Below, piece after piece: positions 1-36,771 of a DNA stretch of 36,771 bases. The notes beneath the pieces were generated by a model. It made no database searches. It was not told where the DNA came from and was given only the letters and a program-made list of their open reading frames with translations. The DNA is from an alpha proteobacterium MED-G10 (GTDB lineage Bacteria; Pseudomonadota; Alphaproteobacteria; Methylaequorales; Methylaequoraceae): positions 1-36,771 of the forward strand of contig NTKR01000007.1 of assembly GCA_002457065.1 (NCBI GenBank), given 5' to 3'. The stretch's first letter is position 1, and every line of letters starts with the position of its first letter. Made by a program: the position numbers and the translations under genes.

Positions 1-78
1 GAATATTTAGAGTGTTTAATATCTACGGATGGGAAAGATTGTAAGATTTATTATACACAAATGAGAATTGTAGATTAA
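1..78 (+). CDS. C-terminal end of an unidentified protein (partial)
   Basis: An open frame enters from the left edge in frame 1 and ends at the TAA at 76-78, giving 25 residues that finish KIYYTQMRIVD. Its stop codon overlaps the recJ stop by 4 bp, tail to tail, which is the pattern of the other convergent pairs in this window and is the main reason to believe it is a real gene end. The visible residues (hydrophilic, two Cys) do not let me name a family. It could be a chance open frame, since only 25 codons are visible. Confidence 0.45.
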   Translation, partial: EYLECLISTDGKDCKIYYTQMRIVD

Positions 79-1841
79 CTTTTGATAATATCTTCAATTT
101 GAACTTGTATTGTTCTTTCTCCTCCCCAGAAGTTATCCTTTAGGGTAACAACGATATCTACAATTTCACCAGAAAAATCCTGAAAGAAATTTCCCATATC
201 TTCGTTCACCGTATTAAATGCTATTCCTTTAATCTTGTTTCCAAAAGCATCCGTAATAACTGTAGAGTGATGATTATCTCCAACTATTTTCACAAAACTT
301 AGATTGCAATCTTTAATAAGAAATCGTGGTTTAGTGTTACCCGGACCGAAAGGCGAAAGCTTAGCAATTTCATCAAATAATTTTATATCAATCCCTGAAA
401 TATTTAATGCACAATCATAAAACTTTTCAATATGAAAATTTCCTTTGTCAAATTTATCAACTAAAAAATCTCTGAATTTTTTTATGTTTTTTTTATATAT
501 GGAAAATCCACCAGCCATCTTATGTCCACCCCCTGAAATCAGGATACCTTGACCTACAGCTTTAACAATTAACTCTCCTATATCAAAATTATAAACTGAT
601 CTACAGGATGCTTTACAAACTTCCTCTTCTTCAGAAATAACAATTGAAGGTCTATTAAATTTTTCAGTTAATTTACTAGCAACTATTCCAATTACTCCGG
701 GATGCCAATTAAGTGAACTTACACAAATTATTTTGTTATCATCGTTTACTTTTTGAAGTGCCTGGAATTGAACTTTCTTTTCAATATTTTTTCTCATATT
801 GTTATATTCACCAAGCTTAAGGGCCATTACATTAGCAAGATTTTTTTCATTGCACAATAATAGCTCAGTACCGAGTGATGATTTCCCAACTCGACCACCC
901 GCATTAATTCTAGGACCTATAATAAAACCTAAATGATAATCAGTAATCTCATTTTCAATTCCAGCCTCAGTAACTATTGATGATATACCTAAATTGGAAG
1001 AAGAGCTAATAATTTTCAGACCTTGTTTTACAAAAGTTCTATTTATTTTATCTAGTTTAACAACATCGCAAATCGTTCCAAGAGCTACTAGGTCAAGATA
1101 ATTAATTAAATTTGGAGGGTCAGATTTAAAAAATTTTTTCTCACGCAAACTTCTATTTAATGATATCAAAAGAAAAAAAGTCACACCAGCAGCACACAGA
1201 TTTTTTAAATTAGATGAATCTTTTTTTTTATTTGGATTTACAACTGCGTAAGCATCAGGAAGTATTTCACCTTCTTTATGATGGTCAATTACAATTATTT
1301 CAACTCCTTTATTTCTTATAAATCTTATTTCCTCAAAAGCAGTTGTTCCGCAGTCCAACGTAATTATAAGTTTACAACCACTTTCAAACATTTTTTCAAA
1401 CGCACCAATACTTGGACCGTATCCTTCACTTTGTCTATCTGGAATATAAAACTCATAATCAACTCCAATTTGTTTAAAATATTTACTTAAAAGTGCAGTT
1501 GAAGTAGAACCATCCACATCATAGTCACCAAAAATACCAATTTTCTTTTTTTGCGTAATAAAATCGATAATTTTTTCGGTAGCACGTTCCATATCACTCA
1601 AAACAAAAGGGTCAGGAATTACATTTTTTATCCTCGGATTAAGATAGTTTTCAAGGTTTGTTGGATCAACATCTCTCGATGCTAGAAGTTTGGATAAAAC
1701 TGGATTAAGTTTTTTATTTAATAGAACCATTTCATTTGAAACGTCATATTTTTTTTCTACCCAAATTTGGTTTTTAACAGATATAGTTTTTTTAAATTTA
1801 TTTTTTAATTGTTCTTGATCAAATTTAGTTTTAATCTGCAT
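75..1841 (-). CDS. recJ: Single-stranded-DNA-specific exonuclease RecJ
   Basis: RecJ is a 5'-3' exonuclease on single-stranded DNA, acting in recombinational repair and mismatch repair. The 588-residue protein has the DHH-superfamily layout: GDYDVDG at about 105-111, DHH at 186-188, the NAGGRVGKSSLG region at 313-324, and the DHHA1-type GGGHKMAGG motif at 437-445. The Asp and His residues of these motifs bind the catalytic metals. Length is normal for proteobacterial RecJ. ATG start at 1841; the start is 24 bp from the divergent pfp start, so any recJ promoter must lie in or beside the 5' end of pfp. In many alphaproteobacteria recJ sits in a hom-glpX-recJ cluster. Here hom and recJ keep that strand and order but glpX is missing between them. 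Confidence 0.96.
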   Translation of the reverse strand: MQIKTKFDQEQLKNKFKKTISVKNQIWVEKKYDVSNEMVLLNKKLNPVLSKLLASRDVDPTNLENYLNPRIKNVIPDPFVLSDMERATEKIIDFITQKKKIGIFGDYDVDGSTSTALLSKYFKQIGVDYEFYIPDRQSEGYGPSIGAFEKMFESGCKLIITLDCGTTAFEEIRFIRNKGVEIIVIDHHKEGEILPDAYAVVNPNKKKDSSNLKNLCAAGVTFFLLISLNRSLREKKFFKSDPPNLINYLDLVALGTICDVVKLDKINRTFVKQGLKIISSSSNLGISSIVTEAGIENEITDYHLGFIIGPRINAGGRVGKSSLGTELLLCNEKNLANVMALKLGEYNNMRKNIEKKVQFQALQKVNDDNKIICVSSLNWHPGVIGIVASKLTEKFNRPSIVISEEEEVCKASCRSVYNFDIGELIVKAVGQGILISGGGHKMAGGFSIYKKNIKKFRDFLVDKFDKGNFHIEKFYDCALNISGIDIKLFDEIAKLSPFGPGNTKPRFLIKDCNLSFVKIVGDNHHSTVITDAFGNKIKGIAFNTVNEDMGNFFQDFSGEIVDIVVTLKDNFWGGERTIQVQIEDIIKS

Positions 1842-1865
1842 AAAAAAAATCTACCATGATTATCA

Positions 1866-3059
1866 ATGTTTAAAAATAAGAATATTTTAATTGCTCAAGG
1901 AGGCGGCCCTACAAACGTAATTAATATGTCGTTGGTTTCAATTTTAGAGCAGGAGAAAAAATTAGGCTCAAATGTTATTGGTTCACTTAATGGCGTAAAT
2001 GGAATCATTAACAATCGTTTTACAAACCTCAACAAAGTTTCAAGTTCCGATCTTAAATTGATCGCACAAACACCTGGTGCTGCACTTGGCTCGACTAGGG
2101 ACAAACCTGATGCAAAATACTGTTTTGAAATATTAGAAGTTTTAAAGAAAAAAAAAATTGATAAATTTTATTACATTGGTGGAAATGACTCGTCTGATAG
2201 TCTTAGAATAATTTCAGAGTATGCTAAAGATAGCAACTTCAACTTACAATGTATTCATATTCCAAAAACAATTGATAATGATTTAGTATCCAATGATCAT
2301 ACACCTGGTTTTGGTTCAGCCGCTAAGTATGTTGCACAACTATTCTCAGGTATTAATTATGATGTAAAATCTCTTCCTGGTGTTTATATTGGAGTAGTAA
2401 TGGGAAGACATGCAGGTTTTCTGACAGCAGCATCATCTTTACTTAGAAAAACAAAAAGTGATGGACCACATCTAATTTATATACCTGAAGTATCATTTTC
2501 TTTTGACAAACTCCTAAGTGATATAAAAAAATGTTACTCAAAGTATAGAAGAGTTATAGTCGCAGTTTCAGAAGGTATTCAAGATGATAAAAAAAAATTA
2601 ATTTCACAAACAATTAAAAAAAAAAGTGAATTTGATGCTCATGGTAACATTCAATTGTCTGGCACAGGTTCACTCGGTGATTATCTATCAGATAAAATAA
2701 AAATTAATTTAAAATTGTCTAGGGTAAGAGCAGATACTCTAGGTTACCCCCAAAGGTCATTTCTGGGTTCAACTTCAGAAGTCGACCAAAGGGAAGCTTA
2801 CAATATTGGAAATTTTGCTGTAAAAAGCTCTAACAAAGTAAATTTTTCTTTTTCAGCGGGAATGAAAGAAAGAGTAAATTTAAATAACAATTATAAAATT
2901 GAATTTAAAATTAATACTTTAACTGATGTTGCAGGTAAGACAAAAGTTATGACAAAAGAGTATTATGACTTAAAGGCTAGCAATATTACAAAAAAATTCA
3001 TCAATTATGCATATCCATTAATAGGAAAAAAATTAATTGATACGAAATCACTTATTTAA
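1866..3059 (+). CDS. pfp: Pyrophosphate-dependent 6-phosphofructokinase
   Basis: Interconverts fructose 6-phosphate and fructose 1,6-bisphosphate. In the PPi-linked family the phosphate donor is pyrophosphate and the reaction is reversible. The 397-residue protein carries the PFK-A fold motifs: GGGPTNVIN at 12-20, GGNDSSDS at 105-112, PKTIDND at 133-139 and MGRHAGF at 179-185. Two residues separate donors in this family. Asp rather than Gly follows the GGN (D108), and Lys rather than Gly stands in PKTIDND (K134). Both are the PPi-type choices, since they block the ATP alpha-phosphate site. The gene is on the strand opposite its neighbours. It starts 24 bp from recJ and its last 8 bp overlap the end of hom. 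PPi use is inferred from residues only. Confidence 0.9.
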   Translation: MFKNKNILIAQGGGPTNVINMSLVSILEQEKKLGSNVIGSLNGVNGIINNRFTNLNKVSSSDLKLIAQTPGAALGSTRDKPDAKYCFEILEVLKKKKIDKFYYIGGNDSSDSLRIISEYAKDSNFNLQCIHIPKTIDNDLVSNDHTPGFGSAAKYVAQLFSGINYDVKSLPGVYIGVVMGRHAGFLTAASSLLRKTKSDGPHLIYIPEVSFSFDKLLSDIKKCYSKYRRVIVAVSEGIQDDKKKLISQTIKKKSEFDAHGNIQLSGTGSLGDYLSDKIKINLKLSRVRADTLGYPQRSFLGSTSEVDQREAYNIGNFAVKSSNKVNFSFSAGMKERVNLNNNYKIEFKINTLTDVAGKTKVMTKEYYDLKASNITKKFINYAYPLIGKKLIDTKSLI

Positions 3060-4335
3060 AATTTTCTATTCTCAAGGAAACTGTTTTTCTTATTACATTT
3101 TTGAGCGAATTAATTTTTTTTAAAGCATTAACTATTTCCTTTTCATAACAATTGTGAGTTGTCATTATTATTGTAGCGTTTCTTGAGCCGGGCTCTCGAT
3201 CTCTTTGAAGCATTGATTTCATAGAGATATTGTTTTTCTTAAATTCTTTTGTAATATCTGAAATTACACCAGATTTATCGATAGTTGAAAATCTAAGATA
3301 GTAGCCTCCAAATCTTTCACTAAGCTTCAAGTTTTTATGTTTAATTATTTTTTGATTTAAATTAAAGTCATTAGTATCTTTTTTACTAATAGAAATGAGA
3401 TCACTTACAACTGAGGTTGCGGTTGGATATGCTCCAGCTCCCTCTCCCTGTAAAAAACTCTTTTTACAAAAATCAGATTCAATCACTACACCATTATAAA
3501 CACCATCAACACTAGCTATAATATCATTCTGATTAACCAGACATGGGTAAACGCTACATAATAAATTATTTGATTTAAAATAAGTTACGGCAAGTAATTT
3601 AATTTTATAACCAAGCTCATAAGAATATTTTAAGTCTACTAAATCAATTCCTCTAATACCTTCAATTGATATTTTTTTTAAATTACAGTTAATATTAAAC
3701 GCTAAAGAAGCTAATATTGACAACTTATGAGCTGTATCAACTCCATCAATATCAAACGATGGGTCGGCTTCAGCAAATCCTAAATCTTGTGCTTTTTTTA
3801 GAATTTTCTCAAAAGTGAGACTTTTTGATAACATATCAGTTAAAATAAAGTTTGATGTACCATTCAAAATGCCATAAATCTTAGAAATCTTATTTGAAGA
3901 TAAAAACTCCTGAATTATTTTTATTATCGGGACACCACCTGCAACTGCAGCTTCAAACTTTATTGAAGAATTATTTTGATTACATATCCTCTTTATTTCA
4001 ACCCAGTGTTTAGAAATTAAAGCCTTATTAGCAGTTATAACCCTTTTACTTTTTGACAAGGCATTAAAAACAATTTCTTTTGCTATACCTTCCTCTCCAC
4101 CGATCAACTCTATCAAAACGTCAAAGTCATTGAAACTTAGAAGACTTTTTGCATCTTTAAAGATTTTTGTATTTTTTAATTTTATATTATTCCTACGAAT
4201 TTTTCTTCTACTTGCAATTGCTACAATAGAAATGTTGTATTTTTCTATAACTTTATTTTTTAATAACAAATCAAGAACGCCGTTACCAACAGTGCCTACT
4301 CCAGCAATAGCAATCTTAATTGAATGCTGGGACAC
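3052..4335 (-). CDS. hom: Homoserine dehydrogenase
   Basis: Reduces aspartate semialdehyde to homoserine, the branch point to threonine and methionine. The 427-residue protein begins with a Rossmann dinucleotide site (GVGTVGNG at 12-19). It continues with the homoserine dehydrogenase catalytic domain, including the ANKALISKHW region. It ends with an ACT domain from about residue 345 (YYLRFSTIDKSGVISDITK), the usual allosteric site for threonine feedback. Start codon is GTG (4333-4335), directly upstream of the Ser-Gln-His leader before the Rossmann strand. The stop overlaps the stop of the convergent pfp gene by 8 bp. The lipoprotein gene upstream ends 4 bp before this start, so the two are probably cotranscribed. 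metY elsewhere in the window uses a product of this pathway. Confidence 0.95.
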   Translation of the reverse strand: MSQHSIKIAIAGVGTVGNGVLDLLLKNKVIEKYNISIVAIASRRKIRRNNIKLKNTKIFKDAKSLLSFNDFDVLIELIGGEEGIAKEIVFNALSKSKRVITANKALISKHWVEIKRICNQNNSSIKFEAAVAGGVPIIKIIQEFLSSNKISKIYGILNGTSNFILTDMLSKSLTFEKILKKAQDLGFAEADPSFDIDGVDTAHKLSILASLAFNINCNLKKISIEGIRGIDLVDLKYSYELGYKIKLLAVTYFKSNNLLCSVYPCLVNQNDIIASVDGVYNGVVIESDFCKKSFLQGEGAGAYPTATSVVSDLISISKKDTNDFNLNQKIIKHKNLKLSERFGGYYLRFSTIDKSGVISDITKEFKKNNISMKSMLQRDREPGSRNATIIMTTHNCYEKEIVNALKKINSLKNVIRKTVSLRIENFK

Positions 4336-4339
4336 TTTA

Positions 4340-5128
4340 TTAATAAATTAGAAAAATTTCAGTTCTCTGATTCGCTTTAGTTCCAGCTGGCATTATTTCT
4401 TTGAACAATGGTTTTGTATCAGAGACAGCTTCAGTGATAAGTTTATCACTTGGAAAGTTGTGTTTATCAATGAAGATATTAGCGACAGAGTGAGCTCTTT
4501 TATCAGAGATCATAAAATTAACAATTTTATGTTCTGTAATAGGCATATCCTTAGTTCGCTCACTAGCATGACCAATGATTTTTATCCTAGCATTTCTTTC
4601 ATTTGCAATTTTTGCAATCTTCTTAATTTTTTTCAGTCCCTCACCATCGACAATAGAAGAACCAGATCTGAAATTAATGGTTGCAACCCTAAACTGTATC
4701 TTATCTTTTAAGTTTAATGAGGTAACTAAACTTTCTGGAGCTCGGAAAGGTTTTGATTCAGAATTCTGATCTGTACTTAGTTCAGTGAACTCAGGTTTAA
4801 TTGGTTCAGCAGTTGAAGATTCTATTGCATTATTGACATTATCTTCAACTTGAGCAATAGTTTCATCGATCAATACGCTATCATACTCAGTAGTAGGTAC
4901 CGCTGTTAATCTTTCTTCGGACAATTCAAGGTCTTCTGATGATTCTGCATCAGCTAGTATTTCTGCAAGTGATGGGTCTTCAGCTGAAAGTAATTCTTGA
5001 TTTTCATCATCAGCTTTAACTACATCATCCCCATCCGGAATCATTGATTCTGTCCAATTTGTAATTGTTTCACAAGAACTTAATACAAAGAAAGGAACTA
5101 AAAGGAATATTATATAAAATTTTTTCAC
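4340..5128 (-). CDS. OmpA-like peptidoglycan-associated lipoprotein
   Basis: Predicted envelope lipoprotein of 262 residues. A short basic start and hydrophobic stretch lead to a lipobox LSSC with the lipidated Cys at 19. Residues about 30-130 form a very acidic linker of low complexity, rich in Glu, Asp and Ser. The C-terminal part, from about residue 145, is an OmpA/MotB-type peptidoglycan-binding domain: TINFRSGS, then IKIIGHASERT, then SDKRAHSVANIFI, ending KANQRTEIFLIY. The usual GHTD is GHAS here, so the Asp that contacts diaminopimelate is not at its usual place. Start is GTG (5126-5128); no ATG lies in frame just upstream. The 56 nt before it hold only AT-rich sequence. It may tether the outer membrane to the wall, as Pal does; the exact role is unknown. 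Confidence 0.85.
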   Translation of the reverse strand: MKKFYIIFLLVPFFVLSSCETITNWTESMIPDGDDVVKADDENQELLSAEDPSLAEILADAESSEDLELSEERLTAVPTTEYDSVLIDETIAQVEDNVNNAIESSTAEPIKPEFTELSTDQNSESKPFRAPESLVTSLNLKDKIQFRVATINFRSGSSIVDGEGLKKIKKIAKIANERNARIKIIGHASERTKDMPITEHKIVNFMISDKRAHSVANIFIDKHNFPSDKLITEAVSDTKPLFKEIMPAGTKANQRTEIFLIY

Positions 5129-5184
5129 GATGGTTTATATTATTTAATCACATTTATTCATAATAAAAATTTAAAAAAAAAAAC

Positions 5185-5730
5185 TCAATTGTTTTTTAAA
5201 AATTCTTTACTTAGCTTACCATATACCTCTGGGGTATTAATTAAAAGTTTCTTTTCGTTTTCATTAATTAGACGAATAAATCTTGCAGGATTTCCTGCCC
5301 ATAGTTGATTTTCCTCAATATTTGTTCCTGGGGTCACAACAGCTCCAGCTGCAACAAATGACATACTGTTTACAACTGAATTATCCAAAATTATCGATCC
5401 CATTCCTATAAGTGCGTTATCTTTAATCTTACATGCATGAATAGTAGCATTGTGTCCAATTGTAACGTTATCTCCGATTTCTGTTGGTGAGCCATCTCTC
5501 CCTGTAGCTGAAAATCCATATGACGAAACATGAATAACTGTTCCATCTTGAACATTAGTATTTTTTCCAATTTTAATATATTCAACGTCACCTCTTATTA
5601 CACAATTATACCAGACACTTGAACCAGCATCTATTTCTACATTACCGATTATTTTTGAACCCTCTGCTATAAAAACATCTTTTTTAATCAAGGGTGTCTT
5701 TTTTTTATATGTAAAAATTTTTCTATCCAT
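5185..5730 (-). CDS. Gamma-carbonic anhydrase family protein
   Basis: Left-handed beta-helix trimer of the gamma-carbonic anhydrase class. Members hydrate CO2 or remain uncharacterised. With the start chosen here the protein has 181 residues. Hexapeptide repeats run from about residue 20 to 145 (for example VEIDAGSSVWYNCVIRGD and VTIGHNATIHACKI). The three metal-binding His are present at 67, 93 and 98, in TVIHVS and GHNATIH. I chose the ATG at 5730 rather than the one at 5766: homologues start close to this point, and the longer form would run 32 bp into argC. It follows argC by 4 bp, so it is translated from the same message. Enzyme activity is not shown by sequence alone, because many homologues lack measurable activity. 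Confidence 0.88.
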   Translation of the reverse strand: MDRKIFTYKKKTPLIKKDVFIAEGSKIIGNVEIDAGSSVWYNCVIRGDVEYIKIGKNTNVQDGTVIHVSSYGFSATGRDGSPTEIGDNVTIGHNATIHACKIKDNALIGMGSIILDNSVVNSMSFVAAGAVVTPGTNIEENQLWAGNPARFIRLINENEKKLLINTPEVYGKLSKEFLKNN

Positions 5731-5734
5731 AATA

Positions 5735-6748
5735 CTACACCAAAGATTCAGACTCATTAAAACCAAACATTAAATTCATATTTTGGATAGCCTGACCGGC
5801 AGCTCCTTTGACTAAATTGTCTATCGTACTGATTATTATAGTTTTTCTTTTTGATATATCAGCAAAAACACCAATTCTCACATAGTTAGTATTTTGAACT
5901 TCAGAGAGTTTTGGTATTTTATTTTTAAATATTTTTACAAATATTTCATTTTGATAAAAATTTTTAAGAGTATTAAAAGCTTCTTCAGCATTGATGAGTT
6001 GAGAATCAAAATAAATATTACTCTGAATACCACTAAAAATAGGCAAGAGATGCGGAATAAATGTAAGAGATATATTTGAATTCTCTTTTCTTATTTCCTG
6101 AAGAATCTCTGGATAATGTTTATGATTATCGATGCCGTATGAAAAAAAATTATTACTTAATTCAGAAAAAAGATTTTGCTCATTTAATATTTTCCCTGCA
6201 CCACTTACTCCAGATTTTGAATCTACTACAATATGCGCCTGTGACTTAATTTTTGCTTTTAATAAAGGCACTAGTGGAATCAATACTGAAGTTGGATAAC
6301 ATCCAGGGTTAGCAATAAATTTTGAAGAGCTTATTTCTTTTCTGTTTATTTCAGTTAATCCGTAAACAAACTTTTTCTTTTGAAGAAAGTTGGTATGTTT
6401 ACATTTATAAAATTTCTCATATTCTGATTTTATATCAAGCCTAAAATCTCCAGATAAATCAATTATAGATTCTTTATAGTTTAAGTTTGCAAAAACTTCT
6501 TTTTGAAACTGTCCGTGTGGTAAGCAAGAAAAAATAAGATCTGTTTTTCCAAAATCAAAATTTTTATAATTTCCAATTTTAATGTCTGGTAGATTTAGCA
6601 AATTAGGAAAGAGATCTTGAATTTTTTTTCCAACTGAAGTGTATCCAAACACTCCAACTAAATTTACATTTTTATGCTTATTTAATAGTTTTAATAAAGT
6701 GGAGCCTGTATAACCGGACACACCAAAAATACAGACATTTATAGACAT
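5735..6748 (-). CDS. argC: N-acetyl-gamma-glutamyl-phosphate reductase
   Basis: Third step of arginine synthesis: NADPH-dependent reduction of N-acetylglutamyl phosphate to the semialdehyde. The 337-residue protein starts with a Rossmann site, GVSGYTGSTLL at 9-19. It has the catalytic Cys in NPGCYPTS (C150) and the conserved SKSGVSGAGK segment near 178-187. The length matches the longer ArgC type. ATG start at 6748 lies 3 bp after rpsI, so argC is the third gene of an rplM-rpsI-argC run. Placement of argC after rpsI is known in other alphaproteobacteria. No other arginine genes are in the window. Confidence 0.96.
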   Translation of the reverse strand: MSINVCIFGVSGYTGSTLLKLLNKHKNVNLVGVFGYTSVGKKIQDLFPNLLNLPDIKIGNYKNFDFGKTDLIFSCLPHGQFQKEVFANLNYKESIIDLSGDFRLDIKSEYEKFYKCKHTNFLQKKKFVYGLTEINRKEISSSKFIANPGCYPTSVLIPLVPLLKAKIKSQAHIVVDSKSGVSGAGKILNEQNLFSELSNNFFSYGIDNHKHYPEILQEIRKENSNISLTFIPHLLPIFSGIQSNIYFDSQLINAEEAFNTLKNFYQNEIFVKIFKNKIPKLSEVQNTNYVRIGVFADISKRKTIIISTIDNLVKGAAGQAIQNMNLMFGFNESESLV

Positions 6749-6751
6749 TAT

Positions 6752-7219
6752 TTATCTTTTAGAGAATTGTGGACTTCTTCTAGCTTTGTGTTTTCCAAAT
6801 TTTTTTCTTTCAACTTTTCTTGCATCTCTTGTAAGGAAACCTAGTTGTTTGAGTTTCTTTCTTAATGAAGGGTCAAGGTTTACTAAGGCTCTGCTAATTC
6901 CATGTCTCAGCGCCCCAGCTTGTCCAGAAAGTCCTCCGCCAGATACGGTTGAAAAAACATCAACTTTATCTGTATTTTCCGTCCTATTTAGAGGATCTTG
7001 AAGTATAGTTGAATAAATCTTTCTAAGAAAGTATTTGTCTAGTGGCTTGCCATTTACTACTATCTTACCGTTACCATATTTAATCCAAACTCTTGATACG
7101 GAAGTTTTTCTTCGACCAGTGGCATAGGCTCTTCCCAGTTTATCCAAGACAGGTTTTTTTACAGAAGATATATCAACTGGCTCTGAGTTTTTATCAATAT
7201 TTTCTTGATTCTCAATCAT
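6752..7219 (-). CDS. rpsI: 30S ribosomal protein S9
   Basis: Small-subunit protein whose C-terminal tail reaches the P-site tRNA. The protein has 155 residues. Residues about 28-155 are the S9 domain, starting [17 protein letters not shown] and ending with the basic tail [13 protein letters not shown]; the last Lys-Arg pair is the conserved tRNA-contacting end. The first 27 residues are an acidic extension that many alphaproteobacterial S9 proteins also have. The start codon overlaps the rplM stop in an ATGA, which is standard translational coupling for the L13-S9 pair. Confidence 0.98.
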
Positions 7220-7680
7220 CGCGTCACGCTATTCTTTCTATTATAAGATGCGAAATCAATATTTTCTGGCTTTTGTGCCTCTAAATTATGTTTATCACTA
7301 TTAAATATCTTTAAATTTGATAACTGTTTTTTTGATAATGCATTGGATGACATCATCCTCTCAACTGCTTTTCTAACAACACTTGTAGAGTTTTTACCTT
7401 TGATTAAATCAGAGAATTTTTGTTCTTTGAGTCCTCCTGGATATCCAGTGTGTTTAAAATAAACTTTCTTTCTTTCCTTTGAGCCTGTTAATCTAACTTT
7501 CTGAGCATTTATAACAACAACATTATCACCACAATCAAGATGGGGTGTAAAAGTTGTTTTATGCTTACCCCTAAGTAACATAGAAATTTTTGAAGCTAAC
7601 CTACCTAAAACAAGTCCTTCTGCATTAATAAGATACCATTTTTTTTTAATATCTTTTTGTTTTAAGCTGTATGTTTTCAT
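7216..7680 (-). CDS. rplM: 50S ribosomal protein L13
   Basis: Early-assembly large-subunit protein of 154 residues. It has the family landmarks [19 protein letters not shown] near the N-terminus, [18 protein letters not shown] in the middle, and [10 protein letters not shown] followed by the conserved PEN-type end segment. ATG at 7680. First gene of the L13-S9 pair; a good -35 hexamer lies 33 nt upstream on the same strand (see the promoter at 7690-7718). Confidence 0.98.
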
Positions 7681-7689
7681 ATATTTTAA

Positions 7690-7718
7690 GAAACTAACGC
7701 ATAATTACAAACTGTCAA
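7690..7718 (-). promoter_or_regulatory. Candidate sigma-70 promoter for rplM-rpsI-argC
   Basis: On the minus strand a perfect TTGACA (7718-7713) is followed after 16 nt by TAGTTT, a 3-of-6 match to the -10 consensus. It lies in the 50-nt spacer between cutA and rplM, the right place for an L13-operon promoter. The -10 is weak, so this rests mainly on the -35 and the position. Confidence 0.38.
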
Positions 7719-7730
7719 TACCTAAATTTC

Positions 7731-8042
7731 CTATTCATTAAGAAACCAATTTAAATAATCCTGATTTGGCTCACCTGTCTTGATCTCAACAATTATTGGA
7801 GTATCATACTTGTGAATTTCTTTTATAAATCCTTCAATTTCATTTTTTTTTTTTAAGGTTTTAATAAATAAAACAGCTTCCTTCTGAGATTTTATTTTTT
7901 TATTTTCTAGATAAAAACTTTTTACATTTTCAAAAATATTGACGCAAATTGCTTTCGAACCTTTTAAAAGATGATTGGCTATTTCTTCTGCATCAATAAT
8001 ATTATGCGTAGTCGTGTAAAAAATTCTAAATTTCTTTTCCAT
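7731..8042 (-). CDS. cutA: CutA1-family divalent-ion tolerance protein
   Basis: Small trimeric cytosolic protein of the CutA1 family, linked to copper tolerance in E. coli but of uncertain function in most bacteria. The 103 residues match the fold in order: IFYTTTHNIIDAEEIANHLL, then CVNIFENVKSFYLENKKI, and the diagnostic end HKYDTPIIVEIKTGEPNQDYLNWF. ATG start at 8042, only 6 nt from the CCA end of tRNA-Pro, so the transcript probably continues through the tRNA and is released by tRNA processing. Confidence 0.9.
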   Translation of the reverse strand: MEKKFRIFYTTTHNIIDAEEIANHLLKGSKAICVNIFENVKSFYLENKKIKSQKEAVLFIKTLKKKNEIEGFIKEIHKYDTPIIVEIKTGEPNQDYLNWFLNE

Positions 8043-8048
8043 AAAATT

Positions 8049-8127
8049 TGGTCGGGGCGACTGGATTTGAACCAGCGACCTCCCGTCCCCCAGACGGACG
8101 CGCTAAGCCAGGCTGCGCTACGCCCCG
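8049..8127 (-). tRNA. tRNA-Pro (GGG anticodon), CCA encoded
   Basis: A full cloverleaf can be drawn on the minus strand. The acceptor stem CGGGGCG pairs with CGCCCCG. The D arm has GCGC/GCGC with the GG-containing loop AGCCTGGCTTA. The anticodon stem is TCCGT/ACGGG around the loop CTGGGGG, giving anticodon GGG, which reads CCC and CCU. The variable loop is 5 nt. The T arm is GCTGG/CCAGT with loop TTCAAAT. The discriminator base is A and a CCA end is encoded. The mature 5' end is at 8127, two bases after the merR stop. A tRNA-Pro at this point after ihfA and merR is common in alphaproteobacteria. Confidence 0.96.
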
Positions 8128-8129
8128 TT

Positions 8130-8441
8130 TTAAATTAACTCATTCATTTCAATTATTAACTGTTTGAGATCTAAAATTAACTGTTTTCTCTCTTTATTAA
8201 TTTTTTTTTCAACCAAAAGTTGATTTTTTGCTCCTTCAATTGAAAATTTTTTTTCATAAAGTAATCTTCTTAGAGTTTTTAACAAATCTATTTGTTCTGT
8301 ATCATAGAATCTTATCCCGTTATTTTTTTTTATTGGTGCAATTATACTTATTTTTTTTTCCCAGAACCTTAAAACATAAATTGGAACATTTAAAAGATCG
8401 GAGACCTCACCAATTGTTTTTAAAGCATCAGGACTTTTCAT
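8130..8441 (-). CDS. MerR-family transcriptional regulator
   Basis: A 103-residue DNA-binding protein with an N-terminal MerR winged helix-turn-helix: KTIGEVSDLLNVPIYVLRFWE at about 9-29, then a wing with GIRFYDTEQIDLL. A short C-terminal coiled segment (about 75-103) is the likely dimer helix. No effector-binding domain or metal-binding Cys cluster is present. The gene begins inside ihfA (14-bp overlap) and its stop is 2 bp from tRNA-Pro. This conserved ihfA-merR pair occurs widely in alphaproteobacteria, where the target of this regulator is not well known. I infer no ligand. Confidence 0.88.
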   Translation of the reverse strand: MKSPDALKTIGEVSDLLNVPIYVLRFWEKKISIIAPIKKNNGIRFYDTEQIDLLKTLRRLLYEKKFSIEGAKNQLLVEKKINKERKQLILDLKQLIIEMNELI

Positions 8442-8745
8442 CAGAATAGGAATGATTGGAGTTTACAGCATTGATAAGGAATTCTGATGCTTTAAACTTA
8501 ACAACATTTCTTTCAGAAATCATTACTTCAACCTTTGTTTTTGGGTTTCTTCCGATTCTTGCATTTTTATTCTTAACTTTAAAAATCCCAAAATTAACAA
8601 TTTTTACCTCTTTTTTTTCTTTCAACGATGAGCAAACCTCCTTTAAGAAGCTTTCGAAAAAGATTTGACATTCTCTTTTTGATAAACCAATTGTCTCGTT
8701 TAAATGGTTTACCAGAATTGCTTTGGTAATTACTTTTTTTTGCAT
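8428..8745 (-). CDS. ihfA: Integration host factor alpha subunit
   Basis: Nucleoid protein that bends DNA sharply as a heterodimer with IhfB. The 105-residue protein has the HU/IHF fold: an N-terminal helical part ending in KEVKIVNFGIFKVKNK, the DNA-binding beta arm with the signature GRNPKT at about 70-75, and the C-terminal helix FKASEFLINAV. The last 12 or so residues are a hydrophilic tail beyond the usual IhfA end. Assignment to the alpha subunit rather than HU or beta rests on the conserved fabH-ihfA-merR neighbourhood and the general sequence. ATG at 8745, 19 bp after fabH. Confidence 0.9.
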   Translation of the reverse strand: MQKKVITKAILVNHLNETIGLSKRECQIFFESFLKEVCSSLKEKKEVKIVNFGIFKVKNKNARIGRNPKTKVEVMISERNVVKFKASEFLINAVNSNHSYSDEKS

Positions 8746-8764
8746 TTGAATTAGATTATACTTT

Positions 8765-9724
8765 TCAAACTCTCAAAATACAACTCCCCCAAGTTAACCC
8801 TCCACCAATGGCACATAATGCCAATAAATCATTCTTTTTGATTTTTCCTGATTTGATTGAACTCGATATAGCCAATGGAATTGATGCTGCAGAAGTATTT
8901 GCATGATACTTTACAGTGCTTATAGTTTTTTCAACTTCAATACCTAGTTTTTTTCCAGTACTCGATATTATTCTTTGATTAGCTTGATGAGGAACAAACC
9001 AATCAATATCTTTGACACCTAAATTACACTCATTAAGTGCCTCTAATGTTGATTGTGAAAGTTTATTTACAGCTTGTTTGAAGATGTCCTGCCCTTTCAT
9101 CCTGATTTTTCCTACTCTTTGATTTAAAGATGGACCTCCATCAGCATAAAGACTATCCATCCATTTACCATCAGAATAAATTTTAGTCGATAATACGCCA
9201 TTTTTTTTCTTATCGGCAGTCAATATCATTGACCCAGCTCCATCACCAAATAAAACACATGTTCTCCTATCTTTCCAATCAACAATTTTTGATAAAGTTT
9301 CCGCCCCAATTAATAGAACATTCTTAAACTTTTCTGACTTAATAAAAGAATCTGCAATTTGTAACCCATAAATGAACCCTGAACAAACAGCTTGAACATC
9401 AAATGAAGGAATATCGTTTAAACCAAAAAATTTCTGTACTTTAGTAGCTGTTGACGGAAATGTATTATCGGGTGTGGTGGTTGCAACTATTACACACTCT
9501 ATCTTTTTTATATCAAAGTTTGACGATAAAATTGCATCCTGGGCTGCTTCTATTGCTAAACTAGATGTTAGTTCTTGTTTATTAGCAATATGTCTTTGTT
9601 TTATTCCCGTTCTGGAAAATATCCATTCATCAGATGTATCGACTATTTTACTTAAATCATCGTTAGAATAAGTTTTTTTTGGAAGAAAATGTCCAAATCC
9701 AGAAATTTTTGTAAAAATACTCAC
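8765..9724 (-). CDS. fabH: Beta-ketoacyl-ACP synthase III
   Basis: Starts each round of fatty acid synthesis by condensing acetyl-CoA with malonyl-ACP. The 319-residue thiolase-fold protein has the full catalytic triad of FabH: Cys114 in AVCSGF, His246 in VPHQAN and Asn276 in HANTSAAS. The glycine-rich end CAIGGGLTWGS is the oxyanion/structural loop. Start is GTG (9722-9724), giving the usual short leader before the first strand. It lies 4 bp after plsX, the standard plsX-fabH order, so phospholipid and fatty acid synthesis are coexpressed. Confidence 0.97.
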   Translation of the reverse strand: MSIFTKISGFGHFLPKKTYSNDDLSKIVDTSDEWIFSRTGIKQRHIANKQELTSSLAIEAAQDAILSSNFDIKKIECVIVATTTPDNTFPSTATKVQKFFGLNDIPSFDVQAVCSGFIYGLQIADSFIKSEKFKNVLLIGAETLSKIVDWKDRRTCVLFGDGAGSMILTADKKKNGVLSTKIYSDGKWMDSLYADGGPSLNQRVGKIRMKGQDIFKQAVNKLSQSTLEALNECNLGVKDIDWFVPHQANQRIISSTGKKLGIEVEKTISTVKYHANTSAASIPLAISSSIKSGKIKKNDLLALCAIGGGLTWGSCILRV

Positions 9725-9728
9725 AGTC

Positions 9729-10730
9729 TTATATTTTTATTTTTTTTTCAATTTCACTAATGTAAGAGTTTTCTATCAAAGACACTGCTACACTAATTGC
9801 ATTACAAAATCCAAAGGCATCAGTTCCGCCATGGCTTTTTACAACAATACCATTTAACCCTAATAAAACAGCACCATTATATTTTCTAGGATCAATCCTT
9901 GTTTTGAATCTATTTATTGCAGGCTTTGATAAAAAATATCCAATCTTTGAAATTAAAGAACTTTGATAAGCATTTTTTAAAAATGTAAAAATTAATTCAG
10001 CAACACCTTCCGCGGTTTTTAGAGCAATGTTTCCAGAAAATCCGTCTGTTACAACAACATCCACATTACCTTTATTGATATCATTACCCTCTATAAAACC
10101 ATAGAAATTTAATTGCGACGATATCTTTTTTAAATCTTCGAAAGTTTGTTTTACAATTGAGTTACCTTTGATATGCTCTGAACCAACATTTAATAGACCC
10201 AATACTGGTTTTTTTATGCCAAGAACAATTTTGGAAAAAACATCTCCCATCAATGCAAATTGGACAAGGTTTTCATTAGTACAATCAACGTTAGCTCCCA
10301 AATCAAGTACAACAGTCTGTCCTTTCATAGTAGGAAGTATGCCCGCAATTGCTGGTCGATCAATTCCTTTTATAGTTTTTAAAACAAATTTAGAAATTGC
10401 CATAAGAGCTCCTGTATTTCCAGCAGAAACAAAGCCATCACATTCCATAGATTTTACACAATTAATTCCTAGGCGCATACTTGAATTCTTCAGTTTTCGC
10501 AGTGCATTGACAGGTTCGTCATCAGACTTAATGGACTCATTTGTATGAAAAAACTCAAAATTACTTAGATTAGGATTTTTATCCAAATCAATATTAGATT
10601 TTTTTTTATCACCAAAGAGTTTAAATTTTACATTTGGATGAATTTTTGAGGCCATCGCCACACCCTCAATTGTAGCTTTAGGGCCGAGGTCACCCCCCAT
10701 TACATCAATGGCAATAACTATGTTTTTCAA
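9729..10730 (-). CDS. plsX: Phosphate acyltransferase PlsX
   Basis: Converts acyl-ACP to acyl phosphate, feeding PlsY in phosphatidic acid synthesis. The 333 residues begin with the hallmark IAIDVMGGDLGPKATIEG. They also carry VDCTNENLVQFALMGD, the GNDINKGNVDVVVTDGFSGN active-site region and the GGTDAFGFCNAI end. The start codon is TTG at 10728-10730. It is well supported because GGAG lies 8 nt upstream on the same strand and the conserved IAIDVMGGD begins four residues later. rpmF ends 15 bp upstream. Confidence 0.97.
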   Translation of the reverse strand: MKNIVIAIDVMGGDLGPKATIEGVAMASKIHPNVKFKLFGDKKKSNIDLDKNPNLSNFEFFHTNESIKSDDEPVNALRKLKNSSMRLGINCVKSMECDGFVSAGNTGALMAISKFVLKTIKGIDRPAIAGILPTMKGQTVVLDLGANVDCTNENLVQFALMGDVFSKIVLGIKKPVLGLLNVGSEHIKGNSIVKQTFEDLKKISSQLNFYGFIEGNDINKGNVDVVVTDGFSGNIALKTAEGVAELIFTFLKNAYQSSLISKIGYFLSKPAINRFKTRIDPRKYNGAVLLGLNGIVVKSHGGTDAFGFCNAISVAVSLIENSYISEIEKKIKI

Positions 10731-10745
10731 AATCTACTCCAGACA

Positions 10746-10958
10746 TTAGTCATCAGAATCTGAATCATCATCTGACTCGGGATTCATTTTACTAATAATT
10801 ACCTTCTTATTATAATAACCGCAGGATGGGCAAATGTGATGGCTTAACTTTAGCTCGCCACAATTTGGACATTCAACATTATTATTTACGGCCAGACCAT
10901 CATGTGATCTTCTCATATTTCTTTTTGAAGGAGTAGTTTTTCTTTTTGGAACTGCCAT
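10746..10958 (-). CDS. rpmF: 50S ribosomal protein L32 (Cys4 zinc-ribbon form)
   Basis: A 70-residue L32 with the invariant basic start MAVPKRKTTPSKRNMRRSHD. A zinc-ribbon follows, with CPNC (C30, C33) and CPSC (C43, C46) 10 residues apart, so all four ligands are kept. The tail after residue 60 is very acidic (ESDDDSDSDD), which is unusual for a ribosomal protein. From memory, many alphaproteobacterial L32 proteins have lost the Cys pairs. The gene sits immediately before plsX, as in gammaproteobacteria, but the DUF177/YceD gene that often precedes it is not here. The 63 nt upstream hold long A and T runs and no clear Shine-Dalgarno sequence. Confidence 0.95.
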   Translation of the reverse strand: MAVPKRKTTPSKRNMRRSHDGLAVNNNVECPNCGELKLSHHICPSCGYYNKKVIISKMNPESDDDSDSDD

Positions 10959-11021
10959 ATATAATCTCGTAAAGATGAATGTTTACAAAAAAAAAGATCA
11001 AAAGACAATGTTTTTTTTTTT

Positions 11022-11519
11022 TTATAACTTTTTATACTTAAAAAAAGAAACCTGATCTAAGTTATATTTATTAAGTTTACTTAAATGTTTAACATTGGAT
11101 CTTAAGTATTTAGAAAATTTTTTATAATCAATCTTTTCTTCTTTAAAATTTGCTTTTAATTTTAAGCCAATTTTTTCAGATTTTTTCTCAATCACATTAT
11201 CAAATTCTAATGAGTAACTAACAAGTCTTCCATAAAAATTTTCTGTCATTTTTCTAATTTTTCTTGGAATTCTTGATTCTGCCTCACCTAATTCATATAA
11301 AAGCACTTCTAGATCTTTTAAAAACATTGAAATTAAAAAACTTATATTACTCTCTGGTAATTTTAATTTTTTTAAGCACCATAAAACAAGTATTAGATTT
11401 ATTTGAAAAATTTCAATCTTAGCTCTTACCTCATTAGAAACAAAAAAATCTTCAAAATAAAATTTTTCTTTTGATTGTTTAATGATTTTTTTGTAAATCT
11501 GATTCATAGACTTTTTCAT
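11022..11519 (-). CDS. Ubiquinol-cytochrome c chaperone (Cbp3/UQCC family)
   Basis: Probable assembly factor for the cytochrome bc1 complex. The 165-residue protein matches the Cbp3 family in its core. FFVSNEVRAKIEIFQINLIL (about 25-44) resembles the early helix. LKDLEVLLYELGEAESRIPRKIRKMTENFYGRL (about 67-99) matches the diagnostic stretch in which homologues have a DLG-type turn, a KK/RK pair and AFYGR. In alphaproteobacteria this gene is typically divergent from bamE and close to plsX, as here. Two ATG codons are possible (11519 and 11507). If the first is used, the start codon abuts the bamE start with no spacer. A T13 run lies at its 3' end. Confidence 0.82.
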   Translation of the reverse strand: MKKSMNQIYKKIIKQSKEKFYFEDFFVSNEVRAKIEIFQINLILVLWCLKKLKLPESNISFLISMFLKDLEVLLYELGEAESRIPRKIRKMTENFYGRLVSYSLEFDNVIEKKSEKIGLKLKANFKEEKIDYKKFSKYLRSNVKHLSKLNKYNLDQVSFFKYKKL

Positions 11520-11996
11520 ATGATTAAAATAACAACAAAAAAAATTTTTTCACTACTTATTCTTATTTGCCTAAATTCGTGTATTGGTCAAAAAGAAATC
11601 CATGGTAATTTACCTGAGGCTCAACTTGTTTCACTTTTAAAAATTGGTAAGGATACAAAAAAAACGGTATCTCAGATATTAGGTCAACCAACTTTCTTTG
11701 GAGCTTTTGGAGATAATTCCTTTTATTATGTTGGAACAGTAAATTCAAAGGTAGCTTTTTTAGATCCTAAAGTTAACGAACAATATATATTAGAATTAAA
11801 TTTTGATAAATCAGATCTCTTAAAAAAAGTTTACATTTATGACAAAAAGCAGTCTATGAATGTGGCAATGTCGAGTCTTGAGACTAAAACATCTGGAAGC
11901 AAAGAAACTTTCTTACAGCAACTTATTAGAAATTTTGGTGTTCCAGGTATGGGTAAAGGAGGACCAATTATCGGAAGTGGAAAAGCTGACGATTAA
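11520..11996 (+). CDS. bamE: Outer membrane assembly lipoprotein BamE (SmpA/OmlA)
   Basis: Lipoprotein of the BAM complex that helps insert outer-membrane beta-barrels. I start it at the ATG at 11520 because a signal peptide begins there. It has a basic N-terminus, the hydrophobic stretch [10 protein letters not shown], and a lipobox LNSC with the lipidated Cys at 21; an upstream ATG at 11475 would spoil this signal. The mature part has the BamE pattern: [20 protein letters not shown], then [21 protein letters not shown], then VAFLDPKV. It continues into the alphaproteobacterial extension with [12 protein letters not shown]. No Shine-Dalgarno sequence precedes the start. The end overlaps the convergent hppA by 4 bp. 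Confidence 0.92.
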
Positions 11997-14095
11997 GCCA
12001 GCATTGATAATAATAAAATTGATACAATGTTTATGATTTTAATCATTGGGTTGATAGCTGGTCCAGCAGTATCTTTATAAGGGTCACCGACAGTATCACC
12101 TGTTACTGCAGCTTTGTGCGCATCAGAATTTTTTCCACCATAATTTCCGTCCTCGATGTATTTTTTTGCATTATCCCAAGCTCCCCCACCTGATGTCATA
12201 GAAATTGCAACAAATAACCCAGTTACAATTGTACCTAATAACATCGCTCCAAGGGCTGTAAACGCTGCTGTTGCTTTTCCTGAAATAAAGTAGATAGCAT
12301 AGTATGTGATAAAAGGCGCTAATACTGGCAGAAGAGATGGCACTATCATTGCGTAAATTGCTCCTTTGGTAAGAATATCCACCGCTTTACCATATTCAGG
12401 TTTTGATCTTCCTGTCATTATTCCTTTGTTTTCTTTAAACTGTCTTCTTACTTCATTAACAATTTTAGTTGCGGTTTTACCAACAGCGGTCATACCCATT
12501 GAACCAAATAAGTAAGGTAACATTCCCCCTAATAATAAGCCTACTACAACATAAGGGTCATCTAAAGAAAATTTTACATCCAAGTCTGGAAAATAATATT
12601 TTAGATCTTGAGTGTAGGCTCCAAATAAAACTAAAGAGGCGAGTCCAGCTGAACCAATTGCATAACCTTTAGTTACTGCTTTTGTAGTATTGCCAACAGC
12701 ATCGAGTGCATCTGTAGTTTTTCTGACACTTTCTGGTAAATTTGACATCTCTGCTATTCCACCAGCATTATCAGTCACTGGACCATAAGCATCTAATGCA
12801 ACAATCATCCCAGCAAGAGCTAACATTGTAGTTGCAGCAATTGATATCCCATATAGACCAGCAAATTTGTAGGAAAATACAATCCCAAGGATAATTACAA
12901 TAGTTGGAAGTGCAGTTGATTGCATAGATACAGCAAGCCCCTGAATTATATTTGTTGCATGGCCTGATTGGGAAGAATTTGCCACAGATTTGACAGGAGC
13001 AAATTCAGTACTTGTGTAATATTCTGTAATCCAAACAATAAATCCTGTTACCGTCAAGCCAACTAATGAACAGTAAAAAAGATCAATACCTGAAAAAGAT
13101 TCTATGAAGTAGTCATCATTAATTATGACTTTATCAAGCCCTATGAAAAATTCAGTCACGAAATATATAAAAACAACGGATGCAAGTGCTGTTATGATAA
13201 GACCTTTATACAATGCACCCATAATATTTTTGGATTCTCCAAGTTTCACGTAGAATGAGCCAATCAAGGAAGAGATAATACAAACACCAGCAATCAATAG
13301 TGGATACATCATAAATACCTGTTGATCTACTCCTGAGTTTTGAAATAATATCAAACCTAGAACCATAGTTCCTACAATCGTTACCGCATATGTCTCGAAC
13401 AAGTCGGCAGCCATACCAGCACAATCTCCAACATTATCTCCTACATTGTCAGCTATTACTGCTGGATTTCTTGGATCATCTTCAGGAATTCCCGCTTCAA
13501 TTTTACCAACCAAATCAGCTCCAACGTCTGCTCCTTTAGTAAAAATACCTCCGCCTAGTCTAGCAAATATTGATATTAAAGAAGCACCAAAACTTAGTGC
13601 AACCATTGCCTCCACAATTTCTCTTCCGTTAGCTTCTCCAAGGTAAAAATTCAAATACCAATAATAACTTATTAAACCCAGTAATCCTAAACCAACTACT
13701 AAAAATCCTGTTATTGCTCCTGATTTAAAAGATATATCGAGCGCTTTATCGATGCTTTCTGTTGCTGCCTGAGTAGTCCTGACGTTAGCTCTCACCGAAA
13801 CAAACATTCCAATATAGCCCGCTAGGCCTGATAGGAAGGCCCCGATTATAAAACCAATAGAAACAAAAGTATTTTCCATAAGGTAAAAAAGCAAAATTGC
13901 TATAAGTATGCCAACTATAGAAATAGTAATATATTGTCTGTTTAAATAAGCTTGTGCCCCTTCTTGAATAGCTAATGCAATTTCTTTCATCTTATCAGAA
14001 CCGTCAGGAGCTTGAAGTATTTGATTAATGGTGTAGCCACCGTAAATCAGAGATAATAAGGAACATATAAAAACAATTAGGTATTCTAGGAACAT
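11993..14095 (-). CDS. hppA: K+-independent membrane H+-translocating pyrophosphatase
   Basis: Integral membrane pump that couples PPi hydrolysis to proton export. The 700-residue protein is hydrophobic, with about 15-16 helices. It has the family's substrate loops: [37 protein letters not shown] around 188-223, with its Asp cluster, and [10 protein letters not shown] around 441-450. [19 protein letters not shown] at about 468-486 carries Lys472 and Thr475 where K+-dependent enzymes have Ala and Gly/Ala, so this is the K+-independent H+ type. ATG at 14095. The 58-nt gap after thiL could hold its own promoter. The stop overlaps bamE by 4 bp. With pfp in the same window it points to pyrophosphate as an energy currency. 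Confidence 0.97.
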
Positions 14096-14153
14096 AAGAT
14101 AAACAATTTAAGATAAAGATTAATATTTAACAATTCACATCAATATCAAATAT

Positions 14154-15125
14154 TTAAAAATGACAAAAGCCTTTTTTTTTAAAATTTATTTTTTTCTTAT
14201 CTAAATCATAAATATCTACTCCAATACCTTGAGAGAAATGTCCAATTTTTTTAATGTTTTGTAATTTCTTCTTTTTTAAAAGGTTTAGTTTATTTTGTTT
14301 TACTGAAAATAATAGTTTATAATCTTCACCTCCAGTTAGAATAACTTCCCATTTTTTTTTTTTATCGTTTGTTTCTATAATTTCTTTTTTTGTATTTTTT
14401 GAGAGTGGAATATCTTTTAAAAAAATATTAGCTTTTAAATTAGAATTCTGGCTAATTAATTCTAACTCACTAATAAGACCATCAGAAATGTCTGTACAGA
14501 ACTCAGCAATACCTAGAATTGAAATTCCAAGTGTAATTTGTGGATCTGGCAAGTATAATTTTTTAATAAAAAAGTTTTTACTATCAATTTTCTTTTGTTT
14601 TCTATCTTTTAGTAACTCAAAACCTAATGCAGCATCCCCAATATTTCCTCCAACAAAAATCTCAGATCCTTCTGATACAAATAATTTTTTATGAAACTTT
14701 TTTTTTACAAAACCAAAAATCGTCGCTGACAAGAATATTTGTGATGATTCACTTAAGTCGCCTCCAAACAACTTTAGACCAAATTTATTTCCATCTAATC
14801 TTAGCCCAGAAGTGAATCTCTTTAGCCAAACATTATGATTCTTTTTAGGTATAGCAACATTCAAAGTGTACCCATATGGCATTGCACCCATCGCAGCAAT
14901 ATCAGATAAGTTAACTCTTAAAAGTTTTCTAGCAAGAACTTTTGGGTCATAATTTTTATCAAAATGCTTTCCTTCTATCATCATATCTGAAGATACAACC
15001 ATTTCTTTTCTTTGGAATAAATAAGCCGCATCATTCTTTAGCTCAAGAGCTTCTTTATTTCTTGCCAATGGATGAAAAAAGCTTTTAAGTATTTTTTGTT
15101 CTTGATTCACTGGATTCTTTGTCAT
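14154..15125 (-). CDS. thiL: Thiamine-monophosphate kinase
   Basis: Phosphorylates thiamine monophosphate to the active cofactor thiamine diphosphate. The 323 residues follow the PurM/ThiL fold: NDAAYL (about 31-36), VVSSDMMIEGKHF, RVNLSDIAAMGAMPYG, the GGDLSES loop, CTDISDGL and GGEDYKLLF. The Asp residues in these motifs bind Mg-ATP. The gene overlaps the end of nusB by 41 bp. The overlap looks real, because the conserved N-terminal segment KILKSFFHPLA needs this ATG. nusB-thiL order is common in proteobacteria. Confidence 0.94.
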   Translation of the reverse strand: MTKNPVNQEQKILKSFFHPLARNKEALELKNDAAYLFQRKEMVVSSDMMIEGKHFDKNYDPKVLARKLLRVNLSDIAAMGAMPYGYTLNVAIPKKNHNVWLKRFTSGLRLDGNKFGLKLFGGDLSESSQIFLSATIFGFVKKKFHKKLFVSEGSEIFVGGNIGDAALGFELLKDRKQKKIDSKNFFIKKLYLPDPQITLGISILGIAEFCTDISDGLISELELISQNSNLKANIFLKDIPLSKNTKKEIIETNDKKKKWEVILTGGEDYKLLFSVKQNKLNLLKKKKLQNIKKIGHFSQGIGVDIYDLDKKKINFKKKGFCHF

Positions 15126-15573
15126 TTAAATTTTTATAAATATTTTCAAGAATAGCATTTGTAAAAGCGCACTCTTTCTCTGTAAAAAATGATTCTGTAA
15201 GCATCAAGTACTCACTAATAATTATTCCTACAGATGTTTTAGGAAAATTGATCATTTCTGATATGGCAACTCGTAAAATTGCTAATTGAACTATTGGTAA
15301 ACGATCTATATTCCAACCATTATTAAGATTAGAAGAAATTAATTCATCAATTTTTTCTTGGTTATTTTGGATGACCTCTAATATTTTTATAAGAAAGATC
15401 TTATTAATTTTTGTTTTATCAAAATTTACTTTCACATCTAAGTCAATAAGAAAGGCATTGTTATTAATCAAGTAGGTTTGAATTTCTGGTAAATTTTTCG
15501 AATAATTTAAACTATAGATAGCCTGAATGGCAGCATATCTTGTGAAGGACTTTGAAAGTGAATTATTTTTCAT
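15085..15573 (-). CDS. nusB: Transcription antitermination factor NusB
   Basis: All-helical RNA-binding protein that pairs with NusE (S10) at boxA in rRNA operons. The 162 residues contain the family landmarks: TRYAAIQAIYSLNYSK at the start, NGWNIDRLPIVQLAILRVAISEM around 95-117, and KTSVGIIISEYLMLTESFFTEKECAFTNAIL, ending LENIYK. It begins 11 bp inside ribH and its end lies 41 bp inside thiL, so it is tightly coupled to both. The ribH-nusB adjacency is conserved across many bacteria. Confidence 0.95.
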   Translation of the reverse strand: MKNNSLSKSFTRYAAIQAIYSLNYSKNLPEIQTYLINNNAFLIDLDVKVNFDKTKINKIFLIKILEVIQNNQEKIDELISSNLNNGWNIDRLPIVQLAILRVAISEMINFPKTSVGIIISEYLMLTESFFTEKECAFTNAILENIYKNLNDKESSESRTKNT

Positions 15574-15994
15574 TTAACTTATTTATTAGATCCAAACAAA
15601 CTTTTGCTGCATTACCCCCTAAATTTTTTTTATTTACTTTTGATCTTTCTAAAGCCTGATCATAATTATTTACAGTAAGTAATGCTGTAGACAATGGAAA
15701 GGAATAATCGTAAGAAAACTTATAGATATAATTAAAGGTACTCTTTTTTACTACCTCATAATGATCGGTCTCTCCCTTTATAATACAACCTAAAATTATA
15801 TATCCAGAGAATTTTTCTCTATTTTTTTTTAGAAAAAAAGGTATTTCCAATGAGCCTGGAACACACAACGTTTCATATAAAATATTTTCTTTTTTTAAAA
15901 ATTTAGTTGCTCCATCTAAAAGATTATCTGATATCTCTGAATAAAAATTAGAGTAAATAATTAAAACTTTATTTTGAAATTTTCTGTGTTCCAT
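15563..15994 (-). CDS. ribH: 6,7-dimethyl-8-ribityllumazine synthase
   Basis: Penultimate step of riboflavin synthesis, joining the butanone phosphate from RibB with the pyrimidine from RibD. The 143-residue protein has the lumazine synthase pattern: VLIIYSNFYSEISDNLLDGA, VPGSLEIPFFLKK, and IILGCIIKGETDHYEVV with the catalytic His in the DHYE segment. It ends NLGGNAAKVCLDLI, matching the NKG/NRG-EAA region of homologues. ATG at 15994 is 26 bp inside the end of ribBA. At 143 residues it is slightly shorter than the usual 150 or so. Confidence 0.95.
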   Translation of the reverse strand: MEHRKFQNKVLIIYSNFYSEISDNLLDGATKFLKKENILYETLCVPGSLEIPFFLKKNREKFSGYIILGCIIKGETDHYEVVKKSTFNYIYKFSYDYSFPLSTALLTVNNYDQALERSKVNKKNLGGNAAKVCLDLINKLNEK

Positions 15995-17048
15995 TTATTT
16001 CTAATCCAAAACCGTCAATTCCTACAATATTCTTAGAAGAACTAGTTAATAATTTAATCTTGTTAACACCTAAATCTATAAGAATCTGTGCTCCAATTCC
16101 ATACTCTTTAAGAATTTTCTTTTCACTTGGTTTTTCTTTTTTAATTAATAATTCTTTTTTTGGGTTTCTAATAATTACAATAATGCCGTTGTCATTTTTT
16201 GAGATTATATCAATTGCTTTTTTTAGATCATCATTTTTTGCATTAAGTAAGTCTGAAAAAATATTTAAACTGTGCATCCTCACTAAGATGTCTTTACCTT
16301 TAATAACTTTGCCCTTCATAAGCGCTATGTGCTCAGTATTATCAATTGTATTTTTATATATAAACATTTTAAACTTTTTTTCTTCTCCTAAGTCTAGATT
16401 TTCAACCCGAATACATTTTACAAAACTTTGTTTTTTTATTCTGTACTCAATCAAATCCTTTATTGATGACATTCTCAGTTTATGTTTTTGGCAAAATTTT
16501 ACTAGATCATCAAATCTAGCCATTGTTCCGTCATCATTCATTATTTCACATATAACTCCATAAGGATATTGATTGGCCGTTGAAAGTCCGGACAAATCAA
16601 CAGCCGCTTCAGTATGCCCAGCTCTTACCAATACTCCGCCATCACTTGCTAATAAAGGGAAAATATGTCCTGGACTAACTAAATCACTAGGTTTTGATTT
16701 TGGTGAAACAGCTACTTTTATAGTCTGAGCTCTGTCTTTAGCACTTATTCCTGTTGTAACTCCTTTCTTAGCTTCGATAGAAACTGTAAATGCTGTTCGA
16801 TGCTTACTCTTATTAGATTCAGTCATTAATTTTAATTTTAATTTTTTAAATCTTTTCTTATCAAGAGCTAAACATATTAAACCTCTAGCGTATTTAGCCA
16901 TAAAATTGACTTTCTCAGAGGATACAAAGGAACCACAAAACATCAAATCTCCCTCATTTTCTCTATTTTCATCATCGACAATAACCACCATTTTGCCATT
17001 AGATAGGTCATTGATTATGTCTGATATTGGAGAAAGGAAACTTTTCAT
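15969..17048 (-). CDS. ribB: 3,4-dihydroxy-2-butanone 4-phosphate synthase with degenerate GTP cyclohydrolase II domain
   Basis: The N-terminal half (about 1-205) is a full RibB, making the four-carbon precursor from ribulose 5-phosphate: DENRENEGDL at 26-35, the SPGHIFPL loop at 125-132 and RAGHTEAAVDL at 142-152. The C-terminal half (about 208-359) has the GTP cyclohydrolase II fold end, YGIGAQILIDLGV and GFGLEI. The zinc site is gone: after VRMHS (256-260) there is no Cys where RibA has its three Cys ligands, and NIFSDLLNAKNDD stands there instead. It is thus the RibBX type, with a probably non-catalytic second domain. Coupled to ribE by a 4-bp ATGA overlap and to ribH by a 26-bp overlap. 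A working ribA should lie elsewhere. Confidence 0.93.
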   Translation of the reverse strand: MKSFLSPISDIINDLSNGKMVVIVDDENRENEGDLMFCGSFVSSEKVNFMAKYARGLICLALDKKRFKKLKLKLMTESNKSKHRTAFTVSIEAKKGVTTGISAKDRAQTIKVAVSPKSKPSDLVSPGHIFPLLASDGGVLVRAGHTEAAVDLSGLSTANQYPYGVICEIMNDDGTMARFDDLVKFCQKHKLRMSSIKDLIEYRIKKQSFVKCIRVENLDLGEEKKFKMFIYKNTIDNTEHIALMKGKVIKGKDILVRMHSLNIFSDLLNAKNDDLKKAIDIISKNDNGIIVIIRNPKKELLIKKEKPSEKKILKEYGIGAQILIDLGVNKIKLLTSSSKNIVGIDGFGLEINGTQKISK

Positions 17049-17620
17049 TTATTCAACGCCCTAAAAACATATCTTGCTAACATATCTATCTCTGTATTTA
17101 AATAATCTCCTTCACGAGAATTTTTAAGAGACGTATTTTCCCAAGTGTAAGGAATAATGCTTAAAGAAAAAGAATTTTCTAAAACATTGTTAACGGTTAA
17201 AGAAATTCCATCTAATGAGATAGAACATTTAGGTGATAGAAATCTCATTATATCACTGTCAGTGTTTAATTCAAAAACCCATGAGTCAGTAAGTTTCTTT
17301 ATTTTTTTTACTTGTGATAATCCATCCACATGTCCAAAAACAAAATGTCCATTAATTTCATCACCAACCTTCAATGATTTTTCAATGTTAATTAAATCTC
17401 CTGTTTTATACTTCAAGAGATTGGTCTTTTGTATAGTTTCTGACGACAAATGAAAATTTAAAATATTTTTATTAATTTCTGAAACAGTCAAGCATACTCC
17501 TGAGCAACTTATTGAGTCACCAAGATTAATATCTTTAATTTCAGATTTTATGGATAAAAGGCTTTTTTTCTCATCAAAACCGGAAATTTCACCTAAATTC
17601 ATTATTATTCCAGAAAACAT
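17045..17620 (-). CDS. ribE: Riboflavin synthase
   Basis: Makes riboflavin by dismutation of two lumazine molecules. The 191 residues form the two tandem lumazine-binding barrels of the alpha-type enzyme. The first starts MFSGIIMNLGEI and has GDSISCSGVCLTVSEI and GHFVFGHVDG. The second has SISLDGISLTVNNV and SIIPYTWENTSL. The repeated S-x-DG/SG-x-SLTV pattern identifies the two copies. ATG at 17620 is 17 bp after ribD. Confidence 0.96.
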   Translation of the reverse strand: MFSGIIMNLGEISGFDEKKSLLSIKSEIKDINLGDSISCSGVCLTVSEINKNILNFHLSSETIQKTNLLKYKTGDLINIEKSLKVGDEINGHFVFGHVDGLSQVKKIKKLTDSWVFELNTDSDIMRFLSPKCSISLDGISLTVNNVLENSFSLSIIPYTWENTSLKNSREGDYLNTEIDMLARYVFRALNK

Positions 17621-17637
17621 AGTTATTTAACAACCTT

Positions 17638-18750
17638 TCAACATTTATATATTTCTAAAGAATCATTACCAAATCTTTTTGTCTCAAGTTTAAAAAGTTT
17701 GAGAACAGACGAGTCAGTTTTCTTTTCAAGAGCTTTCGTACCATTAGAACCAGAAAAAAAATTACTTCTAAAGATATACACTTGATCAAACAATCTTTGA
17801 TTAAAAAATGAGCTGAAAATTTCACCCCCACCTTCAACTAACAAATTAGTAACACCTAAATTAGATAGTTTTTTTAAAATTTCTTTAAGGTTAAAATCAT
17901 TTTTGGAAAAAGAAATTACTTCTACTTTTTTATCCTCATATCTTTTTAGTTTCTTCTTATCAAAAACATTTGAAAAAATAATTGTTCTATATTCCTCACA
18001 ATCTAGAAAAATTTTTGAATTAATATTTAAATCAAGTTTTTTATTTAAAATAATTCTTATTGGTGAATTTTTCAAAAAGCTAGATGATTTGCATTTAAGA
18101 ACGCAATTATCAATTTTTACTGTTTTCGAACCAACCAGTATAGCATCAACTTCAGACCTAAGACTATCGGAATAAGCATCTGATAGCTGATTTGTGATTT
18201 TGGTCCTTTTATTCTTTTTTGTAGATATATAACCATCAATCGTCATTGCTAATTTAAGAATTACTTTTGGTCTTCTTTGTGTTCTATTTAGAATATATCC
18301 TTGGTAAAAATCTGAACCTAATTCTTTTAGTACATCTGACTTTACATGAATATTATTTTTAAGAAGCTTTTTCTTCCCTTTTCCATTTACTCTGGGGTCA
18401 GGATCTCTTAGAGAAAAAATAACACGATCAATTCTTTTGGAATTCAGAATTTTAGAAACACAAGATTCATCCCTACCATTATGACAACAAGGCTCTAAAG
18501 TAGAATAGAGAGAGTAAATTTTATTTTTTCTAAATTTGACATTTTCAATAGCATTGGATTCAGCGTGAGGACGTCCTGTAAAGCTAGTGAAACCAAAAGA
18601 AATGATCCTATTATCTTTAAAAGATTTATTTGATTCTACCAAAATTGAAAAAACAGGAGGATTAGGAAATGAAGAACCTAAAATTTTTTTTAGATAAATC
18701 AATGAAATGTTTATATAAGTTTTATCTAAGTTAGAAGTCAGATCATTCAT
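17638..18750 (-). CDS. ribD: Bifunctional pyrimidine deaminase/reductase RibD
   Basis: Second and third steps of riboflavin synthesis: deamination, then NADPH reduction of the ribosylamino side chain. The N-terminal deaminase (about 1-150) has the zinc site [10 protein letters not shown] (HAE) and [12 protein letters not shown], giving His, Cys, Cys and the catalytic Glu. The C-terminal reductase (about 155-370) begins [17 protein letters not shown] and has the [14 protein letters not shown] segment. The substrate loop GRDESC replaces the more usual GRTPPC. At the N-terminus the family start (an AL-A fold before PNP) is shortened to [18 protein letters not shown] at 18750, 8 bp inside nrdR. 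Confidence 0.95.
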
Positions 18751-19204
18751 TCTTCAAATTCAAATTATTATCGATAAACTTTCTAAAATCATCAGTTTCT
18801 TGAAAATCTTTGTAAACTGAGGCAAATCTTAAATAAGCAACTCTGTCAAGCTCTTTTAACGCATCCATAACAAGTTCACCTACAACCTTTGATGGGATTT
18901 CTGTTTCACCAGAACTCTCTAACCTTCTTTGAATACTGTTTGTAATTAACTCAATTTGATCAGGTTCGACAGGTCTTTTTCTGCAGGATATATTTATTGA
19001 TCTTACTAGTTTCTCTCTGTCAAAAACGACTCTGGAATCATCCTTTTTAATTATCATAAGTTCTCTTAACTGAACTCTCTCGAATGTTGTGAACCGGGCT
19101 GCGCAAGCTGGACATTGCCTCCTACGCCTTATGGCACTGTTGTCCTCAGATGGTCTAGAATCTTTCACCTGAGTTTCATCGTGACCACAAAAAGGACAAC
19201 GCAT
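18743..19204 (-). CDS. nrdR: Transcriptional repressor NrdR
   Basis: Repressor of ribonucleotide reductase genes that senses dATP/ATP. The 153 residues start with a zinc ribbon: CPFC at 3-6 and CPAC at 31-34, with the basic RRRRQC between them. An ATP-cone domain follows (about 45-140), with [21 protein letters not shown]. Size and layout are standard. It lies between glyA and ribD, its usual place in alphaproteobacteria. The target NrdR boxes would be elsewhere; no ribonucleotide reductase gene is in the window. Confidence 0.98.
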
Positions 19205-19219
19205 TTGGTTTATCTCCTA

Positions 19220-20503
19220 TTAGATTACAGCACTATAAATTGGAAACTTGTCGCAAAGATTTTTAACTTTAACTTTAACTTCGTTTTCGATTGCTGAATT
19301 ATCATCAGGATTTTTAGATAACCCATCAAGCACATCACCAATAAGATTACCAATCAATCTAAATTCATCTTCTCCAAACCCTCTACTTGTACCAGCAGGA
19401 GATCCTAACCTAATTCCAGATGTAACAAAAGGACTCTCAGGGTCAAAAGGCACTCCATTTTTATTACAAGTTATTCCTGCATTTTCTAGAGATCTTTCTG
19501 CAGCCTTACCTGTAAGTTTTTTTGGTCTTAAATCAACTAGTACCAGGTGTGTATCTGTGCCCCCAGAAACCACTGCTAAACCTCTTTCTAACATCACGTC
19601 AGACAAGATCTTGGAGTTATTAATAACGGAGTTGATATAATTTTTAAAATTCGGCTTCAACGCCTCACCAAAAGCTACAGCTTTAGCACAAATTACGTGC
19701 ATTAAAGGGCCACCTTGTAGACCTGGAAATACAGCTGAATTTATTTTTTTTGCGTGATCAGCATTATTTGTCAAAACTATCCCTCCCCTTGGTCCGCGAA
19801 GCGTTTTATGTGTAGTGGATGTTACAACATCAGCATATTCAAGTGGGTTAGGATAAAAACCAGTTGCTACTAAACCAGCAAAGTGAGCCATATCAACCAG
19901 GAGTAGTGCACCAACTTTATCTGCTATCTCTTTGAATTTTTTAAAGTCTATTATCCTTGGATATGCCGATCCACCAGCAATAACAAGCTTTGGTTTGTGC
20001 TCAAGTGCAAGATTTTCAACCTCATCATAATCAATTAAAGCGGTGTCTTCTTTAACACCATATTGAACAGCATTAAACCATTTGCCTGATTCGTTAGGGG
20101 GTGCACCATGGGTAAGGTGCCCACCAGCAGCCAGTGACATACCCATAATAGTATCACCAGGCTTTAGAAGAGCTAGAAATACTGCCTGATTTGCTTGCGA
20201 TCCAGAATGAACTTGGACATTTGCAAAGTCAGCACTAAAAAGCTTTTTTATCCTATCAATACATAAGTCCTCAACAACATCAACGTGTTCGCATCCACCG
20301 TAATATCTTTTACCAGAATAACCCTCGGCATATTTATTAGTAAGTATTGTACCCTGTGCTTCAAGAACTGCTTTTGAAACAATGTTCTCTGAAGCTATCA
20401 ACTCAATTTGGTCATTTTGTCTGTGGTACTCCTTCTCGATAGCTTCGAGAATAGTTGGATCTGTTTGTGTTAAGCTACTTTCAAAAAATGTTTGTCCTGT
20501 CAT
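19220..20503 (-). CDS. glyA: Serine hydroxymethyltransferase
   Basis: PLP enzyme interconverting serine and glycine with tetrahydrofolate as one-carbon carrier. The 427-residue sequence is strongly conserved: [17 protein letters not shown] near the start, [20 protein letters not shown] and [13 protein letters not shown] with the PLP Lys at 233. It is one of the least AT-skewed proteins here, as expected of a highly expressed enzyme. A strong Shine-Dalgarno (AAGGGAG, minus strand, 20516-20510) lies 6 nt before the ATG and overlaps the rpiB stop. It links to the serine-glyoxylate module at 29327-32847 through glycine and serine. Confidence 0.98.
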
Positions 20504-20515
20504 AAAAAACTCCCT

Positions 20516-20968
20516 TTATATATTTACATCATTGAACTTGTCAAGTCTAGCCTGATGTCGATTACCTTCGAATTTAGATTTAAAAAACATAATAAAACAT
20601 TTAATAGCTTCTTCATAAGAAATCAACCTAGAACCTAAAACCAAAATATTTGCATCATTGTGTTCTCTTGATAATCTGGCCATTTCTTCATTTAAACACA
20701 GCGCAGCTCTAATATTCTTATGCCTATTTGCAACCATAGACATTCCTAAACCACTTCCACAAATTAAAACGCCAAATTTTAATTTTTCATCAATTTTTCT
20801 TTTACACAATTCATTTGCAAAATCCGGATAATCAACAGATTTTTCAGAGAAAGTCCCTACATCTTTAAAATTATAACTCTTTTGAAAGTATTTCTTTATT
20901 TGTTTTTTTAACTCAAAACCAGCATGATCAGCACCTATAAGAATTTCTAACAATTTATTTCCTTTCAT
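20516..20968 (-). CDS. rpiB: Ribose-5-phosphate isomerase B
   Basis: Interconverts ribose 5-phosphate and ribulose 5-phosphate; ribulose 5-phosphate is also the RibB substrate. The 150 residues show the RpiB pattern: IGADHAGFELK at about 11-21, VDYPDFA, LICGSGLGMSM with catalytic Cys70, and REHNDANILVLGSR with His103. Two starts are possible. The ATG at 20968 overlaps the symporter end by 14 bp. The TTG at 20953, preceded by AAGGA 7 nt upstream, would give the shorter leader typical of the family and remove the overlap. Either way it is directly upstream of glyA, which is common in alphaproteobacteria. Confidence 0.94.
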   Translation of the reverse strand: MKGNKLLEILIGADHAGFELKKQIKKYFQKSYNFKDVGTFSEKSVDYPDFANELCKRKIDEKLKFGVLICGSGLGMSMVANRHKNIRAALCLNEEMARLSREHNDANILVLGSRLISYEEAIKCFIMFFKSKFEGNRHQARLDKFNDVNI

Positions 20969-22373
20969 TTTTTAAGTCATTTTTCAATCTAGAGGATAAA
21001 AAATAAAGACCTATGATATTCGGAATTGACATTGCAAAAATCATTGAATCTGAGAAATTAATTACACTACCTAGATTCATTGAAGTACCTACAATAGTAA
21101 AAGACAAAAAAATCAATTTAAAAGAATATTTACTCCAATTACTTAGTCCAAAAATAAATGTCCAACATCTCAATCCATAATAGGACCAGGTAATTAAAGT
21201 TGAAATGGCAAAAAGAGTTATTGCTACAGCTAGAATTGAAGGAAACCAACTAAAATACGATTCAAACGCTCTAGAAGTCATTTCAACACCTTGAATTCCA
21301 GCAGAGTCTTTGTAAACTCCTGTAATGATTATTGTCATAGCTGTCATTGAGCAAACTATAATTGTATCCACTACAGGCGAAAGAAGAGACATAAAACCAG
21401 TATTTAAATGATTGTCACTTTTTGCTGGCGCGTAAGCAATTGGTGCACTCCCTATTCCAGATTCATTTGAAAAAACGGCTCTTTTAACACCAGCAATCAT
21501 TGAACCTAAAACACCCCCAGTTGTTGCTTCAAAACTAAAAGCACTTTGAAATACTAAAAAAACTGCGTTAGGAATTTTTTCAAAGTTGGATATTATTATT
21601 AACAAACAGGAAAAAACATAGATTACACCCATAACTGGAACTAATCTTTCAGTGACCTTTCCTATTGATTTTATCCCACCGATAATAATAGCTCCTACTA
21701 CAATGGCAAATATTGTTCCACCTAACCAGCCCTTTTGGAAAAACGGACTTTCAACACCGCCTGTTGCAACAACAATTTGTTGAAATGCTTGATTTGCTTG
21801 GAACATATTGCCCCCACCAAAAGAACCTCCTATACAACAAACGGCAAAGAAGTAGGCCAGGAAAATTCCAATTTTTGGTAATCCACATTCACTCAAACCT
21901 GTAGAGAGATATCTTATTGCCCCTCCTGAAACGGTTCCATCTTTATGAATTATTCTATATTTATGCCCAAGACTAACCTCGACAAATTTTAGAGTCATAC
22001 CAAAAAAAGCAGTTACTATCATCCATAGCATTGCCCCAGGGCCACCTAAAGAAATTGCTACAGCAACACCTGCAATATTTCCTAAACCAATAGTTCCCGA
22101 CATAGCCGCAGTAAAGGATTGAAAGTGGGTTATCTCTCCCGGATGATTGGGATTATCATATTTACCAAATGCAACATTTATAGCTCTTTTAAAATAACGA
22201 ACATTCAGAAAATTGAAATAAAATGTAAAAAATAAACTTGCAATCAGTAACCAACACACAATGTATGGCACATCTGAGCCAAGTAATGAAAAACTATCAA
22301 AAATAAAATTTGTAATAGAATCTGAAACTGGTTTCAAAGTTTCGTCAATTTTTTTGTCTATAGTATCGTTCAT
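20955..22373 (-). CDS. Alanine/glycine:cation symporter (AGCS family)
   Basis: Inner-membrane Na+ or H+ symporter for alanine or glycine, 472 residues with about 10-11 hydrophobic segments. The AGCS signature is clear in GTIGLGNIAGVAVAISLGGPGAMLWM (about 93-118), together with the later FSNESGIGSAPIAYAPAK loop. A 50-residue N-terminal stretch precedes the first strong membrane pair and carries many charges. It lies in the rpiB-glyA gene run. Glycine or alanine uptake next to serine hydroxymethyltransferase would be sensible, but the substrate cannot be read from the sequence. ATG at 22373, 27 bp after bioA. Confidence 0.9.
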   Translation of the reverse strand: MNDTIDKKIDETLKPVSDSITNFIFDSFSLLGSDVPYIVCWLLIASLFFTFYFNFLNVRYFKRAINVAFGKYDNPNHPGEITHFQSFTAAMSGTIGLGNIAGVAVAISLGGPGAMLWMIVTAFFGMTLKFVEVSLGHKYRIIHKDGTVSGGAIRYLSTGLSECGLPKIGIFLAYFFAVCCIGGSFGGGNMFQANQAFQQIVVATGGVESPFFQKGWLGGTIFAIVVGAIIIGGIKSIGKVTERLVPVMGVIYVFSCLLIIISNFEKIPNAVFLVFQSAFSFEATTGGVLGSMIAGVKRAVFSNESGIGSAPIAYAPAKSDNHLNTGFMSLLSPVVDTIIVCSMTAMTIIITGVYKDSAGIQGVEMTSRAFESYFSWFPSILAVAITLFAISTLITWSYYGLRCWTFIFGLSNWSKYSFKLIFLSFTIVGTSMNLGSVINFSDSMIFAMSIPNIIGLYFLSSRLKNDLKNERK

Positions 22374-22400
22374 CGAAGTAATTTGTTTTTTTGTATGAAA

Positions 22401-23705
22401 TCACATTAATATGTCAATTATTTTTTTATAACATTCCTTTAATGTTTCTTCCTTAATACAATATGGTGGCATCAAATATATAGTATTTCCAAGAGGTCTT
22501 AATAACAAACCATTTTCTAAAAATTTTTTTTTTATTTTTTGGGTATCACTCGAACCATAATCTTTACTAATCTTATTAAAGTCAAACGCTGCAATGCTTC
22601 CTAGGATTCTTGTTTTTGATACATTACAATTATTTCTAAGCTTGTGTATAAATTCTTTGTGAATCTCAGAAATAATTGAAATCTTTTTTAATGTGTTTTC
22701 TTTGTTAAATAAATTAATTGATGTCAATGCAGCTGAACAAGCAATCGGATTTGCCGAAAAAGAATGCCCATGTAAAAAGCTTTTTTTTATGTCACCTCCA
22801 AGAAATTCGTTATGAATTTTTTCACTAAAAATTGTTGCAGCCAGAGGAATATATCCTCCTGTCATTGATTTCGCCAAACACATAATATCTGGCTTATTTT
22901 TTAAATAATCAGCAGCAAACATTTTTCCAGTTCTTCCAAATCCAGTCATTACCTCATCAAAGATTATAATTACACCTGCGTCTCTAAATTTTTTAAGCAT
23001 ACTGTCAAAAAATTCTTTTCTACAAACTTTCATCCCTCCAGCACCTTGAATAAGTGGCTCAAAAATTACAGCTGCAATATCTTCTTGATTTTTAGATAAA
23101 ACTTCATCCACTGTATTCAAAGACCGAATCTCTTCTTTCTCAAGGTCATTTTTTCCATCCCAATTATCTGGGAAAGGAATAAATATAGATTCTGAAATAA
23201 AATCTTTAAATGGTTTATAAAACCCAGAACTGTAGCCGACTGACATTGCTCCAAAAGTATCACCGTGATAACCACCTGACATTGAAACAAATTTTTTTTT
23301 TTTTTTTCCTAAGTTATACCAATATTGTATGGCAACTTTCATAGCAATTTCAACTGCAGTTGAACCATTGTCAGAATAAAAAACTCTCGAAAGATTACTT
23401 GGCAAAATTGAGATTAACTTTTCAGCTAAATTTACAGCTGGAGAATGCGTGAAGTCAGCAAAAAGAACTTGCTCTAATTTTTCTGATTGCATACTTATGC
23501 TTTGAACAATTTCTTTTCTGCAATGTCCGTGAATATTGACCCACCAAGATGAAATTAAATCTATATATTTTTTTCCATCTATATCTATTAAAATATCATC
23601 TTTTGCTTTTGTAATTACAATCGGATCGTAATCTTTATCAATCTTAGTAAAAGGATGCCATAAAAAATCTTTATCTTTTTTTTTGATATTTTTTTTTTCA
23701 CTCAT
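22401..23705 (-). CDS. bioA: Adenosylmethionine-8-amino-7-oxononanoate aminotransferase
   Basis: PLP aminotransferase that uses S-adenosylmethionine as amino donor to make 7,8-diaminopelargonate for biotin. The 434 residues carry the BioA-specific N-terminal LWHPFT at 15-20. They also have the SSWWVNIHGHC substrate region, SGGYHGDTFGAMS, IFDEVMTGFGRTG, and the PLP Lys279 in LAKSMTGGYIPLAA. The gene contains an uninterrupted 16-base A tract on the coding strand (23307-23292) encoding five Lys after Gly133, a possible slippage site. It overlaps bioD by 4 bp. Confidence 0.97.
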   Translation of the reverse strand: MSEKKNIKKKDKDFLWHPFTKIDKDYDPIVITKAKDDILIDIDGKKYIDLISSWWVNIHGHCRKEIVQSISMQSEKLEQVLFADFTHSPAVNLAEKLISILPSNLSRVFYSDNGSTAVEIAMKVAIQYWYNLGKKKKKFVSMSGGYHGDTFGAMSVGYSSGFYKPFKDFISESIFIPFPDNWDGKNDLEKEEIRSLNTVDEVLSKNQEDIAAVIFEPLIQGAGGMKVCRKEFFDSMLKKFRDAGVIIIFDEVMTGFGRTGKMFAADYLKNKPDIMCLAKSMTGGYIPLAATIFSEKIHNEFLGGDIKKSFLHGHSFSANPIACSAALTSINLFNKENTLKKISIISEIHKEFIHKLRNNCNVSKTRILGSIAAFDFNKISKDYGSSDTQKIKKKFLENGLLLRPLGNTIYLMPPYCIKEETLKECYKKIIDILM

Positions 23706-24346
23706 TTTATGTTCAAAAGTCTTGTAAAATTATCAATACTTTTCCTAGTTATTTTTCCTACCATTGGAACTATTCCAATAATTTTAATTTTTTTTTTTAA
23801 AATTCTTTCACCAAATAATTTTATCGTCTTGATTGTTTTCTCACGTTTATTCCCAATAAATATTATTCCGCAAAAATTAATTTTTTTTTCTTTTATAATC
23901 TGAATCGACATTAAAGTATGATTAATTGTCCCCAAAGATGTTTTTGCAACAAGGATTAATGGTAAATTAAATTTTTTTGCTACATCACTCATCAAATAAT
24001 TGTCGTTAACTGGAACTTGAAGCCCTCCAGCACCTTCTATTATAATTTTGTTATTTGTTTTTTCTTTTCTGATTTTAAGAAGTTCTTTTAGTTCAACTTT
24101 TTTATTTTCTTTCTGTGAAGCTATATTTGGACTTTCTGGTTTGTTAAAAAAGTATGACTCTGCAAAAATTTTTACTTTTGGACATAGTTTTTTTACAACA
24201 TCAGAATCTGTCTCACTCAAACTATTTTTCCCGCACTGAATTGGTTTAAAATAATCAGCACCTAATTTTTTTACTAGAACAGAGGAGATAATAGTTTTGC
24301 CTACATTAGTTCCAGTTCCTGAAATAAAAAATCCTTTAATCATCAT
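23702..24346 (-). CDS. bioD: Dethiobiotin synthetase
   Basis: ATP-dependent closure of the ureido ring to make dethiobiotin from diaminopelargonate and CO2. The 214-residue protein starts with the P-loop ISGTGTNVGKTIISS (about 8-22), has the conserved FKPIQCG segment with the substrate-contacting Lys, and the IIEGAGGLQVPVN motif at about 99-111. Two ATG codons are in tandem at 24346 and 24343. It is 3 bp after bioC and coupled to bioA by an ATGA overlap. Confidence 0.95.
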   Translation of the reverse strand: MMIKGFFISGTGTNVGKTIISSVLVKKLGADYFKPIQCGKNSLSETDSDVVKKLCPKVKIFAESYFFNKPESPNIASQKENKKVELKELLKIRKEKTNNKIIIEGAGGLQVPVNDNYLMSDVAKKFNLPLILVAKTSLGTINHTLMSIQIIKEKKINFCGIIFIGNKREKTIKTIKLFGERILKKKIKIIGIVPMVGKITRKSIDNFTRLLNIK

Positions 24347-24349
24347 TAA

Positions 24350-25102
24350 TTATATTTTTTTTATGAAAAAAAAACCAACATCATAATTAATTAATGTTTT
24401 TACAGTGATGTGTCTAAGAGAAAAAATATTACTTTTTTTCTTAATTAAACTTACATTGGCTCCTATTTTTTTTAGATTTAAAAAAAAATCAATTGGTCTA
24501 TTGTAAATCTCATTCAATGAAATTTGCTTTGAAAAAAGGTTATAATTTTCAGAACATATTATTTGTTTTATGTCATTATATTTTGGAAATTGATTTACTA
24601 ATGAAGAACAAAAGTTTTCTGCTTTATTTTTTTTCTTAAAACTAATCCTTAAAGAGTGAGGAATTGAGAAAATAAAAAAACTATTCTTTGATAAATTTAA
24701 AAGGATTTTTAAAATCAAATTTTTTATATTTTCAGACCAATGCATCGCCATATTTGAATAAATAAAATCATACTCATTATATCGGGAGAAGTTATCAAAA
24801 TCTGCAATTTCAAATGAAGCATTTTTATGAAGATTTTGACTTGATACCTTTTTTATCATTTCAGAGGATATGTCTAAAAGATGAATTTTTTCTATTTTTT
24901 TTAATTTTATTAATTCTTTTGTCATAAAACCAGAGCCACATCCTATTTCCAATGCATTAACTATCTGTAAATCACTATTATCAAGATTTTTAAAAAAGCT
25001 TATTAGTTGCTGACAAATTTTCTTTTGTATTTTTGCGTTTAAATCATAATTGTTTGATCCTCTGTCAAAAGATTTTGTGATGTTTTTTTTAAAACTTTTC
25101 AT
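24350..25102 (-). CDS. bioC: Malonyl-ACP O-methyltransferase BioC
   Basis: S-adenosylmethionine-dependent methyltransferase that masks malonyl-ACP so that fatty acid enzymes can build pimeloyl-ACP methyl ester. The 250 residues are a class I methyltransferase with motif I LEIGCGSGFMT at about 51-61, and HLLDISSEM and IYSNMAMHWSENI downstream. The MHW segment corresponds to the LQW of BioC proteins. The sequence is divergent and Lys-rich, so the name depends partly on its place between bioD and the esterase gene. Starts with MKSFKKNITKSFDRGSNNYD, the FxxxAxxYD-like leader of BioC. Confidence 0.88.
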   Translation of the reverse strand: MKSFKKNITKSFDRGSNNYDLNAKIQKKICQQLISFFKNLDNSDLQIVNALEIGCGSGFMTKELIKLKKIEKIHLLDISSEMIKKVSSQNLHKNASFEIADFDNFSRYNEYDFIYSNMAMHWSENIKNLILKILLNLSKNSFFIFSIPHSLRISFKKKNKAENFCSSLVNQFPKYNDIKQIICSENYNLFSKQISLNEIYNRPIDFFLNLKKIGANVSLIKKKSNIFSLRHITVKTLINYDVGFFFIKKI

Positions 25103-25767
25103 AAAGACCTATCTATAATGTAATTATAGATAATTTCTGAAGCTTTATAAGGCTCGAGAAGTGGAAATGCATGAGACCCTGAATCAATTAAAACATAATC
25201 AAAATCACTTCCCAGGAATTTTTTTAATTTACTTAGAGAAACATCGAATATTTTATCTCTCACAGCAAAAATATTTAAGGTTTTATTTTTAATTCTTAAA
25301 AATTCTTCTAAATTAGAATTATATCTTAAATTTTTTAAAGCATTTACTAATTTATCTTTATTAATTTTCTCAACTCCCAATTTCAATGAATTACTCAATC
25401 CACAGTTCCTATAAAACTTATTAAGAACTTCATTTGGTGAATCTTTTAATTTTTTTATCATCAAATCAAGAATAATTTTAGATTTCTCAGAATTTTTTTG
25501 GAACTTTAAGAAATTTGGAGCAGCAAAGAAGTTTACAAGTGCATAGCAATTCTCTTTTCTATCTAAGAACCAATTTAACCCATATGAATGGGTAACAAAA
25601 ATATTATTATTACCTCCGGTTATAGAATTTATTTTTTCTGATTCAAAAAAATTTAAGCTTATAAAGTTTATCGATCTAACTTTTTTTTTTCCTTCTAATA
25701 TTTTGCCAACTGGAAGCCAAAAACTCTCTTCAAAACCCCAACCGTGAACAAAATATAAATTAAACAT
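25099..25767 (-). CDS. Alpha/beta hydrolase, probable pimeloyl-ACP methyl ester esterase (BioH-like)
   Basis: A 222-residue alpha/beta hydrolase lying between bioF and bioC, the slot held by bioH in Pseudomonas and others. Visible features: oxyanion-loop segment VHGWGFEESFW (7-17), nucleophile elbow THSYG with Ser61, an Asp at 171 in AVRDKIFD, and His199 in SGSHAFPLLEP. Together these make a Ser-Asp-His triad. The elbow departs from GxSxG: Thr replaces the first Gly. The expected job is to free pimeloyl-ACP from its methyl ester after BioC-initiated elongation. It is too divergent for me to separate BioH, BioG, BioJ or another non-homologous replacement, so no symbol is given. Overlaps bioF by 1 bp and bioC by 4 bp. 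Confidence 0.78.
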   Translation of the reverse strand: MFNLYFVHGWGFEESFWLPVGKILEGKKKVRSINFISLNFFESEKINSITGGNNNIFVTHSYGLNWFLDRKENCYALVNFFAAPNFLKFQKNSEKSKIILDLMIKKLKDSPNEVLNKFYRNCGLSNSLKLGVEKINKDKLVNALKNLRYNSNLEEFLRIKNKTLNIFAVRDKIFDVSLSKLKKFLGSDFDYVLIDSGSHAFPLLEPYKASEIIYNYIIDRSL

Positions 25768-26900
25768 CAGATTAAATTTTTTAAAATTTCTAAAAATTGT
25801 CCTAGTTTCTTTCTTTTCATTGTAGCAGTAACTGACAACCTTATTCTCTCTTTACCTTTCATTACCGTTGGTGAGGTAATGGCTTTAACAAAATATCCAT
25901 TAGTCTCCAGATATTTTTTTAATTTTAAGCACATTTTTTCACTTTTTAAGATTAATGGGATGATATGAGAATCTGAATAACCTAAATCAATGCTCAAGTC
26001 AGAAAGATTTGTTCTTAAAAATTTTGAATTTTCCAAAATTTTTTTTCTTTCACTATTTAAGCTAGGCATTAGTTTTAAAGCTGCAAAAATTGATGCGTAA
26101 ACAGCGGGTGGAAGAGCTGTTGTATAAATTAAACCACTGCAAGAGTTGACTATTTTCTCTATAACCTTTCTTGACGCTGAAACAAAAGATCCAAAACATC
26201 CAAAACTTTTTCCAAAGGTTCCAACAATTATCTCCTTCTCATATTTTCCACTGGAAGAAATTCCTGCCCCTTTTTTTCCATAAATTCCAAGTGAATGAGC
26301 TTCATCAAGATATAAGAAAGCATTAAATTTTTTAGCAATAAATCTTAGATTTTCAATATCTATTGTATCCCCATCCATACTAAAAATAGTCTCAGTAATG
26401 ATGAACTTAGGTTTTTTTTTTTCTGATTTTTTTAAAAGAAATTCTAGATGGTTTAAATCTAAATGATTGTATCTGGCAATTTTTTGTCTTGTAAGATAGC
26501 AACCATAATTAATACTAGCATGATTTAATTTATCAGAAAATATTTGAACATCATTTCTCTGACCTACGTTGTTATTTGTTAACGCTGGAATAAGTGTGGA
26601 ATTCATTAAAAACCCTCCCGAAAAAATAAGGGATTTTTCTCTGCCTAAGAATTTACTAAGCAAACATTCAATTTCAGATATTTTTTCTAAATTTCCACTG
26701 ATAAGTCTTGATGAAGACAACCCTACTCCGAAAAGGTCAATCCATTTTTTTGATTCTGATATTAATTTCTTATTTTTTGATAAGCTTAAGTAATCATTGC
26801 TGGAAAAGTTGAATAATTTTTTTCCTGAAACAATTATTGAATCATAGTTCTTTTCTTTAATTCTGTTTTCAAAATTGACGTTTTGGAGTTGTCTTTTCAT
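25767..26900 (-). CDS. bioF: 8-amino-7-oxononanoate synthase
   Basis: PLP enzyme joining pimeloyl-ACP or -CoA with alanine. The 377 residues have the alpha-oxoamine synthase landmarks: NFSSNDYLSLSKN at 31-43, SSRLISGN, SMDGDTIDIENL, YLDEAHSLGIYGKKGAG around 197-213, and the PLP Lys231 in GTFGKSFGCFG. The N-terminus is short relative to E. coli BioF. First gene of the bio run, 71 bp from the divergent metY. A perfect TATAAT on its strand (26940-26935) is the best promoter hint, though no good -35 goes with it. Confidence 0.95.
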   Translation of the reverse strand: MKRQLQNVNFENRIKEKNYDSIIVSGKKLFNFSSNDYLSLSKNKKLISESKKWIDLFGVGLSSSRLISGNLEKISEIECLLSKFLGREKSLIFSGGFLMNSTLIPALTNNNVGQRNDVQIFSDKLNHASINYGCYLTRQKIARYNHLDLNHLEFLLKKSEKKKPKFIITETIFSMDGDTIDIENLRFIAKKFNAFLYLDEAHSLGIYGKKGAGISSSGKYEKEIIVGTFGKSFGCFGSFVSASRKVIEKIVNSCSGLIYTTALPPAVYASIFAALKLMPSLNSERKKILENSKFLRTNLSDLSIDLGYSDSHIIPLILKSEKMCLKLKKYLETNGYFVKAITSPTVMKGKERIRLSVTATMKRKKLGQFLEILKNLI

Positions 26901-26910
26901 TTTTTTATGT

Positions 26911-26939
26911 TTGAAATTAATAATTTCACAGTTTATTAT
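26911..26939 (+). promoter_or_regulatory. Candidate sigma-70 promoter for metY-hemB
   Basis: TTGAAA (26911-26916), a 17-nt spacer and TATTAT (26934-26939) form a good sigma-70 promoter, with expected start near 26946. That leaves a leader of about 26 nt with AAGGA (26963-26967) 4 nt before the ATG at 26972. The short leader leaves no space for a SAM riboswitch. The -10 region overlaps a TATAAT on the other strand that may serve bioF. Confidence 0.55.
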
Positions 26940-26971
26940 ACATATCTAAATCACCAACCATTAAGGATCTG

Positions 26972-28249
26972 ATGAAAGAAGAAACAATTGTTTTACACGC
27001 AGGTCACAGGAGGGATGAATCAACAACTTCTGTAGCCGTACCTATATATCAAACCACATCATATCAATTTGACAGTACAGATCATGCATCTAAGTTGTTT
27101 TCATTGCAAGAATTAGGCAATATTTATACAAGAATAATGAACCCTACCTGTGCCGTTCTTGAAGAAAGGATGGCTAAACTTGAAGGAGCAGCGGCAGCTA
27201 TGGCAGTTAGCTCGGGACAAGCTGCATCAGCATTTGCCGTTCAAAACATTTGTCATTCAGGAGATAATTTTATAAGTTCAACAGATCTATATGGAGGAAC
27301 ATACAATCTATTTTCAAATACATTTAAGGAAATGGGTATTGAATGCAGATTTGTTGACCCTGCAAAACCTGAACAATTTGAGAATGCAATTGACAAAAAA
27401 ACCAGATGTATCTACGCAGAAACACTACCTAACCCAAAACTTCAGGTTTTTCCTATTTCAGAAGTCTCTTCAATAGGTAAAAAACATCACGTTCCTTTGA
27501 TTATGGATAACACAGCTGCTCCGTACATATCTAAACCCATCCAACACGGGGCTAACGTTATAGTATACTCTACAACTAAATATATAGGCGGTCACGGCAT
27601 TTCAATTGGAGGGCTTTTAATTGATGGTGGAAATTTTGATTGGGAGGCTGCGGGAGATAGATTTAAAATGTTGAATTCTCCAGATCCAAGCTATCATGGT
27701 GCAGTCTGGACTCAGGCAGCTAAACCTCTGGGGCCAATAGCCTATATCTTAAGAGCAAGAGTTATTTTATTACGTGATCTTGGTGCAGCAATGAGCCCTT
27801 TTAACGCCTTTACTTTTATTCAGGGACTTGAAACACTTCCATTAAGAATGCAAAGACATTGTCAAAACGCTGAAAAAGTTGCAAATTTTCTGGAAAATCA
27901 TAGCAAAGTTGAAAAAGTAATTTATCCTAGTTTAATGAACGATCAATATTTAGAAAGAGCAAAAAAGTACTTAAATGAAGGTTTTGGAGCATTGCTTGGT
28001 TTTGAGCTTAAAGATGGAGTTGAAGCAGGTAAAAATTTTATAAATAACCTTAAGCTTTTTTATCATGTTGCTAACATTGGTGATGCAAGGTCTCTTGCCA
28101 TACATCCCTCATCCACAACTCACTCTCAACTTTCTGAAAAAGAACAACTTTCATCCGGTGTGACACCAGGTTATGTAAGACTTTCAATTGGAATTGAACA
28201 TATTGATGACATCTTAGAAGATCTTGAACAAGCGCTAAGTAGTTCTTAA
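26972..28249 (+). CDS. metY: O-acetylhomoserine sulfhydrylase (Cys/Met metabolism PLP enzyme)
   Basis: Makes homocysteine (or methionine with methanethiol) from O-acetylhomoserine, downstream of homoserine dehydrogenase. The 425-residue protein is of the Cys/Met gamma-family: ETIVLHAGHRRDESTTSVAVPIYQT near the start, NIYTRIMNPT at 50-59, MDNTAAPYISKP at 178-189, and the PLP Lys203 in YSTTKYIGGHG. The length, GHGISIGG, and the later PSYHGAVW-type insert point to the MetY/Met17 group rather than cystathionine synthase (about 385 residues). Methionine gamma-lyase cannot be fully excluded. It ends in TAATG, sharing a base with hemB. Confidence 0.88.
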   Translation: MKEETIVLHAGHRRDESTTSVAVPIYQTTSYQFDSTDHASKLFSLQELGNIYTRIMNPTCAVLEERMAKLEGAAAAMAVSSGQAASAFAVQNICHSGDNFISSTDLYGGTYNLFSNTFKEMGIECRFVDPAKPEQFENAIDKKTRCIYAETLPNPKLQVFPISEVSSIGKKHHVPLIMDNTAAPYISKPIQHGANVIVYSTTKYIGGHGISIGGLLIDGGNFDWEAAGDRFKMLNSPDPSYHGAVWTQAAKPLGPIAYILRARVILLRDLGAAMSPFNAFTFIQGLETLPLRMQRHCQNAEKVANFLENHSKVEKVIYPSLMNDQYLERAKKYLNEGFGALLGFELKDGVEAGKNFINNLKLFYHVANIGDARSLAIHPSSTTHSQLSEKEQLSSGVTPGYVRLSIGIEHIDDILEDLEQALSSS

Positions 28250-29250
28250 TGAAACATTTTTATTCTAGAGGTTTTCCGTTTCATAGAGGCAGAAGACTTA
28301 GAAATAAAAAAAACATATCTGATATGGTTTCTGAAACAAATCTTTCGGTAAATGATTTGGTTCTGCCTTATTTTCTAAGGGAAGAAAATGATGAAACAGT
28401 GATAAATAATATGCCTGGATTGCAAAGGTTCAGCACTGATGAACTTATAAAAGAATTAAAAGAAATAGAAAATTTGGGTATTAAAACAATTGCTATTTTT
28501 CCAAAAATTAATGAGAAAAAAAAAGATGATCACGCTTCTGAAAGTCTTAATGAAAATAATTTAGTTTGTAGGTCGCTAAGGGAAATACGAAAAAGTTGTC
28601 CTAATATCTCTGTAATATGTGATTTGGCTTTAGATGCTTACACCACAAAAGGCCATGATGGTATAGTTGACGAAAGCGGGCTGGTTAATAATGATGCAAC
28701 AATTGAAATTTTATCAGAGATGGCTTTGCTCTTTGCTAAAAGTGGTTGTGACATTGTTGCTCCCAGTGATATGATGGATGGAAGAATAAAAGTAATAAGA
28801 GAAACTTTAGAAAAAGAAAAATTTAAAGATATTGTTATACTATCTTACAGCTCAAAGTTTTCTTCAAACTTTTATTCACCTTTTAGAGATGCACTAGGTA
28901 GTAAAAAAAATTTAGGCAACGCCTCGAAAAGCACTTATCAAATTAATTTTAAAAATAAAAGAGAAGCAATCAAAGAGTCACTCGAAGATCAATATGAAGG
29001 AGCTGACATACTTATGGTTAAACCAGCAATGTATTATCTTGATATAATAAATGAATTAAAAAAAAATACTTTTTGTCCAGTTGCGGCTTATCAAGTAAGT
29101 GGAGAATATTCAATGATTAAACATTTATCTGACAAAAAAATTTTCAATTATAAAGATGTCGTCCTCGAAAGTCTTTACTGTATAAAAAGAGCTGGAGCTG
29201 ATATTATTTTTACATATTTTGCAAAAGAAGTTGCGAAATGGTTAAAATAA
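28249..29250 (+). CDS. hemB: Delta-aminolevulinic acid dehydratase (porphobilinogen synthase)
   Basis: Condenses two aminolevulinates to porphobilinogen for heme and cobamide synthesis. The 333 residues carry both active-site lysines: Lys203 in ILSYSSKFSSNFYSPFRDA and Lys258 in LMVKPAMYYLD. The metal loop DLALDAYTTKGHDG (125-138) lacks the three Cys of zinc enzymes and has Asp instead, so this is the Mg-type form usual in alphaproteobacteria. The N-terminal FPFHRGRRLRNKKNIS leader also fits. Translation is coupled to metY by a 1-bp TAATG overlap. Confidence 0.97.
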   Translation: MKHFYSRGFPFHRGRRLRNKKNISDMVSETNLSVNDLVLPYFLREENDETVINNMPGLQRFSTDELIKELKEIENLGIKTIAIFPKINEKKKDDHASESLNENNLVCRSLREIRKSCPNISVICDLALDAYTTKGHDGIVDESGLVNNDATIEILSEMALLFAKSGCDIVAPSDMMDGRIKVIRETLEKEKFKDIVILSYSSKFSSNFYSPFRDALGSKKNLGNASKSTYQINFKNKREAIKESLEDQYEGADILMVKPAMYYLDIINELKKNTFCPVAAYQVSGEYSMIKHLSDKKIFNYKDVVLESLYCIKRAGADIIFTYFAKEVAKWLK

Positions 29251-29273
29251 TAAAATCATAATGAGCTTGATTT

Positions 29274-29303
29274 TTGAATATTATAGGATTAAAAAAAGAT
29301 AAT
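29274..29303 (+). promoter_or_regulatory. Candidate sigma-70 promoter for the serine-glyoxylate module
   Basis: TTGAAT (29274-29279), an 18-nt spacer and GATAAT (29298-29303) lie in the 76-nt gap after hemB. Expected start is near 29310, just before a strong Shine-Dalgarno AGGAG (29316-29320) that stands 6 nt before the ATG at 29327. This Shine-Dalgarno is one of the best in the window and suggests high expression. AT-rich background makes the promoter itself a moderate call. Confidence 0.42.
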
Positions 29304-29326
29304 GTCACACAAATTAGGAGAAAATA

Positions 29327-30553
29327 ATGTCTAGAACACATCCAGGTAGATTTCATATAGCAATTCCAGGTCCTACTAACATACCTGAAAGAATTTTAAA
29401 CGCTATGCATATATCATCAGAAGACCAAAGGAACCCAGAAATTCCAAATTTAACAATCCCACTTTATAAAGATGTTAAAAAAGTCTTTAAATCTGAAAAG
29501 GGAACTGTTTTTCTTTTTCCAGGTTCAGGAACGGGTGCGTGGGAGTCTGCGATCATAAATACAATGTCTCCCGGGGAAAAGGTTTTAATTTATAGATATG
29601 GTCAATTTAGTCATTTGTGGGCAGATATGTTCAAAAGGCTAGGATTAGATACACAGATGGTTGAAAGGGAATGGGGAACAGGAACTCCCCCAGAGGAAGT
29701 AGAAAAAACGCTTAAGGCAGATACCGACCACAAAATCAAAGTAGTTTGTGTAACACAAAATGAAACTGCTACAGGTGTGACATCACATGTTGAGGACGTA
29801 AGAAAAGCAATTGACGCTGCAAATCATCCTGCTCTTTTATTTGTTGACGGTGTTAGTTCTATAGCTTCAATTGATTTTAGAATGGATGAATGGAAAGTTG
29901 ATTGTGCAATTTCAGGATCTCAAAAAGGTTTTATGTTGCCTTCTGGAATGGCAATCATGTGTGTAAGTGAAAAGGCTCTTGAAGCCCATAAAAAAGCTGA
30001 GCTTAAAAGATGCTATTATTCTTGGGAAGATCAAATAGCCACGAATAAAGATGGCTATTTCCCGTACACGCCGCAAATTCCAATGCTAAGAGCCTTGCAA
30101 GAATCGTGTAATATGATTTTTGAAGAAGGTCTAGAAAATGTATTTCAAAGACATCACAGAATTGCAGAAGGAGTAAGAAAAGCTATTACAGAAGGCTGGG
30201 AATTGAAACTGTGTGCTAAAGATCCATATTGGTATTCTGATACAGTGTCAGCAATAGTTGTTCCTGAAGGTAAAGATGCAAAAGAAGTACTCGCAACAGC
30301 TTTCAAGAAATATCATCTTTCACTTGGTGCAGGTCTTACTGAAGTTGCTGGAAAAGTTTTTAGAATAGGTCATTTAGGAGATCTTAACGAGCTTCAAGCA
30401 TCAGCTTTTATCAATGGAGCTGAAATGGCAATGATTGATTCAGGTATTAATGTAAAACCTGGAAGTGGTGTTGCTGCTGCTTCTGAATATTGGAGAAAGG
30501 CCTTAGAAAATGACGGAAAAGTTCAAAATATTAGTAACAAGGAAGTGGCCTAA
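29327..30553 (+). CDS. Class V aminotransferase, probable serine-glyoxylate transaminase
   Basis: PLP enzyme, 408 residues, of the serine/alanine-glyoxylate class: HIAIPGPTNIPERI near the start, FLFPGSGTGAWESA (63-76), VTQNETATGVTS (142-153), LLFVDGVSSIASI and the PLP Lys200 in SGSQKGFMLPSG. The likely reaction is serine plus glyoxylate to hydroxypyruvate plus glycine. Support comes from the next two genes, which would reduce hydroxypyruvate and phosphorylate glycerate. The related aspartate-glyoxylate transaminase BhcA is an alternative, but its partner genes bhcB, bhcC and bhcD are not here. The end overlaps the reductase by 44 bp. Strong AGGAG ribosome site. Confidence 0.88.
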   Translation: MSRTHPGRFHIAIPGPTNIPERILNAMHISSEDQRNPEIPNLTIPLYKDVKKVFKSEKGTVFLFPGSGTGAWESAIINTMSPGEKVLIYRYGQFSHLWADMFKRLGLDTQMVEREWGTGTPPEEVEKTLKADTDHKIKVVCVTQNETATGVTSHVEDVRKAIDAANHPALLFVDGVSSIASIDFRMDEWKVDCAISGSQKGFMLPSGMAIMCVSEKALEAHKKAELKRCYYSWEDQIATNKDGYFPYTPQIPMLRALQESCNMIFEEGLENVFQRHHRIAEGVRKAITEGWELKLCAKDPYWYSDTVSAIVVPEGKDAKEVLATAFKKYHLSLGAGLTEVAGKVFRIGHLGDLNELQASAFINGAEMAMIDSGINVKPGSGVAAASEYWRKALENDGKVQNISNKEVA

Positions 30554-31484
30554 AAAAGTTGAGGAGAAATTACTATCAACATTTGACACAACATTAAACG
30601 TTGAAGACAAGCCACTATCTGAAGCTGAACTTATAGAGGGAATGAGGTCATATGATGCACTGCTACCCACAGTGACAGATCCGATTACTGATAAGATAAT
30701 TTCAACGCAAGATAGAAAAGTTAAAATTATTGGAAATTTTGGTGTTGGATTTAATAACATAGATATTGATTCTGCTAAAAATAATAAAGTTGTTGTTACT
30801 AATACGCCAGAGGTTCTCACAGATTGTACTGCTGACATCGCGATGCTTCTGATGTTAGGAGTTGCAAGGCGCGGTTCGGAGGGTGAGTTTCATGTTAGGA
30901 AAAAAGAATGGTCTGGATGGAGGCCCACACATATGATGGGCACAAAAGTTACCGGCAAAACTTTAGGTTTAATTGGTATGGGAAGAATAGCCCAAGCTAT
31001 GGCGCATAAGTCTCACTTTGGATTTAATATGAAAATCATTTTTTTTGACCCTTACTTTGATAACGCTGAGGTAATTAAAAAATTTGGAGCAACCAAGTTA
31101 AGTTCTATTGATGAGGTTTTATCTCAAGCTGATTTTGTTTCTTTACACTGCCCATCAACTAAAGAGACAAAAGGATTAATAAATAAAGAAACAATTTCTA
31201 AAATGAAAAATTCAGCTTATTTAATTAATACCGCAAGAGGTGATATCGTTAATGAAAGTGAATTAGTCGAAGCGCTAAAAGAAGAGAGAATTATGGGAGC
31301 TGGCTTAGATGTATATGAAAAAGAACCATCAGTTGAAAAAGATCTTATATCTTTAAAAAACGTTTTTCTCCTTCCACATCTAGGCAGTGCAACCAACGAA
31401 ACTAGAGAGGCGATGGGTATGAGAGTTTTTGATAATATATCAGCATTTTTCAATAATAAAGAGCCGTTAGATAGAGTTGTTTAA
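30510..31484 (+). CDS. D-2-hydroxyacid dehydrogenase, probable hydroxypyruvate/glyoxylate reductase
   Basis: NAD(P)H-dependent reduction of hydroxypyruvate to D-glycerate, or of glyoxylate to glycolate. The 324 residues have the family layout: substrate-domain start KILVTRKWPKKVEEKL, GNFGVGFNNID (76-86), the nucleotide fold LGLIGMGRIAQAMA (152-165), and the catalytic Arg243 in NTARGDIVNE, Glu272 in YEKEPS and His290 in LPHLGSATNETR. The segment KEWSGWRPTHMMG is typical of glyoxylate/hydroxypyruvate reductases. The 44-bp overlap with the aminotransferase is needed, since the first beta strand begins at residue 5. Confidence 0.92.
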   Translation: MTEKFKILVTRKWPKKVEEKLLSTFDTTLNVEDKPLSEAELIEGMRSYDALLPTVTDPITDKIISTQDRKVKIIGNFGVGFNNIDIDSAKNNKVVVTNTPEVLTDCTADIAMLLMLGVARRGSEGEFHVRKKEWSGWRPTHMMGTKVTGKTLGLIGMGRIAQAMAHKSHFGFNMKIIFFDPYFDNAEVIKKFGATKLSSIDEVLSQADFVSLHCPSTKETKGLINKETISKMKNSAYLINTARGDIVNESELVEALKEERIMGAGLDVYEKEPSVEKDLISLKNVFLLPHLGSATNETREAMGMRVFDNISAFFNNKEPLDRVV

Positions 31485-32847
31485 TAATGTTCAAAAAAAA
31501 TCTCGGTCTAGTAAAAAAGAGATATCTGAGCAACTCTTAGATTTATTTAAAATTGGTGTTTTTGGTGTCCAGCCCAAAAATATTCTGGATTCCTATTTAA
31601 AAGTAATTAAAAAACAAATTATTGTCAAAAAAAGTACCTCCAAAAAAAAGGTTTACTCTAATGTAAATAAAATATTTCCTATCTGTATTGGAAAAGCTTC
31701 CGTGGATATGGCTAAAAAAGTAAAGGAAATTTTTAAAAATTCTGATTTGAAAATTGAAAAGGGAGTAGTAATTGTTAATAAAGAAAATTTCAAAAAGATT
31801 TCCGGATTTAAATGTTTTTCATCAAACCATCCTGTACCTGATAAAAAGGGATTTGAAGCGACAAACTATCTTAGAAACTATCTTAGTAACTTAAATGCAA
31901 ATGATTTAGTTTTGGTATTTATTTCTGGTGGTGGTTCGGCATTAGCTCCACTTCCTGTGGATCAGATCAATCTCAAAGATAAAGTGTTAGTAAATAAAAT
32001 CTTACTAGAATGCGGGGCAAATATAAAAGAAATAAACGCCGTTAGAAAGCACTTATCTAAAATAAAGGGAGGAAATTTATGCAAAATTTGTTTTCCAGCC
32101 TATATCCAAAGTTTTATTTTATCGGATGTAATAGGCGATGATTTAAGTTCCATAGCAAGTGGAATGACAACATATGACGAAACAACATTTAGTGATGTCC
32201 AAAATATATTAAAAAAATATAGGGTATGGAAGAAAATTCCAACCAAAGTTCAAAATTTTATTAAGTTAGGAGAAAAGAATAAAGAACTAGAGACTCCTAA
32301 AAAAAATGACGTTTTTTTTAAGAAAACAAACAACATACTTATAGGTAGTAATAATTTATGTCTCGAAAAGATTCAGAAATATTGTGAATCCTCAAAAATT
32401 AGTTCAAAAATCTGGATCAGGAATATTGAAGGTGATGTTAGAAAAGTTACAAAAGACTTGGCTAGAAAAATTAAAAACATAAAAATTAAACGACCAATTA
32501 TTCTTATCTCAGGAGGTGAAACCACAGTAAAAGTCAAAGGGAGTGGTAAAGGTGGACGTAATCAAGAGTTTGGACTCTACTTTTGTAAGGAAATGAAAAT
32601 TCAGAATCCTAATCAAAAGTTTTATATTCTATCTGCTGGTACTGATGGAAGAGATGGTCCAACAAATTCAGCGGGAGCAATTTTAAGTCATTCATCACTT
32701 ACTGACATTTCTAAAAATAAAATAAATTTATCAAAGGAGCTTAAAAATAATAACTCATATGAAGTCTTGAAAAAAATTAAATCACTTGTAATAATTGATG
32801 GAACAAACACTAATGTAGCTGATGTGCAACTTATTTATTTATCGTAG
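31477..32847 (+). CDS. Glycerate 2-kinase (GckA/MOFRL family)
   Basis: ATP-dependent phosphorylation of glycerate to 2-phosphoglycerate, closing the route from glyoxylate and serine to central metabolism. The 456 residues carry a DUF4147 domain with FISGGGSALAPLP around 147-159 and NAVRKHLSKIKGGNL around 188-202. A C-terminal MOFRL domain follows, with ISGGETTVKVKGSGKGGRNQEF and SAGTDGRDGPTNSAGA. The start is unclear. The open frame begins with TTG at 31477, inside the end of the reductase gene. A better placed ATG at 31487 is one frame off and leads into an A8 run (31493-31500); adding one A would join it to this frame. The first 15 or so residues are not conserved. Confidence 0.9.
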   Translation: MFNNVQKKSRSSKKEISEQLLDLFKIGVFGVQPKNILDSYLKVIKKQIIVKKSTSKKKVYSNVNKIFPICIGKASVDMAKKVKEIFKNSDLKIEKGVVIVNKENFKKISGFKCFSSNHPVPDKKGFEATNYLRNYLSNLNANDLVLVFISGGGSALAPLPVDQINLKDKVLVNKILLECGANIKEINAVRKHLSKIKGGNLCKICFPAYIQSFILSDVIGDDLSSIASGMTTYDETTFSDVQNILKKYRVWKKIPTKVQNFIKLGEKNKELETPKKNDVFFKKTNNILIGSNNLCLEKIQKYCESSKISSKIWIRNIEGDVRKVTKDLARKIKNIKIKRPIILISGGETTVKVKGSGKGGRNQEFGLYFCKEMKIQNPNQKFYILSAGTDGRDGPTNSAGAILSHSSLTDISKNKINLSKELKNNNSYEVLKKIKSLVIIDGTNTNVADVQLIYLS

Positions 32848-33576
32848 ATGGATTTTTTAAAAAATAAAAACTTAATTTTCAGAAGAACATTAAGTTTCAA
32901 TTGTTCCTACTTGCCTAAAAAAATGGAAAAGAGATTATACATTAATATTCCAAAATCCACTGACAACCAAAACTTAGTTTCTGAGTTAACAAAAAATGGT
33001 TTTAGGAGAAGCCTTGATCATATGTATATTCCAATTTGTGATAGCTGCAATATGTGCATACCATGTCGAATCAATATCAAAAAATTTAAATTATCTAAAA
33101 GCAACAAGAGAAATTTAAAGATTAATCAAGACCTAATTTTCAAATTAGACTCAGGAAAAACAAATAATGAAAGATATGAATTATTTAAAGAATATTGCAA
33201 TACAAGACACAATGATAGTCAAATGGCTCATATGAATAAGGATGAGTTCGAATCCTTTTTTTATAATAAATTTAATAAAACAAATATCTATGACGTATTT
33301 GACTCTTCAAATAGTTTAATCGGATCAATACTTATGGATATATTTATTGATGGATATTCAGCAATTTATAGTTTTTTCAAACCACAGTTTAAAAAGAGAG
33401 GACTTGGTAAATACTTAATAATTAGAAGTATACTTGAACTAAAAGTACAAAATATTCCTTATCTATATTTAGGGTTTTGGGTAAAGAATTCAAAAAAAAT
33501 GGATTATAAAGTTAATTTTAATAACACAGAATTACTTGTGAATGGAAAGTGGGAAGAAAAAACTAAGTTCTTCTAA
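32848..33576 (+). CDS. bpt: Aspartate/glutamate leucyltransferase (N-end rule, Bpt/Ate family)
   Basis: Transfers an amino acid from its tRNA to the N-terminus of proteins starting with Asp or Glu, marking them for ClpS-ClpAP degradation. The 242 residues fit the bacterial Bpt family: CSYLPKKMEKRLYINI (19-34), GFRRSLDHMYIPICDSCNMCIPCRI with its Cys pairs (51-75), and a C-terminal GNAT-like domain with MDIFIDGYSAIYSFFKPQFKKRGLG and YLYLGFWVKNSKKMDYKV. Its ATG directly follows the glycerate kinase stop with no spacer. The 3' end overlaps the convergent recO by 14 bp. Confidence 0.93.
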   Translation: MDFLKNKNLIFRRTLSFNCSYLPKKMEKRLYINIPKSTDNQNLVSELTKNGFRRSLDHMYIPICDSCNMCIPCRINIKKFKLSKSNKRNLKINQDLIFKLDSGKTNNERYELFKEYCNTRHNDSQMAHMNKDEFESFFYNKFNKTNIYDVFDSSNSLIGSILMDIFIDGYSAIYSFFKPQFKKRGLGKYLIIRSILELKVQNIPYLYLGFWVKNSKKMDYKVNFNNTELLVNGKWEEKTKFF

Positions 33577-34273
33577 TCTTTTTAATTAATTCATCTCTGA
33601 AAACTAATTTAGAAATTCTTTTTTCAAAGTTTTTCTTAAGAAAATACCCAGTAATTTCTAGTCCTTCTATTGAATCATTCAAATTATTTTTTTCATCAGC
33701 GTTTTTAAAACATTTAGGAATTTTGAATAATTTTTTTTCATATTTTTTTCCAACATTGTATGAAACAGAATTTCCTGACTTTGGAGAAATATAATAAATA
33801 TTTTCAAATGAACCTGACACTGCACATTGATTTAGATTTAGACCATAACCAATATTTTTAAGAAATAGAAATTCCCACCAGGCATATCTTAAACAAATAT
33901 ACTCTTCGTCAAATCTACCTGGATTTAATAAACTTTTAACAGTATCATATATTTCAATATTTTTCTGCCACAATGGCATACACTTTATACAGAGTTCAGA
34001 AACAGAAGCTTTTATTAGTTCAAACAAAAAAGAATGATTTGGATCTTTGGATGATTTAATTAGATCAAAATTAAGAAAGCCTAAACCATCTTTATCACGA
34101 GATTTCCAATCAAAACTTATATGATCAAGTGCCGTCAGTGAGTTGCCTTTTTTTCTTGTGAACCTTGTAAAACCCTTAATAAGTCCGTTTTCTTTTGATA
34201 ATATATAACTTATATAAGAACTTTCACCATACGATCGTCCACCTAGGTAGTACCCTTTACCAATTACCTGCAT
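33563..34273 (-). CDS. recO: DNA repair protein RecO
   Basis: Loads RecA at gaps with RecR. The 236-residue protein has the N-terminal OB-fold pattern of alphaproteobacterial RecO: GKGYYLGGRSYGESSYISYILSKENGLIKGF (5-35), then TALDHISFDWKSRDKDGLGFLNFDLI. A helical domain follows with CLRYAWWEFLFLKNIGYGLNLNQCAVSG (about 127-154). A zinc-finger Cys set is not complete. It ends the lepB-rnc-era-recO run, 4 bp after era, and overlaps the end of bpt on the other strand. Confidence 0.93.
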   Translation of the reverse strand: MQVIGKGYYLGGRSYGESSYISYILSKENGLIKGFTRFTRKKGNSLTALDHISFDWKSRDKDGLGFLNFDLIKSSKDPNHSFLFELIKASVSELCIKCMPLWQKNIEIYDTVKSLLNPGRFDEEYICLRYAWWEFLFLKNIGYGLNLNQCAVSGSFENIYYISPKSGNSVSYNVGKKYEKKLFKIPKCFKNADEKNNLNDSIEGLEITGYFLKKNFEKRISKLVFRDELIKKIRRT

Positions 34274-34277
34274 AAAA

Positions 34278-35105
34278 TTATTTTTTTAAAACCTTTAAAT
34301 CTAGAAAAACTTTTTTTTTAAAAAATTTTTCCATATCTATTCGAGCCCTTGTCCCTACATCCTTAATTTTTTCACCTCTCTTACCAATTATAATTGCTTT
34401 TTGAGACTCTTTCCTCACGATAATTATTTGTGTGATCTTCATTATATTTTTTAATTTTTGGATGTTAGTTTCTATTTTAACTACATATGGAATTTCTTTG
34501 TTAAGAAGATTAAATACTTTTTCTCTTGTTATTTCAGTAACCTTATAATTTGTATCTTTTTTTAAAATTTGAATTTTACGATCTCTTTTTTTATTTGCAT
34601 ATGGTAAAATACACTCAAGAACTTTGTCTAAACCAATATTTTTTTTTATTGATACTGGCAAAGTTTCTTTAAAGTTGAAATCAGAGTTCATACTATCTAT
34701 TTTTGGTAAAAGATTATTATCTTTTAATAGATCTGTTTTATTAAGAACTAAAAAGTTGACATTATGGGGTTTTAAAAGTTCATTAATCCTTTTTTTATTT
34801 GTTGTAGACATATTTTTGGTACAGTCAAATACAAATAGATTTAAATCAATTTTCTCAAAATTATTAGAATATTCTCTAGATATTTTCTTATCGTAAAATT
34901 TTTTCTTATCTATTACCCCTGGTGTATCAGTAAAGACTATATCACAATCTTTATAACTTAATACGGCCTGAATATTTTCATTAGTCGTTTGTACTTTATT
35001 TGAGACAATCGAAATCTTCTGTTTAAGTAATAGATTTATAAGAGAAGATTTTCCTGCATTGGGAAATCCTGTAATTAGCACTCTACACTGTTTTTTATTG
35101 GTCAC
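34278..35105 (-). CDS. era: GTPase Era
   Basis: Ribosome-assembly GTPase that binds the 3' end of 16S rRNA. The 275 residues have the GTPase motifs GFPNAGKSS (13-21), the switch segment KVQTTNENI, DTPG (60-63) and NKTD (122-125). A C-terminal KH domain carries AIIIGKRGEKIKDVGTRARIDMEKFF near 238-263. It is somewhat shorter than typical Era (about 300). Start codon is GTG (35103-35105), 11 bp inside the end of rnc, the usual partner in rRNA processing. Confidence 0.97.
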   Translation of the reverse strand: MTNKKQCRVLITGFPNAGKSSLINLLLKQKISIVSNKVQTTNENIQAVLSYKDCDIVFTDTPGVIDKKKFYDKKISREYSNNFEKIDLNLFVFDCTKNMSTTNKKRINELLKPHNVNFLVLNKTDLLKDNNLLPKIDSMNSDFNFKETLPVSIKKNIGLDKVLECILPYANKKRDRKIQILKKDTNYKVTEITREKVFNLLNKEIPYVVKIETNIQKLKNIMKITQIIIVRKESQKAIIIGKRGEKIKDVGTRARIDMEKFFKKKVFLDLKVLKK

Positions 35106-35757
35106 TTATTTCTTTAAGAAGTTTTTTTGCTGCATTTATTTCTGCATTTTGCTTACTGTTTCCTTCAGCAGCTGAGAAAGTACAAGTATCGACCATAACT
35201 TTAATCTGAAACTTTGGTTCATGATCTGGACCAGTTTTACTAAGAAGCTTATAAATTGGAAGTTTTTTTTTATGTTTTAGACACCATTCTTGTAATCTTG
35301 ATTTAGGATCAATTTTTGATAAATTTATGTTTTTTAAATATTTTTTCCATAATTTTAAAATAATAGTCTTTGTATCTTCAAAATTTGAATCTAAATAAAT
35401 TGCACCAATTAAGGCCTCAAGTGCATTTGCTTTAATACCATCAAGTGACTTTATCCTACTAGAATACTTAAGGTATTTTTCAATCTCTATTTCGCTTGCA
35501 ATTTTTTTTAAAGTAGACTTACAAACTAAAAAAGACAACTTTTTTGCTAACTCTCCCTCTGAAGAATTTTTATTTTTTAAAAATAATTCATTTGCAATTA
35601 TTAATCCTAGAACCCTATCACCCAGAAACTCCAAGCGTTCATAATTTTTATTATTTGAACCCTCACTATAACTTGAATGAGTAAGAGCTTCCTTTAGATT
35701 AGACAAGTTTAGAAAACTATAGTTGATTTCCTTCATTAAATATTTAACGTCTTTCAT
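35095..35757 (-). CDS. rnc: Ribonuclease III
   Basis: Cuts double-stranded RNA in rRNA and mRNA maturation. The 220 residues comprise a catalytic domain (about 1-145) with the signature ERLEFLGDRVLGL (40-52), ALTHSSY (24-30) and LEALIGAIYLD carrying the second set of metal-binding acids. A double-stranded-RNA-binding domain follows (about 152-218) with SRLQEWCLKHKKKLPIYKL and NAEINAAKKLL. A second ATG lies 7 codons in (35736) and would also leave the fold complete. Coupled to lepB by a 4-bp ATGA overlap. Confidence 0.97.
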   Translation of the reverse strand: MKDVKYLMKEINYSFLNLSNLKEALTHSSYSEGSNNKNYERLEFLGDRVLGLIIANELFLKNKNSSEGELAKKLSFLVCKSTLKKIASEIEIEKYLKYSSRIKSLDGIKANALEALIGAIYLDSNFEDTKTIILKLWKKYLKNINLSKIDPKSRLQEWCLKHKKKLPIYKLLSKTGPDHEPKFQIKVMVDTCTFSAAEGNSKQNAEINAAKKLLKEISDQ

Positions 35758-36488
35758 TTACCGATATCATTAGGTAACAAACTTACGAAGAATCTGTCTT
35801 TTCTAAGTGCAGGGTACCAAGTCCAAAATTTTAAGAAACTTCCTATATTCGTGTCAAAAGATAAAAAAACGACCTCAGCTCTTCCCACTAAGTTATCTTT
35901 AGGAATAAAACCTATATATCTACTATCCTGGGAATTATCCCTATTGTCTCCCACAACAAAAAAGTTATCATCTGGAACCTCAACCTCAGCAAAGTCATTT
36001 GTATTCATATCAATAAATGTTTTTTCAAACTCATAAACATCATAAGTTTTATTATTTGGAAGCTGTTCTTTAACTCTTGTAACATCCAAAAACTTATATT
36101 TTTCATTTTTTAGAAGTTTTGTTTTAATTTTTTCTCCATTAATAAAAAGCTGGTTAGATTTCATACTAATCTTATCACCAGGAAGTCCAATCAACCTTTT
36201 AATATAATCGGTTCTATTGTCTTCTGGTGTTTTAAATACAACGATATCCCCTCTATTAGGTTGTTTATAAAAAATTCTACCTGGAATTAATGGTAAACTC
36301 AAAGGAAGAGAATGCCTTGAAAAACCATATGAATACTTAGAAACAAAAAGATAATCACCCACTTTAAGATTTGGATACATTGAACCAGACGGAATACTAA
36401 ATGGCTCAAATAAAAAGCTTCTTATTACAAGTGCTGCTAGTATTGCATAAAAGATTTGTGTAATGTTTTTTTTAAATTTGTTTTTCAT
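35754..36488 (-). CDS. lepB: Signal peptidase I
   Basis: Membrane protease that removes signal peptides from secreted proteins. The 244 residues begin with one hydrophobic segment (about 9-27). Box B is PFSIPSGSMYPNLKVGDYLFV with catalytic Ser36. Box D is YIKRLIGLPGD with general-base Lys97, and box E is VVGDNRDNSQDSRYIGFIP. Only one transmembrane helix is visible, as in most alphaproteobacteria. The pdxJ stop is 15 bp upstream. The acpS gene, which usually stands between pdxJ and lepB, is not there. Confidence 0.97.
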   Translation of the reverse strand: MKNKFKKNITQIFYAILAALVIRSFLFEPFSIPSGSMYPNLKVGDYLFVSKYSYGFSRHSLPLSLPLIPGRIFYKQPNRGDIVVFKTPEDNRTDYIKRLIGLPGDKISMKSNQLFINGEKIKTKLLKNEKYKFLDVTRVKEQLPNNKTYDVYEFEKTFIDMNTNDFAEVEVPDDNFFVVGDNRDNSQDSRYIGFIPKDNLVGRAEVVFLSFDTNIGSFLKFWTWYPALRKDRFFVSLLPNDIGK

Positions 36489-36503
36489 ATTTTAAGTATT
36501 ACA

Positions 36504-36771
36504 TTAATCATTTATTATAATCATAAAATCTTTTATAGTTTTTTCCAAACCTACAAAAACAGAATGACCAACTATAAAGTGTCCTACATTCAATTCAACA
36601 ACTTGATCAATTTCCGCTATTTTTTTTACATTTTCAAAATTCAAACCGTGCCCAGCGTGACACTTCAAACCTAAATCATTACATAACTTTGCTGAATCTT
36701 TGATTTTACCTAACTCCTTTTTATAATCATTTGTTTTATACAAATTAGCATATTTTCCTGTGTGCAATTCT
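36504..36771 (-). CDS. pdxJ: Pyridoxine 5'-phosphate synthase, C-terminal part (partial)
   Basis: The window edge cuts this gene; about 89 C-terminal residues are seen, and the reading frame stays open to base 36771. It begins ELHTGKYAN, matching the conserved ELHTG strand of PdxJ. It has LGLKCHAGHGLNFENV, with the His pair that lines the phosphate and active site, and ends VGHFIVGHSVFVGLEKTI, close to the family's GH-IVARAVFVGL end. PdxJ makes pyridoxine 5'-phosphate from deoxyxylulose 5-phosphate and aminoacetone phosphate, supplying PLP. Six PLP enzymes (glyA, bioA, bioF, metY, the transaminase and others) lie in this window. Confidence 0.95.
   Translation of the reverse strand, partial: ELHTGKYANLYKTNDYKKELGKIKDSAKLCNDLGLKCHAGHGLNFENVKKIAEIDQVVELNVGHFIVGHSVFVGLEKTIKDFMIIIND

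Follow-up and report, generated by a model that had tools for sequence, protein, structure and literature searches.

A predicted reversible PPi-dependent phosphofructokinase lies at the glpX position between hom and recJ in Methylaequorales and probably replaces fructose-1,6-bisphosphatase

The window, a stretch of 36,771 nucleotides from contig NTKR01000007.1 of the alphaproteobacterium MED-G10, carries near its start a gene for a putative PPi-dependent phosphofructokinase (PPi-PFK) enclosed by two genes of the opposite strand. The features of this locus are as follows.

75..1841, minus strand: recJ, single-stranded-DNA exonuclease (TIGR00644, 526.7 bits, above cut-off)
1842..1865, no strand: gap of 24 bp between the divergent recJ and pfp, from the frame coordinates
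1866..3059, plus strand: pfp, PPi-dependent 6-phosphofructokinase of 397 aa, in the place of glpX (NF010675, 410.4 bits, cut-off 273; PDB chains 3hno_A, E 1.1e-45, and 3k2q_A, E 5e-44)
2187..2189, plus strand: codon of D108 in GGND, the PPi signature, located by motif comparison and interpreted from PMC12203962
2265..2267, plus strand: codon of K134 in PKTIDND, compatible with PPi and not diagnostic (motif comparison; PMC12203962)
3052..4335, minus strand: hom, homoserine dehydrogenase, whose 3′ end shares 8 bp (3052-3059) with the 3′ end of pfp (NF004976, 445.9 bits)

The original prediction had described hom and recJ as keeping their order and strand with pfp reversed between them, and the open frames and the names of the matching profiles agree with this description, as do the computed spacings of 24 bp between recJ and pfp and of an 8 bp overlap between pfp and hom. 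This layout, with hom and recJ on one strand and pfp opposite between them, would fit a non-contiguous operon in which a hom-recJ transcript runs antisense through pfp. The promoter search gives nothing to report, since it returned 20 sites where shuffled sequence predicts 15.1, none of them inside the recJ-pfp gap; on the plus strand from 1500 to 2179, no promoter-like sites are listed.

The product of pfp is named by NF010675 (PRK14072), diphosphate--fructose-6-phosphate 1-phosphotransferase, above the curated cut-off, and the profile and signature residues together predict a PPi-using, reversible enzyme. D108 is an Asp replacing the last Gly of GGDG, giving GGND here. All 24 family sequences examined carry the extended motif GGNDS, as do 73 of 77 other sequences of PFP type (the remaining four had no motif match), whereas 13 other alphaproteobacterial PFKs carried GGDGS in 12 cases and GGNGS in one. 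D108 and K134 had both been proposed to indicate PPi as the donor; each residue is located as claimed and D108 is informative, but K134 alone is no indicator of PPi, because 11 of those 13 PFKs combine GGDG with PKTIDND and because the Lys of PKTIDND by itself does not mark PPi use according to the review PMC12203962. The solved PPi-PFKs 3hno and 3k2q are the closest solved relatives by sequence and their signature motifs align with those of the window's PFP, yet both are distant and the comparison was made by sequence alone. We take 3hno to be the enzyme of Nitrosospira multiformis and 3k2q that of Marinobacter aquaeolei. Both species are given as sources of solved PPi-PFKs in PMC12203962, which also describes PPi-PFKs tested in both directions (n = 3, including those of Methylosinus and Methylobacterium nodulans) as 3- to 13-fold more efficient in converting fructose 1,6-bisphosphate (FBP) to fructose 6-phosphate (F6P).

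The position of pfp is conserved among 32 genomes of the marine order TMED127/Methylaequorales, which have a mean completeness of 78%. The gene was found in 27 of these, and the five genomes without it all lack recJ as well (5/5). It adjoins recJ on the opposite strand in each of the 25 pfp genomes whose contig extends that far, and hom lies on its other side in 27 of 27, with one additional gene between in three of these, so the arrangement is not due to chance. Separately, three single-cell genomes have a TAA codon within the pfp reading frame.

The glpX gene is absent from the genome that contains the window, and its profile (PF03320) found no match in any of the 32 genomes of the order. 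A universal glpX would be missing from approximately 7 genomes at a mean completeness of 78%, versus the 32 observed; the log10 probability of its absence through incompleteness alone is approximately -23, assuming independent genomes. Class I fructose-1,6-bisphosphatase (fbp, PF00316) exceeded the cut-off in 0 of 32 genomes, with a single match below cut-off in G013, and the only PFK-family place found was the window's pfp (26/32 genomes, with pfp itself in 27). The FBPase searches covered the class I and class II profiles, and the PFK search covered the PFK family. Across the class, glpX is missing from 17 of 23 genomes that encode this PFP subfamily (12 of 18 when the Methylaequorales family is omitted) versus 100 of 362 others, with Fisher p values of 1e-5 and, omitting the family, 9e-4, both overstated as kinship is ignored. 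This association is far from strict, because six of the 23 retain glpX and the 100 others lack both genes.

Another phosphatase, such as an inositol-monophosphatase-type (class IV) FBPase, might perform the bisphosphatase step and leave PFP as a mainly glycolytic enzyme or a PPi sink, since PPi-PFKs are reversible. Nitrosospira had at one time been suggested to use a type IV FBPase (PMC5960693), and an IMPase-family gene is present in G003, adjoining an efp-like gene named by eye. However, this gene has a weak score of 46 bits, net glycolysis would be of little use to an obligate serine-cycle methylotroph, and PFP occupies the glpX slot in every family genome where the locus is visible. To our knowledge, suhB-like genes are near universal, which also counts against an IMPase-type FBPase, and we regard this explanation as quite improbable.

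The premise that alphaproteobacteria keep hom, glpX and recJ together is borne out in a sample of relatives outside the family, where the full order was present at 14 of 18 glpX loci. With 28 further loci, glpX lies within the hom-recJ interval at 41 of 46; the added loci are the top-scoring glpX matches and the set of 46 is not random. Trees were built from hand-picked subsets (76 rows; 61 rows, including 15 of the 24 loci of the Methylaequorales family, f1; 34 rows; 47 rows; and 60 rows), the PFPs of L228 and L161 being dropped from the 76-row set as too short, and gap measures omit the Hom side at L039, the RecJ side at L051, and the PFP side at L047, L048 and L050. The recJ-pfp-hom arrangement occurs in a further family, f59. 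In the Hom+RecJ tree, f1 joins a genome with glpX in place between hom and recJ (SH-aLRT 90), and f59 sits within another glpX-in-place clade (SH-aLRT 96). As each is placed with different glpX-in-place genomes, two swaps are enough to account for both families; this tree, having no outgroup, does not give the polarity of the change. In the PFP tree, the f59 proteins group with other alphaproteobacterial PFPs and not with f1 (support 86/87). A third case of pfp at the locus is f130, in which pfp adjoins hom and recJ is elsewhere; it was omitted from the test and parsimony runs for its very long branch.

These trees also bear on a different history, in which pfp is ancestral in the interval or the cassette was laterally transferred, with no in-place replacement in the Methylaequorales lineage. 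Such a history would draw on the description of TMED127 as deep-branching (PMC12542740), the missing outgroup, and the sharing of recJ-pfp-hom with f59, as the trees do not reject a single clade of f1 and f59 (p-AU 0.084 for Hom+RecJ with 34 rows and 0.456 for PFP with 47 rows). The prevalence of glpX in the interval, the separate placement of f1 and f59 with glpX-in-place genomes and the distinct affinity of the f59 PFP count against it, and it seems unlikely. The searches for glpX, class I FBPase and the PFK family, taken with the Hom+RecJ tree, thus support the original prediction of pfp as a functional replacement of glpX in place, as a predicted activity and with the polarity unrooted.

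Further along the window lie a likely consumer of PPi and several genes with probable roles in the serine cycle.

11993..14095, minus strand: hppA, membrane ion-pumping pyrophosphatase with a GNTTKA motif, the likely PPi consumer (PF03030, 884.4 bits; TIGR01104, 880.3 bits, above cut-off)
19220..20503, minus strand: glyA, serine hydroxymethyltransferase of the serine cycle (NF000586, 636 bits)
29327..30553, plus strand: class V aminotransferase, BhcA-like below cut-off, and a probable serine-cycle serine-glyoxylate aminotransferase, judging from its neighbours (NF045640, 553.9 bits, cut-off 650; PF00266)
30510..31484, plus strand: 2-hydroxyacid dehydrogenase by profile matches, probably hydroxypyruvate reductase
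31477..32847, plus strand: glycerate 2-kinase family (MOFRL), which would yield 2-phosphoglycerate for gluconeogenesis (NF040791, 239 bits, below the cut-off of 670; PF05161)

The GNTTKA motif presumably marks HppA as the K+-independent H+ type. The gene was found in 23 of 32 genomes, including 5/5 of those with completeness of 90% or more and contamination of no more than 5%. It is separated from pfp by 8.8-10.8 kb in all 19 same-contig cases among the 22 genomes that have both. The two genes do not form one operon in the window, where they are approximately 9 kb apart with many genes between. The family consists of abundant ocean bacteria that probably live on methanol, and the order is described as having a serine cycle and obligate methylotrophy (PMC12542740). 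An assignment of the family to HIMB59/AEGEAN-169, suggested by low GC and the names of its SAGs, was rejected, since AG-892-F10, TMED13 and MED657 in PMC12542740 point to TMED127.

A tkt-pgk-class I fba-rpe cluster was identified in the congener G003, the only genome in which a class I aldolase was seen (PF00274, 426.7 bits); the adjacent pgk frame covers only the last ~70% of its family profile. Neither 660 kb of G017 nor the initial 766 kb of G003 gave a class I aldolase match; the G003 gene was then found beside tkt. Class II aldolase was rejected as a source of FBP: no match was full-length, and of three short matches in long frames (21.1, 25.7 and 27.0 bits) two narrowly passed the cut-off of 25.5. 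Transaldolase (PF00923) was found in just one of the 32 genomes. The two features expected of a sedoheptulose-bisphosphate pathway, absence of a transaldolase gene and presence of an aldolase, are therefore both observed, the latter from G003 alone.

We consider it likely, from predicted activities, that pfp encodes a reversible PPi-PFK that has replaced fructose-1,6-bisphosphatase from within the former glpX slot, converting FBP to F6P in gluconeogenesis, passing PPi to the pump and probably acting on sedoheptulose bisphosphate. Carbon would enter as phosphoglycerate through the serine cycle and move up gluconeogenesis, with pgk, gap and class I aldolase producing FBP, which PFP would convert with Pi into F6P and PPi. 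The nearby membrane pyrophosphatase would hold PPi low, drawing the PFP reaction toward F6P, and would conserve the bond energy of PPi as an ion gradient instead of wasting it. Since transaldolase is missing, a further probable role of PFP is to interconvert sedoheptulose 1,7-bisphosphate and sedoheptulose 7-phosphate for pentose supply. The same absence, in 31 of 32 genomes, would fit a PFP serving mainly the sedoheptulose-bisphosphate route, with the FBP/F6P step dispensed with in net synthesis; however, growth on C1 compounds alone still requires hexose phosphates for the envelope (mur-like genes were seen by eye in G017) and the searches for class I and class II FBPases found none, making this highly improbable. 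Extending the gluconeogenic role of PFP to the whole order is more tentative: all hexose may be made through one PPi-PFK, with no FBPase and almost no transaldolase, a single enzyme thereby combining gluconeogenesis, the pentose phosphate route and recovery of PPi energy after a swap in place at the glpX site that would also have occurred independently in f59.

Modules of PPi-PFK and H+-PPase that replace FBPase and SBPase are described for sulfur-oxidising symbionts, strain Hiromi 1, Methylococcus capsulatus and Nitrosospira (PMC4287430, PMC4136832, PMC5960693), and share with Methylaequorales the missing FBPase genes, one reversible PPi-PFK and a membrane pyrophosphatase recovering PPi energy. 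In those organisms the module is considered in connection with the Calvin cycle, and pfp is often co-encoded with hppA, whereas here the host is a serine-cycle methylotroph, hppA is ~9 kb away and pfp is inverted in the hom-glpX-recJ slot. Strain OB3b and other alphaproteobacterial C1 users likewise have a reversible PFP, and transaldolase is described as missing in OB3b (PMC3615186, PMC12203962), but the OB3b gene table includes a fructose 1,6-bisphosphatase II (PMC3615186), while none of class I or II was found in the Methylaequorales family. The sedoheptulose-bisphosphate pathway of cellulolytic clostridia, as described in PMC7029132, similarly uses PPi-PFK and aldolase in place of transaldolase; there it serves the pentose metabolism of sugar fermenters, whereas here the flow would be biosynthetic. 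Sulfur-oxidising symbionts, ammonia oxidisers and methanotrophs thus already provide examples of PPi-PFK modules; what is new is the occurrence in a serine-cycle lineage, together with the in-place swap in inverted orientation, which f59 shares.

The words phosphofructokinase, pfp and fructose do not occur in the main text of PMC12542740, and the finding of pfp fills a gap in the TMED127 pathway as published. Ammonia oxidisers and sulfur symbionts provide a partial answer for the Calvin cycle; Methylaequorales provide a clean gluconeogenic case, with no class I or II FBPase found, one PFK and serine-cycle growth on C1 compounds. The inverted in-place swap also offers a locus at which gene replacement can be studied comparatively.

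The first 4.3 kb of the window carries hom and recJ on one strand with pfp, encoding a PPi-dependent phosphofructokinase (PFP), reversed between them, and confirms the arrangement put forward in the original prediction:

75-1841, minus strand, recJ (NCBIfam, best-family score above cut-off)
1866-3059, plus strand, pfp, diphosphate--fructose-6-phosphate 1-phosphotransferase (NCBIfam subfamily NF010675, over cut-off)
3052-4335, minus strand, hom, homoserine dehydrogenase (NCBIfam, best-family score above cut-off)

The spacing is also as claimed, with 24 bp from the start of recJ to the start of pfp and an 8 bp overlap between the ends of pfp and hom. Of 24 loci measured in the window's own family (f1, marine order TMED127/Methylaequorales), 20 have a recJ-pfp gap of 20-28 bp, the remainder being 36, 37 and 64 bp and one without a reliable value. 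This layout leaves hom and recJ, facing the opposite pfp, almost no space for separate promoters, and the promoter search listed no promoter-like site within the recJ-pfp gap. If hom and recJ have a common transcript, the gene layout predicts that it would run antisense to pfp, comparable to a non-contiguous operon.

In many alphaproteobacteria the interval was said to hold glpX, and the full hom-glpX-recJ order is indeed found in 14 of the 18 best glpX loci of the relatives sample, all outside f1, and in 41 of 46 loci once 28 further top-scoring glpX matches are added. Within f1, recJ adjoins opposite-strand pfp in all 25 genomes with a contig reaching recJ, and hom lies on the far side of pfp in 27 of 27, three of which have one additional gene between pfp and hom, encoding a protein of 543-553 aa:

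L032:6211-7866, hom strand, inserted gene of genome G001
L033:6191-7822, hom strand, inserted gene of genome G016
L034:6200-7861, hom strand, inserted gene of genome G005

A methyltransferase domain was identified in both of the inserted proteins searched (L032 and L033). In the 61-row Hom+RecJ tree, all f1 rows form a single clade (100) that joins a genome with glpX in place (G056; SH-aLRT 90). Since glpX occupies the hom-recJ interval of relatives, pfp occupies it in f1, and f1 joins G056, the simplest reading is an in-place swap of pfp for glpX in f1. Because this tree is unrooted, many of its rows deviate in composition and PMC12542740 describes TMED127 as deep-branching, we infer, rather than read from the tree, that glpX came first.

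A fructose bisphosphatase elsewhere in these genomes would speak against replacement; the glpX profile PF03320 matches none of the 32 genomes of the order, and the same search is positive in 8 of 14 control genomes, including Caulobacter. These 32 genomes represent 12 genera of f1, the sole family of the order in the genome set; PMC12542740 likewise gives TMED127/Methylaequorales one family and 12 genera, with AG-892-F10 as reference. Class I FBPase (PF00316) is over cut-off in none of the 32, the sole match being 19.3 bits in G013, below the cut-off of 34.8. Another phosphofructokinase was also sought, and PF00365 gives one place per genome in 26 of 32, each time the hom-recJ pfp. By protein search pfp is detected in 27 of 32 genomes; RecJ is missing from all five others too, and the likeliest reason is that their assemblies simply do not include this locus. 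At a mean completeness of 78%, about 7 of 32 genomes are expected to lack any one universal gene, and the log10 probability of its being missing in all 32 is approximately -23, assuming independent genomes. The absence of a bisphosphatase is stated for the classes covered, glpX (PF03320) and class I (PF00316), and that of a further phosphofructokinase for the PF00365 family; an IMPase-family gene is present in the congener G003 (PF00459, 46 bits).

Two residues of the window PFP, D108 and K134, had been proposed to indicate PPi as donor, and both are present. According to the review PMC12203962, the GGND Asp (D108) is the residue linked with PPi use, and K134 alone is no indicator; among 13 other alphaproteobacterial PFKs inspected, 11 combine this Lys with GGDG. 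The closest solved structures to the window protein are two deposited as PPi-dependent phosphofructokinases. For the PFPs of Methylosinus and Methylobacterium nodulans, the same review reports a near-equal kcat in both directions and a kcat/KM favouring FBP (PMC12203962). The 13 loci (L029, L030, L136-L139 and L163-L169) mostly show a mixed signature of GGDG with PKTIDND (11/13), and glpX is also missing from some of the genomes that carry these 13 (G036, G043 and G050).

In three single-cell genomes of genus g8, including the reference AG-892-F10, pfp codon 30 is an in-frame TAA that opens a long A run (L047, L048 and L050; G017, G030 and G028); elsewhere in g8 this codon is GAA or GAG. The codons 3′ of the TAA look selected, with 63 synonymous versus 29 nonsynonymous differences across L047-L050. 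Homopolymer sequencing error, recoding or a real lesion may each explain it, and gene callers may have split pfp in these genomes.

Across the class, NF010675 is over cut-off in 23 of 385 genomes. glpX is missing from 17 of these 23 versus 100 of the 362 others, and from 12 of 18 after removal of the five f1 genomes (Fisher p 1e-5 and 9e-4, respectively, kinship ignored). Against this association, 6 of the 23 retain glpX and 28% of genomes without NF010675 also lack it.

The inverted arrangement recurs in another alphaproteobacterial family, f59: G210 has recJ-pfp-hom, G089 keeps this order but has 1.6 kb separating pfp and hom, and the G381 contig includes the recJ side of pfp only; none of the three has a glpX match. 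On the Hom+RecJ tree f59 falls within a clade of glpX-in-place genomes (96), apart from f1, and 2 changes in the hom-recJ interval are enough under parsimony (60 rows, family f130 left out and family f15 scored as glpX in place). Forcing f1+f59 together on a Hom+RecJ set of 34 rows is 10 log-likelihood units worse (p-AU 0.084). On the PFP tree, f59 PFPs group with those of f5, f43, f50, f3 and f73 (86/87) and not with f1, but the f1+f59 constraint is only 1 unit worse (47 rows, p 0.456). Two independent swaps, in f1 and f59, are the favoured but tentative reading, and a recJ-pfp-hom cassette may instead have moved by lateral transfer. In f130, pfp adjoins hom with recJ at another place. The two f15 genomes (G354 and G177; L230 and L231) keep both enzymes as hom-glpX-recJ-pfp on one strand, a possible intermediate.

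The window is contig C40 of a genome (G000) of 994,412 bases, 78% complete. Its glyA and the three genes within 29327-32847 agree with the serine cycle that PMC12542740 describes for this obligately methylotrophic order; hppA is listed with them:

11993-14095, hppA, membrane pyrophosphatase (GNTTKA motif; NCBIfam best name sodium-translocating)
19220-20503, glyA
within 29327-32847, class V aminotransferase, 2-hydroxyacid dehydrogenase and glycerate 2-kinase

We infer that the last three are serine-cycle enzymes. We take the GNTTKA motif to mark hppA as the K+-independent H+ type. hppA is present in 23 of 32 order genomes, including all five of the most complete, and of 22 genomes that carry both genes, 19 have it 8.8-10.8 kb from pfp; the remaining three have their main hppA match on a different contig, and in one of them (G008) the pfp contig ends in an hppA fragment. 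The two genes are not one operon, and their closeness may be inherited synteny.

In many alphaproteobacteria pgk and fba commonly lie between gap and thiE. In G003 they are instead in a tkt-pgk-class I fba-rpe cluster (class I fba matches PF00274 at 426.7 bits; pgk, in the frame used, spans profile positions 109-378 of 379), separate from gap. On G003:C2 (L269:18987-19988 and L270:1-2328), gap and a small frame are followed by thiE-like and efp-like genes, named by eye, and the IMPase-family gene. No full-length class II aldolase match was found among the 32 order genomes, the three short matches (21-27 bits, two barely over cut-off) lying within long frames, and transaldolase occurs in one (G008, listed contamination 4%). 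In G017, fae is near a second GAPDH-like frame (by motif), then an MFS transporter (L243:13628-17990, G017:C1); by eye the latter two look like an arsJ arsenate pair.

A serine-cycle cell has to route phosphoglycerate upward for hexose and pentose; PFP would run FBP + Pi -> F6P + PPi, and probably also SBP + Pi -> S7P + PPi, and the membrane pyrophosphatase would take up the PPi. Both FBP and SBP activities have been shown for the M. capsulatus PPi-PFK (PMC4287430, PMC5960693), and in clostridia an SBP route substitutes for transaldolase (PMC7029132). Replacement of FBPase/SBPase by PPi-PFK and H+-PPase has been described in sulfur-oxidising symbionts, strain Hiromi 1, M. capsulatus and Nitrosospira (PMC4287430, PMC4136832, PMC5960693). 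Such a replacement was not found for TMED127 in the papers that name it (PMC12542740 among them), whose main texts do not mention phosphofructokinase, nor does that of the clade X paper (PMC11996626); open-licence PMC titles and abstract openings, in a search not specific to hom/recJ, gave no glpX-to-pfp swap at hom-recJ. The order TMED127 is a good test case for a question raised by the review PMC12203962.
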